Below, piece by piece: positions 1 to 64,000 of a stretch of 64,000 nucleotides of DNA. Each line of letters starts with the position of its first letter. The stretch's first letter is position 1. The DNA is taken from the NCBI GenBank assembly GCA_900215285.1, contig OCMG01000003.1:434001-498000 (forward strand), given 5' to 3'. The stretch comes from Ensifer adhaerens. GTDB taxonomy: Bacteria > Pseudomonadota > Alphaproteobacteria > Rhizobiales > Rhizobiaceae. Under the pieces are notes generated by a model that did no database searches, had not been told where the DNA came from, and worked only from the letters and a program-made list of their open reading frames with translations. Position numbers and translations under genes: made by a program.

Positions 1-947
1 TCTGCAGCAAGGGCAGCCTGCATCTGCTTCTCGGGCAGTTCGAGCAGGGTTGGGAAGGCTACGAAAGCCGCTGGGTCGACAGTCACCGGCCAATCCCGAT
101 GTCGGACGCACGTTTTGATGCGGCGCGTCGCGAAACGATGGCAGGCAAGAGCGTGCTTGTGGTCAACGATCATGGCCTGGGCGACACGATCCAGTTCTAT
201 CGCTATGTCAAACTGCTCGCTGACAATGGCGCCGACGTGACTTTCGCGGGACCTGCCAGGATGCAGCGGCTTCTCGCGACTTCCGGAGCCAGGACTGCCT
301 GGCGCGATTCCAACGATTTCTCCGGCGCCTTCGACGCGACGATTGCCATCAGTTCGTTGCCGCGCGCCTTTGCCACGGTCGAGAGCACCATTCCCGCCGA
401 CATTCCCTATCTGTCCGCCGAGCCGGACAAGGTTGACGTCTGGCGCGGACGGATGGGTGGCGGGGCCCTCAAGGTCGGGCTCTGCTGGCGCGGCAGCCAG
501 GATTTCCGCGTCGATCCGCGCCGCTCGATTCCGCCAGCGGCGCTGCTGCCGCTTGCGGCCCTTTCGGGCGTCGAGTTCTATGCGCTGCACACGGATGTGC
601 GCTCCGACGAATTGCCGGCCGGACTCGCCACGCGTGTTCAGGTCTTCGGCGACGGCTTCGACCAGGGCGCTGACGCCTTTGTCGACACAGCGGCCGTGAT
701 GGCCAATCTCGATCTGATCGTAACCTGCGACACCTCGATTGCCCACCTTGCCGGTGCGCTCGGTCGTCCGGTGTGGGTGGCGTTGCGCCACATCGCGGAA
801 TGGCGCTGGATGCTCGAGCGGGAGGACTCCCCCTGGTATCCCACGATGCGCCTGTTGCGCGCCAAGGCGGACGACGACTGGCTTGAACTTTTTGAACGTA
901 TTGCCAACGATATTGCTGTGCTTGCACAAGAAAAGGAAAAAGACTGA
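1..947 (+). CDS. Glycosyltransferase-like (GT9/TPR type) protein, 5' end outside the window
   Basis: The reading frame is open from base 3 to the TGA at 945-947, so the gene starts upstream of the window. The first visible residues (LLLGQFEQGWEGYESRW) match the last repeat of TPR proteins that are followed by a glycosyltransferase family 9-like domain. The rest has features of that domain: VVNDHGLGDTIQFYRY near its start, VGLCWRGSQ in the middle and TCDTSIAHLAGALGRPVWV near the end, which form the nucleotide-sugar pocket in heptosyltransferase-like folds. Such proteins act in the cytoplasm on surface glycans or glycoproteins, but the acceptor cannot be told from sequence. The stop overlaps the next start by one base (TGATG), so the two genes are translationally coupled. 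Confidence 0.8.
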   Translation, partial: CSKGSLHLLLGQFEQGWEGYESRWVDSHRPIPMSDARFDAARRETMAGKSVLVVNDHGLGDTIQFYRYVKLLADNGADVTFAGPARMQRLLATSGARTAWRDSNDFSGAFDATIAISSLPRAFATVESTIPADIPYLSAEPDKVDVWRGRMGGGALKVGLCWRGSQDFRVDPRRSIPPAALLPLAALSGVEFYALHTDVRSDELPAGLATRVQVFGDGFDQGADAFVDTAAVMANLDLIVTCDTSIAHLAGALGRPVWVALRHIAEWRWMLEREDSPWYPTMRLLRAKADDDWLELFERIANDIAVLAQEKEKD

Positions 948-1324
948 TGATCGAAGTGCCGGTCTCCTGGGGCGAACTGGTCGACAAGATCACGATCCTC
1001 GAAATCAAGGCGGAGCGGATCAATGATCCGAAGAAGCTCGCCAATGTCACCCGCGAACTCTGGCTCCTGAACCGACGTCTCTCGCCCGTGGCGACCCAGG
1101 TGCTGCGCCTCAAGCTGCGCCTCAAGGATGTCAACACGAAGCTCTGGGATATCGAGGATCAGATCCGCGATTGCGAGCGCGAAAAGGATTTCGGCCCGCG
1201 CTTCGTCGAACTGGCTCGCGCCGTTTATGTGACCAACGACCAGCGTGCGGATGTGAAGCGCGAAATCAATTTCGCGCTGTCGTCTGAACTGGTCGAGGAA
1301 AAGTCCTACCGGCCCTATGCATGA
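947..1324 (+). CDS. DUF6165 family protein
   Basis: A 125-residue soluble protein rich in charged residues, starting MIEVPVSWGELVDKITILEIKAERI. It matches what I know of the DUF6165 family, which is found beside glycosyltransferase or TPR genes in alphaproteobacteria and has no assigned activity. No signal peptide or membrane segment is visible, and the middle (LWLLNRRLSPVATQVLRLKLRLKDVN) is probably helical. The start overlaps the stop of the preceding glycosyltransferase-like gene, so the two are made together and probably work on the same glycan or protein. Function unknown. Confidence 0.8.
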   Translation: MIEVPVSWGELVDKITILEIKAERINDPKKLANVTRELWLLNRRLSPVATQVLRLKLRLKDVNTKLWDIEDQIRDCEREKDFGPRFVELARAVYVTNDQRADVKREINFALSSELVEEKSYRPYA

Positions 1325-1510
1325 TTTGTCCTCTCCCCCTGTGGGAGAGGAAGAAAAATCAGCATCTTAGCTGAAAGCTAAGTGCTAGATTTTTCAGGTG
1401 AGGGGGCATTCTGCGCCGCTCTCGCATTCACCCCCTCACCAAGCTCGCCACGCCAATCGCCTGCGGCTCTTGGGGCGAGCTATCCTCTCCCACAAGGGGA
1501 GAGGAGGGGC
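1325..1510. repeat. RIME-like palindromic intergenic repeat, copy 1
   Basis: This gene-free stretch holds CTCTCCCCCTGTGGGAGAGG (a hairpin), then a long imperfect hairpin at 1353-1395 (arms GAAAAATC/GATTTTTC and CTTAGCT/AGCTAAG), then CCCCCTCACC and a closing CTCTCCC-ACAAGGGGAGAGG palindrome. The outer GGTGAGGGGG and CTCTCCCC blocks recur in six other intergenic spaces of the window. The composition resembles rhizobial intergenic mosaic elements. The remaining 1511-1691 before the next gene shows nothing else I can name. This copy differs from the others by the inserted AT-rich hairpin. Confidence 0.75.
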
Positions 1511-1691
1511 ATCGCTCTGCCTTGAGCATAAAATTACCCATAAAAGCACAAGCCTTCTCTTTTCATCTCCGCCCGCCCGGCGATATTCAAGCAATCAGAG
1601 GCGGTTGCGGTTGAAATCCCCCTGCGCTGCCGATTGAGCACAATATGGCCAACATCGAGACGATTGGCCGGCAGCGAGGAGCGCGACACCG

Positions 1692-3047
1692 ATGAACCGG
1701 AACCCGAGAATTGCCTTTATCGGCGCAGGCTCCACAGTCTTCATGAAGAACATCATCGGCGACGTCCTGCAGCGCCCGGCGCTGGCGGGAGCCACGATCG
1801 CGCTGATGGACATCAACCCGCAGCGCCTTGCCGAAAGCGAGATCGTTGCCTCCAAGCTGATCAACACGCTCGGCGTCCCGGCGAAGATCGAGACGCATTC
1901 GGACCAGCGCCGCGCGCTCGACAAGGCCGACTTCGTCGTCGTTGCCTTCCAGATCGGCGGCTATGAGCCCTGCACGGTCACGGACTTCGAAGTGCCGAAG
2001 AAATACGGCCTGCGCCAGACGATTGCCGACACGCTCGGCATTGGCGGTATCATGCGCGGGCTGCGCACCGTGCCGCATCTGTGGTCGATCTGCGAGGACA
2101 TGCTCGCCGTCTGCCCGAACGCCGTGATGCTGCAATATGTGAACCCGATGGCGATCAACACCTGGGCGATTGCGGAGAAATACCCGACGATCAAGCAGGT
2201 CGGTCTCTGCCACTCGGTGCAAGGTACGGCTTACGAACTGGCGCGCGATCTGGACATCCCGGTCGAGGAAATCCGCTACCGCGCCGCCGGCATCAACCAC
2301 ATGGCCTTCTACCTCAACTTCGAGCATCGCCAGGCAGACGGGTCCTACAAGAACCTCTATCCGGATCTGCTGAAAGGTTACCGCGAAGGCCGGTTCCCCA
2401 AACCCAGCCACTGGAATCCGCGCTGCCCCAACAAGGTGCGCTACGAGATGCTGACGCGGCTCGGCTATTTCGTCACCGAGAGCTCGGAGCATTTCGCCGA
2501 ATACACGCCCTATTTCATCAAGGAAGGCCGCGAGGACCTGATCGAGAAATACGGCATTCCGCTGGATGAATATCCCAAGCGCTGCATCGAACAGATCGAG
2601 CGCTGGAAGTCGCAGGCCGACGCCTACAAGGCGGCGGAGAAGATCGAGGTGAAGGCGAGCCATGAATATGCCTCGTCCATCGTCAACTCGGTCTGGACCG
2701 GCGAACCTTCGGTCATCTATGGCAACGTGCGCAACAATGGCTGCATCACCTCGCTGCCGGAGAACTGCGCCGCGGAAGTCCCCTGCCTGGTCGACAATAA
2801 CGGCATCCAGCCGACCGTCATCGGCGCGCTGCCGCCGCAGCTGACGGCGCTGATCCGCACGAACATCAACGTGCAGGAACTGACCGTTCAGGCGCTGATG
2901 ACGGAAAATCGCGAGCACATCTATCACGCCGCGATGATGGACCCGCACACCGCCGCCGAACTCGATCTCGATCAGATCTGGTCGATGACCGACGACCTGA
3001 TCGCCGCGCACGGCGATTGGCTGCCGGAATGGGTACGGGCGAAGTAA
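1692..3047 (+). CDS. melA: Alpha-galactosidase, glycoside hydrolase family 4
   Basis: A 451-residue protein, the same length as Escherichia coli MelA. GH4 enzymes use NAD+ and a divalent metal to cleave glycosides by an oxidation-elimination route in the cytoplasm. The N-terminus has the dinucleotide-binding pattern FIGAGSTVF (residues 9-17), followed by the family signatures QTIADTLGIGGIMRGLRT, GLCHSVQGT (with the metal-ligand Cys and His) and AGINHMAFYL. The CHS form of the cysteine motif points to the alpha-galactosidase subgroup rather than phospho-glycosidases. A GAGGA ribosome site lies about 10 bases before ATG 1692. It stands alone between a repeat and a terminator, but the lactose/galactoside uptake operon is 4-12 kb away. 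The exact substrate (melibiose, raffinose or another alpha-galactoside) is inferred. Confidence 0.9.
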   Translation: MNRNPRIAFIGAGSTVFMKNIIGDVLQRPALAGATIALMDINPQRLAESEIVASKLINTLGVPAKIETHSDQRRALDKADFVVVAFQIGGYEPCTVTDFEVPKKYGLRQTIADTLGIGGIMRGLRTVPHLWSICEDMLAVCPNAVMLQYVNPMAINTWAIAEKYPTIKQVGLCHSVQGTAYELARDLDIPVEEIRYRAAGINHMAFYLNFEHRQADGSYKNLYPDLLKGYREGRFPKPSHWNPRCPNKVRYEMLTRLGYFVTESSEHFAEYTPYFIKEGREDLIEKYGIPLDEYPKRCIEQIERWKSQADAYKAAEKIEVKASHEYASSIVNSVWTGEPSVIYGNVRNNGCITSLPENCAAEVPCLVDNNGIQPTVIGALPPQLTALIRTNINVQELTVQALMTENREHIYHAAMMDPHTAAELDLDQIWSMTDDLIAAHGDWLPEWVRAK

Positions 3048-3073
3048 GTGGCTCTTCAGGGCTGGATAATTCA

Positions 3074-3114
3074 AAGGCTGCGGCGTTCTGCAATGCCGCA
3101 GCCTTCTGGGTTTT
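3074..3114 (+). terminator. Rho-independent terminator after melA
   Basis: Perfect 11-bp stem AAGGCTGCGGC (3074-3084) / GCCGCAGCCTT (3095-3105) with a 10-base loop, followed by a short T run at 3111-3114. It lies 27 bases after the melA stop. Confidence 0.8.
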
Positions 3115-3227
3115 GCAGGTTTCGTCACGTGGGAAAGTAGAGGGCAGTTCAGGATAAGGGCGACATAACACTCGAACGAACAAAGTCGGGGTTCGGCCCA
3201 AAGCGGTCGAATGTGCTCTTTGTGGGA

Positions 3228-3548
3228 TCAATGCCAATTCGATAATAGCAGAGGTAGGGTTAGCATCATCCCGACAGGGGTGGCCACTCCAAACAGCAGG
3301 AAATATGCAACCGAGGCAACTCCCCAGCAACACCAGAATATGCGAAATCGACCCGACGCGAATCCGATCGCGCAGAGTGCTAAGGTGAGCAAAAGGACGG
3401 TTAGACCTATTGAAAATCCTCGTGACCCCAATGCCATCATGGCACGAGGGATTAGGCCCAATACTATGGCGATCGCAACAAGAACTGGTGCCTTCGCCGC
3501 GACGCTCTGGACTGTTTTACCGTCTGTCATTCTGGCGTCATTCTCCAC
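3228..3548 (-). CDS. Small hypothetical membrane protein
   Basis: A 106-residue reading frame with about three hydrophobic segments (near residues 18-37, 45-66 and 72-100), ending LLLSNWH. The hydrophobic pattern is regular and the opposite-strand frame is charged and irregular, which favours this strand. A second possible start is MTDGKTVQ seven codons in. No family recognised. Base composition here is lower in GC than in the flanking genes. It sits between the melA terminator and the AraC regulator, with no clear operon partner, and could be a strain-specific gene. Confidence 0.5.
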   Translation of the reverse strand: MENDARMTDGKTVQSVAAKAPVLVAIAIVLGLIPRAMMALGSRGFSIGLTVLLLTLALCAIGFASGRFRIFWCCWGVASVAYFLLFGVATPVGMMLTLPLLLSNWH

Positions 3549-3705
3549 AAAAATGTGCGTTCGCCACTAAGTTGGGGCAATAATTTCTCAAAGACCTTAA
3601 TGTCCAGTGTTGGCGCTGAGCGGCAGACGCCTCTCGGCCCCGTGCCGACATTGAAGGAGCCCCGGATCCTACAGAAAGAGGCGGCGGGAATCCTAGACTC
3701 TGTTA

Positions 3706-4644
3706 TCATTCGTCGGATCTTGGTGTCCGTCCCAAGGTACGCTTGAAGGCATGAGCAAAGGCGCTTTGGGAACTGTAGCCGACTGCGGCGGCGACCGTGG
3801 CGACTGTCTGGTTCTCTTTGAGCTTTTGCTGCGCCAAGACCATGCGCCAGCGGGTGAGGTAGTCGAGAGGCGGCTGACCGACACGCTCGGTGAACCGTTG
3901 CGTGAAGGCCGAGCGTGACATGCCGACCTCCGACGCCAGCATTGGAACTGTCCAGCGGTACGCGACATCGGCATGCAGCAATCTGAGCGCCTTGCCGATC
4001 CTCGGGTCCGCCAGCGCGGTGATCCAGCCGACACTGTTCTTGGGACTGGTGGCCACGAAAGCGCGGACGGCCGCAATGACGAGAATTTCCGCCAATCGCT
4101 CGGCGGCGAGCGAACTGCCTAGTTCCGCGCAAGCCACCTCCGTCCTTAGTGCATTCAGCGTTCTCGCGACAGCCTCGGCGGTGGACGATGTCGGATCGAC
4201 GCGCAGAAATTTCGGCAGCGCGTCCAGAACGAATGCGGCGCTGCCATCGGCAAAGCCGCTGCCGCCGCCTATCAGCGCCGTTTCGTTTGCAGCGCCTAGT
4301 CGCACCAGGTCCTGTCCCGGCGCAGCGAAGAGCGGCATTCCATCCATCGGGTCGACCGCCGGGTCACTCGCCAACGTGTAGCGCGTGTCACTGATGAGAA
4401 CCAAATCACCTTCCGTAAGTGCTTGCGGCGAATGCTTCGGAAGCAGAAGCCAGCATCGACCTCGTGTGACGGTGACGAACTTCAATCGCATTCGCCCGTC
4501 GAAGGCCAGTGCCCAGTCTCCCGCCGCTTCGAGTCCGGTCCCGCGAACGCTCCGCGCACCCAGAGCCGCAAGAACCTCGGAGAATGGATCGGCAATTATT
4601 CTGGCGGATCGCGACAAAGACATGGCCATTCGAGCATAGATCAT
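3706..4644 (-). CDS. AraC family transcriptional regulator (cupin-type N-terminus)
   Basis: A 312-residue regulator. The N-terminal 180 residues look like the cupin_6 effector-binding domain of AraC proteins (RGRCWLLLPKHSPQALTEGDLVLI). The C-terminal 100 residues carry two helix-turn-helix units: WTVPMLASEVGMSRSAFTQR and VATVAAAVGYSSQSAFAHAF, followed by FKRTLGRTP, the classical AraC end. The frame is open for another 153 codons upstream, but that part is antisense to the divergent SDR gene. ATG 4644 has GGAG at the right spacing and is taken as the start. It faces an SDR gene 54 bases away, a common pairing in which the regulator controls the dehydrogenase. The inducer is unknown. Confidence 0.88.
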   Translation of the reverse strand: MIYARMAMSLSRSARIIADPFSEVLAALGARSVRGTGLEAAGDWALAFDGRMRLKFVTVTRGRCWLLLPKHSPQALTEGDLVLISDTRYTLASDPAVDPMDGMPLFAAPGQDLVRLGAANETALIGGGSGFADGSAAFVLDALPKFLRVDPTSSTAEAVARTLNALRTEVACAELGSSLAAERLAEILVIAAVRAFVATSPKNSVGWITALADPRIGKALRLLHADVAYRWTVPMLASEVGMSRSAFTQRFTERVGQPPLDYLTRWRMVLAQQKLKENQTVATVAAAVGYSSQSAFAHAFKRTLGRTPRSDE

Positions 4645-4698
4645 CCGATCTCCGCTGTATAGAACTTGCTTCTCATTGCAAAGGACGGAGCCCCTATA

Positions 4699-5436
4699 AT
4701 GACCATAGAGAACAAGATCGTCGCCGTCACCGGAGCCGGACGCGGTATTGGCCGGGCGACAGCTATTCATCTTGCAGCGCGCGGCGCGCGTCTTGTGCTC
4801 GGTGCACGAAGCGAAGCGGAAATCGCGACTGTAGCAGGAGAGATCGAGGCAGCAGGCGGTGAATCCGTTTATCGGGCCATCGACGTTACGAGACCTGAGG
4901 ACCTGCAGGTTCTGGTCAAACTTGCATGTGAGCGTTTCGGGCGGCTTGATGTCATCATCAACAATGCGGGTATTGGTCCGCTCTCCCGTTTCGACGCGCT
5001 GAAGGTCGATGACTGGGACGCCATGATCGACGTGAATCTGAAGGGTGCACTTTATGGCATCGCTGCGGCTTTGCCCGTGTTTAAGCGCCAGGACGCCGGG
5101 CACGTCATCAACGTCGTGTCAACTGCCGGGCTGAAGATCGTGCCGACGATGGGCGTCTACGCCGCGACCAAGAATGCGCTGCGGACAGCCACCGAAGCCC
5201 TGCGCCAGGAGTCGGGCAAAAACCTGCGCGTGACGGAGATATCGCCGGGTTTCATCGACACGACCTTCGCGGACGCCGCAATAGCCGATCCTGACATCCG
5301 GGCGGCTATTCTGAAGCGCAAGGAAGAGCTGGCCATTTCCCCGACTGCGATTGCACGGGCGATAGCCTTCGCAATCGAGCAGCCCAGCGACGTGGAAATC
5401 GGCAGCATCGTGGTCCGTCCAACCGCACAGGATTGA
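4699..5436 (+). CDS. SDR family NAD(P)-dependent oxidoreductase
   Basis: A 245-residue classical short-chain dehydrogenase. It has the cofactor motif TGAGRGIG near residue 10, NNAG near residue 88, and the catalytic Ser with YxxxK (VYAATKNAL) in the middle. The closing part HxxxISPGFIDTTF is also typical, with substrate unknown. An in-frame upstream ATG exists at 4666, but ATG 4699 is preceded by AAGGACGGAG at 8 bases and fits the family N-terminus (MTIENKIVAVTG). It is divergent from the AraC regulator at 3706-4644, which probably controls it. Cytoplasmic. Confidence 0.88.
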   Translation: MTIENKIVAVTGAGRGIGRATAIHLAARGARLVLGARSEAEIATVAGEIEAAGGESVYRAIDVTRPEDLQVLVKLACERFGRLDVIINNAGIGPLSRFDALKVDDWDAMIDVNLKGALYGIAAALPVFKRQDAGHVINVVSTAGLKIVPTMGVYAATKNALRTATEALRQESGKNLRVTEISPGFIDTTFADAAIADPDIRAAILKRKEELAISPTAIARAIAFAIEQPSDVEIGSIVVRPTAQD

Positions 5437-5733
5437 CATTGGGAGAGCGTTTCGGCCCTGGCGCACAGAGCTCTCCGTCGGATCTGGGACGACCGCCGAA
5501 AATGCTCCAGAGGCTGCGACAGGTATGCACTGCGATTTACATTGACAGCGCAGCCATGTCCGCTTTTGGCGCAAAGCCACCAAACCCTTCCTTTCCCTTT
5601 AAACCAAAGCCTGCATGAGAGACGTCAGCCCATGCAAATCAAGGCTTTCCGCGCCAGAATCAAGAGAGTTCAATTGGGATAGTAGCCGAGGCGCTTACAG
5701 TGTAATTCCGCCCCCGGGTCGGAATTGATCCGC
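5437..5733. other. Gene-free spacer between two convergent SDR genes
   Basis: About 300 bases without a convincing gene on either strand. Several short frames exist but lack ribosome sites and regular codon use. I see no clear terminator with a T run, no repeat copy and no RNA motif here. Confidence 0.5.
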
Positions 5734-6516
5734 TCATCGCGCCAGCCAGCCGCCGTCCACATTGAGGATCGCGCCGGTCACGTAATTGGCGGCGGGCGAG
5801 GCGAGGAAGACGGCGGTGCCCGCGATGTCGGAGGCTTCACCCCAGCGTCCGGCGGGGATGCGTTCGAGGATCTGGCGCGAGCGGTCCGGATCGGCGCGCA
5901 GCGCGGTCGTGTTGTCGGTGGCGATATAGCCCGGCGCGATGGAATTGACTGTCACGCCATGCGGGGCCAGTTCGTTGGCGAGTGCTTTCGTCAATCCGGC
6001 GACGGCATGCTTGGAGGCGGTGTAGCCTGGAACGCGAATGCCACCCTGGAAGGAGAGGAGCGAGGCGATGTTGATGATGCGGCCGTGCTTGCGCGCCTGC
6101 ATCCGGCGCGATGCGGCCTGCGACAGGAACCAGACGGAATCGAGATTGGTGGAGAGCACGGCGCGCCAGTCTTCCTCGCTATGCACGGGCAGATCGGCGC
6201 GGCGGATGATACCGGCATTGTTGACGAGAATGTCGATGCCGCCGAATTCGGCTTCCAGCTTGTCGATCAGCGCTTCGGCACCGGCGGCGTCGAGCGCGCC
6301 GAGATCGGCATGAACGTCCTTCGCCTTGCGGCCATGGGCGGCAATCGCGGATGCGGTTTCATCGCCGGGACGCGAATGGGTTGTGAAGGCAACGTCGGCG
6401 CCGGAGGCGGCCAAGGCCACCGCAATCGCCTGTCCGATGCCGGCCGCTCCGCCGGTGACCAGCGCCCGCTTGCCTGCCAGCGAAAAAGCCTGTGCCCAAT
6501 CGAATGTCGCCGTCAT
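5734..6516 (-). CDS. kduD: SDR oxidoreductase, KduD-like (2-deoxy-D-gluconate / 2-keto-3-deoxygluconate dehydrogenase type)
   Basis: A 260-residue short-chain dehydrogenase with TGGAAGIGQAIA near residue 19, LVNNAG near residue 95, a catalytic Ser in IASLLSFQGG and YTASKHAV (the Tyr/Lys pair). The end, YVTGAILNVDGGWLAR, is the standard SDR C-terminus. SLLSFQGG followed by RVPGYTASK and PGYIATDNTTALRAD is characteristic of KduD-like enzymes acting on keto-deoxy sugar acids. ATG 6531 lies upstream in frame, but the ribosome site GGGAGGA overlaps that codon, so ATG 6516 is the likely start. It lies downstream of the lactose transporter ATPase, separated by a repeat, so it may be a sugar-catabolism companion. 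The substrate is uncertain. Confidence 0.75.
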   Translation of the reverse strand: MTATFDWAQAFSLAGKRALVTGGAAGIGQAIAVALAASGADVAFTTHSRPGDETASAIAAHGRKAKDVHADLGALDAAGAEALIDKLEAEFGGIDILVNNAGIIRRADLPVHSEEDWRAVLSTNLDSVWFLSQAASRRMQARKHGRIINIASLLSFQGGIRVPGYTASKHAVAGLTKALANELAPHGVTVNSIAPGYIATDNTTALRADPDRSRQILERIPAGRWGEASDIAGTAVFLASPAANYVTGAILNVDGGWLAR

Positions 6517-6647
6517 CGTATCCTCCCGCATGTGGTCGTCTTTCGAGCGAAGTCATGAAGGCTCGGGAGAAGCGGCGCAAGTCTGAAAATAATTTGCGTT
6601 CCGGTGGGGTTTTCGGAGAAACAGAAGGATCATCCGGGTGCTTTGGG

Positions 6648-6770
6648 AACCCCTCATCTGCCTGCCGGCATCTTCTCCCCAAGGGGAGAAGAGGAAGAGC
6701 CGCAGCCTTGCCATTCCCCCTCTCCCCTTGGGGAGAGGGTCGCCGAGCGAAGCGGAGGCGGGGTGAGGGG
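6648..6770. repeat. RIME-like palindromic intergenic repeat, copy 2
   Basis: Two linked palindromes: CTTCTCCCC-AAGGGGAGAAG and CCTCTCCCCTTGGGGAGAGG, bounded by CCCCTCATC at one end and GGCGGGGTGAGGGG at the other. It has the same architecture and internal words (GGTCGCCGAGCG, AGCGGAGGCGGGGTGAGGGG) as copies 6 and 7. Confidence 0.85.
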
Positions 6771-6810
6771 CTATACGGCAGAACAGACAACTATTCTGCC
6801 TGATCCCGCA

Positions 6811-7890
6811 TCACCTGATCCGCTGATCATCCGCCCCGAAGAACAGCACGCTTGCCGCATCGAACTCCGCGCGCACCGTCTCGCCATCCTTCATGGGACG
6901 GATGCCGGCATATTTGACGGTCACGAGGGTTTCGCCACTGCGGGCATGGACCAGCGTTTCCGAGCCCAGATGCTCGACCATTTCGATATCCAGCAGCAGG
7001 CTTGAATCGCCACCATCCTTGAAGATTTCCGGGCGCAGACCGGCCACAAGGCGGGTGCCGTCGGCTAGCTTCGTCGCCAGATGACCGGCCGGCAGGACAA
7101 TGCCGGATGCGTCAAGGCGGATGCAGGGTAGACCGTTGTTCGTTACCGCCGTGGCGGGCAGGAAATTCATCTTCGGCGACCCGATGAAGCCGGCGACGAA
7201 GCGGTTGTCGGGATCGGAATAGAGCTTGAGCGGCGAGCCGACCTGCTCGATCCGGCCATCGCGCAGCACGACGATCTTGTCGGCGAGCGTCATGGCTTCC
7301 ACCTGATCGTGCGTCACATACACGACGGTCGCGCCGAGCTTCTTGTGAAGCTTGGCGATCTCGACGCGCATATGGACACGCAACTCCGCGTCGAGGTTCG
7401 ACAGCGGTTCGTCGAAGAGGAAGACCTTTGGATGGCGCACGATGGCGCGGCCTATTGCCACGCGCTGGCGCTGGCCGCCGGAAAGCGCCTTGGGCTTGCG
7501 GTCGAGCAGCTTTTCGAGTTCCAGGATGCGGGCGGCATCCATGACCTGTTTCTCGATTTCCGCTTTCGGCACGCCGGCGAAGCGCAGGGCAAAGCCCATG
7601 TTCTGCCGTACCGTCAGGTGCGGATAGAGCGCATAGGACTGGAAGACCATGGCGATGCCGCGCTTCGACGGGTCCGTCTCGTTCATCCGCTCGCCGCTGA
7701 TTTCGAGATCGCCGGAGGAGATGTCCTCCAGACCGGCGATCATGCGCAGAAGCGTGGACTTGCCGCAGCCGGACGGCCCGACGAAGACGGTGAACTCGCC
7801 CTTTTCGATCTCCAGATCGACGCCCTTGATCACCTCCAGCGCGCCGAAGATCTTGCGGACGGATTTCAGTGACAGCTCGCTCATCGCCAT
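6811..7890 (-). CDS. lacK: Sugar ABC transporter ATP-binding protein (MalK/UgpC family), lactose type
   Basis: A 359-residue ATPase that drives sugar uptake from the inner face of the membrane. It has Walker A GPSGCGKST (residues 38-46), the Q loop VFQSYALYPHLTV, signature LSGGQRQRVAIGRA, Walker B VFLFDEPLSNLD, the switch histidine in VTHDQVEA, and a C-terminal TOBE/MalK regulatory domain. It is the last gene of the order lacE-F-G-Z-K, as described for the lactose operon of Agrobacterium radiobacter. The start lies 11 bases after the beta-galactosidase stop. AGGGGGG lies 4-5 bases before ATG 7890, and a second in-frame ATG at 7884 is equally possible. These ATPases often serve several permeases. 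Confidence 0.88.
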   Translation of the reverse strand: MAMSELSLKSVRKIFGALEVIKGVDLEIEKGEFTVFVGPSGCGKSTLLRMIAGLEDISSGDLEISGERMNETDPSKRGIAMVFQSYALYPHLTVRQNMGFALRFAGVPKAEIEKQVMDAARILELEKLLDRKPKALSGGQRQRVAIGRAIVRHPKVFLFDEPLSNLDAELRVHMRVEIAKLHKKLGATVVYVTHDQVEAMTLADKIVVLRDGRIEQVGSPLKLYSDPDNRFVAGFIGSPKMNFLPATAVTNNGLPCIRLDASGIVLPAGHLATKLADGTRLVAGLRPEIFKDGGDSSLLLDIEMVEHLGSETLVHARSGETLVTVKYAGIRPMKDGETVRAEFDAASVLFFGADDQRIR

Positions 7891-7901
7891 GTTGCCCCCC
7901 C

Positions 7902-10148
7902 TTAGACGGCCGTCAGTGAAAGGGTCTGCGTCGCGAAGCGCGGCGAGGAGACCTTCACGCTGACGGCGCCGGTTGTCCCGGTCGATTCGATCCAGAAGCC
8001 CGTTGCACCACCGGTCAGGATGATGGTCGAGGGACCCAGAAGCTTGGCCGCGCCCGTGACTTCGACCGTGACCGGCTCGTCAAGGAACGGCAGGAGATTG
8101 CCGGCCTGATCGAGCGCGCGGACGATGAAGCGGACCTGATCCTTGGTGGCGGCGGGGAGCGTCTTATCGTCGGCGACGACTTCGAGCCTGGCCGGAATCG
8201 GATCGGCAACCATGGCCATGCGGGCAACTTCCTTGCCGCCGATGAAGCCGATCAGCTCGCCCGGCTGCCATTCCATGCCCCAGAGGCCGAGTTCGTCCTT
8301 GGAGAAATGGCGATGGTCGATGACGACCGGCGGATGCGGCAGATGCGGGAAACGCTCGCGATCCGGGCCGACGCGCTTGCGGATGCCGGAGCCATAGGCG
8401 ATCTCGATCTCGTCGCAGTTCGTCAGCACGATCAGCGGCAGGATGCCGCCGATATTGCGCTCGCCGCGCGCCCAGAAGGAGGCGGGCTGCATGACGACTT
8501 CGTCGGACGGGTCGCACTGGCTCTTATAGACGTAAGCGGCGAATTTCGGTTCGCGGAAGATGTCCATCACGCCATGATGGCAGATGCGGTCGCCGGAGCC
8601 GAAATCCTTGTGCGTGTTGTAGTCGAACATGCACCAGCCGATGGCGCCCGAAATCGACGGATCGCCATACATGGCGTTCAGCACCTGCAGGTGGCGGGTG
8701 ACGTGTTCCGCCTGACGCTGTTCCTGGTCATGCCGCTTCGTCGGATACATGTGGCCGCCGAATTCGGTGATGATGTAGGGCACCTTCTGTTTGAGGCCAG
8801 TGCATTCCTGCTGGTCGCGCAGCGGAATGCGGCCACGGTTGGCGCCCGGCATTTCTTCCGAGCCCAGCACGAAGTCGTTCATGGTGAAGACGTCTTCGAG
8901 GAATTCGCTGTCGGTGATGTAGCGCACGCCGCCGGTCTGACGTGTCGGGTCGAGCGCACGGGCCGTCTTATTGGTCTCGACATAGAAGTCGTGATTGTCC
9001 TGCGACTCGTTGATACGCACGCCCCATAGGATGATGGAGGGGTGGTTCCAGTCGCGGCGGATCATGCGCTCGACATTCTTGACGCTCTCGGCCTGCCAGT
9101 CCTTGCCGCCGATATGCTGCCAGCCGGGGATTTCTTCGAACACGAGAAGGCCGATGCGGTCGCAATGGTCGAGGAACCAGGGCGACTGCGGATAGTGCGA
9201 GGTGCGCACGAGATTGCATTTGAGATCGTATTTCAGGATCTCGGCGTCACGCTCCTGCGCGCGCTTGCCCATCGCATAGCCGGTATAGGGCCAGGACTGG
9301 TGACGGTTGAGACCGCGGATTTTCAGCGGCTTGCCGTTGAGGAAAAAGCCCTCCGGCGTGAACTGCGCGGTGCGGAAGCCGAAATTGGCCGACAGGTCGT
9401 CCGTGCCGCTCGCCGTCGTCAGTACAGCCTCGATCGTATAGAGAACCGGGTTTTCCGGCTCCCAGATGGAGAGGCCGGCCATATCGGTGAAGGAGACGAT
9501 TTCGGAGGCGCCCGAGACGGTCTTTTCCGTTGAGGCGATGACCTTGCCGTCGGAGGACTTGAGCGACAGCGTCAGCGTGCCTTCCAATGCGTGGCCCGAT
9601 GCCGCGCGCAGATCGACGCGGGCGGTGACGGACTTCTTCTCGGCCAGCGCCACCGGCGTTTCGATCTTGATATTCTCGATCGACACGGGGCTCGCGACCT
9701 TCAGCCAGGCATCGCGATAGATGCCGGCATAGGTGAGATAGTCGATGCGGCCGCCGAAGGGCGGGATTTCGGGGTTTTCGGAACCGTCGATCTTGACGGT
9801 GATCAGGTTGTCGCCCTGCTTCAGATGACCGGTCAGCCGCGCCTCGAAGGGTGTATACCCGTCCTTGTGGGCGACGACTTCCGTGCCGTTCAAATAGACG
9901 ACCGCATCAGCCATCGCGCCGTCGAAGACGACTGATACGTCTTTGCCTTCGAACTCCGGCGCCCAGGCAATGACCTTCTGGTAGGTGAAGGGCTTTTGAT
10001 AGGCCTTTTCGTCGAAATAGTTCAGCGGCAGATCCAGCGCATTGTGCGGCAGGCGTACGGTCTCGCCCTTGAGGGGGGAGCCGACGGCGACCTTGTCGAA
10101 GCCGGGAGCAAAGATCCAGTTGTCGTTGAAAAGCGTGGTATTGCGCAT
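7902..10148 (-). CDS. lacZ: Beta-galactosidase, glycoside hydrolase family 2
   Basis: A 748-residue cytoplasmic enzyme without a signal peptide. It has the GH2 layout: N-terminal sugar-binding jelly roll (to about residue 165), immunoglobulin-like domain, then the TIM barrel. The barrel motifs KIRGLNRHQSWPYTG, CNLVRTSHYPQSPWFLDHCD and NHPSIILWGVRINES are present. The likely acid/base is Glu381 (VRINE) and the nucleophile Glu462 (ITEFGG). Length and position match rhizobial LacZ inside the lac transporter operon, so lactose or related beta-galactosides are the inferred substrate. A GH2 beta-glucuronidase or mannosidase is less likely in this context. The frame is open 138 codons further upstream, but that overlaps the permease gene. 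ATG 10148 opens the recognisable domain and lies 8 bases after the permease stop. Confidence 0.85.
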   Translation of the reverse strand: MRNTTLFNDNWIFAPGFDKVAVGSPLKGETVRLPHNALDLPLNYFDEKAYQKPFTYQKVIAWAPEFEGKDVSVVFDGAMADAVVYLNGTEVVAHKDGYTPFEARLTGHLKQGDNLITVKIDGSENPEIPPFGGRIDYLTYAGIYRDAWLKVASPVSIENIKIETPVALAEKKSVTARVDLRAASGHALEGTLTLSLKSSDGKVIASTEKTVSGASEIVSFTDMAGLSIWEPENPVLYTIEAVLTTASGTDDLSANFGFRTAQFTPEGFFLNGKPLKIRGLNRHQSWPYTGYAMGKRAQERDAEILKYDLKCNLVRTSHYPQSPWFLDHCDRIGLLVFEEIPGWQHIGGKDWQAESVKNVERMIRRDWNHPSIILWGVRINESQDNHDFYVETNKTARALDPTRQTGGVRYITDSEFLEDVFTMNDFVLGSEEMPGANRGRIPLRDQQECTGLKQKVPYIITEFGGHMYPTKRHDQEQRQAEHVTRHLQVLNAMYGDPSISGAIGWCMFDYNTHKDFGSGDRICHHGVMDIFREPKFAAYVYKSQCDPSDEVVMQPASFWARGERNIGGILPLIVLTNCDEIEIAYGSGIRKRVGPDRERFPHLPHPPVVIDHRHFSKDELGLWGMEWQPGELIGFIGGKEVARMAMVADPIPARLEVVADDKTLPAATKDQVRFIVRALDQAGNLLPFLDEPVTVEVTGAAKLLGPSTIILTGGATGFWIESTGTTGAVSVKVSSPRFATQTLSLTAV

Positions 10149-10156
10149 GTGAAGTC

Positions 10157-10975
10157 CTATTTGACCGAGCCGATCATGCCCCGCACGAACTGGCGCTGCA
10201 TGACGAAGAAGACGACGAGGGTGGGAAGGGTGGCGAGAATGGCGCTGACCATCACTGCGCCGTAATCCGGATAATAAGCCGAGGCCATGGAAGAGACGAC
10301 CAGCGTGATCGTCTTCATCTCGTTGCTTTGCAGCACGATCAGCGGCCAGAGATAGTTGTTCCACGCTGCCATGAACACGATGATGAAGGCCGCCGCATAG
10401 GTCGAGCGCATCACCGGTACATAGATCAGCAGGAATATCTGCCATTCCTTCAACCCGTCGACGCGGGCGGCGTCGCGCAGTTCGGACGGGAAGGCCTTTG
10501 TGGATTGGCGAAAATAGAAGATGACGAAGGCCGAGCCGATGGTCGGCAGGATGACGGCCCAATGCGTGTCGATGAGACCGAACTTGCCCATCATGACGAA
10601 GAGCGGGATCATCAGCGCCGCGAACGGCACCATGAGGGTGAGCAGGATCGCGCTATAGACCCGCTCGCGATATTTCGAGCGGAAGACCTCGAAACCGTAG
10701 CCGGCCAATGATGCGACGATCAGCGTCAGTGCGGTCGAGATCAGCGCGATCTTGATCGAGTTCCAGAACACCAGCGGCACATCGACGGCGGCCGCGAAGG
10801 CGCGGATATTGTCCAGGAGGCTGGTGCCGATGCCGACCTTGCCCTTGATGATGTCGATCGAATTGTTCGTCGCCCCCAGGACCATCCAGAGGAAGGGAAA
10901 GATCGAGAGAAACGCCATGATGCCGAGAAAGGCATAGGTGAAGAAGGCGGTGAGCCCGCGGGTGAGCCTGTCCAT
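10157..10975 (-). CDS. lacG: Sugar ABC transporter permease (MalG type), lactose
   Basis: A 272-residue inner-membrane protein with six predicted transmembrane helices. The cytoplasmic coupling loop FPSELRDAARVDGLKEWQIF is the EAA motif of binding-protein-dependent permeases, near residue 165. The N-terminal helix (AFLGIMAFLSIFPFLWMVLGA) and the C-terminal QRQFVRGMIGSVK end are typical of the MalG/LacG subfamily. The ATG overlaps the stop of the preceding permease (TGATG on the minus strand), showing tight coupling. With LacF it forms the channel for the periplasmic binding protein encoded upstream. Confidence 0.9.
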   Translation of the reverse strand: MDRLTRGLTAFFTYAFLGIMAFLSIFPFLWMVLGATNNSIDIIKGKVGIGTSLLDNIRAFAAAVDVPLVFWNSIKIALISTALTLIVASLAGYGFEVFRSKYRERVYSAILLTLMVPFAALMIPLFVMMGKFGLIDTHWAVILPTIGSAFVIFYFRQSTKAFPSELRDAARVDGLKEWQIFLLIYVPVMRSTYAAAFIIVFMAAWNNYLWPLIVLQSNEMKTITLVVSSMASAYYPDYGAVMVSAILATLPTLVVFFVMQRQFVRGMIGSVK

Positions 10976-11880
10976 CAGTCCTTCTCCCTGAGCGCATAGA
11001 ACTGGAAGACGGCGAGCACCGCGACGGCGAGAACGATCACATAGGAGACGGTCGCGGCGTAGCCCATGTTCGGCATGAACTTGAAGGTGAGATTGTAGAT
11101 GTAGACCGAGAGCGTGAGCGCCGAATTCGAGGGGCCGGCCGCTCCCCCGGCATCGCTCGTCATGATGTTGCGAACCTCGTCGAAGAGCTGCAGCGTGCCG
11201 ATCGTGGACGTGACCGTCGTGAACAGGATGACGGGCTTCAGCATCGGCACGGTCAGATAGAAGAAGCGGCCCCAGGAGGGCACCCCGTCAATGCGCGATG
11301 CCTCGTAGATCGACTTGTCGATGTTCTGGAGAGCGGCAAGGAAGAAGATCATGTTATAGCCGGTCCAGCGCCAGGTGATGGCGATGATGATCAACACGCG
11401 CGCCCAGAAGGGGTCCGTCATCCACGGGATCGGGTGATCGGACAGGCCGAGCGCGAGAATGGTCGAGTTCACCAGACCGTCCTGCACGAACATGCTTTTG
11501 AAGAGCACCGAATAGGCGACCAGGGACGAGACGCAAGGAAGGAAGATGGCTGTGCGGATGAGGCCGCGGAACTTCAGGTTGGGGTTGTCGAGCAGCGAGG
11601 CGAGGAAGAGCGCCAGCGTGAGCATGACCGGCACCTGAACGATGAAGAAGATCATCGTATTGTAGAGCGCCAGCGTGAACATCGGGTCGTCGAAGAGGCG
11701 GCGAATATTCGCAAGCCCGCCGAAATGCGTCATCATGCCCCGCCCGGTCTGGAAGGACATCCAGAGCGATTGCAGGATCGGATAGACCATGAAGATGGCG
11801 ATCATCAGTGCGGCAGGGGCGACGAAAAGCCAGCCGTTGATGTCGAAATAGCGGTTCAGGCCGCGGTTGGCGCTTGCCAT
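10975..11880 (-). CDS. lacF: Sugar ABC transporter permease (MalF type), lactose
   Basis: A 301-residue inner-membrane permease with six helices. It has WLFVAPAALMIAIFMVYPILQSLWMSF at the start and the coupling motif IYEASRIDGVPSWGRFFYLTVP near residue 200, which is the EAA loop (A-x-x-D-G). The frame runs 43 codons further upstream, but ATG 11880 begins the standard LacF N-terminus (MASANRGLNRYFDINGW), so the earlier ATG at 12009 is rejected. The gap to the binding-protein gene is 140 bases, which may contain a processing or attenuation site. It pairs with LacG. Confidence 0.88.
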   Translation of the reverse strand: MASANRGLNRYFDINGWLFVAPAALMIAIFMVYPILQSLWMSFQTGRGMMTHFGGLANIRRLFDDPMFTLALYNTMIFFIVQVPVMLTLALFLASLLDNPNLKFRGLIRTAIFLPCVSSLVAYSVLFKSMFVQDGLVNSTILALGLSDHPIPWMTDPFWARVLIIIAITWRWTGYNMIFFLAALQNIDKSIYEASRIDGVPSWGRFFYLTVPMLKPVILFTTVTSTIGTLQLFDEVRNIMTSDAGGAAGPSNSALTLSVYIYNLTFKFMPNMGYAATVSYVIVLAVAVLAVFQFYALREKD

Positions 11881-12020
11881 CGTTTTCAATCCGGGGTTCG
11901 TATAGAGGCATTTCCCGCCCGAAGAACGGATGGGATTTCCGCCGCTCCGCGGCGGCAATCGGTGCAGAGGTGTGGCGGCGAACCGGTCACTCGACCGGCC
12001 CGCCACCACGCGGGAGGATC

Positions 12021-13286
12021 TTACTGCATCGAAGACTTGGCCTGCGCCTCGATGGCCTTCAGGGCCGCATCGACATCGCCGCCCTTGCCAATGGCCGGCA
12101 GCTGCGAGGCGACGGCTGCGTCGACTTCATTGGTGAAGACGCCGTAGTTGACCGAGGGAACCTTCGAGAGCCAGTCGGCGAATTTCTGCCAGATCTTGTC
12201 GCCGCCGAAGAACTTGTCGGCCGTTTCATAGGCCGCGCCCTTGCGGGCTTCCATCAGCGAGCCGACCGCGCCCTGGTCGACGAGGATCTTCTGGTAGAAA
12301 TCGACATCCTTGCCATAGACAGAGTTCAGGAAGTCGATGGCTTCCTTCTTCTCGGGCGAAGAGGCCAGAACGTACCAGCTGGAGCCGCCGAGGTTGGAGG
12401 CGTCGGTCGCGCCCTTGATGTCGAGCTTCGGGATTGCGGTGACGCCCCACTTGTTTTCCTGGTCTTTCGTCGCCTTGATCGTGCCGGTGATCCACACACC
12501 GGTAATGACGCTCGCGACGTCGCCGGATGTGAAGGTGCCAACCCAGTCGGCCCAGCCGGACGCCGGCTTGGTGATCCCGGAGGCGATCAGCTTGCCTTCG
12601 GTCGTGAGGGCAGCCTTCAGCGCTTCGTTGCCGGTGATGTTCAGTTCACCCTTGTCGTTGAAATACCAGCCGCCGGCCGACTGCATCATGATGCGGATGA
12701 GGCCGGCATCGTTCGGGTCGAGACCCATCATCTTGTGGCCGGTCTTCTCTGCGACCTTCTTGCCGATCTCGATATACTTGTCCCAGGTCAAGTTCTGCAT
12801 GTCTTCGGGCTTGAAACCGGCCTGTTCCAGGTAGTCCTTGCGGTAATAGAGACCAGTCACGCCGGAATCGAAGGGCATGGAATAGGTCTTGCCGTCGACG
12901 GTGGCGAGCTTGACCTTGTAGGGCGCGAACTTGGAGTAATCGACAACGTCGTTCATCGACGCGAAAGCGCCGGGGAAGGACTGGATATACTTCTGAGCGC
13001 CGTAGTCTTCGATCAGAACGATGTCGGGCAGGCTCGTGGTCACGCCGGACGCCAGCGTCGTCTGCAGCTTGGCCTCGACGTCCGCCTTCGCGAAGTCGAC
13101 GACGTTGATCTTGATGTCCGGATGCGTCTTCGAATAGATCGCGCCGGCTTCCTTCATGATGGCGACGTTGAAATTGGGGTCCCAGCACCAGACGGTGATG
13201 TCCTTCGCCTGAGCCGCCGTCATCGCCAGGATGCTGGTCGTGCTGAAGACAAGGGCCGCCAGCGAGGTCTTGAAAGTCGTGGTCAT
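12021..13286 (-). CDS. lacE: Sugar ABC transporter substrate-binding protein, lactose
   Basis: A 421-residue periplasmic binding protein of the MalE/SBP_1 type. The first 26 residues form a signal peptide (hydrophobic LAALVFSTTSILAMTAA, cut after AQA). Mature motifs include ITVWCWDPNFNVAIMKEAGAIY, VDGKTYSMPFDSGVTGLYYRKD and GGSSWYVLASSPEKK, which mark sugar-binding members. ATG 13286 has GGGAGGAAAA five bases upstream, so the longer frame from 13355 is rejected. It is the first gene of the lactose operon, and its promoter region has a candidate LacI operator at 13372-13385. It delivers lactose or related galactosides to LacF-LacG. Confidence 0.9.
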   Translation of the reverse strand: MTTTFKTSLAALVFSTTSILAMTAAQAKDITVWCWDPNFNVAIMKEAGAIYSKTHPDIKINVVDFAKADVEAKLQTTLASGVTTSLPDIVLIEDYGAQKYIQSFPGAFASMNDVVDYSKFAPYKVKLATVDGKTYSMPFDSGVTGLYYRKDYLEQAGFKPEDMQNLTWDKYIEIGKKVAEKTGHKMMGLDPNDAGLIRIMMQSAGGWYFNDKGELNITGNEALKAALTTEGKLIASGITKPASGWADWVGTFTSGDVASVITGVWITGTIKATKDQENKWGVTAIPKLDIKGATDASNLGGSSWYVLASSPEKKEAIDFLNSVYGKDVDFYQKILVDQGAVGSLMEARKGAAYETADKFFGGDKIWQKFADWLSKVPSVNYGVFTNEVDAAVASQLPAIGKGGDVDAALKAIEAQAKSSMQ

Positions 13287-13365
13287 CAGATTTTCCTCCC
13301 GAGAATTCAGAAAACGTGCGGCTTCTCCCTCCGCTCGTGCGGGAGTAAAGCCCAAAACATTTTGC

Positions 13366-13400
13366 CGTGCAAGAAAATTTTTACTAAATATTTATTGCAC
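13366..13400 (-). promoter_or_regulatory. lacE promoter region with candidate LacI operator
   Basis: AGAAAATTTTTACT at 13372-13385 matches the perfect palindrome in front of lacI (AGTAAAATTTTACT) at 12 of 14 positions. It is framed by a second dyad, GTGCAA (13367-13372) and TTGCAC (13395-13400). Read on the minus strand, TTGCAC at 13372-13367 could be a -35 box with TTTACT 17 bases further as -10. Operator assignment is inferred from the repeated motif beside a LacI-family gene. Confidence 0.55.
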
Positions 13401-14486
13401 TGCAGCGAGGTCGGGTACCTCGGTCTGCGATCCTTGCGGGGCGAGGCAACTATGGCGCCAAATCATGGTGGTAGGAATGATCACACGCTTGGCGTAGTCA
13501 CGGCCCGAGAGCCTCTCGATCAGCAGATCGACGGCGGTTTCGCCAATGCTTTCGCTGCGGATGCGAACGGTCGATAGCGGCGGATTGAGAAATTGCGAGA
13601 CCGGTATATCGTTGAAGGAGGCGACGGCGATATCGGACGGAATGGAAAGGCCCGCCTCCTGGAACGCGCGATAGGCGCCGATGGCCATATTGTCGTTGGC
13701 GGTGACTACCAGATCGGGATGCTCGTCTCTCTCAAGTAATTGTTTTGCCAGCATGTATCCGGTCTCGAGGCGCAGGTTCTGTCCGGTGTCGCAAATATTG
13801 CCGAGTACCAGTCGGCCCGGCTCGAACAGGCCCTTTTCCTTGTGCCAGTCGATATAGGCGCGGCAGCGTGTCTCGCCATGCGGTTCCGACCGGCCATCGA
13901 TGTTCTCGTAGCTTCCGATGAAGGCGATGCGTCGGTAGCCGAGGTCCGAAACATGATCGAGAAGTCGCCGTGTCGCCTCGTTGAGATCGCTGTAGACGCT
14001 ATCCAGGTCGTCCCGCTTCGGGTTGAAATCGGCGAAGACGAGATTGCGGCAATTGTCCTGAAGCCAGTCGATCTCCCGCGGGGAATGCTTCCCGATCACG
14101 ATGACGCCTGCCGCACCCTGCAGGATCACAGGGTCGGGGAGCTGGTCATTATGGTAAACTTTTACGATCTCGGTCTTCATGTCGCGGCATCGGTTCTCGA
14201 TGCCGAGCCGCACGCCGATATAGTAGGGATCGGCCATTTCCTCGGAAGATTGCAGGAAATGCACGATGACAAGCCGCGACAGGGCAGCTGCGTGGCTGCT
14301 GAAGAATTGCGCCCCCGTTGCGCGGTTGCGGTTGCGCGGCGTCTCGTAATTCAGCGCCTCTGCCGTCTCGATGACCGCTTGCCGCTTGGCCGCCGAAATG
14401 GAGAGTGTCGGGTCATAGTTCAGGACGCGCGATACCGTTGCGGCGGAAACGCCGGCAGCCTTTGCGATCTCCTTGATGGTGACCAT
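13392..14486 (-). CDS. LacI family transcriptional regulator of the lactose operon
   Basis: A 364-residue repressor. The N-terminal helix-turn-helix and hinge are clear: TIKEIAKAAGVSAATVSRVLN (residues 3-23) and the following ETAEALNYETPRN. The remainder is a periplasmic-binding-protein-like effector domain (GAAGVIVIGKHSP, DLVVTANDNMAIGAYRA, IPSDIAVASFNDIPVSQFLNPPLSTVRI), as in galactoside repressors such as EbgR. It is transcribed in the same direction as lacE and lies directly upstream of it. The palindrome AGTAAAATTTTACT at 14523-14536, 37 bases before its start, suggests autoregulation. The ligand is inferred to be a galactoside. Confidence 0.9.
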   Translation of the reverse strand: MVTIKEIAKAAGVSAATVSRVLNYDPTLSISAAKRQAVIETAEALNYETPRNRNRATGAQFFSSHAAALSRLVIVHFLQSSEEMADPYYIGVRLGIENRCRDMKTEIVKVYHNDQLPDPVILQGAAGVIVIGKHSPREIDWLQDNCRNLVFADFNPKRDDLDSVYSDLNEATRRLLDHVSDLGYRRIAFIGSYENIDGRSEPHGETRCRAYIDWHKEKGLFEPGRLVLGNICDTGQNLRLETGYMLAKQLLERDEHPDLVVTANDNMAIGAYRAFQEAGLSIPSDIAVASFNDIPVSQFLNPPLSTVRIRSESIGETAVDLLIERLSGRDYAKRVIIPTTMIWRHSCLAPQGSQTEVPDLAAVQ

Positions 14487-14522
14487 GCTTCTCGCCTCGA
14501 TACGTCCTGGCGATCCTGATTT

Positions 14523-14536
14523 AGTAAAATTTTACT
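14523..14536. promoter_or_regulatory. Candidate LacI-family operator upstream of lacI
   Basis: AGTAAAATTTTACT is a perfect 14-bp palindrome in the promoter region of the LacI-type gene. A 12/14 match occurs upstream of lacE. Two related palindromes flanking one regulator are the usual layout of an autoregulated repressor. Confidence 0.6.
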
Positions 14537-14688
14537 TCGCCATTCACTCTTGATAGCGCAAATTCCGCCTATTGTCTGCCCCTTGTCACGCTTTGGACAT
14601 GGAGTTTTAGTGGGGCATCCGGGAAATGCGGGCGCCGCGCGGCGGCGTGTGGGGAGGATGGAAGGCGCCAGCTCGGAAGCCGAATTTC

Positions 14689-14727
14689 TTGCTGCATTGC
14701 AACATTTGCATAGCTGCAATGCAGCAA
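14689..14727. promoter_or_regulatory. Long perfect inverted repeat, possible operator or RNA hairpin
   Basis: TTGCTGCATTGCA (14689-14701) and TGCAATGCAGCAA (14715-14727) are perfect 13-bp arms around a 13-base centre, which itself contains TTGCAT. The region 14487-14771 has no convincing gene. The dyad lies 45 bases upstream of the first CTCCTCCC hairpin, so it may control that RNA. The regulator is unknown. TGC-rich dyads of this style occur at promoters of carbon-storage genes in alphaproteobacteria, but I cannot assign it. Confidence 0.5.
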
Positions 14728-14771
14728 AAGCGCTGGCGATCGCCCTGGCCTATGGCTATGTTGAAGTCATT

Positions 14772-14917
14772 GAAGCGCGGCACCTCCTCCCGCCCGCTTC
14801 GAGCCTCAGGCCTTCTCTCCTCCCGAAGGGCCTGAACAAGAGCAGCGACACTCCTCCTCCCAGTCGCTGTTCTGAATTTCGAAAGCCTGCCGCACCTCCT
14901 CCCGCGGCAGGCTTTTT
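14772..14917 (+). ncRNA. Cuckoo/CcsR-type small RNA locus with four CTCCTCCC-loop hairpins
   Basis: Four hairpins follow one another. A is 14772-14800 (GAAGCG/CGCTTC, loop with ACCTCCTCCC). B is 14806-14835 (TCAGGCC/GGCCTGA, loop TCTCCTCCC). C is 14839-14873 (AGAGCAGCGAC/GTCGCTGTTCT, loop ACTCCTCCTCCCA). D is 14882-14917 (perfect 12-bp AAAGCCTGCCGC/GCGGCAGGCTTT, loop ACCTCCTCCC, then a T run, so a terminator). CCUCCUCCC loops are the hallmark of the alphaproteobacterial cuckoo RNA family (CcsR RNAs in Rhodobacter). Those RNAs come as pairs of hairpins, often in tandem, and can pair with GGAGG-type sequences. A-B and C-D may be two units. No DUF1127 gene, the usual upstream partner, is seen here. 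The strand is set by the T run after D. Confidence 0.7.
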
Positions 14918-14956
14918 CGTTTGTGCTCTCCAAAATCTTCGAGAACCCGTTGGCAG

Positions 14957-15078
14957 TCCCCTCGTCCGACCCTTCGGGCAACCTTCTCCCCCAGGGCAGA
15001 AGCGGGAATTTGCCGCAGCGTTGCCGTTCCTCCTCGCCCACTCGGGGAGTCTGCGGAGTGGAAGTAGGGTGAGGGGAG
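14957..15078. repeat. RIME-like palindromic intergenic repeat, copy 3 (degenerate)
   Basis: It begins CCCCTCGTCCGACCCTTCGG, has CCTTCTCCCCCAGGGCAGAAG and ends GTAGGGTGAGGGGAGG. The words TTGCCGCAGCGTTGCC and CTCGCCCACTCGGGGAG correspond to copies 6 and 7, but the arms carry several mismatches, so this copy is older or more degraded. Confidence 0.75.
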
Positions 15079-15196
15079 GCTGCGCATTAAAGCAGAAGCA
15101 ATCCTGCACTGTGTCATCAGCGCCGTGAATCGGTCTAACCCTATGGATTCATAAGTCTCATTGGACGCGGGATTAGCGATCGGCGATTCTTTGCGC

Positions 15197-15439
15197 ATGA
15201 CGATGAATTCCGACGACATCTATCTGGAACGGCGCGATGCGACGAAAAATATGGCGCGCTTTTACTACCTCTCCATCGAACTAACGCTGTTCGGCGATGT
15301 CCGGCTGCGGCGGCATTGGGGGCGGATCGGGACGCGCGGGCGGGTGAAACTTCATGATTTCGCCAAGCGCGAGGAGGCGGCGGCGCTCTTCGATCGCGTG
15401 CTGAAGGCCAAGCGCCGGCGGGGCTATGGCGAAGCATGA
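15197..15439 (+). CDS. WGR domain-containing protein
   Basis: An 80-residue protein that is essentially a single WGR domain: MARFYYLSIELTLFGDVRLRRHWGRIGTRGRVK, with the central W-G-R triplet followed by the conserved G-R. In rhizobia such short WGR proteins are common. The domain binds DNA ends or poly(ADP-ribose)-related partners in larger proteins, but the role of the stand-alone version is unknown. The start is not certain: ATG 15197 and ATG 15203 are both possible and neither has a strong ribosome site. It converges with idhA, and the two share a terminator at 15451-15485. Confidence 0.8.
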   Translation: MTMNSDDIYLERRDATKNMARFYYLSIELTLFGDVRLRRHWGRIGTRGRVKLHDFAKREEAAALFDRVLKAKRRRGYGEA

Positions 15440-15450
15440 GGCGGACATTG

Positions 15451-15485
15451 AAAAAGCCTGCGCGGGGTCTTGTCCGCGCAGGCTT
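15451..15485 (-). terminator. Shared terminator between WGR gene and idhA
   Basis: Perfect 12-bp stem AAGCCTGCGCGG (15454-15465) / CCGCGCAGGCTT (15474-15485) with an 8-base loop. Read on the minus strand it is followed by a run of five T, so it mainly ends idhA, but the hairpin also lies just after the WGR gene. Confidence 0.85.
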
Positions 15486-15507
15486 CTGTCTTGCATCAAT
15501 CAATCGA

Positions 15508-16500
15508 TCAGGCGAGCGAGACGCGCTTGCCGGTCTTGGAGCTTTCGAGCGCAGCATCGGCCAGCTGGAGCGCCTTGAGGCCGTCCGTGCCGGTCGGGCT
15601 GATGGCGGCACCGTCGACGATGGCCGCGATGAAGGCGGCGATTTCGTTGGCGTAAGCCTCCGTGTAGCGCGTCATGAAGAAATCATGCAGCGGCGGGCGG
15701 GTATAGCCTTCGCCATTGGCGATCTCGATGGAAACGGCGCGCTGGTTTTCCGCAGACACGACGCCCTTCGAGCCATGAACCTCAATGCGCTGGTCGTAGC
15801 CATAGGTGGCGCGGCGCGAGTTGGAGATGACGGCCTGCTTGCCGGACTTGGTTTCGAGAATGACGGTGACGCTGTCGAAATCGCCGGCCTTGCCGATTTC
15901 CGGATCGACGAGAACTGCGGCATGCGCGGAAACTGAGGCAACCTCTTCGCCGAGCAGGAAGCGGGCCATGTCGAAATCGTGGATCGTCATGTCGCGGAAA
16001 ATGCCGCCCGAACGCTTGATATAGTCGACCGGCGGGGCGCCCGGATCGCGGGAGGTGATCGTCACCATTTCGACCGCGCCGATCTTGCCATCGGCAATCG
16101 CCTTACGAACGGCCATGAAATGCGGGTCGAAGCGGCGGTTGAAGCCGACCATCAGCTTGGCCTTGGTTTCATCAACCACCTTGATGCAATCGCGAACGCG
16201 GGCAACATCCAGATCGACCGGCTTTTCGCAGAAGATCGCCTTGCCGGCGCGGGCAAAGCGCTCGATCAGGTCGGCATGGGTGTCGGTCGGGGTGCAGATG
16301 ATGACGGCGTCGATATCGGCCGACTTCTCGATCTCCTCGATCGTGCGCACATCGCAGCCATAGGTCTTGGCAATCGCGTTGGCGGCCTCCGCGAAGGGGT
16401 CGGCGACGGCCACCAGCTTGGCATCCGCATTGCCGGCAACAGCCTTGGCGTGGACCTTGCCGATGCGGCCGGCGCCCAAGAGTCCGAATTTCACTGTCAT
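15508..16500 (-). CDS. idhA: myo-Inositol 2-dehydrogenase
   Basis: A 330-residue Gfo/Idh/MocA-type oxidoreductase that oxidises myo-inositol to 2-keto-myo-inositol with NAD+, the first step of inositol breakdown. The N-terminus has GLLGAGRIGKVHA (Rossmann cofactor site). The family catalytic motif EKP occurs in AIFCEKPVDLD near residue 95, and the conserved HDFDMARFLLGEEV follows near residue 175, with GGIFRDMTIHD. It is divergent from iolR, with 228 bases between them containing a candidate IolR site. Its partners iolC, D, E and B are on the other strand. The paralogous family includes scyllo-inositol dehydrogenases, but context and length support IdhA. Confidence 0.9.
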   Translation of the reverse strand: MTVKFGLLGAGRIGKVHAKAVAGNADAKLVAVADPFAEAANAIAKTYGCDVRTIEEIEKSADIDAVIICTPTDTHADLIERFARAGKAIFCEKPVDLDVARVRDCIKVVDETKAKLMVGFNRRFDPHFMAVRKAIADGKIGAVEMVTITSRDPGAPPVDYIKRSGGIFRDMTIHDFDMARFLLGEEVASVSAHAAVLVDPEIGKAGDFDSVTVILETKSGKQAVISNSRRATYGYDQRIEVHGSKGVVSAENQRAVSIEIANGEGYTRPPLHDFFMTRYTEAYANEIAAFIAAIVDGAAISPTGTDGLKALQLADAALESSKTGKRVSLA

Positions 16501-16584
16501 GAGTGTGCTCCCGAAAATGTCAGTTTGTTGGCTGCAAACCCGGCGGAAGCGTGACGCGCTTTTCCGGAATTGCCGATCCGAAAT

Positions 16585-16598
16585 GGAACGAAGATTTC
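16585..16598. promoter_or_regulatory. Candidate IolR site between idhA and iolR
   Basis: GGAACGAAGATTTC fits GGAA-N6-TTCC with one mismatch. GGAA-N6-TTCC is the site reported for the RpiR-type repressor IolR of Sinorhizobium meliloti. It lies in the divergent idhA/iolR promoter region. Confidence 0.45.
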
Positions 16599-16728
16599 AT
16601 TTGCACGGTCTTAAAGGAATGTCTGGTTTCAAACAACGGGTCTTCGATGAATTTTGGAAGAAGCAGTTGCCGAATTCCATTTTTGGCATAAACATTCCAT
16701 CACGAGAGCGGGGATATGGAGAACTGAT

Positions 16729-17586
16729 TTGGCGGATATGAGCGAAGCGGGCGCTGTGCCGCCGGCGGATTTCGAGAGCCTGAAGGCCCAGGTCGTCGGC
16801 AATCATGTGAAGCTGCCCAAGCGGCTGAAGCAGGCGGCGGCCTATGCGCTCGAGAATCCTGACGAGATCGCTTTCGGCACGGCGGCCAGCATCGCGCAGG
16901 CGGCCTCCGTCCAGCCTTCAACGCTGGTGCGGTTGGCGCATCAGTTCGGCTACGAAGGCTTTTCGCATTTCCAGACGGTCTTCAAGGAGCGCCTGCGGCT
17001 TCGCACGCCATCCTACGAGGAGCGGCTGACGCAGATCGAGAAATCCGGCGATGCCGCTCCGGAAGCCGCGCTCCTGCATGGGTTTTTCGGGGCTGCACGC
17101 TCGTCCATCGTGAAAATGGAAGAGGCGATCAGCGAGGAGGATTTCAAGCGGGCCATCGAGGTTCTGGGTGCGGCGGACACGATCTACCTGATCGCCAAGC
17201 GGCGCTCCTATGCGTTGACGGCGCATCTTGCTTACGCCTTCTCCAAGCTCGGGATTCGCCACCAGATGGTCGCGTCCACCAACGGGGTGGACATGGAGAC
17301 TGTGCAGTTCGCACGGCCGAGCGATGCCGCATTGGCGATCTCCTTCTCTCCCTACGCCGCCGAAAGCCTGGAACATGCCCGCGCGCTGCATGCGCAGGGC
17401 GTGCCGCTGGTCTCGATCACCGATTCCGCCTTCTCGCCACTCGCCTCGATTTCCACGCTCTGGTTCGAAGTCGCGGAGACGGATTTCGCCGGTTTCCGCT
17501 CGCTTTCGGCATCCATGGCGCTGACGATGGCCTTGTCTGTCGGCATCGCGGAATATCGCCGGCATGAACAGAACGGGGCAGAGTAG
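16729..17586 (+). CDS. iolR: RpiR family repressor of inositol catabolism
   Basis: A 285-residue regulator with an N-terminal RpiR helix-turn-helix domain (LPKRLKQAAAYALENP, then AFGTAASIAQAASVQPSTLV and RLAHQFGYEGFSHFQTVFK) and a C-terminal SIS sugar-phosphate-binding domain from about residue 125 (AADTIYLIAKRRSYALTAHLAYAFSKLG). The first ATG of the conserved part is 16738, but a TTG at 16729 has GGAGA six bases upstream and is the better start. The operon order iolR-iolC-iolD-iolE-iolB is as in Sinorhizobium meliloti, where IolR represses the iol genes and is released by an inositol breakdown product. A matching operator lies directly after its stop. Confidence 0.88.
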   Translation: MADMSEAGAVPPADFESLKAQVVGNHVKLPKRLKQAAAYALENPDEIAFGTAASIAQAASVQPSTLVRLAHQFGYEGFSHFQTVFKERLRLRTPSYEERLTQIEKSGDAAPEAALLHGFFGAARSSIVKMEEAISEEDFKRAIEVLGAADTIYLIAKRRSYALTAHLAYAFSKLGIRHQMVASTNGVDMETVQFARPSDAALAISFSPYAAESLEHARALHAQGVPLVSITDSAFSPLASISTLWFEVAETDFAGFRSLSASMALTMALSVGIAEYRRHEQNGAE

Positions 17587-17590
17587 ATTT

Positions 17591-17604
17591 GGAATATAAA
17601 TTCC
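17591..17604. promoter_or_regulatory. IolR operator upstream of iolC
   Basis: GGAATATAAATTCC is an exact GGAA-N6-TTCC palindrome five bases after the iolR stop and 81 bases before iolC. Only this copy in the iol region is perfect. Function is inferred from the published S. meliloti IolR motif. Confidence 0.65.
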
Positions 17605-17684
17605 GAATTGACAATTTATTGGCTTTTGTGTTTCATCCGCCGCAACCGGCCTGACGGCTGACAAGAACACATGTGGAGGATCGA

Positions 17685-19622
17685 ATGCCGCGCCTTTCCC
17701 CCGGCTTCAAGCCCGAGGCTGAACTCGACGTCATCACCATCGGCCGCTCCTCCGTCGATATTTACGGCCAGCAGATCGGCGCGCGGCTGGAAGATACGGT
17801 GAGCTTCGCCCGCTCCGTCGGCGGCTGCCCGGCCAACATCGCCATCGGTACGGCGCGGCTGGGGCTGAAATCGGCCATCATCACCGGCGTCGGCGACGAG
17901 CAGATGGGCTCCTTCATCAAGGAACATCTGGCGCGCGAGGGTGTCGAGACGAAGGGTATCAAGACCGACCCGACGCGGCTGACCGCGCTCGTCCTGCTCG
18001 GTGTCGAAAACGACAAGACCTTCCCGACGATCTTCTATCGCGAAAACTGCGCCGACATGTCGATCTCGGAAGACGACGTTACGGAGGACTTTATCGCCTC
18101 CGCCCGCGCAGTGCTCGTCACGGGCACGCATTTTTCCAAGCCGAACACCGAAGCGGCGCAGAAGAAGGCGATCCGCGTCGCCAAGGCGAACGGTGCGAAG
18201 GTGATCTTCGATATCGACTATCGCCCCAACCTTTGGGGTCTTGCCGGCCACCGGGCGGGCGAGGAGCGCTATATTGCCTCGGATGTTGTTTCCAGCCGCC
18301 TGAAGCCGATTCTCGCCGAATGCGATCTCATCGTCGGCACGGAAGAGGAAGTGCTGATTGCTTCTGGCGAGGGCGATCTTCTGGCGGCGCTGAAGACCAT
18401 TCGCGCGTCGTCGTCTGCCACGATTGTTCTCAAGCGCGGGCCGATGGGCTGCATCGTGTACGACGGCGCGATCCCGGACGATCTGGAACAGGGGATCGTC
18501 GGTCAGGGCTTCCCGATCGAGGTCTATAATACGCTCGGCGCCGGCGACAGCTTCATGTCCGGCTTCCTGCGGGGCTGGCTGAAGGGCGAGGCGCATGAGA
18601 CATCGGCCACCTGGGCGAATGCCTGCGGCGCCTTTGCCGTCTCGCGCCTGCTCTGCTCGCCGGAAATCCCGACTTTCACCGAGCTGCAATATTTCCTCAA
18701 GCATGGCAGCAAGGAACGCGCGCTGCGCAAGGATGCGGATCTCAACCATGTCCATTGGGCAACGACCCGGCTTGCCGGCGACATCCCGCTTCTGATGGCG
18801 CTGGCGATCGACCATCGCTCGCAGCTGGTCGACGTCGCGCGTGAACTCAACGTTCCCGAAGAGCGCATCCCCGCCTTCAAGCGCCTTGCCGTGGCGGCTG
18901 CCGCCCGCGTTGCCAAGGGCCGTCCGGGCTATGGCATGCTGATCGACGAGCGTTTCGGCCGCGATGCCTTCTTTGATGCGATGAAGCAGAATTTCACCTG
19001 GATCGGTCGTCCGGTCGAGCTGCCGGGCTCCAAGCCGCTCAAGTTCGAGTTCTCGCAGGACATCGGCTCGCAGTTGGTCGCCTGGCCGGTCGAGCATTGC
19101 ATCAAGTGCCTCTGCTTCTATCATCCGGACGATCCGGCGGCACTCAAGGCCGAGCAGCAGGAAAAGCTAAAGGCGCTGTTCGACGCCGCCCGCAAGGTGG
19201 GTCGCGAGCTGCTCATCGAAATCATTGCGGGCAAGAACGGTCCCCTCACCGATGATACCATTGCGAGGGCCATGCGGGAGCTTTACGATCTCGGCATCAA
19301 GCCGGACTGGTGGAAGCTGGAGCCGCAGGCGTCGCAAACCGCCTGGGCGAAGATCGAGGCGGTGATTGCCGAACACGATCCCTTCTGCCGTGGCATCGTG
19401 CTGCTGGGGCTGGAAGCGCCGGCGGAAGAGCTGGAAAAGGCTTTCGCCGCGACACTGGTTGCGCCCTCGGTCAAGGGTTTCGCGGTCGGTCGCACCATCT
19501 TTGCGGATGCGGCGCGGCAGTGGCTGGGTGGAAAGATGGACGACGAGGCGGCGATTGCCGATATGGCGGCGCGCTTCGAAGGGCTGACAAAGGCCTGGCT
19601 GAAGACGCGCGGATTGGAATGA
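17685..19622 (+). CDS. iolC: 5-Dehydro-2-deoxygluconokinase fused to DUF2090 domain
   Basis: A 645-residue two-domain protein. The N-terminal 320 residues are a PfkB-type kinase: GRSSVDIYGQQIG near the start, GGCPANIAIGTARLG, and the ATP/anion-hole motif NTLGAGDSFMSGFLRGWL near residue 285. It phosphorylates 2-deoxy-5-keto-D-gluconate. The C-terminal 300 residues form a DUF2090 aldolase-like domain (LMALAIDHRSQL, GYGMLIDERFG, LLIEIIAGKNG). This domain is thought to do the following aldol step (IolJ role), but that is from family knowledge only. The start is ATG 17685 after GGAGGA, with a GTG four codons upstream rejected. The fusion is known in many proteobacteria. It begins the iolC-D-E-B series. 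Confidence 0.88.
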   Translation: MPRLSPGFKPEAELDVITIGRSSVDIYGQQIGARLEDTVSFARSVGGCPANIAIGTARLGLKSAIITGVGDEQMGSFIKEHLAREGVETKGIKTDPTRLTALVLLGVENDKTFPTIFYRENCADMSISEDDVTEDFIASARAVLVTGTHFSKPNTEAAQKKAIRVAKANGAKVIFDIDYRPNLWGLAGHRAGEERYIASDVVSSRLKPILAECDLIVGTEEEVLIASGEGDLLAALKTIRASSSATIVLKRGPMGCIVYDGAIPDDLEQGIVGQGFPIEVYNTLGAGDSFMSGFLRGWLKGEAHETSATWANACGAFAVSRLLCSPEIPTFTELQYFLKHGSKERALRKDADLNHVHWATTRLAGDIPLLMALAIDHRSQLVDVARELNVPEERIPAFKRLAVAAAARVAKGRPGYGMLIDERFGRDAFFDAMKQNFTWIGRPVELPGSKPLKFEFSQDIGSQLVAWPVEHCIKCLCFYHPDDPAALKAEQQEKLKALFDAARKVGRELLIEIIAGKNGPLTDDTIARAMRELYDLGIKPDWWKLEPQASQTAWAKIEAVIAEHDPFCRGIVLLGLEAPAEELEKAFAATLVAPSVKGFAVGRTIFADAARQWLGGKMDDEAAIADMAARFEGLTKAWLKTRGLE

Positions 19623-19744
19623 CCCCTTCTCCCCTTGGGGAGAAGGTGGCGCGAAGCGCCGGATGAGGGGTTTTTAAGTCGAGGCAGTGGGAACCCCTCA
19701 TCGCCTCGCTTTGCTCGGCACTTCTCCCCAAGGGGAGAAGAGGG
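19623..19744. repeat. RIME-like palindromic intergenic repeat, copy 4
   Basis: It starts directly after the iolC stop. CCCCTTCTCCCCTTGGGGAG, AAGGTGGCGCGAAGCGCCGG and ATGAGGGG form the first half. AACCCCTCATCGCC, then TTCTCCCCAAGGGGAGAAG, forms a second inverted half. It lies inside an operon (iolC to iolD), not only at an operon end, so it may set RNA stability between genes. Confidence 0.85.
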
Positions 19745-19819
19745 AATATGCGGTGACCGCTCGGCCAGACAATTGGCCGGGCAGTTGCAAATAAGAATGG
19801 ACGGACCCGGGAGGTCAAG

Positions 19820-21682
19820 ATGGGCAAGACGATCAGGCTGACGATGGCGCAGGCCCTCGTGAAGTTTCTTTCCAGCCAGATGACGGTGATCGATGGCGTC
19901 AAGCAGCCGATCTTTGGCGGCTGCTGGGCGATTTTCGGCCATGGCAATGTCGCCGGCATCGGTGAGGCGCTTTATCAGGCGCGCAACGGCTTTCCGACCT
20001 ATCGCGCCCATAACGAGCAGTCGATGGCGCATTCGGCGATTGCCTATGCCAAGGCGAATTTCCGCCGCCGCTTCATGGCCTGCACGACCTCCATCGGCCC
20101 CGGGGCGCTCAATATGGTGACCGCCGCCGGCGTTGCCCATGTCAACCGCCTGCCGGTGCTCTTCCTGCCCGGCGACGTCTTTGCCAACCGCGCCCCCGAC
20201 CCGGTGCTGCAGCAGATCGAAGCATTCGGTGACGGCACGGTTTCGGCCTCCGACGCCTTCCGCCCGGTGTCCCGCTATTTCGACCGCATCACGCGGCCCG
20301 AGCAGATCATCATGGCGCTGCGCCGCGCCATGCAGGTGCTGACCGATCCGGCCGATTGCGGCCCGGTGACGCTGTCGCTCTGCCAGGACGTGCAGGCGGA
20401 GGCGTTTGATTATCCGGAGAACTTCTTCGAGGAACGCGTCTGGACGACGAACCGCCGCATCCGCCCGGACGAGACCGAACTCGCCAATGCTATCGCGCTG
20501 ATCTCGGCGGCGAAGAAGCCGGTGATCGTTGCCGGCGGCGGCGTGCTCTATTCGCTTGCCACCGAGGAACTGACCGCCTTTGCCGACAAGCACGGTGTTC
20601 CGGTCGTCGTCACGCAGGCTGGCAAGTCGGCCATTGACGAGCGCCACCCGCTGGCGCTTGGCTCGGTCGGCGTGACGGGAACCTCGGCCGCCAATGCGAT
20701 TGCCGAGGACGCCGATCTGGTCATTGGTATCGGCACGCGCTTCCAGGATTTCACCACCGGTTCCTGGGCGCTGTTCAAGAACGAGGATCTGAAAATCCTC
20801 TCGATCAATGTCGCCCCGATCGATGGCGGCAAGCATGGCGCGGAGCCGCTGATCGCGGATGCACGCGAGGCCCTCACGCTGATTTCGGAAAAGCTGGGCA
20901 GCTGGCATGCGCCGACGGCGGTCGCCGACAAGGCCGATCTGGCCAAGGCGACATGGACGAAGTCGGTGGAGAAGATGTTCTCGCCCGATTTCGTAACGGG
21001 CACGGGACTTCCCTCGGACGCGCAGGTGATCGGCGCGGTGACGCGTTCCATCGATCTTCAGAAGAGCATGGTGCTCTGCGCCGCCGGCGGTCTGCCGGGC
21101 GAGCTGCACAAGCTCTGGCCGGCGACGAAGCCGGGCAGCTACCACATGGAATACGGCTTCTCCTGCATGGGCTATGAGATCGCCGGTGGGCTCGGCGCCA
21201 AGATGGCGCGGCCGGACCTCGACATCGTCGTCATGGTCGGCGACGGGTCCTATATGATGGCCAATTCCGAGATCGCGACCTCGGTCATGATCGGCCGCAA
21301 GATCACCGTCGTCGTGCTCGACAATCGCGGCTATGGCTGCATCAACCGCCTGCAGATGGCGACCGGCGGGGCGAACTTCAACAACCTGCTGGACGATGCC
21401 TATCACGTCGTGCCGTCGAACATCGATTTCCGGGCGCATGCGGAATCCATGGGTGCAATCGCTGTCAAGGTCTCGACCGTCGCCGAGCTGGAACAGGCGC
21501 TTGCCGACTCCAAGTCGCACGACCGCACCTCCGTCATCGTCATCGACACAGACCCGCTGACCACGACGGGTGATGGCGGCCACTGGTGGGATGTCGCCGT
21601 GCCGGAAGTCAGCCCGCGCGCCGAGGTCAACAAGGCCCACGATGCGTATAAGAAGGCGCTCGCCTTCCAGCGTCTCGGCTAA
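19820..21682 (+). CDS. iolD: 3D-(3,5/4)-trihydroxycyclohexane-1,2-dione acylhydrolase (thiamine diphosphate dependent)
   Basis: A 620-residue ThDP enzyme that opens the ring of the inositol-derived diketone to give 5-deoxy-glucuronate. The N-terminal pyrimidine-binding domain has the conserved Glu in AHNEQSMAHSAIAYAK. The C-terminal pyrophosphate-binding domain has VVMVGDGSYMMANSEIATS and VVLDNRGYGCINRLQ (the GDG-to-N motif). The central domain has VIVAGGGVLYS. ATG 19820 follows GGGAGG at suitable spacing. It sits downstream of iolC across a repeat and 51 bases before iolE. Length fits IolD (about 615-640 residues). Confidence 0.93.
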   Translation: MGKTIRLTMAQALVKFLSSQMTVIDGVKQPIFGGCWAIFGHGNVAGIGEALYQARNGFPTYRAHNEQSMAHSAIAYAKANFRRRFMACTTSIGPGALNMVTAAGVAHVNRLPVLFLPGDVFANRAPDPVLQQIEAFGDGTVSASDAFRPVSRYFDRITRPEQIIMALRRAMQVLTDPADCGPVTLSLCQDVQAEAFDYPENFFEERVWTTNRRIRPDETELANAIALISAAKKPVIVAGGGVLYSLATEELTAFADKHGVPVVVTQAGKSAIDERHPLALGSVGVTGTSAANAIAEDADLVIGIGTRFQDFTTGSWALFKNEDLKILSINVAPIDGGKHGAEPLIADAREALTLISEKLGSWHAPTAVADKADLAKATWTKSVEKMFSPDFVTGTGLPSDAQVIGAVTRSIDLQKSMVLCAAGGLPGELHKLWPATKPGSYHMEYGFSCMGYEIAGGLGAKMARPDLDIVVMVGDGSYMMANSEIATSVMIGRKITVVVLDNRGYGCINRLQMATGGANFNNLLDDAYHVVPSNIDFRAHAESMGAIAVKVSTVAELEQALADSKSHDRTSVIVIDTDPLTTTGDGGHWWDVAVPEVSPRAEVNKAHDAYKKALAFQRLG

Positions 21683-21733
21683 ACTTTTTAAAAGGAGCGT
21701 ATGTCGCTCCCGCGTCTTTTCGAGGAGAATTTC

Positions 21734-22651
21734 ATGAAAGCCAAATTGGGCATGTCCCCCATCGCCTGGTGGAACGACGACCTTCCGGACCTGTCCGACG
21801 ACGTGTCGCTGGAAGAATGCCTGCGCCAGTCGCGCACGGCGGGCTTTACCGGCATGGAAAAGGGCCGCCGGTTCCCGGACGATCCGGCCGTCATGCTGCC
21901 GATCCTGCGCGGGGCCGACGTGACGCTCTGCGGCGGCTGGTTCTCCGGCACGCTGGTCAACGAGGAGCTGTCCGCCAACAAGGACCGCATCGCGCCGATG
22001 ATCGAGCTCTTCAAGGCGGTCGATGCGCCCTGCATCGTCTATGGCGAAGTCGGCCGCTCGATCCAGGGCGACCGTTCGAAGCCGCTGGCGACGAAGCCGA
22101 AACTCTCGGACGACGAGATGAAGGCCTATGCCCGCAAGGTGACCGAGTTTGGCGAATGGTGCGCGGAACAGGGTATGCCGCTCTCCTACCACCACCACAT
22201 GGCGGCCGTGGTGGAGACCGAAGCTGAACTCGATGCCTTCATGAAATATTCGGGCGAGGGCATTCCGCTGCTGATGGATGCCGGCCATCTCGCCTTTGCC
22301 GGCGGCGACGTACTGCGCGCCATCGACAATCACCATGCCCGCATCAACCACGTGCATGTGAAGGACATCCGCCGCCCGGTCGTGGATGGCCTTGACCGCT
22401 CGAAGCAGTCTTTCCTTGACGCCGTGGCGCTTGGCGCTTTTACGGTTCCGGGCGACGGCTCGCTCGATTTCGGCGCCATCGTGCAACGCTGCGCCGACTA
22501 TGGCTATGAGGGCTGGTTCGTGGTCGAAGCCGAGCAGGACCCCAAGAAGGCCCCGCCGCAGAAGATGGCCGAGATCGGACATGCCGAACTGATGCGCGTC
22601 ATGACGGCGGCAGGGTACGAGGTGGAAACGCAAGGGTTTCCGGTGAAGTGA
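21734..22651 (+). CDS. iolE: myo-Inosose-2 dehydratase
   Basis: A 305-residue TIM-barrel protein of the xylose-isomerase-like superfamily that dehydrates 2-keto-myo-inositol to the diketone used by IolD. Metal-binding and catalytic stretches are visible: SYHHHMAAVVETEAELDAF (with His and Glu ligands), LLMDAGHLAFAGGD, INHVHVKDIRR and WFVVEAEQDP. A GAGGAGAA site precedes ATG 21734, so the TTG/ATG frames further upstream are rejected. It is 51 bases after iolD. A repeat follows before iolB. Confidence 0.93.
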   Translation: MKAKLGMSPIAWWNDDLPDLSDDVSLEECLRQSRTAGFTGMEKGRRFPDDPAVMLPILRGADVTLCGGWFSGTLVNEELSANKDRIAPMIELFKAVDAPCIVYGEVGRSIQGDRSKPLATKPKLSDDEMKAYARKVTEFGEWCAEQGMPLSYHHHMAAVVETEAELDAFMKYSGEGIPLLMDAGHLAFAGGDVLRAIDNHHARINHVHVKDIRRPVVDGLDRSKQSFLDAVALGAFTVPGDGSLDFGAIVQRCADYGYEGWFVVEAEQDPKKAPPQKMAEIGHAELMRVMTAAGYEVETQGFPVK

Positions 22652-22863
22652 CCCCTTCTCCCCTGAGGGAGAAGGTGGCCCGAAGGGCCGGATGAGGGGC
22701 ACCACTCGGCTAGAAGAAGAGCCTGCGGCAAAGACCCCCTCTGGCTGCCGCCATCTCCCCCACAAGGGGGGAGACGACTCGCTGCTCTGCCTTCGTCCCT
22801 CTGGGCGTTGAGCGGTGCGGCTGGGTTAACTCCCTCCCCTTGTGGGGAGGGTTGGGGAGGGGC
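22652..22863. repeat. RIME-like palindromic intergenic repeat, copy 5 (compound)
   Basis: Begins right after the iolE stop with CCCCTTCTCCCCTGAGGGAG, AAGGTGGCCCGAAGGGCCGG and ATGAGGGG, as in copy 4. A second unit follows, with ATCTCCCCCACAAGGGGGGAG and CTCCCTCCCCTTGTGGGGAG, ending GGGTTGGGGAGGGG. This is the longest copy, and it ends just upstream of the iolB ribosome site. Confidence 0.85.
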
Positions 22864-22890
22864 ATTTATTCGAGACAAAGGGAGCAAGCC

Positions 22891-23685
22891 ATGTCCAAAC
22901 TTCTCGTGAAGCCGAAAGGCGATCATGGTCTGGTGACGAAGGTCACGCCGGAAAGCGCGGGCTGGACCTATGTCGGCTTCGAGCTGCACAAGCTCAAAGC
23001 CGGTGAAACGGTGTCCGCCGAGACGGGCGACCGTGAAAACTGCCTCGTCTGGATTTCCGGTTCCGCCACTGCAAAGGCGGGCCAAGAGGATTTCGGCACG
23101 CTCGGCGGCCGCAAGAGCCCGTTCGAGGGCGCGCCGGATGCGCTTTATGTGCCGATGGGCTCCAGCTGGTCGGTCACGGCGGAAACGGATCTCGAGCTTG
23201 CCGTCTGCTCGGCCCCCGGTGGCGGAAGCTACAAGGCCAAGCGCATTGCGCCCGGCTCGCATCCGCAGATCACACGCGGCAGAGGCTCCAATGTCCGCCT
23301 CGTGCACAACATCATGCCCGAGGACGACAATTCGGCGCATTCGCTGCTCGTCGTGGAAGTCATTACCCCGAATGGCAATACCTCGTCCTATCCCTCGCAC
23401 AAGCACGACCAGGACAACCTGCCGAACGAGAGTTTCCTCGAGGAGACCTATTATCACCGCCTCAACCCGCCGCAGGGCTTTGCCTTCCAGCGCGTCTATA
23501 CCGACGATCGTTCCCTCGATGAGGCGATGGCGGTGGAAGACGGCGATGTCGCGCTGGTGCCGAAGGGCTATCACCCCTGCGCGACCATTCATGGCTACGA
23601 CCTCTACTATCTCAACGTCATGGCCGGGCCGAAGCGGGTGTGGAAATTCCATAACCAGAAGGAGCACGAGTGGCTTCTCAAATAG
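22891..23685 (+). CDS. iolB: 5-Deoxy-glucuronate isomerase
   Basis: A 264-residue bicupin that isomerises 5-deoxy-glucuronate to 2-deoxy-5-keto-D-gluconate. The N-terminal cupin has the GWTYVGFELHKLKAGETVS and CLVWISGSA strands. The C-terminal cupin has SYPSHKHDQDNLPNESFLEETYYHRL, where the His-x-His and Glu residues form the metal site, and YHPCATIHGYDLYYLNVMAGP. ATG 22891 follows AAGGGAG. It closes the iol operon and is followed by a strong terminator. Together IdhA, IolE, IolD, IolB and IolC complete the path from myo-inositol to the aldolase step. IolA (semialdehyde dehydrogenase) is not in the window. Confidence 0.93.
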   Translation: MSKLLVKPKGDHGLVTKVTPESAGWTYVGFELHKLKAGETVSAETGDRENCLVWISGSATAKAGQEDFGTLGGRKSPFEGAPDALYVPMGSSWSVTAETDLELAVCSAPGGGSYKAKRIAPGSHPQITRGRGSNVRLVHNIMPEDDNSAHSLLVVEVITPNGNTSSYPSHKHDQDNLPNESFLEETYYHRLNPPQGFAFQRVYTDDRSLDEAMAVEDGDVALVPKGYHPCATIHGYDLYYLNVMAGPKRVWKFHNQKEHEWLLK

Positions 23686-23733
23686 CGCCTTGTAAATGAC
23701 TCCCGGTGTTCTCACGCCGGAGGAAGGGTTTCT

Positions 23734-23774
23734 GGCCACGCCTCGCACCAAGCAAGGCGTGGCCTTGTCTTTTC
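23734..23774 (+). terminator. Terminator after iolB
   Basis: Stem GGCCACGCCT (23734-23743) / AGGCGTGGCC (23755-23764), 11-base loop, followed by TTGTCTTTT. Marks the end of the iol operon. Confidence 0.85.
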
Positions 23775-23936
23775 CGCACCCGCATGCGTGGCCTGATCGT
23801 GCGGGATTGTAGTTGGAAAATCTGCCTTAGGCTCGGATGAACCGCGACTGAATGATCCCTTCAGCTTCCGTTCGAAACGGAGCCTCTAAAAGGGAGATGT
23901 TCAACCGCGGTCCCATCCGCCTCAGGAGATACAGTC

Positions 23937-24374
23937 ATGATCCGCACGTCATTTCTTGCAACCGCTCTCGTCGCACTTGTTGGTTTCGGCGCCGCCGTGC
24001 CTGCCATGGCCAACGATGTTCGCATCGAACAATATGGCTGGGGCAACTCTGCCGGCGGCGCGCAGGAGGGCTACCAGAACCGGATCAGAACCTACCAGAA
24101 CGGTGGCTATAACCGGATCACCAGCCACCAGTACGGTCGTCACAACCTTTCCGCTGTCGGTCAGGAAGGCTACGACAACTACGGCACCACCTATCAGCGC
24201 GGAAACGGCAACACGGCCGGCATCGGCCAGTTCGGTTCCCATCACACAACCATTCTTACCCAGGACGGCAATGGGAATATCGCCGCCGGTGTCCAGGTGG
24301 GCCATGGCTGCAGCGCCAATGTCAGCCAGGGTGGCAATGGCAATGTTGCGGCCTTCGTCCAGGCCTGCCCGTAA
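23937..24374 (+). CDS. Curlin-repeat protein, CsgA-like
   Basis: A 145-residue secreted protein. Residues 1-25 are a signal peptide (FLATALVALVGFGAAVPAMA, cut before NDVRIEQ). The mature part consists of curlin repeats of about 22 residues, each with a Q-x-G-x-x-N pattern: QYGWGN, QNGGYNR, QYGRHN, QEGYDN, QRGNGN, QFGSHH, QDGNGN, QGGNGN. Such repeats stack into the beta-helix of amyloid curli fibres outside the cell. A Cys pair near the end (GHGCSAN and VQACP) is unusual and might form a disulfide cap. AGGAG precedes ATG 23937. The next gene is csgH, so this is a curli cluster. Either a major or minor subunit is possible. Confidence 0.88.
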   Translation: MIRTSFLATALVALVGFGAAVPAMANDVRIEQYGWGNSAGGAQEGYQNRIRTYQNGGYNRITSHQYGRHNLSAVGQEGYDNYGTTYQRGNGNTAGIGQFGSHHTTILTQDGNGNIAAGVQVGHGCSANVSQGGNGNVAAFVQACP

Positions 24375-24427
24375 TCGGCTGAACATGATCAGCACCTGCA
24401 ACGGCAGACGATGAGAGGAAACGATCC

Positions 24428-24823
24428 ATGTCCCGGAATGTCATGTTTTCGCGCCACCTGATGGCAGCCCTTGCGCTGGTCGTGCTTCCAGTCGGCGCCA
24501 TCGCCGCCGTCACATCGACCAGGCAGGCAGGCGGAACGCAGCTTTGCGAAATCAGCACGACGCCGCAGGCCGGTCTCGTGAAACTGGATGCGCTTGTCCA
24601 TGCCGACAAGTCCCTTAACGGAACCTACACGTTCCGTGTCCGCAAGACGGGTGGGGGTGGAAGCTCCACGATCAACCAGAGCGGGGATTTCGATGCCCGC
24701 GCCGGTCAAACGGCCACCCTCAGTTCCGTCTCGCTCGGAACCGGCGGCACCTACACGGCGACATTGAATGTTCAGACGGGTGCGGACAGTGTCACCTGCA
24801 CGAAGCAGATCGGCGGCTCATGA
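24428..24823 (+). CDS. csgH: Curli assembly/inhibitor protein CsgH
   Basis: A 131-residue secreted protein with a signal peptide (MAALALVVLPVGAIAAV). The mature part is a small beta-sandwich-type sequence with two Cys (LCEIST and VTCTKQ) and the pattern VRKTGGGGSSTINQSGDFDARAGQ that matches CsgH, the periplasmic protein that in rhizobia prevents premature curlin polymerisation. The gene lies 53 bases after the curlin-like gene and is followed by a strong terminator. The csgE, F and G genes expected for export are not in the window. Confidence 0.85.
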   Translation: MSRNVMFSRHLMAALALVVLPVGAIAAVTSTRQAGGTQLCEISTTPQAGLVKLDALVHADKSLNGTYTFRVRKTGGGGSSTINQSGDFDARAGQTATLSSVSLGTGGTYTATLNVQTGADSVTCTKQIGGS

Positions 24824-24852
24824 TCCGATGGGTAGGTCATGAGCTCCGCTTG

Positions 24853-24879
24853 AAGGGCGCCGGTTTGCGGCGCCCTTTT
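24853..24879 (+). terminator. Terminator after csgH
   Basis: Perfect 10-bp stem AAGGGCGCCG (24853-24862) / CGGCGCCCTT (24868-24877), 5-base loop, ending in four T. It separates csgH from the third curli gene, which must therefore have its own promoter in 24880-24998. Confidence 0.85.
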
Positions 24880-24998
24880 GCATGCCTGCCTGCTGCCGGA
24901 ATGGCTGAACGGCAACTGAACAGGCAGTTCCGGCTGGGTTCAGCATCAAAATGCGAATGTAGGTCATCGGCTCAGGCAGCCAGACCATGGAGATGACA

Positions 24999-25412
24999 AT
25001 GACCCGCACGATGCTTAAACTGATGACACTAGCTGTTCTGGCAGCAGGCCTCGGACAGGCCGCATTGCCAGCACCGGCTTATGCCGGCGGATTCATCTCC
25101 TTCGACGTCGCGCCGAACAATGCGAGGGACGCGGGCATCTTCTCGGCCGGTCTCCGCGCCTATTCGCTTTATCGCGGCCTGAAGGATGGGGATATCCGGC
25201 AGCTCGGCAGAGGCAACATGGCCGGCCTCGCGCAGGCGGGTCGCGGCAATCTTGGCATCATCCAGCAGCAGGGGGACGGCCATTCCGCCACGCTGCGGCA
25301 GAACGGCAACAACAACGCCTATGGTATCTTCCAATACGGTCGCAACACGCGGGCCGACGTGGTTCAGAGTGGTGACAATGGCAGCGGCGCCACGTTCAGT
25401 TACGGCTGGTAG
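24999..25412 (+). CDS. Curlin-repeat protein, CsgB-like
   Basis: A 137-residue secreted protein with a signal peptide (MLKLMTLAVLAAGLGQAALPAPAYA). A non-repeat region (residues 25-60, FDVAPNNARDAGIFSAGLRAYSLYRGL) is followed by curlin repeats: QLGRGN, QAGRGN, QQGDGH, QNGNNN, QYGRNT, QSGDNG. The longer N-terminal region and shorter repeat part resemble the nucleator CsgB rather than CsgA, but this is a guess. The ATG at 24987 is in frame, but GGAG overlaps it and precedes ATG 24999 by six bases, so 24999 is chosen. It has its own promoter, as csgH ends with a terminator. Confidence 0.82.
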   Translation: MTRTMLKLMTLAVLAAGLGQAALPAPAYAGGFISFDVAPNNARDAGIFSAGLRAYSLYRGLKDGDIRQLGRGNMAGLAQAGRGNLGIIQQQGDGHSATLRQNGNNNAYGIFQYGRNTRADVVQSGDNGSGATFSYGW

Positions 25413-25542
25413 CCGGTCCGGACGTCGGGGCTTGCAGGTTAGCCGAAACTGGCCTGCAAGCACAACGCCGAGGCGAAAATGGCGCCAGACGGATCAGCAG
25501 GCGGTTCGCGCGAACCGATGGAAAGCACTGGAGCGTCGTTTT

Positions 25543-25755
25543 TCAGCGCTTGTTCTCGCTGAACACGGGACTGATCATGAAAAAACAGAAACCGATCAGA
25601 AGCAGATAGCACAGAGCAATCAGGTGCGATGTATTAAGCGTCCCATGGGTAACGCCATATACAAAATGGCTCACTGCAAAAAATGGTGATAATGCGATCG
25701 CTGCCAAAGCTGTGATCATAATAGTTCTTATAAAATACAATTCCAGGCGCTTCAT
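25543..25755 (-). CDS. Small two-helix membrane protein of unknown function
   Basis: A 70-residue protein with two hydrophobic helices (residues 10-32 and 44-62) and a basic C-terminus (SENKR). The start has GGGGGA seven bases upstream (minus strand), which makes it a credible gene despite its size. The composition is lower in GC than its neighbours. It converges with the curlin gene at 24999-25412. No family recognised. Confidence 0.6.
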   Translation of the reverse strand: MKRLELYFIRTIMITALAAIALSPFFAVSHFVYGVTHGTLNTSHLIALCYLLLIGFCFFMISPVFSENKR

Positions 25756-26082
25756 GAAAACGTCCCCCGAAGCTTGTTCTTAATATAGATGCTTCCGATT
25801 ATATTTCTTGATAACCCTTTGTTAAGGTTAACGCACCAACTGCGATGACGTCAAGGTGGACTGTCGCCAGTTGGGCGTTGCGCCGGTTCCATCAACCGCA
25901 AAATTGCAGCCGCCAGCTTGCGGACTCTCAAAAAGTTATATAGCATAATTATCTGACGGTTCTGTCGGGAGGGGGCGTTGCATCCGGAGGGGATGCGACG
26001 GTTAGCGCGCAGACGCCTGCGGCAGCCTTTGGCAACCATATAGGGACCGGCATTCAATAGGGAAGTCACGGGAGGAGTTCCA
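25756..26082. other. Gene-free promoter region upstream of the liv operon
   Basis: About 327 bases without a gene. It holds GTTAAGGTTAAC (a short palindrome near 25820), an AT-rich stretch (TTATATAGCATAATTA) that could supply a -10, and a hairpin near 25976-25997 (GTTGCATCC/GGATGCGAC) that could lie in the leader. No known riboswitch was recognised. Confidence 0.4.
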
Positions 26083-27231
26083 ATGAAATTCAAGTTCTCA
26101 TTGCTGGCCGCAGCATGTGTGGCCGCGCTTGGTTTGTCTGCCGCTGTCGCCAAGGCGGAAGACGGCGTCTTGACGGTGGGGGCAACGCTGTCGACCACTG
26201 GGCCGGCTGCCGCGCTCGGCATTCCGGAAAAGAACGCGCTGACGCTTGTTCCGACCGAAATCGGCGGCCTCAAGGTGAAGCTCATCGTTCTTGACGATGC
26301 CGGCGATCCGACACAGGCGACGACGAATGCCAAGCGCCTGATCAACGACGACAAGGTCGACGTGATCCTGGGGTCATCTACCACGCCGCCGACGATTGCC
26401 GTTTCGGCTGTCGCCTTCGACGCCAAGGTGCCGCATTTCGGTCTCGGCCCGATGCCGATCACGCCCGGCAAGGAGCGCTACACGGTCGTCATGCCGCAAC
26501 CCGTTCCGCTGATGGCTGCGGGAATCTTCGAGCACATGAAGAAGAGCGGCGTGAAGACGGTCGGCATGATCGGCTTCGCGGACAGCTGGGGTGACCTCTG
26601 GGTTGGTCAGTTCAAGTCTGCCGCCGAGAAATACGGCCTGAAACTCGTCGCTGACGAGCGCTACGCCCGTGCCGACACGTCGGTGACCGGCCAGGTTCTG
26701 AAGCTGCTGGCCGCCAAGCCCGACGCGGTTCTGGTTGCCGCTTCCGGTACCGGCGCGGCCCTGCCGCAAGTGGCGCTGCGCGAGCGCGGCTTCAAGGGTC
26801 TTATCTATCAGACCCATGGCGCGGTCTCGCAGGACTTCATCCGCATCGCCGGCAAGGCAGCCGAAGGCGTGATCATGGCCTCCGGCCCCGACATGCTGCC
26901 GGAAGGCCAGCCCGACAGCGCGCTCACCAAGGCGCCCGGCCTCGCACTGGTTCAGGCCTACGAGCCGAAGTTCGGTCCGCGCAACCAGTTTGCCGGCCAT
27001 CCGTGGGATGCGTTCGAAGTGCTGAAGCGCGTCGTTCCCGTGGCTCTGAAAAAGGCCAAGCCCGGTACGCAGGAGTTCCGCGAGGCGATTGCCGACGCAT
27101 TTGTCACCGAGAAGGATATCGCCGCTTCCCAGGGCGTCTACAATTTCACGGCCACGGATCGCTACGGCGTGGACGAGCGCGCCCGCATCATGCTGACGGT
27201 CAAGGACGGCAAGTTCGAGCTGATCAAGTAA
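26083..27231 (+). CDS. Branched-chain amino acid-type ABC transporter substrate-binding protein
   Basis: A 382-residue periplasmic binding protein of the LivJ/LivK family. Residues 1-25 form the signal peptide (LLAAACVAALGLSAAVAKA). Typical stretches are VGATLSTTGPAAALGIPEKNAL, DDAGDPTQATTNAKRLI, VIGLSSTT-like VILGSSTTPPTIAVS, and VGMIGFADSWGDLW. It is the first gene of a five-component transporter in four genes. The actual ligand may be a leucine-type amino acid or another small organic acid, because this family is broad. GGGAGGAG precedes ATG 26083. Confidence 0.85.
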   Translation: MKFKFSLLAAACVAALGLSAAVAKAEDGVLTVGATLSTTGPAAALGIPEKNALTLVPTEIGGLKVKLIVLDDAGDPTQATTNAKRLINDDKVDVILGSSTTPPTIAVSAVAFDAKVPHFGLGPMPITPGKERYTVVMPQPVPLMAAGIFEHMKKSGVKTVGMIGFADSWGDLWVGQFKSAAEKYGLKLVADERYARADTSVTGQVLKLLAAKPDAVLVAASGTGAALPQVALRERGFKGLIYQTHGAVSQDFIRIAGKAAEGVIMASGPDMLPEGQPDSALTKAPGLALVQAYEPKFGPRNQFAGHPWDAFEVLKRVVPVALKKAKPGTQEFREAIADAFVTEKDIAASQGVYNFTATDRYGVDERARIMLTVKDGKFELIK

Positions 27232-27359
27232 AGATCGCTGCCGTTCGGGAGACCATCATGAGATCCGGCCTTGCTGCCGGGTCTCCTTCCGAAAATCTCC
27301 AATCCATGACAGGCTGCGACTGCGGCATCTCTAAACCTGTGTCCACAAGGAGATGAAAC

Positions 27360-28391
27360 TTGGATCTGACGATTCTGCTCTTTCTGGTGCAGGACGGCAT
27401 CACTAACGGGGCGATCTATGCGCTCCTGGGATTTGCCCTGGTGCTGGTCTTTGCGGTGACGCGCATCATCTTCATCCCACAGGGCGAGTTCGTCGCCTAT
27501 GGCGCGCTCACCTACGCCATGCTGCAGAGCGGCCACGTGCCCGGGACAGCCTATCTTCTACCGATTTTCGCGTTTATCGCACTCCTCTTTGATCTCTATG
27601 CAGAGCGCAACCGCATCACCGGCGGGTTCCTGCTTCGTCAGGGCATCGAGAAGATTGTTGTGCCGCTGGCGCTGCTATTTGCGGTGCGCGAAATGGCCGG
27701 GGTCTCCACCATTGCAAGCCTTATTCTGACTGTGGCGATCGTTTCGGCTCTCGGACCTCATCTTTATCGTATCGCCTTTCAGCCGTTGGCGGACCGCAGT
27801 GTCCTCGCGCTGCTGATCGCTGCGGTGGGCACGCATCTTGCGATGACCGGGCTCGGTCTCGTCTTCTTTGGCGCCGAAGGTCAGCGTGCCGATGCACTCA
27901 CCGATTTCTCCGTCGATCTCGGCCCACTGCCGATCAGCGGCCAGAACATTGCCGTGTATGTCGCGACCGTGCTTCTCATTGCCGGCCTCTACTGGTTCTT
28001 TGAGCGCACCGTGCAGGGCAAGGCGCTGCGCGCCACGGCCGTCAACCGTCTCGGCGCGCGCCTCGTAGGTATCCGAACGAAGGGCACCGGCAAGGTTGCC
28101 CTGGCGCTTGCCGCCGGAATCGGCGCGATCTCCGGCGTCTTGCTCGCGCCCATGACGACGATCTATTACGACACCGGCTTCGTGATCGGCCTGAAGGGCT
28201 TCGTCGCCGCGATTATTGGCGGGCTTGCAAGCTATCCGCTGACGGCCGCCGCCGCCCTTGCGGTGGGTCTGATCGAGAGCTTCTCGTCCTTCTTTGCCAG
28301 TGATTACAAGGAAGTCATCGTCTTCACGCTGCTGATCCCGGTTCTGCTGATCCGGTCCTTCACCAGCAAACATACGGACGAGGAGGACTGA
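27360..28391 (+). CDS. livH: Branched-chain amino acid-type ABC transporter permease LivH
   Basis: A 343-residue inner-membrane permease. The first 20 residues (DLTILLFLVQDGITNGAIYALLGFALVLVF) match LivH. Other motifs are ILKGFVAAIIGGLASYP-like GLKGFVAAIIGGLASYP near residue 275, and NRLGARLVGIRTKGTGKVALALAAGIGAISG (coupling helix). The start is TTG 27360: AAGGAG lies 7 bases upstream, while the ATG at 27353 is in another frame. It lies 128 bases after the binding-protein gene. The fused permease-ATPase follows after 3 bases. Confidence 0.88.
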   Translation: MDLTILLFLVQDGITNGAIYALLGFALVLVFAVTRIIFIPQGEFVAYGALTYAMLQSGHVPGTAYLLPIFAFIALLFDLYAERNRITGGFLLRQGIEKIVVPLALLFAVREMAGVSTIASLILTVAIVSALGPHLYRIAFQPLADRSVLALLIAAVGTHLAMTGLGLVFFGAEGQRADALTDFSVDLGPLPISGQNIAVYVATVLLIAGLYWFFERTVQGKALRATAVNRLGARLVGIRTKGTGKVALALAAGIGAISGVLLAPMTTIYYDTGFVIGLKGFVAAIIGGLASYPLTAAAALAVGLIESFSSFFASDYKEVIVFTLLIPVLLIRSFTSKHTDEED

Positions 28392-28394
28392 GCC

Positions 28395-30209
28395 ATGACC
28401 AATCGTATTGCCCTCTGCCTCTTCACCGCCGTCGTCATTCTGGCGCCCTTCGTCCCAGGCTTCCCGCCCTTCTGGATCATCCTGCTCGACAATATCGGAT
28501 TGGCGGCCATCGTCGCCGTTGGCCTCGTCGTGCTGACGGGCGTCGGCGGTCTCACCTCCTTCGGGCAGGCGGCTCTTGCCGGTTTCGGGGCCTATTCGGC
28601 CGCCGTGCTGACGACGCATTACGGCTGGACGCCGATTGCGACGCTCCCCGTTGCGCTCGCCGTCTCCGCACTCGCGGCGCTTCTTCTCGGCTTCGTCACC
28701 GTGCGGCTAGCGGGTCACTACCTGCCGCTCGGCACGATCGCCTGGGGCCTTGCCCTCTACTATCTCTTCGGACAGCTGGAACTTCTGGGCCGCCATGACG
28801 GCATCAGCTCGATCCCGCCGCTGACCATCGGCCCGATCAGCTTTCATGAACCGGCGCGGCTTCACGCCGTGATCTGGGGTGTATTGCTTCTGTGCGCCAT
28901 CGCGACGCTCAACCTTCTCGACAGCCGCATCGGCCGGGCGATCCGGTCGCTGCGCCGCGGCTCGACCATGGCCGGCGCCTTCGGCATTTCGGCGAGCCAG
29001 GCCAAGCTCATCGTCTTCGTCTATGCGGCGGTTCTGGCGGGTCTTTCCGGCTGGCTCTATGCCTTCTTCCAGAGCGCGGTGACGCCGAGCCCGTTCAATC
29101 TGAATGCCGGCATCAGCTATCTCTTCATGGCCGTGGTCGGCGGAGCGGGCCAGGTCTGGGGCGCGATCGCCGGGGCCTTCATCATTACGGAATTCCGCGA
29201 CGTCATCCAGCGCGTCATGCCGGTGCTGCTGACCGACAGTGCGCTCTATGAGCCGATCGTGTTCGGCGTCCTGCTGATCGTCCTGCTTCAGGTCGCGCCC
29301 GATGGACTCTGGCCACTGGCGCAGCGCTGGTTACCCGAACCCAAGCCGCGCCGGATCCCCGCCAATGCACAACCCCTGGCCGGTCGCGATATGCCAGTCG
29401 CCCGTGGCAACGAGATCCTGAAGGTCAACGACGCCACGAAGAAATTCGGCGGGTTGACAGCAGTCAACGCTGTCAACTTCGGGGTCAGATCCGGCGAGAT
29501 CGTCGCGCTGATCGGCCCGAACGGCGCCGGCAAGAGCACGACCTTCAACCTGATCACCGGCGTACTCTCCTTAAGTTCGGGCACTGTCTCGTTTGCGGGA
29601 CAGACCATCTCGGGCATCGGCCAGCAACGGATCGCCGACCTCGGCATTGCCCGCACCTTCCAGCATGTGAAGCTGCTGCCGGACATGTCGGTTCTGGAAA
29701 ACGTTGCGATCGGCGGCCACTTGCGCGGCCGCAAGGGCCTGCTCTCTGCCCTCATCCGCACCGACCGGGCCGAAGAGGCTGCGCTTTTCGCCGAAGCCGC
29801 GCGGCAGATCGAGCGAGTCGGCCTTGGCGAACATATGCACAAACCGGCCGGCAGCCTCGCGCTCGGCCAGCAGCGCATCGTTGAAATCGCCCGCGCGCTG
29901 ACGATGAACCCCTCGCTGCTTCTGCTTGACGAACCGGCGGCCGGTCTGCGCCACTTCGAAAAGGGTCAGCTTTCGGAACTCTTGAGCCAGTTGCGCTCGG
30001 AAGGCATGAGCGTGCTTTTGGTCGAACACGACATGGGCTTCGTCATGGGACTGACCGACCATATCGTCGTGCTCGATTTCGGCACCAAGATCGCCGAAGG
30101 TCCCCCGGAGGTCATCCGCAAGCATCCGGCCGTGCTGGAAGCCTATCTCGGCGGCGCAGCCGAACCCAGACAGAGATCCGAGGCCGTTTCGGGAGGTGCC
30201 GAAGCATGA
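28395..30209 (+). CDS. Fused LivM permease and LivG ATPase
   Basis: A 604-residue protein. Residues 1-310 form a LivM-type permease with about nine hydrophobic segments (GVGGLTSFGQAALAGFGAYSAA near residue 52, SLRRGSTMAGAFGISASQAKLIVF coupling region, VVGGAGQVWGAIAGAF). Residues 340-595 form a LivG-type ATPase with Walker A GPNGAGKST, signature LALGQQRIVEIARAL, Walker B LLLLDEPAAGL and the switch His in VEHDMGFV. LivG is normally separate. Such LivM-LivG fusions occur in many alphaproteobacteria. It is followed by livF with a 4-base overlap (ATGA). The fusion keeps channel and motor in one chain. Confidence 0.9.
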   Translation: MTNRIALCLFTAVVILAPFVPGFPPFWIILLDNIGLAAIVAVGLVVLTGVGGLTSFGQAALAGFGAYSAAVLTTHYGWTPIATLPVALAVSALAALLLGFVTVRLAGHYLPLGTIAWGLALYYLFGQLELLGRHDGISSIPPLTIGPISFHEPARLHAVIWGVLLLCAIATLNLLDSRIGRAIRSLRRGSTMAGAFGISASQAKLIVFVYAAVLAGLSGWLYAFFQSAVTPSPFNLNAGISYLFMAVVGGAGQVWGAIAGAFIITEFRDVIQRVMPVLLTDSALYEPIVFGVLLIVLLQVAPDGLWPLAQRWLPEPKPRRIPANAQPLAGRDMPVARGNEILKVNDATKKFGGLTAVNAVNFGVRSGEIVALIGPNGAGKSTTFNLITGVLSLSSGTVSFAGQTISGIGQQRIADLGIARTFQHVKLLPDMSVLENVAIGGHLRGRKGLLSALIRTDRAEEAALFAEAARQIERVGLGEHMHKPAGSLALGQQRIVEIARALTMNPSLLLLDEPAAGLRHFEKGQLSELLSQLRSEGMSVLLVEHDMGFVMGLTDHIVVLDFGTKIAEGPPEVIRKHPAVLEAYLGGAAEPRQRSEAVSGGAEA

Positions 30210-30919
30210 GCAAGCCATTGCTTTCCGTGTCCAACCTCTCCGTTTCCTATGGCAAGGTCGAGGCCGTGCGCGGCGTTTCGCTGGAGGTCTTCTCCGGCGA
30301 GATCGTCACTGTGATCGGTGCGAATGGCGCGGGTAAGTCCACGCTCCTGAATGCCGCCATGGGCATCCTGCCCGCCACCGGCGAACAGGCCTTCGACGGC
30401 GCGCCCATCGGTCGGCTGGAAGTCGAGGACCGTGTCGCAGCCGGCCTTTCGCTGGTCTCCGAACGGCGTGAGCTTTTCTCCTCCATGAGCGTCGAGGACA
30501 ACTTGCGCCTCGGTGCGGTGCGTTTCTCTGAACGCGAGGCGCAGGCCCGCATGGCCGGCGTCTTCGACCGCTTCCCGCGCCTGAAGGAACGCCGCCGTCA
30601 GGAGGCCGGCACCATGTCGGGCGGCGAGCGTCAGATGCTTGCCATGGGCCGCGCGCTGATGGCCGGGCCGAAAGTGCTCATGCTGGACGAACCGAGCCTC
30701 GGCCTTGCCCCGCGCATCGTCGCCGACATCTTCACCATCATCGAGGACCTGCGCAAGGACGGCGTGGCGATCCTCCTGGTAGAGCAGAATGCGCGGGCGG
30801 CGCTGAACGCCGCCGACCGCGCCTATGTGATGGAGCTTGGCGAGATCACCATGAGCGGGCGGGCGGCGGATCTCGCCAACGATCCGCAGATCGAGCGGAG
30901 TTATCTGGGGCTGCATTGA
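30206..30919 (+). CDS. livF: Branched-chain amino acid-type ABC transporter ATPase LivF
   Basis: A 237-residue ATPase. Walker A GANGAGKST (near residue 37), signature MSGGERQMLAMGRALM, Walker B VLMLDEPSLGLAP and switch His replaced region VEQNARAAL (Q in this family) are visible. The typical LivF end (YVMELGEITMSGRAADL, IERSYLGLH) is present. Its ATG overlaps the preceding stop (ATGA). It pairs with the fused LivG domain. The operon ends here, followed by a repeat and no clear terminator. Confidence 0.92.
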   Translation: MSKPLLSVSNLSVSYGKVEAVRGVSLEVFSGEIVTVIGANGAGKSTLLNAAMGILPATGEQAFDGAPIGRLEVEDRVAAGLSLVSERRELFSSMSVEDNLRLGAVRFSEREAQARMAGVFDRFPRLKERRRQEAGTMSGGERQMLAMGRALMAGPKVLMLDEPSLGLAPRIVADIFTIIEDLRKDGVAILLVEQNARAALNAADRAYVMELGEITMSGRAADLANDPQIERSYLGLH

Positions 30920-30950
30920 GGCACGCATCCGCTGGCGGCAAATGTCGCCG

Positions 30951-31079
30951 GGGAACCCCTCATCTGTCCTTCGGACATCTTCTCCCCAAGGGGAGAAGAG
31001 GGAAGCCGCGACGTTGCCACTCCTCCTCTCCCCTTGGGGGAGAGGGTCGCCGAGCGATAGCGGAGGCGGGGTGAGGGGG
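30951..31079. repeat. RIME-like palindromic intergenic repeat, copy 6
   Basis: GGAACCCCTCATCTGTCC, TTCTCCCCAAGGGGAGAAG, then CCTCTCCCCTTGGGGGAGAGG and GGGTCGCCGAGCGATAGCGG, ending AGGCGGGGTGAGGGGG. Nearly the same arrangement as copy 2. It fills the gap between livF and the exonuclease gene. The rest of 31080-31226 shows no gene. Confidence 0.85.
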
Positions 31080-31226
31080 CGACGCGGCAGAACATCGGCC
31101 GTCTCACAAACCACCCGCCTCCCGCTGCCGTATCCCTCACGCCCACCCTTGAATTCCCCGGAACCGGCGCATCATATGGGCGTTACTGATCAATCACCGC
31201 CCCTTTGATGAGGTCCCGCCACGCCC

Positions 31227-32237
31227 ATGGATGCCGAGCAGCTTCTGAGCCCGAGACCGGAAGGGCTTTATTGCCGGCCTGGCGGCTTCTATATCGATCC
31301 GGTGCGGCCGGTCGAGCGGGCGCTGATCACCCACGGCCATTCCGATCATGCTCGCCCCGGCCATGGCGCGGTGCTGGCCACACGGCGCACGCTCGATATC
31401 ATGGGACTGCGCTATGGCGCGGACTTTTGCGGATCGGAACAGGCCGCCGCCTTCGGCGAGACGATCAATATCAATGGCGTGACAGTCAGCTTTCACCCCG
31501 CCGGCCATGTGCTCGGCTCCGCGCAGATTGCCGTCGAGATGGACGGCACCCGCATTATTGTATCCGGCGATTACAAGCGCTCGCCCGACCCGACGGCGGA
31601 AGCCTTCGAGCCCGTGCCCTGTGATGTCTTCATCACCGAGGCGACCTTCGGCCTGCCGGTCTTCCGCCATCCGGATCCCGACAAGGAAATGGGCAAGCTG
31701 ATCGCCTCACTGAAGCTCTTCCCCGAGCGCACGCACATGATCGGTGCCTATGCGCTCGGCAAGGCGCAGCGGGTGATCGCGCTGTTGCGCCGCCAGGGCT
31801 ATGACGCGCCGATCTACATTCACGGCTCGCTCGACAAGCTCTGCCGCTATTATCAGAGCGAGGGGATCGATCTCGGCGATCTGCGTCCGGCCACCGTCGA
31901 GAAATCCGAGCGCGCGGATTATCGCGGGGCGGTCGTCATCGGCCCGCCATCCTCCTTTTCCGACCGTTGGGCGCGGCGCTTTGCCGAGCCGCTGACCGGC
32001 TTCGCCTCCGGGTGGATGATGGTGCGCCAGCGTGTTCGCCAGCGCGGCGTCGAACTCCCGCTCATCATTTCCGACCATTGCGACTGGGACGAGTTGACGG
32101 CGACCATCCGCGAGATCGGCCCGCAGGAGGTCTGGGTGACGCATGGGCGCGAAGAGGCGCTGGTGCGCTGGTGTGAGCTGCAGGGCGTTGCCGCCAAGCC
32201 GCTGCATCTCGTCGGCTATGAAGACGAGGGCGATTGA
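31227..32237 (+). CDS. Ligase-associated DNA exonuclease (metallo-beta-lactamase fold)
   Basis: A 336-residue protein of the MBL/beta-CASP fold. The zinc-binding motif HGHSDH is at residues 36-41 (ALITHGHSDHARPGHG), followed by AGHVLGSAQ, VSGDYKRSPDPT and FGLPVFRHP. It is the type annotated as ligase-associated DNA exonuclease, which pairs with an ATP-dependent ligase in bacterial repair cassettes. The next gene is exactly such a ligase, with a 1-base overlap (TGATG), so joint function in DNA end or strand-break repair is inferred. The Lhr-type helicase and metallophosphoesterase that usually complete the cassette are absent here. Confidence 0.9.
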   Translation: MDAEQLLSPRPEGLYCRPGGFYIDPVRPVERALITHGHSDHARPGHGAVLATRRTLDIMGLRYGADFCGSEQAAAFGETININGVTVSFHPAGHVLGSAQIAVEMDGTRIIVSGDYKRSPDPTAEAFEPVPCDVFITEATFGLPVFRHPDPDKEMGKLIASLKLFPERTHMIGAYALGKAQRVIALLRRQGYDAPIYIHGSLDKLCRYYQSEGIDLGDLRPATVEKSERADYRGAVVIGPPSSFSDRWARRFAEPLTGFASGWMMVRQRVRQRGVELPLIISDHCDWDELTATIREIGPQEVWVTHGREEALVRWCELQGVAAKPLHLVGYEDEGD

Positions 32238-33847
32238 TGGAAGCCTTTGCCGCCCTTCTCGACCGTCTCGTGCTGACACCGCAGCGTAATGGCAAGCTGA
32301 CGCTTCTCGCCGACTATTTCGCCACCACGCCGGATCCGGATCGCGGCTATGCGCTCGCCGCGCTCACCGGCACACTCGATCTCCATCTCGTCAAACCGGC
32401 GCTGATCCGCGAGCTGGTTTTGGAACAGATGGACCCGGAGCTGTTCCGCTATTCCTATGATTATGTGGGCGATCTGGCCGAGACAGTGTCGCTGGTCTGG
32501 CAGGCGCCGCCGGGCGACAAACCCGAGCCGCCGCGCCTGAGCGCCGTGGTGGAAGAACTGAACGGCCTCAGCCGCAGCAATATCCGCTCGCATCTGCGCG
32601 CGCTGCTCGACCGGCTGGATGCCAGCGGCCGCTATGCCTTCCTGAAGCTCGCCATGGGAAACTTGCGCATCGGCGTCTCGGCGCGCCTTGCCAAGCAGGC
32701 GCTTGCCCAGATGAGCGGCATCGACATCACCGAGATCGAAACGCTTTGGCATGGGTTGGCCCCGCCTTACGTCGATCTCTTCGCCTGGCTGGAGGGCAGG
32801 GCGGACAAGCCGATGCTGGTGACGCCCGCGATCTTCCATTCGGTGATGCTGGCGCATCCCATTGGTGACGATGACCTGAAGAAAATGGACCCCGCCGATT
32901 TCCTCGCCGAATGGAAATGGGATGGCATCCGCGTGCAGCTCTCCGCCTCGGGAGATCGCAAGAAACTCTATTCGCGCAGCGGCGACGATATTTCCGACAC
33001 CTTCCCGGATGTGCTGGAGGCGGTGGATTTCGAGGGCGTCATCGATGGCGAACTCCTGATCGGCGGCACGGCGCGCACCAATTCGCCGACGTTGACCTTT
33101 TCCGACCTGCAGCAGCGGCTGAACCGCAAGACGGTGACGCCGGCGCATCTGCGCGACTACCCCGCCTTCATCCGCGCCTACGATCTCCTCTTCGAGGGCG
33201 AGAACGACGTGCGCGGCGAGGGGCTGGAGACGCGGCGCGAACGGCTTGGCCACCTCATCGAGCGCGCCGCCCATGACCGCTTCGACCTTTCGCCCATCGT
33301 CGGTTTCGACAGCTGGGAGGGCTTGGAAAAACTGCGGCTCGACCCGCCTGATCCGGTCATCGAGGGCGTGATGATCAAGCGCCGCGAGAGCACCTATCAG
33401 GCCGGCCGCGTCAAGGGCGAATGGTTCAAGTGGAAGCGCGATCCCTATCTCATCGACGCGGTGATGATGTATGCCCAGCGCGGCCACGGCAAGCGCTCCA
33501 GCTACTATTCCGACTTCACCTTCGGCGTCTGGACCGGGGAGCCCGGCCAGGAAGTCCTCGTGCCCGTCGGCAAGGCCTATTTCGGCTTCACCGACGAGGA
33601 ACTGGAAATCCTCGACAAATTCGTCCGCAACAACACGACAGACCGCTTCGGCCCCGTCCGCGCGGTGCGCGCCGAGCGAGAAAAGGGTTTCGTGCTGGAA
33701 GTGGCCTTCGAGGGGATCGCGCTGTCCAACCGGCACAAATCGGGCGTGGCGATGCGCTTTCCGCGCATTGCGCGGCTGAGAATGGACAAGCCGCCGATCG
33801 AGGCGGACCGGCTGGAGACATTGATGGGGTTGGTGGGGGAGCGGTGA
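32237..33847 (+). CDS. ATP-dependent DNA ligase (repair type)
   Basis: A 536-residue ligase. The nucleotidyl-transferase motif I is EWKWDGIRVQ with the AMP-accepting Lys227 (K-x-D-G), after an N-terminal DNA-binding region of about 200 residues (VVEELNGLSRSNIRSHLRALLDRL). Other motifs are YSRSGDDISDTFPD, GVIDGELL, EGVMIKRRESTYQAGR and WFKWKRDP (motif V). The C-terminal OB domain ends LMGLVGER. It is coupled to the exonuclease by a one-base overlap (TGATG). The TTG one codon upstream is rejected in favour of ATG 32237. Immediately downstream the base composition changes to AT-rich. Confidence 0.92.
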   Translation: MEAFAALLDRLVLTPQRNGKLTLLADYFATTPDPDRGYALAALTGTLDLHLVKPALIRELVLEQMDPELFRYSYDYVGDLAETVSLVWQAPPGDKPEPPRLSAVVEELNGLSRSNIRSHLRALLDRLDASGRYAFLKLAMGNLRIGVSARLAKQALAQMSGIDITEIETLWHGLAPPYVDLFAWLEGRADKPMLVTPAIFHSVMLAHPIGDDDLKKMDPADFLAEWKWDGIRVQLSASGDRKKLYSRSGDDISDTFPDVLEAVDFEGVIDGELLIGGTARTNSPTLTFSDLQQRLNRKTVTPAHLRDYPAFIRAYDLLFEGENDVRGEGLETRRERLGHLIERAAHDRFDLSPIVGFDSWEGLEKLRLDPPDPVIEGVMIKRRESTYQAGRVKGEWFKWKRDPYLIDAVMMYAQRGHGKRSSYYSDFTFGVWTGEPGQEVLVPVGKAYFGFTDEELEILDKFVRNNTTDRFGPVRAVRAEREKGFVLEVAFEGIALSNRHKSGVAMRFPRIARLRMDKPPIEADRLETLMGLVGER

Positions 33848-33959
33848 AATTTGCCGACGTTGATCACTATGACAAAGACTTGGCCGGCAACCACCGACGG
33901 TAGTAACCTCTCGACAACCAAATTTGGATATGCAACCCTTATATCAGGGGAGACATATA

Positions 33960-34763
33960 TTGAAAGTTAGACCTTTTCTAAAATGGGCCGGCGGCAAGCG
34001 TTGGCTTGTTGAACGCGGAGATTTTTCATTCCCGCGTTTTGACGGAACATACATCGAGCCGTTTCTCGGTAGCGGCGCCGTTTTTTTCAGTCTGTCGCCC
34101 AAAAAAGCTTTATTGTCAGATGTAAATCAAAGACTTATTGAAGTATATAATGAGCTAAAAAATAACTATAACGATGTCGTTGAAATTCTAAAATTGCACC
34201 AAAAGAGACATTCGAAAGAATATTATTATAAAATTCGCTCTCTTTATCATGAAAATGCGGTTGAGCGGTCTGCGCAATTTATTTATCTCAATAGAACCTG
34301 TTGGAATGGGCTTTATAGGGAAAATTTAAAAGGGGAATTTAACGTTCCAATAGGGACGAAAACAAAAATCGCCCCAGCTGATGAGGACTGGGATGCGATT
34401 ACTTCGGTCCTGAAAAATGCAGAAGTTGTTTGCTGCGACTTTGAGAGCACTATTGATAGAGCTGGGGAAAATGATTTTTTGTTTGTGGATCCGCCTTACA
34501 CTACTGCTCATAACTTAAATGGATTCGTGAAATATAACCAAAGAATTTTCACTTGGAGTGACCAGATTAGGTTAAGGAACTCCGTTGTTAGAGCAGCTGA
34601 GAGAGGGGCAAAGGTTGTTGTGACAAACGCTCATCATGATTCTATATTGGAATTGTATGATGGGATAGGAGTGACGGAGCAAATTAGAAGAGCGTCTATC
34701 ATATCAGGTAAGAATCTCGGTCGTCAAAGTACATCCGAATTGATAATCCGTTGCAACATGTGA
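33960..34763 (+). CDS. DNA adenine methyltransferase, Dam/D12 class
   Basis: A 267-residue N6-adenine methyltransferase. The D12-class motifs are in order: motif X FLKWAGGKRWL (residues 6-16), motif I EPFLGSGAVFF (residues 33-43, S-adenosylmethionine binding), and the catalytic motif IV DPPY at residues 177-180 (FLFVDPPYTT). FIYLNRTCWNGLYRENLKGEFN is the typical central stretch. ATG 33930 is in frame upstream, but TTG 33960 has GGGGAG seven bases before it and gives the normal N-terminus (LKVRPFLKWAGGK), so it is taken as the start. It is AT-rich and foreign-looking. It is not the cell-cycle methyltransferase CcrM, which belongs to another class. The target sequence (GATC or other) is unknown. 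Confidence 0.9.
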   Translation: MKVRPFLKWAGGKRWLVERGDFSFPRFDGTYIEPFLGSGAVFFSLSPKKALLSDVNQRLIEVYNELKNNYNDVVEILKLHQKRHSKEYYYKIRSLYHENAVERSAQFIYLNRTCWNGLYRENLKGEFNVPIGTKTKIAPADEDWDAITSVLKNAEVVCCDFESTIDRAGENDFLFVDPPYTTAHNLNGFVKYNQRIFTWSDQIRLRNSVVRAAERGAKVVVTNAHHDSILELYDGIGVTEQIRRASIISGKNLGRQSTSELIIRCNM

Positions 34764-34771
34764 GCTGTTAA

Positions 34772-35287
34772 ATGCCGCCTTGGATCAGAGTTGCTATTCG
34801 TTATGCTTATAGATCGTTACGCGAGTTCTTGTTCCTGGTGTTCTTTTCGTTCATGCCGGTATGGCTTGGTGCTGTCGCGCATTTCCTGTTTGATCAGAGC
34901 GTTTCTGTCTATTTGAATGGCTACCTTATAAATGGGGAAGCACTGCTCTTGTCGGCAACGACAGTTGGCCCCCTAATGTTTACATTAGTTAGTGCGGAAA
35001 CCTTGTCTACTAAGACGCGACGCAATTTCCCTCTCAAGTGGATGTATTATCTAGCAATTATAGGTGTTTGCGTGGTGGCGGCTTTTCTAATCGGAGTGCG
35101 GGCCACTCCACAAGCCAGCACCTATCTATCCCCCACAGCGATGCAACTTGTTTCTTTGGTGGTATCCGCGATTTCGATAATTGTTTGGTTCGCAATTGTC
35201 GGCACGAATGCAGCGCATGAGAGCGGAGCACCAGATATCATGCGACAAGATGAAACTGATTTTGTGAGCAACTATAGAGCACAATGA
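34772..35287 (+). CDS. Four-helix membrane protein of unknown function (island gene 2)
   Basis: A 171-residue protein with four predicted membrane helices (about residues 16-40, 52-75, 88-108 and 122-143) and short hydrophilic ends. No signal peptide, enzyme motif or family recognised. It lies 8 bases after the methyltransferase and overlaps the DGQHR gene (ATGATG), so all three are likely one transcript. Small multi-helix membrane proteins are frequent killing effectors in bacterial anti-phage systems, so that role is a possibility, not a finding. The codon use is AT-rich like its neighbours. Confidence 0.7.
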   Translation: MPPWIRVAIRYAYRSLREFLFLVFFSFMPVWLGAVAHFLFDQSVSVYLNGYLINGEALLLSATTVGPLMFTLVSAETLSTKTRRNFPLKWMYYLAIIGVCVVAAFLIGVRATPQASTYLSPTAMQLVSLVVSAISIIVWFAIVGTNAAHESGAPDIMRQDETDFVSNYRAQ

Positions 35288-36462
35288 TGCAGCAATCTTT
35301 GAATTTGGTGGACCCAGACAAAATTGAAAGGCGCTTTAAGGCTCTTAGAGTCAGGCAGCCTATAGGTGATATATTTGTTGCTGCGGTTGACTATAAATCA
35401 ATACAAGAGATTACATTCTTTGATGTTAGAAGAAGACTTCAGGACGAGAGAGATATTGAGAGGTATCTCGGAATACAGCGTCCGCTTAATGATGCTCGCG
35501 TAAGAGAATTAAACCAATACGTAAATTTTATTGATGCAACATTTCCAGGCACAATAATTGTTTCTGTAGAAAATGACTATGCGAGATATGATGAAGCGAG
35601 CGGGCAGATAATTCTGTCGAATACTCGTGTCGGCGAGGAAACCCCTTCAATTCCGCTGCGGAATCTTTGCCGAGTGATTGATGGCCAACATCGAATTGCG
35701 GGGCTCGAAAAGTTTGACGCCCGAGATGATAAACACTTTGATGTTATGGTCTCATTCTTCGTTGGAAGTGATATTTCCGATCAAGCTTATGTTTTTGCGA
35801 CAGTAAACCTGGAGCAAACTAAAGTAAATAAAAGCTTAGCCTATGATTTATTTGATTTGGCTCGTTCTCGTAGTCCGTATAAGACATGCCATAACATCGC
35901 TGTAGCTTTGGATCAGCTTGAGACAAGTCCCTTTTACAAGAAGATTAAGAGGCTGGGAACTTCCGAAAATGATAGAGGTGGAGAAACATTAACGCAGGCT
36001 ACTTTCGTCAACGGTTTTGTGGGGTATTTGTCCGATGACCCTAAAGGCGATCGCGATGCGATTCTAAGGGGAAAGAAGCTTCCCATTCCCTCGACCAAGG
36101 AGCTTCAGAAGTATGTATTTCGAGGTCTTTTCCTAGCCGGTGAGGACCTGAAAATTGGGAAGATTTATGAAGAGTATTTTCAGGCTGTCAGAGAAAAATG
36201 GTCTGAGGCGTGGAATTATTCCGGAACAGGAATAATGTTGTCGCGCACAAACGGGTATCGAGCTCTAGCGTCGGTGTTTGGTCGCGTCTACAAATCTGTA
36301 GCGCGACCCGGCGAAATTGTGGACCGGAGGGAGTTCCGTCGAATGTTCGATCGGGTTGACCTGCGCTGGGACGATTTCAATACCGATCGGTTTAAGCCCG
36401 GATCTTCAGGGGAATCCGAGCTGCGTAAACTTTTGATCGGTGAGATGGCTTTGGAAGACTAA
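35284..36462 (+). CDS. DGQHR domain protein, DndB-like
   Basis: A 392-residue protein. The diagnostic DGQHR is at residues 133-137 (RVIDGQHRIAGLEKF), within a region that matches the DGQHR/DndB family: ERYLGIQRPLNDARVRELNQYV, FPGTIIVSV, FVTVNLEQTKVNKSLAYDLFDL-like stretch and TPFYKKIK-type SPFYKKIKRLG. DndB is the regulator of phosphorothioate DNA modification, and related proteins occur in defence islands. No dndC, D or E gene is here. ATG 35284 and ATG 35287 are both possible starts, overlapping the previous stop. A hairpin spans the stop codon. Function within this cassette is unknown, probably DNA binding or control. Confidence 0.82.
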   Translation: MMQQSLNLVDPDKIERRFKALRVRQPIGDIFVAAVDYKSIQEITFFDVRRRLQDERDIERYLGIQRPLNDARVRELNQYVNFIDATFPGTIIVSVENDYARYDEASGQIILSNTRVGEETPSIPLRNLCRVIDGQHRIAGLEKFDARDDKHFDVMVSFFVGSDISDQAYVFATVNLEQTKVNKSLAYDLFDLARSRSPYKTCHNIAVALDQLETSPFYKKIKRLGTSENDRGGETLTQATFVNGFVGYLSDDPKGDRDAILRGKKLPIPSTKELQKYVFRGLFLAGEDLKIGKIYEEYFQAVREKWSEAWNYSGTGIMLSRTNGYRALASVFGRVYKSVARPGEIVDRREFRRMFDRVDLRWDDFNTDRFKPGSSGESELRKLLIGEMALED

Positions 36463-36492
36463 GCGCTTTCTATTGCCATGGACTTAGTCTTC
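36454..36492 (+). terminator. Hairpin overlapping the end of the DGQHR gene
   Basis: Perfect 10-bp arms GAAGACTAAG (36454-36463) and CTTAGTCTTC (36483-36492) around a 19-base loop. The first arm contains the TAA stop. There is no long T run, so it may be a weak terminator or an RNA-stabilising end, and it marks the right edge of the AT-rich island. Confidence 0.55.
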
Positions 36493-36507
36493 TAAGAGGC
36501 CGATGCC

Positions 36508-38358
36508 TCACCCCTTCTTCTTCTTCCAATCCGGCTTGCCACCCTTGCCGCCACCCGGCTTCCCATCAAAGCCCTTGCCCTTATACGGCTTGCCCCCACC
36601 CGCATTATCCCGGTCGCCCTTCTTCTGCCAGTCGGGCTTCTTGAAGTCGCCTTGCGGGCGGTCGTCGCGGTTTCCGCCTTCACGGGGGCCGCTGCGGGAC
36701 ATGTCGGGGCGGGCGTCGAGCTTTTTGACGCGCAGCTTGTCCTCGATCATCATCTTCGGGCCGAGGGCGGCGGTGAAGCCGTCGGCGGCGCTGGCGTGGA
36801 TTTCGACATAGGTTTCGGCGGGCATCATCTTGATCGTGCCGATGTCGCGCTTGCCGATATTGCCGGCGCGGCAGAGCATGGGGATGAGCCAGCGGGGTTC
36901 GGCATTCTGCTTGCGGCCGACCGAGAGCGAGAACCAGACGCTTTCGTCGAAGTCTTCGCGAGCACGGGACGGCTGCGGCTCGAAATCATTGGTGCGGCGC
37001 TCGCGCGTGGCGTCGCGCGCCTCGCGGGATTTCGGCGCATAGACGGCCATTTCCTGGATGTCTTCCGGCGCAAAACGGGTCGAGCGGAAATGCCGGATAT
37101 AGGCGGCGGCGATCTTCTCGGCGCCATGTGCCTCGATGAGGCGGGCCGCCATGTCGCGATCGTCCTCATCGACGCCAAGGCTCAGTTCCGGGTCGGTCAG
37201 CAGGCGTTCGTCGTCGCGCTGCAGGATGGCGGCTGCGGTCGGCGGGTTGGCCCATTCGGCCTGGATGCCGGCGGCATCGAGCAGGCGCTCGGCCTTGCGG
37301 CGGGCGGGCAGCGGCACGATGAGGGCGGAGACGCCCTTGCGCCCCGCGCGTCCCGTGCGGCCGCTGCGATGCTTCAGCGTTTCGGCATTCGTCGGCAGGT
37401 CGGCATGGACGACGAGTTCGAGGCTCGGCAGGTCGATGCCGCGCGCGGCGACGTCGGTCGCGATGCACACGCGGGCGCGGCCGTCGCGCATGGCCTGCAG
37501 CGCATGGCTGCGTTCGTTCTGCGTCAGTTCGCCGGAGAGGGATACGGCCGGGAAGCCGCGATTGGAAAAGCGCGCCGTCAGATGAGCGACCGCCGCTCGG
37601 GTCGAGCAGAAGACGATGGCCGTGGCCGCATCGTAGTAGCGCAGCGTGTTGAGGATCGCATTTTCGCGGTCGGGGGCGGCGCAGAGGAGCGCGCGATATT
37701 CGATATCGCTGTGCTGCTGCTCTTCGGCGGCGGTGGTGATGCGCATCGCGTCGCGCTGGTAGCTCTTGGCAAGCGTCGCAATCGACTTCGGCACAGTCGC
37801 CGAGAACATCAGCGTGCGCCGCTCTGCGGGGGATGCGCCAAGAATGAATTCGAGGTCATCGCGGAATCCGAGATCGAGCATTTCGTCGGCTTCGTCCAGC
37901 ACGACGGCGGCGAGGTTGGACAGGTCGAGCGCATTGCGCGTGATGTGGTCGCGCAGGCGGCCGGGGGTGCCGACGACGATATGGCAGCCGCGCTCCAGCG
38001 CCCGGCGTTCTTTCCGCGTATCCATGCCGCCGACGCAGGTGGCAATCACGGCGTGAGTTTCGGCATAGAGCCATTCGAGTTCGCGCGCGACCTGCATGGC
38101 CAGCTCGCGCGTCGGCGCGATGGCGAGTGCGAGTGGTGCTTCAGCCGGGCCGAACAGGCGGTTGTCGCCGAGAATGTCGGGAGCGATGGCGAGGCCGAAG
38201 GCCACCGTCTTGCCGGAGCCGGTCTTGGCGGAGACGAGCGCGTCGCGACCCTTCAGGTCGTCCGAGCGCATCGCCTCCTGCACGGGGGTCAATTGCGTAT
38301 AGCCGCGCTTTTGAAGCGCGTTGCCAAGCGGCGTCGCAACGCCGTCGAAAATCGTCAT
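36508..38358 (-). CDS. DEAD-box RNA helicase with DbpA-type C-terminal domain
   Basis: A 616-residue ATP-dependent RNA helicase. N-terminal Q motif GYTQLTPVQEAM, motif I SAKTGSGKT (near residue 45), motif II LDEADEMLD, motif III SAT (LMFSATVPKS) and motif VI HRSGRTGRAGRKG are all present. The region around residues 430-540 corresponds to a DbpA RNA-binding domain, and the last 60 residues form a Gly/Lys-rich tail (GGGKPYKGKG). It probably acts in ribosome assembly or RNA turnover at low temperature. The upstream in-frame ATG at 38415 lies in the spacer. ATG 38358 begins the normal N-terminus (MTIFDGVATPLG) but has only a weak ribosome site. It is divergent from the cobalamin-riboswitch operon. 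Confidence 0.9.
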   Translation of the reverse strand: MTIFDGVATPLGNALQKRGYTQLTPVQEAMRSDDLKGRDALVSAKTGSGKTVAFGLAIAPDILGDNRLFGPAEAPLALAIAPTRELAMQVARELEWLYAETHAVIATCVGGMDTRKERRALERGCHIVVGTPGRLRDHITRNALDLSNLAAVVLDEADEMLDLGFRDDLEFILGASPAERRTLMFSATVPKSIATLAKSYQRDAMRITTAAEEQQHSDIEYRALLCAAPDRENAILNTLRYYDAATAIVFCSTRAAVAHLTARFSNRGFPAVSLSGELTQNERSHALQAMRDGRARVCIATDVAARGIDLPSLELVVHADLPTNAETLKHRSGRTGRAGRKGVSALIVPLPARRKAERLLDAAGIQAEWANPPTAAAILQRDDERLLTDPELSLGVDEDDRDMAARLIEAHGAEKIAAAYIRHFRSTRFAPEDIQEMAVYAPKSREARDATRERRTNDFEPQPSRAREDFDESVWFSLSVGRKQNAEPRWLIPMLCRAGNIGKRDIGTIKMMPAETYVEIHASAADGFTAALGPKMMIEDKLRVKKLDARPDMSRSGPREGGNRDDRPQGDFKKPDWQKKGDRDNAGGGKPYKGKGFDGKPGGGKGGKPDWKKKKG

Positions 38359-38535
38359 GCGGAAATCTTTCGGAACAGGACCGGCTGGCGCTTGGAAAGC
38401 ACGCTGCGGGATCAATCATGCGCGCCTTCTACCCTCACTTTGGCAAAATGTACAGGGCGCAGCGGGCAAGTGCCGCAATGGAGGTGGCGGACTGCCGGAT
38501 CGCCAAGCCATCGCCTTGACCTGGGCTGCAAGTAA

Positions 38536-38550
38536 TGTAATAACGTTACA
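38536..38550. promoter_or_regulatory. Zur-like palindrome upstream of the cobalamin operon
   Basis: TGTAATAACGTTACA is a near-perfect palindrome (TGTAA-N5-TTACA), and the larger block GTAATGTAATAACGTTAC is symmetric at 14 of 18 positions. It resembles zinc-uptake regulator (Zur) boxes of rhizobia. It lies 24 bases upstream of the -35 of the riboswitch promoter and upstream of the helicase gene on the other strand. The assignment is a guess. Confidence 0.35.
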
Positions 38551-38573
38551 GTTTGAAGCGGCGACGGTCGTGC

Positions 38574-38601
38574 TTGACAATTGTCGGGCGCGGCGCATAA
38601 C
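38574..38601 (+). promoter_or_regulatory. Sigma-70 type promoter of the corrinoid transport operon
   Basis: TTGACA (38574-38579), 16-base spacer, CATAAC (38596-38601), directly before the riboswitch at about 38609. A strong -35 and reasonable -10 with suitable spacing. Confidence 0.65.
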
Positions 38602-38608
38602 TGGCGAT

Positions 38609-38800
38609 GACGGTTCCTGAAGGCCAAGCCGGATGGATTAATAGGGAACATGGTGAGGACGACCCGAATGGGGCCGAAACCATGGCTGCCCCCGCAACTG
38701 TGAGCGGTGAGGCTCTGTCAACGACGCCACTGGCCGAAAGGCCGGGAAGGCAGACAGAGCTTTCGACCCGCGAGCCAGGAGACCTGCCGTCAAGACACGT
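38609..38800 (+). promoter_or_regulatory. Cobalamin riboswitch
   Basis: It has the conserved blocks of the B12 riboswitch: GACGGTTCC at the 5' end, TTAATAGGGAAC, CCCCCGCAACTGTGAGCGG, GACGCCACTGGCC with the GCCACTG motif, and the B12 box GAGCCAGGAGACCTGCCG at 38772-38789. Order and spacing match the class. It lies in the leader of the ABC transporter genes and should shut them off when adenosylcobalamin is bound. Confidence 0.95.
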
Positions 38801-38906
38801 AGCAACCGGACGGGGTGTGCCGGGAAGCGTTGATGACCATCAGGCGCGATTTGCCCGCCCTCGATGGCCGATCATCCTTCTCCAGCGCCGATTGCCGAGA
38901 GATGAG

Positions 38907-39680
38907 ATGACCTTGACTGCGCTCAAAGCAGAAAACCTGACCTTCCGCACGACTGCCGGCGCGCCGATCGTCGATTGCGTTTCACTCGATATCCGCACCG
39001 GTGACCGCGTGGCCATCATCGGCCCGAACGGGGCAGGCAAGACGACCCTTCTGAAACTGATGTGCGGCATGAGCCGCCCCAGCGCCGGTTCCATCGAGCT
39101 TGACGGCAAGCCGCTTCACGGGCTGAAACCCATTGAACGCGCTCGCCAGATCGCCGTCGTCGGCCAGGCCGACCAGCCGGACCGGCGCATTTCCGTTCGA
39201 GATTACGTCGCCCTTGGTCGTATTCCTCATGCCCTGCGCAAGACGCGCGCAGAGGACGCCGATCTGATCGATGCGGCCGTGGAGCGCACCGGGCTTGCAG
39301 CGCTTGCCAAGCGCGAAATGGGTCTTCTGTCCGGCGGCGAGCGCCAGCGGGCGCAGATTGCCCGGGCGCTGGCGCAGGAGCCGCGCATCCTCTTCCTCGA
39401 CGAGCCGACGAACCATCTCGACCCGCGCGCCCGCGGTGCGCTTCTGGCCCTGGTCGCGGAGCTCGACCTGACGGTCGTCGCCGTGCTCCACGATCTCAAC
39501 CTCGTGCCCGATTTTGCAAGCCGCGTTGCCGTGATGCGGGATGGCAAGCTGGTGTCGTTGGAGGAGACGCTGTCGCGCGATCTCGTGCGCGAGGTCTTCG
39601 GCATCGATCTTCTGCGCCTGCCGCACCCGCATGAAAACCGCGAACTGACGGTTTTCGACATTCCCATGACCCATCACTGA
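38907..39680 (+). CDS. btuD: Corrinoid/cobalamin ABC transporter ATPase
   Basis: A 257-residue ATPase of the FecE/BtuD/HmuV family. Walker A GPNGAGKTT near residue 38, signature LLSGGERQRAQIARAL, Walker B ILFLDEPTNHLD and switch His in AVLHDLNLV are visible. ATG 38907 is the start. Upstream frame-compatible codons fall inside the riboswitch and are rejected. The cobalamin riboswitch directly upstream and the FecCD-type partner genes support corrinoid uptake. A siderophore role is less likely because of the riboswitch. No outer-membrane receptor btuB is in the window. Confidence 0.88.
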   Translation: MTLTALKAENLTFRTTAGAPIVDCVSLDIRTGDRVAIIGPNGAGKTTLLKLMCGMSRPSAGSIELDGKPLHGLKPIERARQIAVVGQADQPDRRISVRDYVALGRIPHALRKTRAEDADLIDAAVERTGLAALAKREMGLLSGGERQRAQIARALAQEPRILFLDEPTNHLDPRARGALLALVAELDLTVVAVLHDLNLVPDFASRVAVMRDGKLVSLEETLSRDLVREVFGIDLLRLPHPHENRELTVFDIPMTHH

Positions 39681-39696
39681 TTGAAAGATTTCACCA

Positions 39697-40644
39697 ATGA
39701 GACGCCTGACCCTCGGCCTCCTGCTGTCGCTGGCCGCAACCTCTGCCTTCGCCTTTCCCGTCACGGTCGATAGCTGCGGCAAGCCGCTGACATTTGACGC
39801 TCCGCCGAAGCGCGCCGTGATCAACGATATCAACATGTCGAAGATGGCCTTCGCGCTCGGCCTCCAGCCCGAGATTGTCGGCATTACCGGCGTGTCCGGC
39901 TGGTACAAGCTGGATGACGAGTTCAAGAAGGAGCAGGGCTCCATTCCCGAGCTTGCGCCGAAATATCCAACGATGGAAAACATCCTCTCGGCCAATCCCG
40001 ATTTCTTCTTCGCCGGCTGGTATTACGGCATGAAGCCGGGCGGTGAGGTGACGCCGGATATGCTGGCCGAACATGGCATCAAGACGCTGGTGCTGACGGA
40101 AAGCTGCGTCCATCTCGACAAGAACCGCCCGGCCGCTTCCATGGACCTGCTGTTCGGCGACATGGAAAAGCTCGGCAAGATCTTCGGCAAGGAGGCCGAA
40201 GCCGACAAGCTCGTGAACGGCTGGAAGGCGCAGCTTGCCGAAATCCGCGCCAAGGTCGGCAAGAATGCCGGCACGCGGGTCTTTCTCTACGATTCCGGTG
40301 AAGACAAGCCGTTCACGGCCGGCAAGTTCGCCATACCGACCGCCATGATCGAAGCCGCGGGTGGCGAGAACATCATGGCCGACATGCAGACGAGCTGGGG
40401 CAATACGGACTGGGAAACGGTGGCCGCGCGCAATCCCCAATTCCTTATCCTCCTCGATTATCAGGATGGCGCCGGCTACAAGAAGCTGCTCGATTTCCTG
40501 AAAAACCATCCGGCCATGAAGGAAACGGACGCGGTGAAGAATAACCGTTTCGTGGCGCTGCGCTATGAAGAGCTGACGCCCGGCCCGGACAATGTGAAGG
40601 CCATCGACAAGATTGCCCGGGCGCTGCATCCGGAAGCGTTCTGA
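39697..40644 (+). CDS. btuF: Corrinoid ABC transporter substrate-binding protein
   Basis: A 315-residue periplasmic protein of the helical-backbone metal-receptor type (FecB/BtuF). Signal peptide residues 1-19 (LGLLLSLAATSAFA, cut before FPVTVDSCGKP). Typical stretches are PPKRAVINDINMSKMAFALGL, LSANPDFFFAGW and ARNPQFLILLDYQDG. The gene lies 16 bases after btuD. Its stop is followed at once by a palindromic element that reaches into btuC. In standard btu operons the binding protein also pairs with FecCD-type permeases, as here. Confidence 0.85.
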   Translation: MRRLTLGLLLSLAATSAFAFPVTVDSCGKPLTFDAPPKRAVINDINMSKMAFALGLQPEIVGITGVSGWYKLDDEFKKEQGSIPELAPKYPTMENILSANPDFFFAGWYYGMKPGGEVTPDMLAEHGIKTLVLTESCVHLDKNRPAASMDLLFGDMEKLGKIFGKEAEADKLVNGWKAQLAEIRAKVGKNAGTRVFLYDSGEDKPFTAGKFAIPTAMIEAAGGENIMADMQTSWGNTDWETVAARNPQFLILLDYQDGAGYKKLLDFLKNHPAMKETDAVKNNRFVALRYEELTPGPDNVKAIDKIARALHPEAF

Positions 40645-40750
40645 GCGCATAATCCGACCGGAGTGAAACGAGGATCGGTAGGATTATGCGCCAAACAAAA
40701 GAATTGGAGCGTCGATCTGATAAAGTCAGATCGAGCCACGCTCCAAATCC
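40645..40750. repeat. Compound palindromic element between btuF and btuC
   Basis: First dyad: GCGCATAATCC (40645-40655) and GGATTATGCGC (40681-40691), perfect 11-bp arms. Second dyad: TTGGAGCGT with CGATCTGA (40704-40720), loop TAAAG, then TCAGATCG and ACGCTCCAA (40726-40746). Together they make two nested hairpins of the kind seen as dispersed rhizobial palindromes. The annotated start ATG of btuC (40686) lies inside the first right arm. Confidence 0.75.
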
Positions 40751-41759
40751 GACCGCGCGCTTTGCCCTGAGCGTGACGGCGGCGGTGCTTGCCGTTGTCA
40801 TTCTGGCGTGTATTTCGGTCGCCTATGGCTCGACCGTGATCCCGCTGGATCAGGTGGTCGGCGCGCTGGCGCGCGCCATGGGCCTGAGCCATGCGAGCGC
40901 GGCGACGCCGATTGACCGGATCATCGTCGACCTGCGCCTGCCGCGCGCGCTGGTGGCGATTGCGGTCGGGGCGGGGCTGGCCGTCATTGGCCTGCTACTC
41001 CAGACGATCACCCGCAATGATCTCGCCGATCCCTTCCTGTTCGGCCTCTCGGCGGGCGCGGCGGCGGGGGCCGTTGCGGTCATCACCCGCGTCGGCGACC
41101 AGCTCGGCGTCTTCACACTGCCGATTGCCGCCTTTACCGGCGGCATGTGTGCGACGGGTGCGGTGCTGTTTCTCCTGCGGCGCACGGAGGGTCAGGGCAA
41201 TGAACGGCTGGTGCTCGCGGGTCTCGCCGTGTCGTTCCTCTTCACGGCGCTCACCAATTATCTGGTCTTTTCCGGCGACCAGCGCGCCGCCCATTCGGTG
41301 CTCTTCTGGACGATGGGCGGGCTCGGCCTTTCCAGCTGGCACAATATCGGCATCGGCCTTGCCGGTGCAGGGCTGGCGCTTGCCTATACGCTTGCCCGCC
41401 ATCGCCAGCTCGACGCGCTGCTCGGCGGTGAACAGACGGCCGAAAGCCTCGGCGTTCCGGTGAAGCGGCTGCGCAATGTCACCTTTCTCGTCGCCAGCTT
41501 CTCGACCGCCCTGCTGGTTTCAATCACCGGCGTCATCGGTTTCATCGGTCTGATGGTGCCGCATGTCGCCCGCGCGTTCGCGGGGCCGCTTCATGCGCGC
41601 CTCGCCATCGTTTGCAGCCTGATCGGCGCCGCGCTCATGCTCGGCAGCGATCTGCTCGCCCGCACGCTGCTGCCGCCGCAGGAGCTGCCGGTCGGCGTGG
41701 TGACGAGTTCCATCGGCGCGTTCTTCGTGATTGCCATGCTGATGCATGGGAAGCGGTGA
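40686..41759 (+). CDS. btuC: Corrinoid ABC transporter permease (FecCD family)
   Basis: A 357-residue permease with about nine to ten membrane helices. Family motifs are present: RLPRALVAIAVGAGLAVIGLLLQTITRNDLADPFLFGLSAGAAAGA, VLFWTMGGLGLSSWHNIGIGL, and GVIGFIGLMVPHVAR (the coupling loop). The first 22 residues (MRQTKELERRSDKVRSSHAP) are encoded by a palindromic repeat. Either the gene has absorbed the repeat as its N-terminus, or the true start is further in, such as GTG near 40771 (VTAAVLAVVILA). Operon partner of btuD and btuF. A repeat (copy 7) follows. Confidence 0.85.
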   Translation: MRQTKELERRSDKVRSSHAPNPTARFALSVTAAVLAVVILACISVAYGSTVIPLDQVVGALARAMGLSHASAATPIDRIIVDLRLPRALVAIAVGAGLAVIGLLLQTITRNDLADPFLFGLSAGAAAGAVAVITRVGDQLGVFTLPIAAFTGGMCATGAVLFLLRRTEGQGNERLVLAGLAVSFLFTALTNYLVFSGDQRAAHSVLFWTMGGLGLSSWHNIGIGLAGAGLALAYTLARHRQLDALLGGEQTAESLGVPVKRLRNVTFLVASFSTALLVSITGVIGFIGLMVPHVARAFAGPLHARLAIVCSLIGAALMLGSDLLARTLLPPQELPVGVVTSSIGAFFVIAMLMHGKR

Positions 41760-41784
41760 ACGTCAGGAGCGTTTTCGGGTGAGG

Positions 41785-41916
41785 CACCCCCTCATCCGAC
41801 CCTTCGGGCCACCTTCTCCCCGATGGGGAGAAGCGGGAATATGCCGCAACGCTGCTGGCCTCCTCGCCCCACCGGGGAGGGTCCGCCGAGCGTTAGCGGA
41901 GGCGGGGTGAGGGGGT
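41785..41916. repeat. RIME-like palindromic intergenic repeat, copy 7
   Basis: CCCCCTCATCCGACCCTTCG, GGCCACCTTCTCCCCGATGG and GGAGAAGCGGGAATATGCCG are followed by CCTCGCCCCACCGGGGAGGG, TCCGCCGAGCGTTAGCGGAG and GCGGGGTGAGGGGG. The same word order as copies 3 and 6. It lies between btuC and the convergent molybdopterin subunit gene. Confidence 0.85.
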
Positions 41917-41959
41917 AGCCGCACCCCGAACCTTAGGGGTTAAACCGACCGGCTGGGTC

Positions 41960-44263
41960 TCACTTCGCCGACTGGATCGCCTGCCAGATCCGCTGCGGCG
42001 TGGCCGGCATCTCGATATGGCCGATGCCATAGGCGCGGTAGAGCGCATCCGTCACCGCGTTCAGGGCCGCTGGCGTTGCGCCGATCGTGCCGGCTTCGCC
42101 CGCGCCCTTGATCCCGAGCGGATTGATCGTGGAGGGCACATGCGCGCCGTCCCAGTCGAACATCGGCAGATTGTCGGCGCGGGGCATGGCGTAATCCATG
42201 AAGCTTGCGGTCAGGAGCTGACCGTCTTGCGCATAGACAGCGCCTTCGGTCAGCGCCTGACCTATGCCCTGCACGATGCCGCCATGAACCTGGCCTTGCA
42301 GCAGGATCGGGTTCACCACGACACCGAAATCGTCCACCACCGTATAGCCGGCGATCTCCAGCGCGCCCGTTTCCGGATCGATCTCGACCTCGCAAATATG
42401 CGTACCGTTCGGATAGGTGCATTCTTCCGCAGTGAATTCGCCGAGACCCTTCAGGTCTTCCGGGCGCTTGGCCTTGCCGGCGAGCGTGGCGAAGTCGACC
42501 TGCCGGTCGGTGCCAGCAATGCGGGCGATGCCGTCATCGAACTCGATATCGGCCTCCGCCGCTTCCAGTTCATCTGCAGCCAGCTTACGGATTTTTTTTG
42601 CCAAATCTTCACCCGCGCGCGCCGCCGAGACACCGCCAAGCGGGATCGAGCGCGAGCCGCCCGTGCCGCCACCGGACTTCAGCCGTGAGGTGTCGCCCTG
42701 ACGCACCTTGATCTTCTCCGGCGGCAGGTTGAGCTTGTCGGAGACGAATTGCGTATAGGCGGTCAAATGCCCCTGGCCGCCGGCCTGTGTTCCGATATCG
42801 AGCGTCACCGTCCCGTCGGTCTCCAGCGTCAGATGCACCGGCTCGCCGCCCGGGAAGGCGCAGCATTCGATATAGGTGGCAAGGCCGATGCCACGGATCT
42901 TGCCCTGGGATTTGGAGGATTTCAGGCGCGCGTCGAAATCCTTCCAGCCGGCCTTTTCCAGTGCCGCATCCAGGTGCTGTTCGAAATTGCCGACATCATA
43001 GGAGCGACCGAGGACCGTCTTGTACGGAAACTGCGCGGGCTGCACGAAATTGCGGCGTCGGATTTCATCCGCACCGACGCCGAGATCGCGTGCGCACTGG
43101 TCGGCGAGCTTTTCGAGGAGAAGCGCGGCCTCCGGCCGGCCAGCGCCGCGATAGGCATCGACCGGGCAGGCATTGTCATAATAGCAGGTGACGGCGATAT
43201 CCACGGCCGGAAGGTCGTAGACGCCCGTCAGCATGGTCGCGCCGACATAGGGGATGTAAGGGCCGAACTGCGAGATATAGGCCCCGAAGCTCGCCTTGGT
43301 GCGCACCCGCAGCGCCAGGAATTTGCCGTTTTCGTCCATCGCCATTTCGGCGACGGAGAGGTTGTCGCGGCCTTGCGCATCGGTGAGGAAATGCTCGGTG
43401 CGGTCGGCGGTCCATTTGACCGGGCGGCCAAGCCGGCGGGCGGCTTCCATGACGAGCGGATATTCGCGATAGACGAAGCTCTTCGGGCCGAACGCACCGC
43501 CCACGTCGAAGGTGAGCACGCGGAGTTTCTCGGGGTCGATCTTGAAAATATCGCGTGCGAGGATCCCCTGGAAGCCGTGCACGCCTTGCGTGCCGGTCGT
43601 CAGGACGAAACCCTCATTATCACCCTTCCACTCGGCGACGGCCGAGCGCGGCTCCATGTAGTTGCAGACGAGGCGGTTGTTGATGAACTCGACGCGGCTG
43701 ACATGGGCGGCCTTTGCAAAGGCTGCATCGCTCGCCGCGCGGTCGCCCATGCGATACGTGACGGCGGCGTTTGAGGATAGGTCGGGCCACACCTTCGGGG
43801 CGCCCTCGGCCAGAGCGGCCTCCGCGCCGATCACGGCGTCTTCCATCTCGAAATCGATGTCGATCAGTTCGGCGGCATCCTGCGCGAGTGCACGGCTGTC
43901 CGCCACGATGAAGGCGACGGCGTCGCCGACATAGCGGACCCGCTCGCGACAGAGGAGCGGAATGCCGTGCGGCACCGGCTTCTGGCCGTCCTCGCCCGGC
44001 AGCAGCGCCTGCGGCGGCAGGTCGGGCAAATGCGCGATGTCTTCGGCTGTCAGCACCAGATGGACACCGGGAGCCTCCCTGGCGGCGTCGACAGAATTGA
44101 TCCTGAAGGTGCCGCTTGCGACCGGCGAGCGCAGGACATAGGCATGCAGCACCCCGTCGAATTTCAGGTCGTCGGTAAATTTCCCTTCGCCCTTGAGCAG
44201 GGCATTGTCCTCAAGGCGCAGAACAGAGGCTCCCAAGCCGAATTTCGCGGTGTAGACGTTCAT
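41960..44263 (-). CDS. Xanthine dehydrogenase family molybdopterin-binding subunit
   Basis: A 767-residue catalytic large subunit. It has the N-terminal a/b-hammerhead (SVLRLEDNALLKGEGKFTDD), VGGAFGPKSFVYREYP, the FGAYISQFGPYIPYVG stretch and the molybdopterin motifs GGQGHLTAYTQFVSDKL and GIKGAGEAGTIGATPAALNAV, with the conserved Glu. The active-site loop reads AYRGAGR, not AYXCSFR, so it is not a form I carbon monoxide dehydrogenase. The substrate is an unknown aldehyde or heterocycle. ATG 44263 follows GGAGGAAA. No FAD or 2Fe-2S subunit gene lies next to it, which is unusual. It converges with the btu operon. Confidence 0.88.
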   Translation of the reverse strand: MNVYTAKFGLGASVLRLEDNALLKGEGKFTDDLKFDGVLHAYVLRSPVASGTFRINSVDAAREAPGVHLVLTAEDIAHLPDLPPQALLPGEDGQKPVPHGIPLLCRERVRYVGDAVAFIVADSRALAQDAAELIDIDFEMEDAVIGAEAALAEGAPKVWPDLSSNAAVTYRMGDRAASDAAFAKAAHVSRVEFINNRLVCNYMEPRSAVAEWKGDNEGFVLTTGTQGVHGFQGILARDIFKIDPEKLRVLTFDVGGAFGPKSFVYREYPLVMEAARRLGRPVKWTADRTEHFLTDAQGRDNLSVAEMAMDENGKFLALRVRTKASFGAYISQFGPYIPYVGATMLTGVYDLPAVDIAVTCYYDNACPVDAYRGAGRPEAALLLEKLADQCARDLGVGADEIRRRNFVQPAQFPYKTVLGRSYDVGNFEQHLDAALEKAGWKDFDARLKSSKSQGKIRGIGLATYIECCAFPGGEPVHLTLETDGTVTLDIGTQAGGQGHLTAYTQFVSDKLNLPPEKIKVRQGDTSRLKSGGGTGGSRSIPLGGVSAARAGEDLAKKIRKLAADELEAAEADIEFDDGIARIAGTDRQVDFATLAGKAKRPEDLKGLGEFTAEECTYPNGTHICEVEIDPETGALEIAGYTVVDDFGVVVNPILLQGQVHGGIVQGIGQALTEGAVYAQDGQLLTASFMDYAMPRADNLPMFDWDGAHVPSTINPLGIKGAGEAGTIGATPAALNAVTDALYRAYGIGHIEMPATPQRIWQAIQSAK

Positions 44264-44636
44264 ATTTTCCTCCGGAATCAGGCAGGCGGCGCACCGGGCG
44301 GTGCTGCGGTGGCCAGACAATCATGACTCGATGTCCGACAATGGCTGATAAGGCACTATCAAGGGCGCGGAGGGCATTTGTCAATCTAGGATCGCCTCGG
44401 GGCGTAATGCGCCAGCATCAATTCCCAGAAGTTGCAATTTTTCTGGAATAAGCAGTCTTCCATTAGCAATATCTCAACACATTACCCCAAGAAATGGGGA
44501 GTGAAACCTGGGGGTGCCGGGTCGCGATCCGAGAGGATCCGGACGCCGCCGGGACTTGACCTGCTTTGCGTATCGGGGACGAGGCGTGGACGGGCGCATC
44601 AAGATGTCGGTCGGAATTCAGGGGAATTGATCCAGC
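44264..44636. other. Divergent promoter region, no gene
   Basis: 373 bases between the molybdopterin subunit and the GGDEF gene. It contains a short hairpin near 44487 (CCCC-N6-TGGGG) and GC-rich dyads near 44520-44560. I see no known riboswitch, including no c-di-GMP type, and no convincing small frame. Confidence 0.4.
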
Positions 44637-45689
44637 ATGTGTGCCGTTATTGTCAGCAATCCGGTGACAGAACTCATGCGTAGGCGCAAGGTGCCGCCGC
44701 TGCCCCGCAATTATGAGCTTTTTTATGAAGCGGTGATCGGGTCGAACGCCAGGCTTTCCTCCGAACTGGCTGCGTTGGGCGTCCAGCCGCTGCAAGCCCA
44801 ACTCGATAGCCTTTTTGACAAATACATGGGGGAGTTGCGTCGCAATCGGCAGATCGACAATGCGCACAACAACCTTTCCGTGGAGCTTTCCGCCCTGCTC
44901 GGTCTGCTTGGGCGGGAGAAGGAGGAGCTGGAGAACCATGGCGCCTCGATGACCCATCTGCGCAAGGCGCTGGGCGCCAAAGATGACCCGGCGCTGGGCC
45001 AGATCGTTCGCGCCATCGCCGAGGTGAAGACGGTGACCGAGAAGACGCTGGCCGCCAACAGCAATGTCATGGCTGAAGCGGAGAACAAGTCGGCCAGCCT
45101 GCAGGAGATGCGCCGCAAGCTCAACGAGTACAAGCGTCTCGCCTATATCGACAGCCTGACGGGCCTGTTCAATCGCCGTGCCTTTGACGATCGGATGGCC
45201 TCGGCCTTCGCGAAGTACCGCAAGCTCGGTGGATGCGCCTTGATCCTCGCCGATATCGATCATTTCAAGCGCTTCAACGATACATATGGTCATCCTGTCG
45301 GCGACAAGGTCCTGACGGCCGTGGGCCACGCTCTCGCCAAGTTTGCCGGCCGCAATATTTTCGTGGCCAGGCCGGGGGGCGAAGAGTTTGCACTGATCGC
45401 CGAGAACATGTCATCCGAGGAGGCGGTGCGTCTGGCCGAGCTTGTTCGGCAGGAGGTGGCCTCGATCAACTTCGAGGTCAAGGGAGGCGGCGCGAAGATC
45501 GATCCGGTGACGATCTCGCTCGGCGTCAGCATGACGGACGATGCCCTCGACGGCGTGGAATTCTATCAGAACTCCGATATGGCGCTCTATACGTCGAAGA
45601 ACGCCGGCCGCAACCGCACGACCGCCTATTCGATGGAGCTTCGCGGCGCGCTCAGCAACAACAGGGTCATGTATACCAAGGCGATCTGA
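44637..45689 (+). CDS. GGDEF domain diguanylate cyclase
   Basis: A 350-residue cytoplasmic protein. The N-terminal 180 residues are helical and possibly coiled-coil (KSASLQEMRRKLNEYKRLAYID). The GGDEF domain spans about 185-330: DSLTGLFNRRAFD, ILADIDHFKRFNDTYGHPVGD and the active site GGEEF at residues 247-251, so the cyclase is expected to be active. It makes c-di-GMP. The inhibitory site (RxxD) before GGEEF is not obvious. ATG 44637 is chosen, with AGGGG 12 bases upstream, somewhat far. It converges with the GntR gene, with only 6 bases between. Confidence 0.88.
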   Translation: MCAVIVSNPVTELMRRRKVPPLPRNYELFYEAVIGSNARLSSELAALGVQPLQAQLDSLFDKYMGELRRNRQIDNAHNNLSVELSALLGLLGREKEELENHGASMTHLRKALGAKDDPALGQIVRAIAEVKTVTEKTLAANSNVMAEAENKSASLQEMRRKLNEYKRLAYIDSLTGLFNRRAFDDRMASAFAKYRKLGGCALILADIDHFKRFNDTYGHPVGDKVLTAVGHALAKFAGRNIFVARPGGEEFALIAENMSSEEAVRLAELVRQEVASINFEVKGGGAKIDPVTISLGVSMTDDALDGVEFYQNSDMALYTSKNAGRNRTTAYSMELRGALSNNRVMYTKAI

Positions 45690-45695
45690 ACGCGC

Positions 45696-46439
45696 CTATC
45701 TGAGGTTTTCCGAGGCGCTTGCCTCTTCAAGCTCCAGGATGCGGGCCAGATGGACGCCCGCGCTCACGTCGTCACCCGCCTCGACCGCCTGTGCAAGCGC
45801 CCGTTGTTTCAGGATCGAGATCTCGTAATAGGGTGAGGTGCCGTCGGTGAATTCGCCCTTCGGCATGGCTGCAGCAAGCGTGAATTCCACCACGCCGAGC
45901 GCGGCCCGCATCAGGGGGTTCTGAGATGCGGTGAGGAAAATCTGATGCAGTTCCAGATTGGCCAGCGCGAAACTCTCCGACACACCGCGCGAAATGCTCA
46001 TCTGCTGCACCCAGTAATACATGGTGCGCACCTGATCGCCCGTGCGGTTGCGGCAGGCAAGCCTGACGGACTCGCCCTCGATCAGCCGGCGGATCGAGAA
46101 GAAATGCGCGATCAGGCCTGCATCGAAGCCCCCCTCGAAAAGCCAGAGCAACACCTGCTGGTCGAAATAGGCCCAGCGGTTCTTCGCCGCCACGCGTGTG
46201 CCGACCTTCGGTCGCGCCTCGACCATCCCCTTGGCTTCCAGCGTCTTCAGCGCTTCGCGCAGCACCGTGCGCGAAACGCCATACATGTCCATGAGTTCGG
46301 CATCGCGCGGCAGGATCGAGCCCGCGGGAAACTTGCCGGTCACAATGCCGAGCCCCAGTTCGTTGATCACGAAGGAGTGGAAATTCGGCGCAGCCGACCG
46401 CCCTGTTCGGGAGCGAATCAGGCTGCCGGGTTCACTCAT
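45696..46439 (-). CDS. GntR family regulator (FadR subfamily)
   Basis: A 247-residue regulator. N-terminal winged helix: FVINELGLGIVTGKFPAG, LPRDAELMDMYGVSRTVLREALKTLEAKGMVEARPKVGTRV. The C-terminal FCD domain has IRRLIEGESVRLACRN and the His/Asn-type metal ligand stretch ANLELHQIFL, where the fold binds a metal and an organic acid or sugar-acid effector. It is the last gene of a sugar-transport operon (start overlaps the yjfF stop by 8 bases), so it probably controls that operon. Target operators are not clear. Confidence 0.88.
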   Translation of the reverse strand: MSEPGSLIRSRTGRSAAPNFHSFVINELGLGIVTGKFPAGSILPRDAELMDMYGVSRTVLREALKTLEAKGMVEARPKVGTRVAAKNRWAYFDQQVLLWLFEGGFDAGLIAHFFSIRRLIEGESVRLACRNRTGDQVRTMYYWVQQMSISRGVSESFALANLELHQIFLTASQNPLMRAALGVVEFTLAAAMPKGEFTDGTSPYYEISILKQRALAQAVEAGDDVSAGVHLARILELEEASASENLR

Positions 46440-47418
46440 GTTTCAATTTCCAAAAGGCCCTGGACCGCGAAGACGAAGCAGAGAAGACAAGCCTCTGCAG
46501 GACAATGAAGACGAACAACAGTCCCCCTATTACAATCTTCGTCCACCAGCTTGAAAGGGTTCCATCGAAAATAATGTATGTTTGGACCAGACCCTGCAGC
46601 ATGACGCCGATGAAGGTGCCGGCGACGAAGCCATAGCCGCCGGTCAGAAGCGTTCCGCCGATGACGACCGCGCCGATGGCATCGAGTTCCACACCAACCG
46701 CCGCCAGCGGATAGCCGGCGGACGTGTAGAGCGAGAAGACGATGCCCGCCAGACCGGAAAGCGTTGCCGAGAGCGTGTAGATGAGGATTGTCGTGCGCGC
46801 GACCGGCACGCCCATCAGCGCGGCCGAAGTCGCATTGCCACCGAGCGCATAGACATTGGAGCCGAAGCGGGTGCGATGCGCGACCAGCGCGCCGACGATG
46901 AAGACGAGGATCATCAGCCCGCCGATGACGCTCAGACGCCCGCCGCCCGGCATCAGCCAATAGGTCGAGGTGACCTTCGTGTAGAATTCATGGGTGACGG
47001 GAATGGAATCCTGCGTGATGACGGAGGCCGCCCCGCGGGCCAGGAACATGCCCGCGAGCGTCACGATAAAGGGTGGCACCTCGAGATAGTAGATGGCCGC
47101 TCCCATGGCCGCGCCGAAGGCTGCTGCGACCGCAAGCGCTATGACAAAGGCGGCGAGCGGGTGGATGCCGAACCAGCCGATCAGCACGGCAACGAGAACG
47201 CCCGTGAAGCCGATGATGGCGCCGACCGAGAGATCAATGCCGCCCGAGATGATGACGAAGGTCATGCCGACGGCCGTGATGCCGAGAAAGGCATTGTCGG
47301 TCAGGAAGTTGCCGAGCACGCGCGTGGAGAACATGCCCGGAAACTGGAAGATGCTGGCCGCATAGGCGAGCGCGAAAATGATGGCGGTGGCCGCCAGCGG
47401 ACGGAGACTGCGGTTCAT
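46432..47418 (-). CDS. yjfF: Sugar ABC transporter permease YjfF type
   Basis: A 328-residue permease of the RbsC family with about eight to ten helices. Family motifs: VIISGGIDLSVGAIIGFTGVL, EVPPFIVTLAGMFLARG, NVYALGGNATSAALMGVPV and AIGAVVIGGTLLTGGYG. The start overlaps the previous permease stop (ATGA), giving the ytfQ-ytfR-ytfT-yjfF order of the galactofuranose transporter in Escherichia coli. The substrate is inferred from this order only. The last 8 bases overlap the GntR gene. Confidence 0.88.
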   Translation of the reverse strand: MNRSLRPLAATAIIFALAYAASIFQFPGMFSTRVLGNFLTDNAFLGITAVGMTFVIISGGIDLSVGAIIGFTGVLVAVLIGWFGIHPLAAFVIALAVAAAFGAAMGAAIYYLEVPPFIVTLAGMFLARGAASVITQDSIPVTHEFYTKVTSTYWLMPGGGRLSVIGGLMILVFIVGALVAHRTRFGSNVYALGGNATSAALMGVPVARTTILIYTLSATLSGLAGIVFSLYTSAGYPLAAVGVELDAIGAVVIGGTLLTGGYGFVAGTFIGVMLQGLVQTYIIFDGTLSSWWTKIVIGGLLFVFIVLQRLVFSASSSRSRAFWKLKHE

Positions 47419-48422
47419 GATGCTTTCCTGGCGACGGCGCGTGCGGTCTTGCGTGTTTCGAGAATGCGGGTGGCAAGCGGCGACTGCATGGTGAAGATCA
47501 GGATGATCACGCCGGCTTTCACGACGAGGTTGAATTCCGGCGGAAAGCCGGAGACCAGGATGCCGGTGTTCATGGCCTGGATGATGATGGCGCCGAGCAC
47601 CGACATGGCGATGGAGAAGCGGCCGCCCAGAAGTGACGTGCCGCCGATCACGACCGCCAGGATCGCGTCGAGTTCCAGCCAGAGGCCGGCATTGTTGGCA
47701 TCTGCCCCCTTGATGTCGCCGGCGACGATCAGGCCCGAAACGGCCGCACAGAAGCCTGAGAATCCATAGACGGCCACAAGCAGAAGGCTGCTGCGGATAC
47801 CGGCGAGGCTGGCGGCCGCCCGGTTGACGCCGACGGATTCGATGAACAGGCCGATCGCGCTGGAACGTACGGCGAAGACGCTGAGGATCAGCAGCACGAA
47901 GGCGATGACCACCGGCATCGGCATCCCGGCGAACGAGCCCGTGCCGATGAAGATCAGCACCGGATTTGAGAAGGTGACGATCGAGCCGGCGGTGATCAGC
48001 TGTGCGATCCCGCGACCGGCGACCATGAGGACGAGGGTGGCGACGATCGGCTGGATTTCGAGAAAGGCAACGAGAAGACCGTTCCAGATGCCGCAGACGA
48101 TGCCGATGGCAAGCGCCGCAACAACGGCGACATAGCCCGGATAGCCATCGACGACGAGCGTTGCGGCGACCGCGCCGGAAATCGCCATGACGGCGCCGAC
48201 CGACAGATCGACCCCCTTGGTGGCGATGACTGCGGACATGCCGATGGCCAGGATCGCGACCGGAACACCGCGGTTGAGGACGTCGATCAGGCTGCCGAAG
48301 AGCCGACCGTCCTGCCAGGTGATGTCGAAGAAGCCGGGAAACAGGATCCAGTTGACCAGAAGCACCACGACGAGGGCGACGGATTGCGGGCTGATGAGCC
48401 GGGAGAATTTCTTCAGTTTCAT
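47415..48422 (-). CDS. ytfT: Sugar ABC transporter permease YtfT type
   Basis: A 335-residue permease of the RbsC family. Motifs include VATKGVDLSVGAVMAISGAVAA near residue 68, GLLVAFLEIQPIVATLVLM, and ILAVVIGGTSLLGGRFSIAMSVLGAI near residue 240. It overlaps both neighbours by 4 bases (ATGA), so the four proteins are made as a unit. Together with YjfF it makes the channel. Confidence 0.88.
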   Translation of the reverse strand: MKLKKFSRLISPQSVALVVVLLVNWILFPGFFDITWQDGRLFGSLIDVLNRGVPVAILAIGMSAVIATKGVDLSVGAVMAISGAVAATLVVDGYPGYVAVVAALAIGIVCGIWNGLLVAFLEIQPIVATLVLMVAGRGIAQLITAGSIVTFSNPVLIFIGTGSFAGMPMPVVIAFVLLILSVFAVRSSAIGLFIESVGVNRAAASLAGIRSSLLLVAVYGFSGFCAAVSGLIVAGDIKGADANNAGLWLELDAILAVVIGGTSLLGGRFSIAMSVLGAIIIQAMNTGILVSGFPPEFNLVVKAGVIILIFTMQSPLATRILETRKTARAVARKAS

Positions 48423-49978
48423 GCGCTGGTTCCCTCGGCGGCAAGCGTTTCGTGCTGTGCCGCGATCGCCTGGACTATGACGGACGGGTTGATGTTGTCG
48501 CCGGTGAGTTCGGCCACCATTTCGCGGTCGCGCATCACCACGATGCGCGACGAATAGGCGACGATCTCATCGAGTTCGGAGGAGATGACGAGGAGGGCGA
48601 GGCCTTCCTCCCTGAGCCGGTTGATGGTGCGCACGATTTCCGCATGTGCGCCGACATCGATGCCGCGTGTCGGCTCGTCGAGGATCAGGAAATTCGGATC
48701 GGTGGCGAGCCAGCGGGCAAGGATCACCTTCTGCTGGTTTCCGCCGGACAGGAGCTTGACCGGCATGTCGAGCGAAGCGGCGCGGATGTCGAGATCCTCG
48801 GCAAACTTGCCGGCGATTTCCATCTGTTCGTCGCGGTTGAGCGCCTTGAACCAGCCGAGCTTGCCCTGCAGCGCGATCACGATATTTTCGCGCACCGACA
48901 GGTCGCCCAGAATGCCTTCGATCTTGCGGTCTTCCGGGCAGAAGCCGAAACCGTGGGCAATGGCTTGCACGGGAGACTTCAGCGCTACCTGTTTCTCGCC
49001 AATGCGTATTTCGCCTCCGTCGCATTGATCGGCGCCGAACATGATGCGTGCCATCTCGGTGCGGCCGGAACCGAGAAGGCCGGCCACGCCGACGACTTCG
49101 CCGCGGCGGATCTGGAGTGAGAAGGGGTGGATCTTGCCGGCCTTGCCGCAATCCTTGAATTCGACGAGGGCGGGGCCCGCCGCACGTTCCTCTATCCCTG
49201 TCACGGCGGGCGCAAAGGCGATATCCTTGCCCAGCATCATGCGAACCACATCGGTGCGGCTAAGGCCCGAAAGCGGTTCGGTGCCGATCAGGCGACCGTT
49301 GCGCAGGATCGTGACGCGATCGGAAATGGCGAAGACCTGGTCCAGAAAGTGGGTGATGAAGACGATGGCCATGCCGCGCTGTTTCAGCTGCGTGACCACT
49401 TCGAACAGTTTCTCGACCTCGAGCTTGTCGAGGCTGGCAGTCGGCTCGTCGAGAACGAGAACCTTGCCGGACAGCTCCACGGCGCGGGCAATCGCCACGA
49501 TCTGCTGGACGGCGACGGAATAGGTGCCAAGCTCGGCCTGCACGTCGATGTCGAGGCCGTAGCGCGACAGGAGTTCACGGGCGTTTTTCTCGATCAGCGA
49601 TTTGCGCACGAAACCGAAGCGGGTCGGCTGGCGACCGAGATACAGGTTCTCGGCGACGGAGCGGTTGGGCAGGAGGTTGACTTCCTGATAGACCGTGCCG
49701 ATGCCGTGGGCCTGGGCGTTCAGCGGGTCGGCAAAATGGACCGGCTCGCCCTCAAGCAGGACCTCGCCGCCATCCGGCTGATAGGCCCCGGTGAGGATCT
49801 TGATGAGTGTCGACTTGCCGGCGCCGTTTTCCCCGAGCAGGGCATGGACCTCGCCGCGGCGCAAGCCGAGGTTGACGCCATCCAGCGCGCGGCTCTGGCC
49901 GAATATCTTGACGACGCCGCGCGCCTCCAGCACGAACGGACTGTCCGCTGATGTCTGAACCGTGGTTGCCTCAACCAT
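48419..49978 (-). CDS. ytfR: Sugar ABC transporter ATPase YtfR/MglA type
   Basis: A 519-residue tandem ATPase. The N-terminal domain has Walker A GENGAGKST and signature YSVAVQQIVAIARAVELSGKVLVLDEPTASLD. The C-terminal domain has the degenerate site GLLGSGRTEMARIMFG and LSGGNQQKVILARWLATDPNFLILDEPTRGIDVGAHAEI. The start is ATG 49978, with GGGAGGG 5 bases upstream, not the ATG 21 bases earlier. A hairpin separates it from the binding-protein gene. Confidence 0.9.
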   Translation of the reverse strand: MVEATTVQTSADSPFVLEARGVVKIFGQSRALDGVNLGLRRGEVHALLGENGAGKSTLIKILTGAYQPDGGEVLLEGEPVHFADPLNAQAHGIGTVYQEVNLLPNRSVAENLYLGRQPTRFGFVRKSLIEKNARELLSRYGLDIDVQAELGTYSVAVQQIVAIARAVELSGKVLVLDEPTASLDKLEVEKLFEVVTQLKQRGMAIVFITHFLDQVFAISDRVTILRNGRLIGTEPLSGLSRTDVVRMMLGKDIAFAPAVTGIEERAAGPALVEFKDCGKAGKIHPFSLQIRRGEVVGVAGLLGSGRTEMARIMFGADQCDGGEIRIGEKQVALKSPVQAIAHGFGFCPEDRKIEGILGDLSVRENIVIALQGKLGWFKALNRDEQMEIAGKFAEDLDIRAASLDMPVKLLSGGNQQKVILARWLATDPNFLILDEPTRGIDVGAHAEIVRTINRLREEGLALLVISSELDEIVAYSSRIVVMRDREMVAELTGDNINPSVIVQAIAAQHETLAAEGTSA

Positions 49979-50033
49979 CGTTTCCCTCCCGTTTTTCATG
50001 ATCTTTGACCGTGTCAGGCCTTAAGACAAGAAC

Positions 50034-50059
50034 GTTCCGCCGGATGGGTCCGACGGAAC
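50034..50059 (-). terminator. Attenuator hairpin between binding protein and ATPase genes
   Basis: GTTCCGCCGGA (50034-50044) and TCCGACGGAAC (50049-50059), one mismatch, four-base loop. It lies after the binding-protein gene and before the ATPase. Such hairpins commonly let the binding protein be made in excess. Confidence 0.65.
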
Positions 50060-50101
50060 GCCTTTCAGCCATGATCGCCATGGCGTGGGGTTACTCCGGG
50101 A

Positions 50102-51073
50102 TCAGTAACCCAGACCCTTCTTCTCTTCATACACCTTCTTCGGATCGTCGTTCGGCGTATAGAGCTTCGATTCCGTGATGATGAACTTTGGCGGCTGCTT
50201 CTTGCTCGTCCAGTAGGCGTCGAGCGCGTCGAAGGCGGGGCCGGCCATATTCGGGGTCAGTTCGACCGACGCGTTGGCTTCGCCGGCCATCATGGCCTTG
50301 AAGATATCCGGAACGGAGTCGACGGAGACGACCAGAATGTCCTTGCCCGGCTTCAGGCCGGCATCCTTGATGGCCTGGATGCCGCCGACGGCCATGTCGT
50401 CGTTATGGGCATACATGGCGCAGATGTTCTTGCCGCCGTCTTCCGCCTTGATGAAGCCTTCCATGACTTCCTTGCCCTTCGAGCGGGTGAAGTCGCCGGT
50501 CTGGCTGCGGATGATCTTGATGTTGTCGTGGCCCTTGATGGCTTCTTCGAAGCCCTTCTTGCGGTTGATGGCCGGCGTGGAACCGACGGTGCCCTGCAGT
50601 TCGACGACATTGCACTTCTTGTCGCCAACGGTCTTCACGAGCCAGTCACCGGCAACCTTGCCTTCCTTCACCTGGTCGGATGCAACCGAGGTCAGGTAGA
50701 GGTCCTGCGGAGCGTCAACGCCGCGGTCGAGAAGGATAACCGGGATCTTCGCGTCCTTGGCTTCGCCCAGAACCGCGTCCCAACCGGTGGAAACGACCGG
50801 CGCGACGAGGATGGCGTCAACGCCCTGGGCGATGAAGCCGCGGATCGCCTTGATCTGGTTTTCCTGCTTCTGCTGGGCATCGGCGAACTTCAGGTTGATG
50901 CCGCGCTTTTCAGCTTCCTGCTTCGTCACCGAAGTTTCGGCGGCGCGCCAGCCGGATTCGGAGCCGATCTGCGAAAAGCCGATCGTCTTGCCCTTGAGGC
51001 TGTCGGCATAGGCGGCAGAAGACAACAGGGCAGCTACGCCCGCGGCGACCGCGAGTTTCGTCAAGAATTTCAT
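50102..51073 (-). CDS. ytfQ: Sugar ABC transporter substrate-binding protein YtfQ type
   Basis: A 323-residue periplasmic protein of the Peripla_BP_4 family. Signal peptide residues 1-22 (LAVAAGVAALLSSAAYA, cut before DSLKG). Motifs: TIGFSQIGSESGWRAAETS, KEAEKRGINLKFADAQQKQENQIKAI-like stretch, VDAILVAPVVSTGWDAVL and VVSVDSVPDIFKAMMAGEANASVELTP. These match YtfQ, which binds galactofuranose, in the ytfQRT-yjfF order. ATG 51073 follows GGGAGGAAATC, so the upstream ATG at 51094 is rejected. First gene of the operon. Confidence 0.88.
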   Translation of the reverse strand: MKFLTKLAVAAGVAALLSSAAYADSLKGKTIGFSQIGSESGWRAAETSVTKQEAEKRGINLKFADAQQKQENQIKAIRGFIAQGVDAILVAPVVSTGWDAVLGEAKDAKIPVILLDRGVDAPQDLYLTSVASDQVKEGKVAGDWLVKTVGDKKCNVVELQGTVGSTPAINRKKGFEEAIKGHDNIKIIRSQTGDFTRSKGKEVMEGFIKAEDGGKNICAMYAHNDDMAVGGIQAIKDAGLKPGKDILVVSVDSVPDIFKAMMAGEANASVELTPNMAGPAFDALDAYWTSKKQPPKFIITESKLYTPNDDPKKVYEEKKGLGY

Positions 51074-51362
51074 GATTTCCTCCCAAATGCTCACCCGCTC
51101 TCTCCGGGTAGCTGAAGAGACGCTATCAAAAGTACTATTATATGTAAATATATCTTCATAAAAAGTGTATTATAGATTATTTTACACACGTATAAGATGA
51201 AAATGCCCGCAGGAGGTGCCATGGGTGAGTTTCACAATCAATGTGGAATCAAGCGCTTCCCGCATCTGCGTTGTGCAGCCGCAGCGTGAGCGAGAGATTG
51301 CCTGATCCGCCTGAATCGGCCAAAACCTAAACGCAAGCCAGATAAAAATTCGGGAGGAATTC
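51074..51362. promoter_or_regulatory. Divergent promoter region of ytfQ and the FAH operon
   Basis: 289 bases with a markedly AT-rich centre (about 51120-51185). Within it, GTGTA (near 51166) and TACAC, 13 bases apart, form a short dyad that could bind the GntR regulator. The exact operator and promoters are not resolved. Confidence 0.4.
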
Positions 51363-52535
51363 ATGTCCCATGCGCGACTGTCGCTGACTGCAGCCACGAT
51401 TTTACCGGAGGATTCGGACGGCGCGCTTCTGGTGGGTCGGGTCTGGTCGAAGGCCGCCGGCGGTCCTTCGCCGGTGTTCTTTCGGGGCGGACGCGTCCAT
51501 GACCTCTCCGGTCACGTCGCAACCATCGCCTCCCTCCTTGAGAAACCGGATGTCACGGCATGGCTTTCAAGCCTGCCCGATCTTCCCGATCTCGGCCCGC
51601 TGGATGCCTTCCTGAATGGCGAGGCGGGCGAACTGCTGGCACCGGTCGATCTGCAGGCGATCAAGGCCGCGGGCGTCACCTTTGCAGGCAGCATGCTGGA
51701 GCGCGTGATCGAGGAGCAGGCCAAGGGCGACAGCGGGCGCGCGGAGGAGATCCGCAAGCGCCTTGCCCCGGTTCTGGGAGAAAGCCTTAAAGGTGTGGTT
51801 GCCGGATCGCCGGAGGCGGCGAAGGTCAAGGCGCTGCTGCAGGACATGGGTCTCTGGTCGCAATATCTCGAGGTCGGCATCGGCCCGGACGCGGAGATTT
51901 TCACCAAGGCGCAAGTCATGTCGGCCGTCGGCTGCGGCGCGAAGGTCGGCATTCACCCGATTTCGGAATGGAACAATCCGGAGCCGGAAGTGGTGCTGGC
52001 CGTGCGCTCGGATGGGACAATTGTCGGTGCGACGCTCGGCAACGACGTGAACCTGCGCGATGTCGAAGGGCGCTCGGCACTGCTGCTCGGCAAGGCGAAG
52101 GACAACAATGCATCTTGCGCGCTTGGCCCCTTCATCCGCCTGTTCGACAAGGGCTTTACCCTTGACGATGTTGGGGGCTTGAGCGTCTCGCTCAGCGTGA
52201 CGGGCGAGGACGGGTTTGAAATGACCGGCATCAGCCACATGTCCGCCATCAGCCGCACGCCGAAGAATCTCACCGGGCAGATGCTGAACCGCAACCATCA
52301 ATATCCCGATGGTGCGGTTCTCTTCCTCGGCACGATGTTTGCCCCCGTCAAGGACCGGCGCGGGCCCGGCCTCGGCTTCACCCACGAGATCGGCGACCGG
52401 GTGGAGATTGCCTCGCCGAGGCTGGGTCGGCTGGTCAATATCGTGGATCGAACGGATGCCTGCCCGCAATGGACCTTTGGCGTCCGGGCGCTGATGCAGA
52501 ATCTCGCCGCGCGCGGGCTGAGCGATCGGGTCTAA
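51363..52535 (+). CDS. Fumarylacetoacetate hydrolase family protein
   Basis: A 390-residue FAH-superfamily enzyme. The metal/active-site region is EIFTKAQVMSAVGCGAKVGIHPISEWNNPEPEVVLAV, where the two Glu (in PEPE) and the following NDVNLRDVEGR bind the metal. The C-terminal part has GAVLFLGTMFAPVKDRRGPGLGFTHEIGDRVEI. Members act on acylpyruvates and keto-deoxy sugar acids, and the substrate is not known here. GGGAGGA precedes ATG 51363. It opens an operon with pxpB, pxpC, biotin carboxyl carrier and biotin carboxylase genes, or merely precedes it, because a 129-base gap follows. Confidence 0.82.
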   Translation: MSHARLSLTAATILPEDSDGALLVGRVWSKAAGGPSPVFFRGGRVHDLSGHVATIASLLEKPDVTAWLSSLPDLPDLGPLDAFLNGEAGELLAPVDLQAIKAAGVTFAGSMLERVIEEQAKGDSGRAEEIRKRLAPVLGESLKGVVAGSPEAAKVKALLQDMGLWSQYLEVGIGPDAEIFTKAQVMSAVGCGAKVGIHPISEWNNPEPEVVLAVRSDGTIVGATLGNDVNLRDVEGRSALLLGKAKDNNASCALGPFIRLFDKGFTLDDVGGLSVSLSVTGEDGFEMTGISHMSAISRTPKNLTGQMLNRNHQYPDGAVLFLGTMFAPVKDRRGPGLGFTHEIGDRVEIASPRLGRLVNIVDRTDACPQWTFGVRALMQNLAARGLSDRV

Positions 52536-52664
52536 GTCCGAAAGTAGGTCAGGGGATAAACTCCCTGCTTCCTTGTTTTCGTTTGCTGAAAGGGTCATCC
52601 TCACGCAACGGAAGGGCCTTTGAGTCTTCACCGTCGATCTGCCAGAGGGGAGCTGCCAGCCGCC

Positions 52665-53324
52665 ATGCGAGAGCCGATCACGATCAGTTTTTCGGGCGGC
52701 AGCGCATTGCTCCTGCAATCCAATTCGAGCCGCTTCGACGAGCAGTTCCAGAAACGCATCTGGTCGCTGGCAAGCGACCTGCAGGTGGCTCCCGGCTTTA
52801 CCGAAACCGTGCCGGGCATGAACAACATTCTCGCTCTCTTCAACCCGGACGAGATCGCACCGGAGGAGGCGCGCCGCGATTTGTCGGAGCGCTGGGCCAA
52901 GGCGCAGCCTCTGCCGCGCCGGGGCAAGACGGTGGAAATTCCGGTCGTCTATGGCGGACAGATGGCCGAGGATTTCAAGCCCTGGGCGCGCCATTGCGGG
53001 CTGGCTCCGCTGGAGGCCGCGCAGCGCCATGCGGCGGGCACCTATCAGGTGGCGGCCATCGGCGCGATGCCGGGCTTTCCCTATTTGTCCGGTCTCGATC
53101 CGGCGCTCGCGATCGCACGGCGCTCCACCCCCCGGCTTGCTGTCCAGGCGGGTTCGGTGATTGTCGGCGGGGCGCAGGCGGCCGTCATGCCGCAGACCTC
53201 ACCGTCCGGCTGGCACATCATCGGGCACACCAAAATCGCGCTTTTCGACCCGCATCGCGAAGAACCCTCGACATTGGCGCCAGGCGACATCGTCCGTTTC
53301 ACCATTGAGGATGTCTGGCTATGA
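52665..53324 (+). CDS. pxpB: PxpB-like subunit (KipI family)
   Basis: A 219-residue protein of the carboxyltransferase subdomain C/D (KipI) family. Typical parts: MNNILALFNPDEIAP-type GMNNILALFNPDEI, RTVEIPVVYGGQMAEDF-like region near residue 95, AAIGAMPGFPYLSGLDPALAIARRSTPR and VPAGSV-like VQAGSVIVGG. In 5-oxoprolinase it is one half of the PxpBC complex. The same fold supplies the carboxyltransferase part of urea carboxylase. ATG 52665 is the best start (GGGGAG about 12 bases upstream); a TTG at 52620 is possible. It overlaps pxpC by 4 bases. Confidence 0.85.
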   Translation: MREPITISFSGGSALLLQSNSSRFDEQFQKRIWSLASDLQVAPGFTETVPGMNNILALFNPDEIAPEEARRDLSERWAKAQPLPRRGKTVEIPVVYGGQMAEDFKPWARHCGLAPLEAAQRHAAGTYQVAAIGAMPGFPYLSGLDPALAIARRSTPRLAVQAGSVIVGGAQAAVMPQTSPSGWHIIGHTKIALFDPHREEPSTLAPGDIVRFTIEDVWL

Positions 53325-54280
53325 TCGAGGTGCTGACGACGGGCGCGGCGAACACCATTCAGGATCTCGGACGCAATGGTCGCTTCGATATCGGCGTCAG
53401 CCGCAGCGGGGCGATGGACCGCCTGTCGCTGATGATCGGCAATGCGCTGCTTGGCAACGATCTGAATGCGGCCGGACTGGAGATCGCAATCTTCCCGTTC
53501 CGCCTGCGCTTCGATCGAGCCGCGCGCTTCGCCGTCACGGGCGCGGAGAGCGCGGTGACGCTTGCCGGACGGCCATTGCCGCCGCGTTGGGCCGCGAGTG
53601 CGGCGCAAGGTGAAACGCTGGTGATTGCCCCACCAGACAAGGGGGCGCGGGTCTACATCACTTTCGCCGGCGGAATTGATGTCGAGCCGGTGCTGGGCTC
53701 GCGGGCCACGGACCTGAAATCCGCCTATGGCGGGCTTGATGGGCGGGGCTTGAAGCGCGGCGACCGGCTGAACGTGATGGCTACCGCTCCGAAGCGTGCA
53801 TTCGGCGCGACGCTCGATCCGATGGCGGCGCTCGATTTCGCCCAGCCGCTTCCTGTCCGCGTGGTGGCTGCGGCGGAATATTCCGTTTTTACCACCGACG
53901 CGAGGCGGCTTTTTTCCCGCTGGTCGTGGCGGGTGACACAGGAGGCGGACCGCATGGGTTATCGGCTCGAAGGCCCGGAACTCAAGCTGGAGCGCCGGCT
54001 GGAGCTGATGTCGCATGGCATCCTGCCCGGGACGGTTCAGGTCCCGCCGTCCGGCAAGCCGATCATTCAGTTGGCGGATGCCAACACGTGTGGCGGCTAC
54101 CCTAAGATCGCGACCGTGATCGAGGCGGATCTCTGGATCGTTGGCCAGGCAGGTCCCGATAGCCGCTTTCTCTTTCTCGAAGTCACACCCGACGAGGCCA
54201 ATGACGCGCTTCGCAAACAGCGCCTCGAGATCGACGCGCTCGCGCGTACGGTTGAGGTTGCCCGATCACTGGCCGGCTAG
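53321..54280 (+). CDS. pxpC: PxpC-like subunit (KipA, biotin-dependent carboxyltransferase type)
   Basis: A 319-residue protein of the KipA/allophanate-hydrolase-subunit-2 family. Motifs are TTGAANTIQDLGRNGRFDIGVSRSGAMD, YITFAGGIDVEPVLGSRATDLKSAYGG, SHGILPGTVQVPPSGKPIIQLADA and TGGYPKIA-type GGYPKIATVIEADLW. It pairs with PxpB, with ATGA overlap. The family carries a carboxyltransferase-like fold that in urea carboxylase is part of one chain with a biotin carboxylase. No pxpA (LamB/YcsF) gene is in this operon, so a plain 5-oxoprolinase is not complete here. Confidence 0.85.
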   Translation: MIEVLTTGAANTIQDLGRNGRFDIGVSRSGAMDRLSLMIGNALLGNDLNAAGLEIAIFPFRLRFDRAARFAVTGAESAVTLAGRPLPPRWAASAAQGETLVIAPPDKGARVYITFAGGIDVEPVLGSRATDLKSAYGGLDGRGLKRGDRLNVMATAPKRAFGATLDPMAALDFAQPLPVRVVAAAEYSVFTTDARRLFSRWSWRVTQEADRMGYRLEGPELKLERRLELMSHGILPGTVQVPPSGKPIIQLADANTCGGYPKIATVIEADLWIVGQAGPDSRFLFLEVTPDEANDALRKQRLEIDALARTVEVARSLAG

Positions 54281-54287
54281 GAACACC

Positions 54288-54731
54288 ATGGATATCGACT
54301 TCATCGAACGCCTGATCGAACTGGCGAAGAAGAGCGGGATCGCCGGTCTCGAATACGAGGCCAATGGCGAGACTGTCCGTATCACACTGGGCGACGAGGA
54401 GACGGCCGGCTCGGCAGAGCGCGTGGCGCATGTCGAAACGAAAAATGTCGGCGATGAAGCCGCCCCGTCGCTGCATCGCCTGACATCCGGCATGGCCGGC
54501 ACCTTCTATCGCGCCTCTGCGCCGGGGGCGGAACCCTATGTGAAGCCGGGCGATGTGATCGAGGAGGGGCAGGTTCTGGGTCTCGTCGAGGCGATGAAGA
54601 TGCTGACGCCCATCGAAGCGGATCGTGCCGGAACGATCCTTTCGATCGCGGTCGAGGATGGCACGGCGGTCGCGCGCGGCGCGCTGCTTTTCGAGATCGG
54701 CGCCGTTCCGTCCGAAGTCGAGAGATCATGA
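54288..54731 (+). CDS. Biotin carboxyl carrier protein
   Basis: A 147-residue BCCP. The N-terminal helix ([22 protein letters not shown]) is typical of AccB-like proteins. The C-terminal biotinyl domain has the motif EAMKM with the biotin-accepting Lys104. ATG 54288 follows AGGA with spacing 5. The frame runs on upstream within pxpC and is rejected. It is followed by the biotin carboxylase (ATGATG overlap). With AccC and PxpBC it could make a split biotin carboxylase complex. The essential fatty-acid AccB is normally paired with AccC alone, so this is probably a second, specialised set. Confidence 0.88.
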
Positions 54732-56098
54732 TGTTCGATACGGTTCTCATCGCCAACCGGGGGGAGATCGCGCTACGTATCCTGCGCGCCTGCCGGTCGC
54801 TGGGCCTGAAGACGGTCGCCATTCACTCGGAAGTCGATCGCGAGCTGCGCCATGTGCAGCTGGCCGACAAGAGCCTTTGCATCGGCCCCGCGTCGCCGCG
54901 CGACAGCTATCTCAACATCGCCTCCATCCTGCTCGCCGCGAAGGCGACCGGGGCAGGAGCGATCCACCCCGGCTATGGCTTTCTGTCGGAGCATGCCGGT
55001 TTTGCGGAGGCGGTGGAAAAGGCAGGTCTCGTCTTCATCGGTCCGCCGGCCGAGGCGATCCGCGTGATGGGCGACAAGATCGCGGCCAAGGCGGCGATGC
55101 GGGCGGCAGGCGTGCCCTGCGTTCCCGGCTCCGAGGGCGCGCTCTCTGATGAAGCCTGGCGGGTGCGCCATGTCGCCGCCGAAGTCGGCTATCCGCTCAT
55201 CGTGAAGGCCTCCGGCGGTGGCGGCGGCCGCGGCATGCGCATCGTTCGCCGCGAGGAGGATCTGGCCGATGCCGTGGCGCTGACGCGGGAGGAGGCTGGA
55301 CGCGCCTTCAACAATCCCGACGTCTATATCGAGATGTTTCTCGAACATCCGCGTCATATCGAAATTCAGGTGCTCGCCGACAATCATGGGAATGTGGTCG
55401 TGCTCGGCGAACGCGATTGCTCGATGCAGCGCCGACATCAGAAGGTGATCGAGGAGGCGCCGGCGCCCGGCATTCCACGCGAGGCGATCGAGCGGGTCGG
55501 AGCGCGCTGCGTGGCGGCGTGCAGGCAGATGGGTTATCGCGGGGCGGGAACGTTTGAATTCCTCTACGAGAACGGCGACTTCTTCTTCATCGAAATGAAT
55601 ACTCGCGTTCAGGTCGAACATCCCGTGACCGAGATGGTGACGGGGATCGATATCGTGCGCGAGCAGAACAGGATCGCCATGGGAGAGCCGTTGTCATTCA
55701 AACAGAGCGATCTCGTGCTCCGCGGCCATGCGATCGAATGCCGGATCAATGCCGAAGATCCCTTTGCCTTCACGCCGGCCCCCGGCCGAGTCGAGGCTCA
55801 TAGGCCGCCGGGCGGGCCGGGGATAAGGCTCGACACGCATCTTTACGACGGCTACGAGGTGCCGCCCCACTACGACTCGCTCGTCGCCAAGCTGATTGCC
55901 TATGGAGAAACCCGCGAGGAGGCGGTGATCCGAATGAAGGCGGCCTTGGACGAATATGTGATCGGGGGGCTGAGGACCACCATCCCGCTGCACCGCGCAT
56001 TGATGGACGAGCCGGGTTTTCGGGCGGGCGGATTCGACATTCATCATCTGGCAGCGCTGATTGCGGATGGTCACCTCAAGGCGGAGGACGGGCCATGA
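54728..56098 (+). CDS. accC: Biotin carboxylase
   Basis: A 456-residue ATP-grasp enzyme. Motifs: [18 protein letters not shown] at the start, [32 protein letters not shown] (glycine-rich ATP loop), [19 protein letters not shown] and [22 protein letters not shown] with the catalytic/metal residues. It carboxylates the biotin of the carrier upstream. It probably is not the housekeeping AccC, since it is in the PxpBC operon. Starts at ATG 54728 or ATG 54731, both overlapping the BCCP stop. The next gene overlaps by 4 bases. Confidence 0.9.
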
Positions 56099-56472
56099 CG
56101 CTCGACGAAATCGAGCGCGCCATCGCGCTTGCCAAATCGCGCGGCCTTTCCGAGCTTGAATGCGCGATCGGGCAGGGCGGGCGGCTGAAGGTGATCGTCA
56201 GTCGGCCGCACAAGGCCGCGGTGATATCTGCAAGCCCCCGGCCGGCCAAGGTGAGCGACGCCATCCGCGCCCGCTACTTTGGCGTCTTTGCCGATACCGT
56301 TCCCGCGATCCGAGCGGGGGACAATGTGCATCCGCACCAAATCATCGGCTTCCTCGAACTCGGAGAAATCCGCTTCGCTATCGAGGCGGACAGGGCTGGA
56401 CTCATCGCCGCAAAGCCCGTCAGGCCCGGCGATCTGGTCGGCTATGGCGAGACCGTTTTCGAATACGCATAG
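56095..56472 (+). CDS. BCCP-like protein lacking the biotin lysine
   Basis: A 125-residue protein. It aligns with the BCCP encoded two genes upstream along its length: an N-terminal [17 protein letters not shown] matches [17 protein letters not shown], and both share IEADRAG after the lipoyl/biotin loop. The motif EAMKM is replaced by ELGEI, so the biotin lysine is Glu91 here and the protein cannot be biotinylated. A degenerate paralogue may act as a scaffold or regulatory subunit. It overlaps accC by 4 bases (ATGA), so it is made with the complex. The domain is intact, without frameshift. Confidence 0.85.
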
Positions 56473-56506
56473 CGCTTCGGGTTCAACGGTCGCCGCGCAT
56501 GCGGAC

Positions 56507-56571
56507 GCTGAAATCCTGTCAGACGCCATGTCCGGGCGCGAAGCATTCGCCTGCGCCCGGAGGATTTCAGC
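56507..56571. terminator. Nested hairpin between convergent genes
   Basis: Outer arms GCTGAAATCCT (56507-56517) and AGGATTTCAGC (56561-56571). Inner arms TCCGGGCGC (56531-56539) and GCGCCCGGA (56553-56561). It lies after the BCCP-like gene and before the crcB stop on the other strand, suited to end both transcripts. Confidence 0.7.
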
Positions 56572-56577
56572 CCCGAT

Positions 56578-56964
56578 CTATCCCTGAACTGTGACGAGGT
56601 TGCGTACGATTGCCAGCCCGAGAAAAAGTGCGCCCACGGAAACCACAACGGACGCCAGCGCATATCCGGTCGCCAGCCAGCTCTCGCCGCGTTCGAAGAT
56701 GGTTGCCGTATCCAGCGAAAAGGTCGAGAACGTCGTGAAGCCGCCGAGAATGCCGGTGGTGAGAAACAGTCTGGCCGATTGCGGCAGGCCCGATTTCAGC
56801 GCCCAGTATTCGGCGATGAGCCCCATCACGAAACTGCCGAGAACGTTGACGCAAAGCGTGCCCCAGGGAAAGTTCGGCCCCAGCCATTTCAGGGTCGCAA
56901 CGTTCACACCCTGACGCAGCATCCCGCCGATGCCGGCACCCAGGAAGACGATCAGATAGTTCAT
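56578..56964 (-). CDS. crcB: Fluoride channel CrcB/FluC
   Basis: A 128-residue membrane protein with four helices that exports fluoride as a dual-topology dimer. Signature residues: GAGIGGMLRQ (the GGxxR motif), NVLGSFVMGL (the N of helix 2) and the TTFSTFS motif in GILGGFTTFSTFSLD. ATG 56964 has AAGGAC six bases upstream, so the earlier ATG at 56988 is rejected. A fluoride riboswitch lies upstream of the gene. Confidence 0.95.
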   Translation of the reverse strand: MNYLIVFLGAGIGGMLRQGVNVATLKWLGPNFPWGTLCVNVLGSFVMGLIAEYWALKSGLPQSARLFLTTGILGGFTTFSTFSLDTATIFERGESWLATGYALASVVVSVGALFLGLAIVRNLVTVQG

Positions 56965-57059
56965 GCATATGTCCTTTCGTTGTTGCAACGAAAGCCTGCG
57001 CAGGTGGGAAGGTCAAGACAGACTCCCGCCATCGCGGAAGGCTTTCGAGCATTCCACCC

Positions 57060-57125
57060 TTGGCAGGAGCTATCAGCCGACGCCTCGAAGCACCGGCGGT
57101 TGTCGGGAAGCCCCATTCCCATCTA
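57060..57125 (-). promoter_or_regulatory. Fluoride riboswitch upstream of crcB
   Basis: On the minus strand the leader begins GGGAATGGGGCTTCCC, continues AACCGCCGG and ends GGCGTCGGCTGATAGCTCC then TGCC. This fits the crcB RNA class: 5' GG-N-ATGG block, AACCGCC pseudoknot arm, and GGCTGATNNCTCCTGCC at the 3' end. It lies about 95 bases before the crcB start. The ATGG block reads GGGAATGG instead of the common GGCGATGG. Confidence 0.88.
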
Positions 57126-57178
57126 GGATCTATGTAGGGAAGGAGCCGCGTCGCTGCAATCTCTGCGTCGCGGACCGT

Positions 57179-58456
57179 TCAAACCGACATGTCTGCGTTG
57201 CGCTCGGTGGACCGCGGCGCTGACTGCGACAGTCTGTGGAGAAGCGCGATCTCCGCATCGGGCAATCCCGCTGCTGTGGCGAGCGAAAGCGCATAGGAAG
57301 ACAGGGCCGCGCAGGGAGCATTGAACGCTTCGGGAACCGATTGCCGAAGGGCCAACAGCGCCTTTTGAAGCCGCACCTGCACCTCGATCATCGGTGCACC
57401 GTCGCGGGCGATCGGTCTGAAAGCGTCTTCAATGGCTTCTGCGGGCCTCAGGGGACTGACGCGAACGGCAGGAAAGTCGGGTTCGAGATCGGCGCGGGCA
57501 TTCCATTCGGTCAGGATGCGCACGAGCCGCCCGATAACGCTGATTGCCGTACCGGGGTCGTTGACGGCCGGCGAGAGCGCCCGCGACGCGATTTCCGAAA
57601 AGACGATCAGCCCGAAACGCGGATCGTCGTCGAAGGCGCGCTGATTGCCGATTGCAAAGGCCGATTGCACCCGCACGACATCTTCGTCGGAAAGGCTTTC
57701 CACGCGCAGATGGGCGATGGGTCCGCGTTCGACCACGAAGGAGCCCGGAACGTTCGGCAGATAGACTTCGCCTCCCAGCGTTTCGGCGACCGACTGGAGA
57801 GCCTCCATGTCGATATGTTCGATATAGCCGGTGACTGAGGCCTGAATCTCGATGCAGCCCTCGGGTAGCGGTCCTTCGAAGGGGCAGCCGCCCAGATAAG
57901 GCTTGCCGAGCCGGGCCGCGAGCGCAATACGCGTGGCGCTCTCGACCCGGTCGAGCGTGTAGTCCATGCGTCCGAAGCTCATCAGGTGGCCGATCCAGCG
58001 AATGAGCGCGATCACCACCAGAAGGACGACGGAGATGGTGAAGAGATAAAGCACCACCTTGCCCGACTGGCTGTAGAGCTGCGCGTTGAGCGCGATCAAT
58101 CCCAGCAGGCTGAACAGAAAGGCGCCGATGAAGGTTGCAAGAACGTTCTGCGTGGTCGTGTCTTCCTGCAGGAGCGCAGTGGCGCGCGGTGTCGCGGTTG
58201 CCGCGGCGGTTCCGAAACCCGTGACCGCAATGGAGAGCGAGAAGGTCGTCACCGCCAGCATGGAAGAGGCAAGGATTTCGAGGATCTGCGAGACGGCATC
58301 CGATCCGGCCTTAAGGGCGACGAGTTCCGGCACATAGGGGGCAAGCAATTGCGCCAGCGCCACCGAAAGCACCGAAAGGCAGGAAATGGCGACGACCCGA
58401 AGCCAGATTTTCTGCCGCCACGCCTTGTAGAGGTTCCAGATCTTGAAGTTCATCAT
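57179..58456 (-). CDS. DUF2254 family membrane protein
   Basis: A 425-residue protein with about four transmembrane helices in the first 160 residues (LRVVAISCLSVLSVALAQLLAP, EILASSMLAVTTFSLSIAVTGFG, LATFIGAFLFSLLGLIAL and LYLFTISVVLLVVIALIRWIG). The conserved stretch DVRFGLIVFSEIASRALSPAVNDPGTAI-like (here DPRFGLIVFSEIASRALSPAVNDPGTA) is a hallmark of DUF2254, function unknown. The C-terminal half is cytoplasmic. Start is ATG 58456 or ATG 58453. It is transcribed toward crcB but ends just before the crcB riboswitch, so they are separate. Confidence 0.85.
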   Translation of the reverse strand: MMNFKIWNLYKAWRQKIWLRVVAISCLSVLSVALAQLLAPYVPELVALKAGSDAVSQILEILASSMLAVTTFSLSIAVTGFGTAAATATPRATALLQEDTTTQNVLATFIGAFLFSLLGLIALNAQLYSQSGKVVLYLFTISVVLLVVIALIRWIGHLMSFGRMDYTLDRVESATRIALAARLGKPYLGGCPFEGPLPEGCIEIQASVTGYIEHIDMEALQSVAETLGGEVYLPNVPGSFVVERGPIAHLRVESLSDEDVVRVQSAFAIGNQRAFDDDPRFGLIVFSEIASRALSPAVNDPGTAISVIGRLVRILTEWNARADLEPDFPAVRVSPLRPAEAIEDAFRPIARDGAPMIEVQVRLQKALLALRQSVPEAFNAPCAALSSYALSLATAAGLPDAEIALLHRLSQSAPRSTERNADMSV

Positions 58457-58566
58457 GCCTCGCCATATCGCTGTGATCCATTATCCTTGGGATCGAGCTC
58501 AAAAAGCAAGCGCCGGCGGCTTCGTTCCCGAAAATCCGGAAGGGCCTGCCCTTCGTAGAAACGATC

Positions 58567-59277
58567 ATGGTCGAGATGGACTCCCTGAGAGAAAACTACC
58601 GCGCACTTGTCATCGGCGCATCGGGCGGGATCGGATCCGCGATTGCCGAGGCACTTGAACGCGACCCGCGTGCGGGGGCGGTTGTCAGGCTGTCCCGCAC
58701 GGACATTCCCGATTTTGATCTGACGGACGAAGTTTCCATCATGCGGGAGGCGGGGCGGATTGCCGCTGAGGGGAACGATCTCGACCTCATCGTCAACGCG
58801 ACCGGCGCTTTGACAATCGGCGCCTCGGGACCGGAGAAGGCACTGAAGGCAATCGATCCCGACGCCATGTTGCGGCAGTTCCAGCTCAACGCCATCGGGC
58901 CGGCGCTTTTGCTGAAGCATTTCTCGCCCCTCATGCCCCGCGACCGCAGGAGCGTTTTCGCCTCCCTTTCCGCGCGCGTCGGTTCGATTGGCGACAACCG
59001 TCTCGGCGGCTGGATTTCCTACCGCGCAGCAAAGGCGGCACAGAACCAGATCATCCGGACGGCGGCGATCGAAATCGCCCGGACCAGGCCGCATGCCATC
59101 GTAGCGGCTCTGCATCCGGGCACGGTGGAGACGGCGCTTTCAGTGGGCTATCGTGGAAGCCACGCAGCCGTTTCGCCCGCCGAGGCGGCGGCCAATCTAC
59201 TTTCCGTGCTCGATAGCCTGCCACCGGAGAAGACCGGTGGCTTTTTCGCCTATGACGGCTCGGTGATTGAGTGGTAG
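58567..59277 (+). CDS. SDR family oxidoreductase, C-factor-like
   Basis: A 236-residue short-chain dehydrogenase. Cofactor motif IGASGGIGSAIAEAL near residue 16, VNATG near residue 77 (in place of NNAG), catalytic Ser in SLSARVGSI and YRAAKAAQN (Tyr/Lys). The C-terminus GGFFAYDGSVIEW marks the C-factor-like subgroup of SDRs. A variable NNAG suggests a divergent substrate pocket. Start ATG 58567 or ATG 58576. It is divergent from the DUF2254 gene and converges with the lipocalin gene at a gap of 16 bases. Confidence 0.85.
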   Translation: MVEMDSLRENYRALVIGASGGIGSAIAEALERDPRAGAVVRLSRTDIPDFDLTDEVSIMREAGRIAAEGNDLDLIVNATGALTIGASGPEKALKAIDPDAMLRQFQLNAIGPALLLKHFSPLMPRDRRSVFASLSARVGSIGDNRLGGWISYRAAKAAQNQIIRTAAIEIARTRPHAIVAALHPGTVETALSVGYRGSHAAVSPAEAAANLLSVLDSLPPEKTGGFFAYDGSVIEW

Positions 59278-59293
59278 ACCGCGACGGTCGACC

Positions 59294-59824
59294 TCAAGGC
59301 TCCGGAAATTCCAGCTTGCGCGTGTCATAGCCAAGCGATTTCGCCTTGGCGACCATGACGGCCAGTTCCTTTTTCGACGGCGCCTTGCGCGCGTAGATCC
59401 AGAGGTTCTGCATCTGCGGGTCGGCACTGATGAACCAGCTCCTGTCCGGCGACTTGTAGAGCACCCAGTATTTGAAGACGATGAATCCGAGGTAGCGAAC
59501 GGTCAGCTTCGCATTTGTGGTTCCGGCGTCCTCGAGCTTTCCGATCCCGTCGATCGTCCGCAGTTCGCCCCGTGGAGACCCCATGCGGCAGCCGTCCTCG
59601 ATGCGATAGATATCGCGGCTTGCCGACGGCTTGTAGGTCGTGTAGCCGGCGACGCAGCCGTCGGTGATCCGCATCGGCGTTCTGCCGATCTCCAGCCACG
59701 TGCCGGTATAATGGTCGCGTCCGACCTTGACGACCTTCGGTTCGGCCTGAGCGGGGGCGGTGGCCAAGCCGAGGCCCAGGGCGAAGAGCAGGGCGGCAAG
59801 GGGCAGGCGTTGAACGATTGGCAT
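59294..59824 (-). CDS. Lipocalin-family periplasmic protein
   Basis: A 176-residue protein with a signal peptide (residues 1-27, LPLAALLFALGLGLATAPAQA). The mature part starts with the GxW-type motif YTGTWLEIGRTPMR, followed by DIYRIEDGCRMG and TVRYLGFIVFKYWVLYKSPDRSWFISADP and LWIYARKA, in the strand order of bacterial lipocalin Blc. It has no lipobox Cys, so it is a soluble periplasmic protein. It probably binds lipids or hydrophobic compounds. The start has a weak ribosome site. Confidence 0.8.
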   Translation of the reverse strand: MPIVQRLPLAALLFALGLGLATAPAQAEPKVVKVGRDHYTGTWLEIGRTPMRITDGCVAGYTTYKPSASRDIYRIEDGCRMGSPRGELRTIDGIGKLEDAGTTNAKLTVRYLGFIVFKYWVLYKSPDRSWFISADPQMQNLWIYARKAPSKKELAVMVAKAKSLGYDTRKLEFPEP

Positions 59825-59898
59825 GGGCGTCGATCCTCCATTTGCCTTGAACTACGTCGCGCATTTGCCGCCGGATCACGCGGAAACGATCTAGCCGT

Positions 59899-60540
59899 CT
59901 AGCCGTCGCGTCGGATCGGGGTGACGCCGGCAGCTTTCAGCGCGCCGGCCAGCTCGACCGCGTTTCTCGCCCCCATCTTTTCGAGCAGGCGGGCGCGGTG
60001 GACTTCCACGGTGCGCATGGAAATCGAGAGGTCGTCGGCGATCTGCTTGTTCAGACGGCCTTCGAGCATGAGGTTCAGTACACCGATTTCACGCTCGGAG
60101 AGGCTTCTCAGACGGCCGGCCAGCTCGTCCCGGATCGCCGAGTCTCGAAGTTCCTCCCTGCGTCGGGCAAGGCAATCGAGAACCGTGTCGACCAGCTGGT
60201 TGTCGTTGAACGGCTTTTCGACGAAGTCGGCCGCTCCCTTCTTCAGCGCTTCGACAGCGACGGGAACGTCGCCATGGCCGGTGAGAAAAATGACCGGCAG
60301 CGCGACGCCCGAGGCTTTCAGGCGGTCAAAGGTTTCGAGGCCCGAGAGGCCATCCATGCGCATATCCATCACGATGCAGCCGAGCGGCTGGAGCGGCAGG
60401 GCGGCCAGAAGCGCCTCCCCACTGCCGAAATCCCGCACCGCGAGCCGACGCGAGCGAAACAGGAAGCCGAGCGAGTCGCGGATCGCCTCGTCGTCATCGA
60501 CAAGATAGACCAGGGCATCTGTTTGCTTCGCGTCTGTCAT
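59899..60540 (-). CDS. dctR: FixJ-family response regulator (DctR type)
   Basis: A 213-residue response regulator. The receiver domain has the acidic pair in YLVDDDEAIRDSLG, the phospho-acceptor Asp59 (CIVMDMRMDG), the conserved Thr in VIFLTGHGDVPVAVEALKKGAADFVEKPF and Lys near it. The C-terminal LuxR-type helix-turn-helix spans residues 140-200 (LSEREIGVLNLMLEGRLNKQIADDLSISMRTVEVHRARLLEKM). It overlaps the sensor gene (ATGA) and is in the DctS/DctR layout of Rhodobacter-type TRAP dicarboxylate systems. The neighbouring TRAP genes support C4-dicarboxylate control. Confidence 0.88.
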   Translation of the reverse strand: MTDAKQTDALVYLVDDDEAIRDSLGFLFRSRRLAVRDFGSGEALLAALPLQPLGCIVMDMRMDGLSGLETFDRLKASGVALPVIFLTGHGDVPVAVEALKKGAADFVEKPFNDNQLVDTVLDCLARRREELRDSAIRDELAGRLRSLSEREIGVLNLMLEGRLNKQIADDLSISMRTVEVHRARLLEKMGARNAVELAGALKAAGVTPIRRDG

Positions 60541-62495
60541 GCCGCGCGCTCCGCGGTCGCATCGCCGAGCGGCAGCCTGAGGGAAAAGACCGCACCACCG
60601 CCGTCGTGACCCCTGTGGGACAGGTGGCCCTGATGCAGTTCGACGATCGTCCGGCAGATGTTCAGACCCATCCCCATCCCGTCACCCTTGCTGGTCACGA
60701 AGGGTTCGAAGATGCGGGGTGCGATATCCTCCTGGATACCCGGCCCGTAGTCTTTCACCTCGATCACACCCCAGCCGTCACGCCTCACCACGCTGATATG
60801 CAGGGTCTTTTTCGCCGGCGCAACGAATTGCATGGCCTCTATCCCGTTGCGCATCAGGTTGAGAAGGACCTGCTCCAGAAGAATGCGATCGGCTCGCACG
60901 GTCGGAAGGCCGTTCTCGATTTCGGTTTCGATGGTGGCATGATGGCTGCGCGCGTCCGCTGCGAGGAACTGTGTGGTATCGAGCACCACCGAGCCGAGGT
61001 CGACGGTTTCGAACTTGGGATCGCGCTTGCGCACGAAATCCTGGATGCGACGGATGATTTCGCCAGCTCTGGCGGCCTGGGTTGCAAGCTTTTCCAGCGC
61101 ACCGGCGATGGTTTCCTTCGGTGCCTCGGGGTCCTTGAGGATGTTGAGCGAGCCCGCGGCGTAGCTTGCGATCGCAGCCAGCGGCTGGTTGAGTTCGTGC
61201 GCCAGCGACGATGCCATCTCGCCAAGCGCGACGAGGCGTCCGGTTCTTTGCAGGCTCTCCTCCTGCAGGCGGGCATTCTGGGCGGCCTTCTTCTGTTCGG
61301 TAATATCGATCACGGAGCCCATCCAGCCCTGATGTCTGCCTTCAGCGTCGACAAGGGGCGCTTCAAAGACCTGGATGTCCAGTTCCGCGCCATCCTTCCG
61401 GCAGAATCGGGTCTCGAAACTCTGGTTTCGGGGGCCGCCGGCATTGAGAGCAGCGTGCCGGCTCAATGTCTCCTCCACGCGATCCTTCGGCCAGTAAGGC
61501 ATGGGCGGCAGGCGGCCGATCAGTTCGTCCGGCGCAAAACCCGTCATCCGGCAGAAGGCGTTGTTCACATAAAGTATCCGCCCTTCATGGTCGCGCGCTC
61601 GCAAACCGACGGTCAGGCTTTCCTCCATGGATCGCCGGAAGGCCATCTCGGCACTCAGGCGGGCCTCCGCCAGACGCCTGCGGCGTGCGTGGCGATACAG
61701 GATGAGCAACGAAAACATCACGAAGGCCAACAGCGCAAGAATGGCACCGATCAGAAGCCTGTAGGTGAATTCGGTTCCGACCCGGTAGCTGGCGATGGAG
61801 AGCCACGTTCCGGCAAGCGGCGGGTCGAAGGCAACCTTGTAGACAAGGTCTTCGTCAACCGGCTCCACACGCGTCTTTTCGGAAAGGACGGTATTGCCGG
61901 CATCGACCAGTTGGACCGCATATTTCTGCGTGATCCACCAGGGGATCTGCCGGGCGATCAGGGTCTTGACCGACACCGTTGCGACAATGGTCCCGCGTGT
62001 GCCGGCATGGATGGACATGTCGCTCAGAAGTTCGCCGTCCACCGTGTAAAGCGGACTGTAAACCGGCTTCAGGGTCCGCGCCGCAATCTTCGGCAGCGTC
62101 GCCGATACGCTTTCGGAGCCACTGGGCACGGAAACGACCGGTTTTCCATCATCGGCAATGAGCGCCATGCGAAGGACTTCCGGATTGTTCTGCAGATGGA
62201 TCCGCATCCGCTTGCGCAGGCTTTCGTCGGTGACGTCGCTCTGTTCCGCATCCAACGCCAGTCGCTGGATGGCGTCTTCATCGGTCGAGAGCTGGAAACG
62301 CAGCGTCTGCTCGACCCAGAGTGCGTCGGAAATCAGCGTCGACCGGGTGCTTTCCGCGGCATTGCGATTGACGAACCATAGCAGCGCCGCCACCAGGGCG
62401 ACCAAAATGCACATGGTGATGAGCGGCACGACCTGGATAAGATCGTAGCCTCTTGCCTCGTTCTGTCTGTCAGTCGTCCCGAATCCCCGATTCAA
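60537..62495 (-). CDS. dctS: Sensor histidine kinase (DctS type)
   Basis: A 652-residue kinase. An N-terminal membrane helix (LIQVVPLITMCILVALVAALLWFV) precedes a periplasmic sensor domain of about 250 residues and a second helix (LLIGAILALLAFVMFSLLIL). A PAS domain follows (VGLRARDHEGRILYVNNAFCRMTG). The HisKA domain has the phospho-acceptor His433 in LVALGEMASSLAHELNQPL, and the ATPase domain has NLMRNGIEAM and GDGMGMGLNICRTIVELHQG. The frame is open further upstream, but TTG 62495 has GAGGGG six bases before it and is taken as start. It overlaps dctR (ATGA). It senses dicarboxylates in the family. Confidence 0.85.
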   Translation of the reverse strand: MNRGFGTTDRQNEARGYDLIQVVPLITMCILVALVAALLWFVNRNAAESTRSTLISDALWVEQTLRFQLSTDEDAIQRLALDAEQSDVTDESLRKRMRIHLQNNPEVLRMALIADDGKPVVSVPSGSESVSATLPKIAARTLKPVYSPLYTVDGELLSDMSIHAGTRGTIVATVSVKTLIARQIPWWITQKYAVQLVDAGNTVLSEKTRVEPVDEDLVYKVAFDPPLAGTWLSIASYRVGTEFTYRLLIGAILALLAFVMFSLLILYRHARRRRLAEARLSAEMAFRRSMEESLTVGLRARDHEGRILYVNNAFCRMTGFAPDELIGRLPPMPYWPKDRVEETLSRHAALNAGGPRNQSFETRFCRKDGAELDIQVFEAPLVDAEGRHQGWMGSVIDITEQKKAAQNARLQEESLQRTGRLVALGEMASSLAHELNQPLAAIASYAAGSLNILKDPEAPKETIAGALEKLATQAARAGEIIRRIQDFVRKRDPKFETVDLGSVVLDTTQFLAADARSHHATIETEIENGLPTVRADRILLEQVLLNLMRNGIEAMQFVAPAKKTLHISVVRRDGWGVIEVKDYGPGIQEDIAPRIFEPFVTSKGDGMGMGLNICRTIVELHQGHLSHRGHDGGGAVFSLRLPLGDATAERAA

Positions 62496-62574
62496 CGGTT
62501 GCCCCTCGCCCCGCGCCAAAAGTGACGCGGTCGCCCGCCAAAGGCAAGACCCGGCGTCTGCCCACACGGGACCA

Positions 62575-62588
62575 TGTGGAAATCCACA
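62575..62588. promoter_or_regulatory. Palindrome between dctS and dctP
   Basis: TGTGGAAATCCACA has perfect six-base arms (TGTGGA/TCCACA) with a two-base centre, within CCATGTGGAAATCCACAATGG. It lies in the divergent dctS/dctP promoter region, about 100 bases before dctP, and is a candidate DctR site. Confidence 0.5.
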
Positions 62589-62688
62589 ATGGAAATTCGC
62601 GAGATCGCCACGTATCAAGCCTCCATACGGTGCGGCGAGGGAGAGGACCTGGATCGCCAAGCGCCGCCGATATGAAGGAGGACATTCA

Positions 62689-63705
62689 ATGATCAATCGC
62701 CGCAATCTCATCAAGTCCACGACCCTCGCAGCGGGCGCTCTTGCCCTCGGCCTTTCAGCCGGTTTCGCGCGCGCCGCCGATCCGATCGTCATCAAGTTCA
62801 GCCATGTCGTGGCCCCCAATACGCCGAAGGGCAAGGGCGCGGACAAGTTCAAGGAACTGGCCGAAAAATACACGAACGGTGCGGTAAAGGTGGAAGTCTA
62901 CCCGAACTCGCAGCTCCTGAAGGACAAGGAGGAGCTGGAAGCTCTGCAGCTTGGCGCAGTGCAGATGCTGGCACCGTCGCTCGCCAAGTTCGGACCGCTC
63001 GGCATCAAGGAATTCGAAGTTTTCGATCTTCCCTACATCTTCCCGGACTACGATGCCCTTCACAAGGTCACCAAGGGTCCGGTCGGCAAGGAGTTGCTCG
63101 ACAAGCTCGGCGACAAGGGGATCCAGGGCCTTGCCTATTGGGACAACGGCTTCAAGATCATGAGCGCCAACTCCAAGATCGACAAGCCGGAGGATTTCCT
63201 GGGCCTTAAGATGCGAATCCAGTCGTCCAAGGTTCTCGAAGCGCAGATGAACGCTCTGGGTGCCGTACCGCAGGTCATGGCCTTCTCGGAAGTCTATCAG
63301 GCACTGCAGACGGGCGTTGTCGACGGGACCGAAAACCCGCCGTCGAACATGTATACGCAGAAGATGCATGAGGTGCAGAAGTTCGCCACGATGTCCAACC
63401 ACGGCTATCTTGGCTATGCGGTCATCGTGAACAAGAAGTTCTGGGATGGCCTGCCGCAGGATGTTCGCGCCTCGCTCACCAAGGCCATGGACGAATCGAC
63501 CGACTATGCCAACGGCATCGCCAAGGAAGAGAACGACAAGGCGCTTGCCGCCATGAAGGCCGCCGGCACCACGCAGTTCCACGATCTGACCGAGGACGAG
63601 TTGAAGCTGTGGCGCTCTTCGCTCGCGCCCGTTCGCAAGCAGATGGCGGACCGCATCGGAGCGGACCTCGTCAAGCGCACGGAGGCGGCGGCGGGGACCA
63701 AGTGA
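62689..63705 (+). CDS. dctP: TRAP dicarboxylate transporter substrate-binding protein
   Basis: A 338-residue periplasmic binding protein. Residues 1-29 are a signal peptide with a twin-Arg (MINRRNLIKSTTLAAGALALG, cut after ARA); the RR is a possible Tat motif but not complete. Mature stretches: IKFSHVVAPNTPKGKGADKFKELAE, VFDLPYIFPDYDALHKV, MRIQSSKVLEAQMNALGAVPQVMAFSEVYQALQTGVVDGTENPPSN, with the conserved Arg that binds the carboxylate in KMRIQSS. AAGGAGGA precedes the ATG. A hairpin follows before dctQ. Confidence 0.92.
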   Translation: MINRRNLIKSTTLAAGALALGLSAGFARAADPIVIKFSHVVAPNTPKGKGADKFKELAEKYTNGAVKVEVYPNSQLLKDKEELEALQLGAVQMLAPSLAKFGPLGIKEFEVFDLPYIFPDYDALHKVTKGPVGKELLDKLGDKGIQGLAYWDNGFKIMSANSKIDKPEDFLGLKMRIQSSKVLEAQMNALGAVPQVMAFSEVYQALQTGVVDGTENPPSNMYTQKMHEVQKFATMSNHGYLGYAVIVNKKFWDGLPQDVRASLTKAMDESTDYANGIAKEENDKALAAMKAAGTTQFHDLTEDELKLWRSSLAPVRKQMADRIGADLVKRTEAAAGTK

Positions 63706-63720
63706 CCCGCATGGCCTGAC

Positions 63721-63746
63721 CGGGCCCGCCGTCGCCGGCGGGCCCG
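63721..63746 (+). terminator. Attenuator hairpin between dctP and dctQ
   Basis: Perfect 10-bp arms CGGGCCCGCC (63721-63730) and GGCGGGCCCG (63737-63746) with a 6-base loop and CTTTCC after it. It probably lets dctP be made in excess over the membrane subunits. Confidence 0.7.
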
Positions 63747-63785
63747 CTTTCCAGTTTCAACGTCAGATTTGCGGGACACTCTGTC

Positions 63786-64000
63786 ATGCTGCGCCTTCTG
63801 GACCGGCTTGAGGAAATCCTCATTGCCACATTGATCGCGGCTGCGACCGTGATCATTTTCGTCTCCGTCACACACCGTTACGCGTTGAGCGGTCTTGCCT
63901 CGCTCATCACCTACGCGCGGGTGCACGATTTCACTATGCTGTTCAGCATTGCAAAGAGTTCGTATTTCGGACTGAAGGCAATCAATCTCATCTGGGCGCA
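63786..64000 (+). CDS. dctQ: TRAP transporter small permease (DctQ), 3' end outside the window
   Basis: The frame starts at ATG 63786 (MLRLLDRLEEILIATLIAAATVIIFVSVTHRY) and stays open to the window end. The first helix and the following RLEEILI/THRY pattern are typical of DctQ, the small membrane subunit that joins DctP to the large subunit DctM. Only about 71 residues are visible. It belongs to the dctP operon controlled by DctS/DctR. Confidence 0.85.
   Translation, partial: MLRLLDRLEEILIATLIAAATVIIFVSVTHRYALSGLASLITYARVHDFTMLFSIAKSSYFGLKAINLIWA

Follow-up and report, generated by a model that had tools for sequence, protein, structure and literature searches.

Three genes of low GC content lie between a ligase gene and a helicase gene in the 64,000-nucleotide stretch of Ensifer adhaerens DNA that we analysed (the window). 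The ligase stop at 33847 forms the left border of this island, and a convergent helicase gene (36508-38415, minus strand) forms the right. The three open reading frames encode a Dam-type methyltransferase, a small membrane protein (TM) and a DGQHR-domain protein, and their coordinates are collected in Table 1. The Dam and TM genes are separated by 8 bp, and TM shares its last 4 bp (ATGA) with the start of DGQHR. GC content is 0.399 for Dam, 0.471 for TM and 0.445 for DGQHR, against 0.638 for the ligase, 0.666 for the helicase and 0.613 for the window. Among 615 sliding 2.5-kb stretches of the window, the one starting at 33901 has the minimum GC (0.435). The earlier note's description of a three-gene island of deviant composition is thus confirmed, as a 2.5-kb operon of 43.5% GC in a window of 61%. 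In four congeners, similarity stops at the ligase stop and returns at the 3' end of the helicase gene; the 3.9-8.7 kb in between carry other genes. The interval from ligase to helicase is therefore variable, and the island in it is probably acquired DNA. The synteny comparison proposed in the earlier note bore out this variability, but the four congeners compared offered no clean empty site between ligase and helicase.

Table 1. Features of the low-GC island, in window coordinates.
Feature	Coordinates	Strand	Basis
Low-GC island	33848..36507	.	GC profile; congener similarity ends at 33847/33848 and is back near 36500
Dam-type N6-adenine DNA methyltransferase, 279 aa from TTG	33924..34763	+	TIGR00571, PF02086, DPPY
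Four-helix membrane protein TM, 171 aa	34772..35287	+	AlphaFold2 model; family alignment A3 of 53 members
TM residues G55-E56 (codons), before and at the start of helix 2	34934..34939	+	Conservation in A3
DGQHR-domain protein, 392 aa; ParB-like N-terminal domain (about 24-180), helical C-terminal part	35284..36462	+
DGQHR motif, residues 133-137	35680..35694	+	Present in 81/81 DGQHR proteins examined

The methyltransferase belongs to the Dam subfamily, scoring 234.7 bits against TIGR00571 (cut-off 114.85) and carrying the DPPY motif; against PF02086 it scores 166.6 bits. An in-frame ATG at 33930 is an alternative possible start. The solved structure nearest by sequence is DpnM (2dpm, 175 bits). 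The loop FNVPIGTK is common to many Dams of sister loci. The residue after FNVP-x-G, which we take to play a part in reading GATC, is Thr in the window enzyme and Arg in E. coli Dam and DpnM.

The AlphaFold2 model of TM (mean pLDDT 90.1) contains four membrane helices, spanning residues 12-26/28-39, 44-53/56-78, 89-111 and 121-170, and the charge distribution predicts an N-in/C-in topology. Alignment A3 comprises the window TM, 48 of 64 TMs from related loci and 4 of 10 database homologues; across its 53 members, position 55 is Gly in 52 and the next position is Glu, Gln or Asp in 49. TM matched nothing above cut-off in either Pfam or NCBIfam; PADLOC gave no match, and PHROG none of significance. 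Comparison of the model with known channels, toxins and sensors gave no convincing match, and an effector role is therefore a guess.

The DGQHR protein belongs to the DGQHR domain family, with the motif in place and scores above both cut-offs (184.5 bits against TIGR03187, cut-off 58.85; 53.8 bits against PF14072, cut-off 29.1). On a second look it also falls into the ParB/Srx superfamily, with the ParB N-domain fold; a Foldseek search with its model gave no significant match (best E 0.22). More specific models fit less well: the protein reaches 25.7 bits against DndB (TIGR03233, cut-off 328), 172.3 against DGQHR_dnd_1 (TIGR04172, cut-off 450) and 71 against DpdB (cut-off 300). The label "DndB-like" in the earlier note was accordingly too specific. 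Alignment A1 of this family consists of the window protein and 27 of 120 listed homologues, from at least 3742 matches among at least 7999 scored.

The TM gene lies directly upstream (5') of the DGQHR gene in 64 of the 66 fetched loci that carry a close DGQHR relative; one of the two others is at a contig edge and one has a partial DGQHR match. With TM limited to 120-260 aa and these two set aside, the count is 62 of 64. An upstream TM gene was found for 1 of 17 weaker DGQHR matches and for 7 of 344 other genes. The control of 17 includes a second piece of the L060 gene and three proteins fused to a nuclease. It also includes L002, a locus of a congener; this is the sole positive, and it too is a TM-DGQHR pair, with a dndD-like gene nearby. 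The weaker matches on viral contigs (L138-L142) have TM in none of five cases. Across 63 loci, TM and DGQHR distances are correlated (Spearman 0.57) more strongly than Dam and DGQHR distances (0.41), both values lying above all 999 shuffles. Chance co-location of TM and DGQHR is ruled out by the 64 of 66 loci together with the two controls, and a single-lineage artefact by the many phyla in the DGQHR tree. Relatives also occur on plasmids and viral contigs.

The third gene is more variable. In 48 of 66 loci, drawn from several phyla, a Dam gene in the same orientation precedes TM-DGQHR, and so the trio is kept as a unit elsewhere; the earlier note had named a lack of such conservation as grounds for refutation. 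Counting any Dam-family gene raises the number to 54; six more loci have another adenine methyltransferase and one has dnd-like genes. The remaining five (L021, L025, L038, L058, L064) contain no modification gene within the fetched stretch, which for L058 ends close to the TM gene. Genome searches for four of these five located a D12 enzyme elsewhere in three and none in the L021 genome. Besides Dam, the partner may be a long D12 enzyme or MT-A70, and a sister clade has phosphorothioation (dnd) genes in this role; the partner labels require at least seven changes on the DGQHR tree. Of the 81 rows in this tree, 64 are first-set loci, among them the window's, nine come from plasmids, seven from viruses and one from a congener. 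Incomplete loci (L009, L060, L064), viral L132, L135 and L137, and plasmid L122 and L127 were left out of tree and distance work. A branch with support 98 separates the eight dnd-type rows from all others. A close example of a swap is Bosea L035, which has Dam, against L083 on plasmid pRiA4, which has MT-A70 and a BglII/BstYI enzyme; their DGQHR proteins are 83% identical and their TMs 66%. Judged from gene order and phylogeny, the constant core is the TM-DGQHR gene pair, and the DNA-modification partner is exchangeable. That the pair is the unit, with an interchangeable modification partner and sometimes a DpnII or BglII/BstYI enzyme, had escaped the earlier note.

Five type II restriction enzymes were identified near these loci, all DpnII or BglII/BstYI. 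In L063 the pair lies inside a DpnII-type operon; L034, L083 and L084 have BglII/BstYI enzymes near TM-DGQHR, and L009 has DGQHR with BglII, its upstream side being cut off. Beside most loci, the window's included, no restriction enzyme was recognised among the part of the neighbours scanned. The window island, with three genes only, has no restriction endonuclease next to its methylase, as a type II restriction-modification system would. Its own genome gave no match to dndC (TIGR03183), which sets it apart from Dnd phosphorothioation systems, and none to DpnII; the BglII search is uninformative, as control genomes gave no match either.

TM-DGQHR pairs also adjoin phosphorothioation genes, although homology of the TMs of these dnd-type loci to the window TM is unsupported (hhalign probability 11%). 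Aliivibrio and E. coli have a separate dndB alongside the pair. In E. coli, the genes that separate the dpt and dnd clusters were left as "hypothetical proteins" in an excerpt of PMC4373003; a 1.6-kb stretch from this region, which takes in most of the pair and a little of dndE, matches 176 of 5426 complete E. coli genomes, in 110 cases over at least 80% of its length. In a sister family (L141, L142), a fused PD-(D/E)XK-like, DGQHR and HEPN-like protein directly follows Dam, without a TM gene.

We read the island as a member of an unnamed, patchily spread restriction-modification-like family in which the DGQHR protein would read the mark and TM would act as output or anchor, and our confidence in this reading is evenly balanced. 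From its intact motifs, Dam would methylate host DNA. The DGQHR protein, judged by fold, motif and genomic company, would bind DNA, its nucleotide turnover being switched according to whether the DNA carries the mark, as with DGQQR in SspE and DndI. On unmarked invading DNA it might then act through TM, triggering membrane damage or blocking entry; alternatively, it might be held at the membrane where DNA enters. This last step, in either form, is the weakest. The scheme resembles the suggestion in the earlier note of methylation as self-mark, DGQHR as sensor and a membrane effector, which fits the data and leads among the readings, although we infer it.

Counting for this mark-reading scheme are the conservation of the pair, the co-variation of TM and DGQHR, the independent partner swaps, the company of restriction and phosphorothioation genes, the fused sister family and the ParB-like fold. 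In SspE (PMC13251355, excerpt) and DndI (PMC11662687, excerpt), moreover, mutating the arginine of the DGQQR motif abolishes NTPase activity and abolishes or weakens defence. Counting against it, the window protein is DGQHR proper and not of the DUF262 (DGQQR) family, its model had no significant Foldseek match and the TM model no convincing match, dnd-type TM homology is unsupported, and five of 66 loci show no modification gene within the fetched stretch. Furthermore, DndB, itself a true DGQHR protein, regulates transcription (PMC4507180, excerpt).

An unlikely alternative is restriction at the point of entry, with TM merely tethering DGQHR to the inner membrane and DGQHR nicking unmarked incoming DNA. 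The stop-start overlap and co-variation of the two genes suit such a complex. An excerpt of PMC10853773 cites members of the ParB superfamily that have nuclease activity, and SNIPE is a membrane nuclease that acts at injection (PMC13190303, abstract). Yet Pfam, NCBIfam, PADLOC and PHROG found no nuclease family in the window DGQHR protein, the sister family has a PD-(D/E)XK-like part in addition to its DGQHR domain, and the conserved polar residues of TM suggest more than an anchor.

The control of dndCDE transcription by DndB in Salmonella (same excerpt of PMC4507180) and the position of the pair in or beside modification operons would also suit a repressor limiting expression or activity of the operon, with TM as a loosely linked passenger or signal input. 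We think this quite improbable: the pair stays while the operon to be regulated is replaced by unrelated enzymes, a separate dndB coexists with it in Aliivibrio and E. coli, and TM is present in nearly all loci. There is little chance, in our view, that the pair is an addiction or fail-safe device, killing or arresting cells on lost modification or a breached restriction enzyme and so stabilising the locus more than stopping phage. Agreeing with it are the relatives on plasmids and viral contigs and those next to type II systems, for which a second protein reading the same mark would serve as a backup; most loci, however, have no recognised restriction enzyme among the neighbours scanned. It is very improbable that DGQHR is a cofactor helping the enzyme choose or reach sites, since to our knowledge Dam enzymes require no helper, the pair occurs with enzymes of unrelated chemistry, and its DpdB score, a point in favour, is far under the cut-off. 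The model for such a role is DpdB in 7-deazaguanine insertion, described as the ParB-like ATPase of that step (PMC12839542, excerpt).

Returning to the mark-reading scheme, a broader and more doubtful proposal is a new class of self/non-self discrimination. Here a two-gene module of reader and membrane output would be plugged onto unrelated marks, N6-methyladenine or backbone sulfur, and a ParB/Srx NTPase would turn unmarked DNA into a membrane response instead of cleavage. The genes in the E. coli dptFGH-dndBCDE region would be the same module, which suggests a role for the "hypothetical protein" genes there. Restriction-modification as taught pairs a methylase with a nuclease. In this family the marking enzyme is retained but is coupled to TM and DGQHR, an arrangement also seen with phosphorothioation. 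Should the pair be the restricting half, DNA-mark reading and membrane-acting immunity, usually treated apart, would be joined in one module.

Neither PADLOC 2.0.0 nor the searched literature, largely open-access papers with newer defence catalogues outside its scope, holds a name or matching system for the trio, in agreement with the earlier note. Kiwa consists of KwaA, a four-helix membrane protein, and KwaB, its DNA-binding partner, and resembles the small membrane protein and putative DNA binder here; we know of no methylase in Kiwa. PADLOC scans, in which kwaA and kwaB models are presumably included, which compare sequences, matched kwaA to none of the 53 TMs and did not match kwaB to the window DGQHR protein. 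Excerpts of the literature mentioning DGQHR describe no membrane partner, and the nearest published statement places a DGQHR protein and a DpnIIA methylase among genes co-varying at one locus in a Mycobacterium abscessus lineage (PMC9248903, excerpt). The phosphorothioate systems of TIGR04172 likewise have a membrane protein and then DGQHR beside the modification genes, but their mark is sulfur and not methyl, the window protein is well under the TIGR04172 cut-off, and TM homology is unsupported. SspE, DndI, BrxU and GmrSD combine a DUF262 DGQQR NTPase with a nuclease, whereas the window has DGQHR and a membrane protein instead, with neither DUF262 nor HNH (DUF1524) found in the DGQHR protein by Pfam at E<=1. 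The DpnII and BglII/BstYI systems resemble the island in that the window Dam is nearest to DpnM and TM-DGQHR pairs lie inside or near such loci, although the window island is without their restriction endonuclease. The sister family, for which no name was found, shares with the window a Dam followed by a DGQHR-domain protein, but there the effector-like parts are fused to that protein and TM has no counterpart.

The window island is an operon of three genes with 0.40-0.47 GC, against 0.61 for the window, bounded on the left by a ligase gene and on the right by a convergent helicase gene, which agrees with the earlier note's description of a trio of distinct composition between these neighbours. 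Gene 1 encodes a Dam-type methylase with intact motifs whose closest solved structure, by sequence, is DpnM. Gene 2 encodes a membrane protein (TM) of 171 aa with four confident helices in the structure model, and it matches no database family above a cut-off. The product of gene 3 is the DGQHR protein, the first half of which resembles a ParB/Srx domain in a model that is only moderately confident. The TM and DGQHR genes share four overlapping bases. In a congener genome (locus L116), the last 125 bp of the ligase gene recur, at 83% identity, some 3.5 kb beyond it, as would be expected had an element inserted at the 3' end of that gene.

Coordinates of features in the window and in compared loci
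Feature	Location	Strand	Remark
sRNA ar14, alphaproteobacterial	window 14800-14919		RF02344, 95.5 bits
Ligase gene	window 32234-33847		left neighbour of operon
Dam	window 33924-34763	+	gene 1
TM	window 34772-35287	+	gene 2
DGQHR	window 35284-36462	+	gene 3
Helicase gene	window 36508-38415		right neighbour, convergent
Cobalamin riboswitch	window 38594-38805		precedes ABC transporter cluster; Rfam RF00174, 123.7 bits
Fluoride riboswitch	window 57057-57129	-	RF01734, 45.5 bits
Second D12-class methylase, own genome, outside window	G000:C4:50338-51039 (L146)		74 bits
Congener TM-DGQHR type	G002:C7:675602-676768 (L002, L143)		DGQHR 30% identical; near dndD-like genes
609-aa ORF, TM as C-terminal part	L065 4149-5978		no Pfam match at E 0.01
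E. coli 55989 pair	L144 11759-13438		between dptH and dndE
Dam and 774-aa protein	L141 4492-7668		
Dam and 774-aa protein	L142 4463-7668		

One genome per GTDB species was searched with a DGQHR alignment, which yielded 79 loci; 66 of these form a close set whose DGQHR matches score above 200 bits against a profile built for this analysis. The co-occurrence of the three families raised in the earlier note is borne out in this set: a membrane-protein ORF lies directly upstream of DGQHR in 64/66 loci and a Dam-family gene is present in 54/66. The two loci lacking an upstream TM are L009, truncated where its contig stops, and L064, where the DGQHR match spans residues 53-332 only. With TM length restricted to 120-260 aa and the edge cases L009 and L058 set aside, 62/64 loci retain the arrangement (the failures are L064 and L065, whose TM lies inside a longer ORF); the same test succeeds for 1/17 weaker DGQHR matches and for 7/344 other genes in the fetched loci. 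Dam lies upstream on the same strand in 48/66 loci, with other genes in between in L052, L061 and L063, and downstream in six (L010, L013, L036, L055, L065 and L067). Hosts include Pseudomonadota, Bacteroidota, Planctomycetota, Chloroflexota, Acidobacteriota, Thermodesulfobacteriota, Elusimicrobiota and others. Strongly matching IMG/VR contigs carry Dam in 10/10 cases and TM in 9/10, the remaining one (L132) beginning at a contig edge; TM is found in 0/5 of the weaker matches. The family is rare, and among 385 Alphaproteobacteria genomes only the genome of the window has a strong match. One congener has another TM-DGQHR type; the genus therefore contains both.

The modification partner is less constant, and 12/66 loci have no Dam match. 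Among these, L009, L016, L034 and L060 carry an MT-A70-like methylase (assigned by Pfam in three; in L009 by clustering and a DPPW motif), L006 and L053 carry a longer D12 enzyme, and no modification gene was seen in the fetched stretches of L021, L025, L038, L058 and L064. L068, read from sequence, has the order dndC-dndD-dndE-TM-DGQHR-dndA; for the first two of these genes there are matches to genes annotated as dnd at other loci. Of 24 plasmid records with a match, 11 were examined, and a TM of at least three hydrophobic segments lies directly upstream in 10/11; in the eleventh (L127) the upstream protein has 273 aa and two hydrophobic segments. Plasmid partners are Dam (L082), MT-A70 with BglII/BstYI (pRiA4, L083), a D12 enzyme with BglII/BstYI (Acinetobacter, L084), annotated dndC and dndD (L085, L124, L126) and other phosphorothioation-annotated or DndE-family genes (L086, L123, L125). 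On a DGQHR tree of 81 proteins, built by a quick method and with long branches for L068, L082 and L126, the classes Dam, long D12, MT-A70 and dnd require at least seven changes, loci without a partner being left uncounted. Three MT-A70 rows account for three changes and three long-D12 rows for three more; the eight dnd rows fall on one side of a branch (98). Across 63 loci, distances correlate at 0.57 for TM and DGQHR and 0.41 for Dam and DGQHR, both above all 999 shuffles. The partner changes and the TM-DGQHR correlation together indicate that this pair is the constant core, beneath which the DNA mark is exchanged.

E. coli 55989 has the order dptF-dptG-dptH, membrane protein, DGQHR gene, dndE-D-C-B. 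There the annotation splits the DGQHR gene into two CDS sharing one frame, with a stop at the end of the first, and calls the membrane protein "accessory gene regulator B family"; the L122 copy of this membrane protein reaches 24.0 bits, the cut-off for Pfam AgrB being 23. Matches to a 1.6-kb segment of a locus of this kind occur in 176/5426 E. coli genomes, in 110 of them over at least 80% of its length. PMC4373003 describes 1 to 3 hypothetical proteins that often separate the dpt and dnd clusters and occur only with dnd-positive genomes. The dnd-type TMs resemble the window TM in position, size and, for the most part, number of helices; homology is unsupported by hhalign (probability 11%). 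NCBIfam names the phosphorothioate-linked relative TIGR04172.

Restriction enzymes accompany some loci. L063 reads Dam, DpnII restriction enzyme, TM, DGQHR, N6/N4 methylase, and BglII-family enzymes occur in L009 and L034 (by Pfam) and in L083 and L084 (by annotation). All five type II partners identified among the neighbours classified belong to the DpnII or BglII/BstYI families, which are known to cut sites with a GATC core. Further neighbours include an AAA ATPase together with an HNH protein (L053), SIR2-like proteins, SMODS-associated NUDIX proteins and integrases. In L141 and L142, Dam is followed immediately by a 774-aa protein, relatives of which lie beside a TM-DGQHR pair in L027, L039 (truncated at a contig edge), L052 and L065. 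Such proteins combine an N-terminal QID...ECK (PD-(D/E)XK-like) signature with a DGQHR domain, and 3/6 have a Swt1-HEPN match below its cut-off; PADLOC reports DpdB and PDC-M34B matches in L141. Dam and this fusion are a candidate compact restriction-modification pair. Nuclease-like parts are there joined to a domain of the DGQHR kind, which in the window is a separate protein encoded beside a membrane protein.

The DGQHR protein would read the DNA mark. This role is the likeliest because the motif is invariant (81/81 proteins), because of the fold, and because marking enzymes are its constant company. DUF262 and DGQHR domains are described as similar in sequence in PMC4619093, and NTP hydrolysis by the DGQQR domains of DUF262 proteins, a ParB-like family, is reported to be controlled by DNA modification. 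PMC11662687 reports that DndI R87A loses hydrolysis and has reduced phage resistance, and PMC13251355 that SspE R133A loses hydrolysis and phage resistance is abolished. TM helix 2 starts with a near-invariant G (52/53), followed by E, Q or D in 49/53, and helix 4 has a serine in 49/53. Positive charges favour termini on the inside; these residues would then lie close to the outer face, as suits a pore, a sensor or a contact for assembly. We rank effector or gate first among predicted TM roles and tether second. The loop FNVP-x-G-T-K recurs in many Dams of this system, the window Dam included: of 63 examined, 43 have a recognisable motif, and in 37/43 of these Thr occupies the position of an Arg in E. 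coli Dam and DpnM, perhaps marking a distinct site specificity.

The Dam-TM-DGQHR locus is a real, conserved system, for which PADLOC 2.0.0 and the literature searched provide no name. PADLOC 2.0.0 gave no match for the window TM and only isolated single hits in a set of 53 TM relatives, while the remaining genes matched generic methylase models and, distantly, DpdB/DndB; neither the pair nor the trio is described in the literature searched. The nearest published case, in PMC9248903, is a Mycobacterium abscessus lineage in which a DGQHR protein and a DpnIIA methylase are among the genes that co-vary at one locus. Compared with known systems, the parts are of known kinds; what is new, relative to the database and literature searched, is the way they are combined and the swapping of marks beneath a single membrane-linked pair of putative function.
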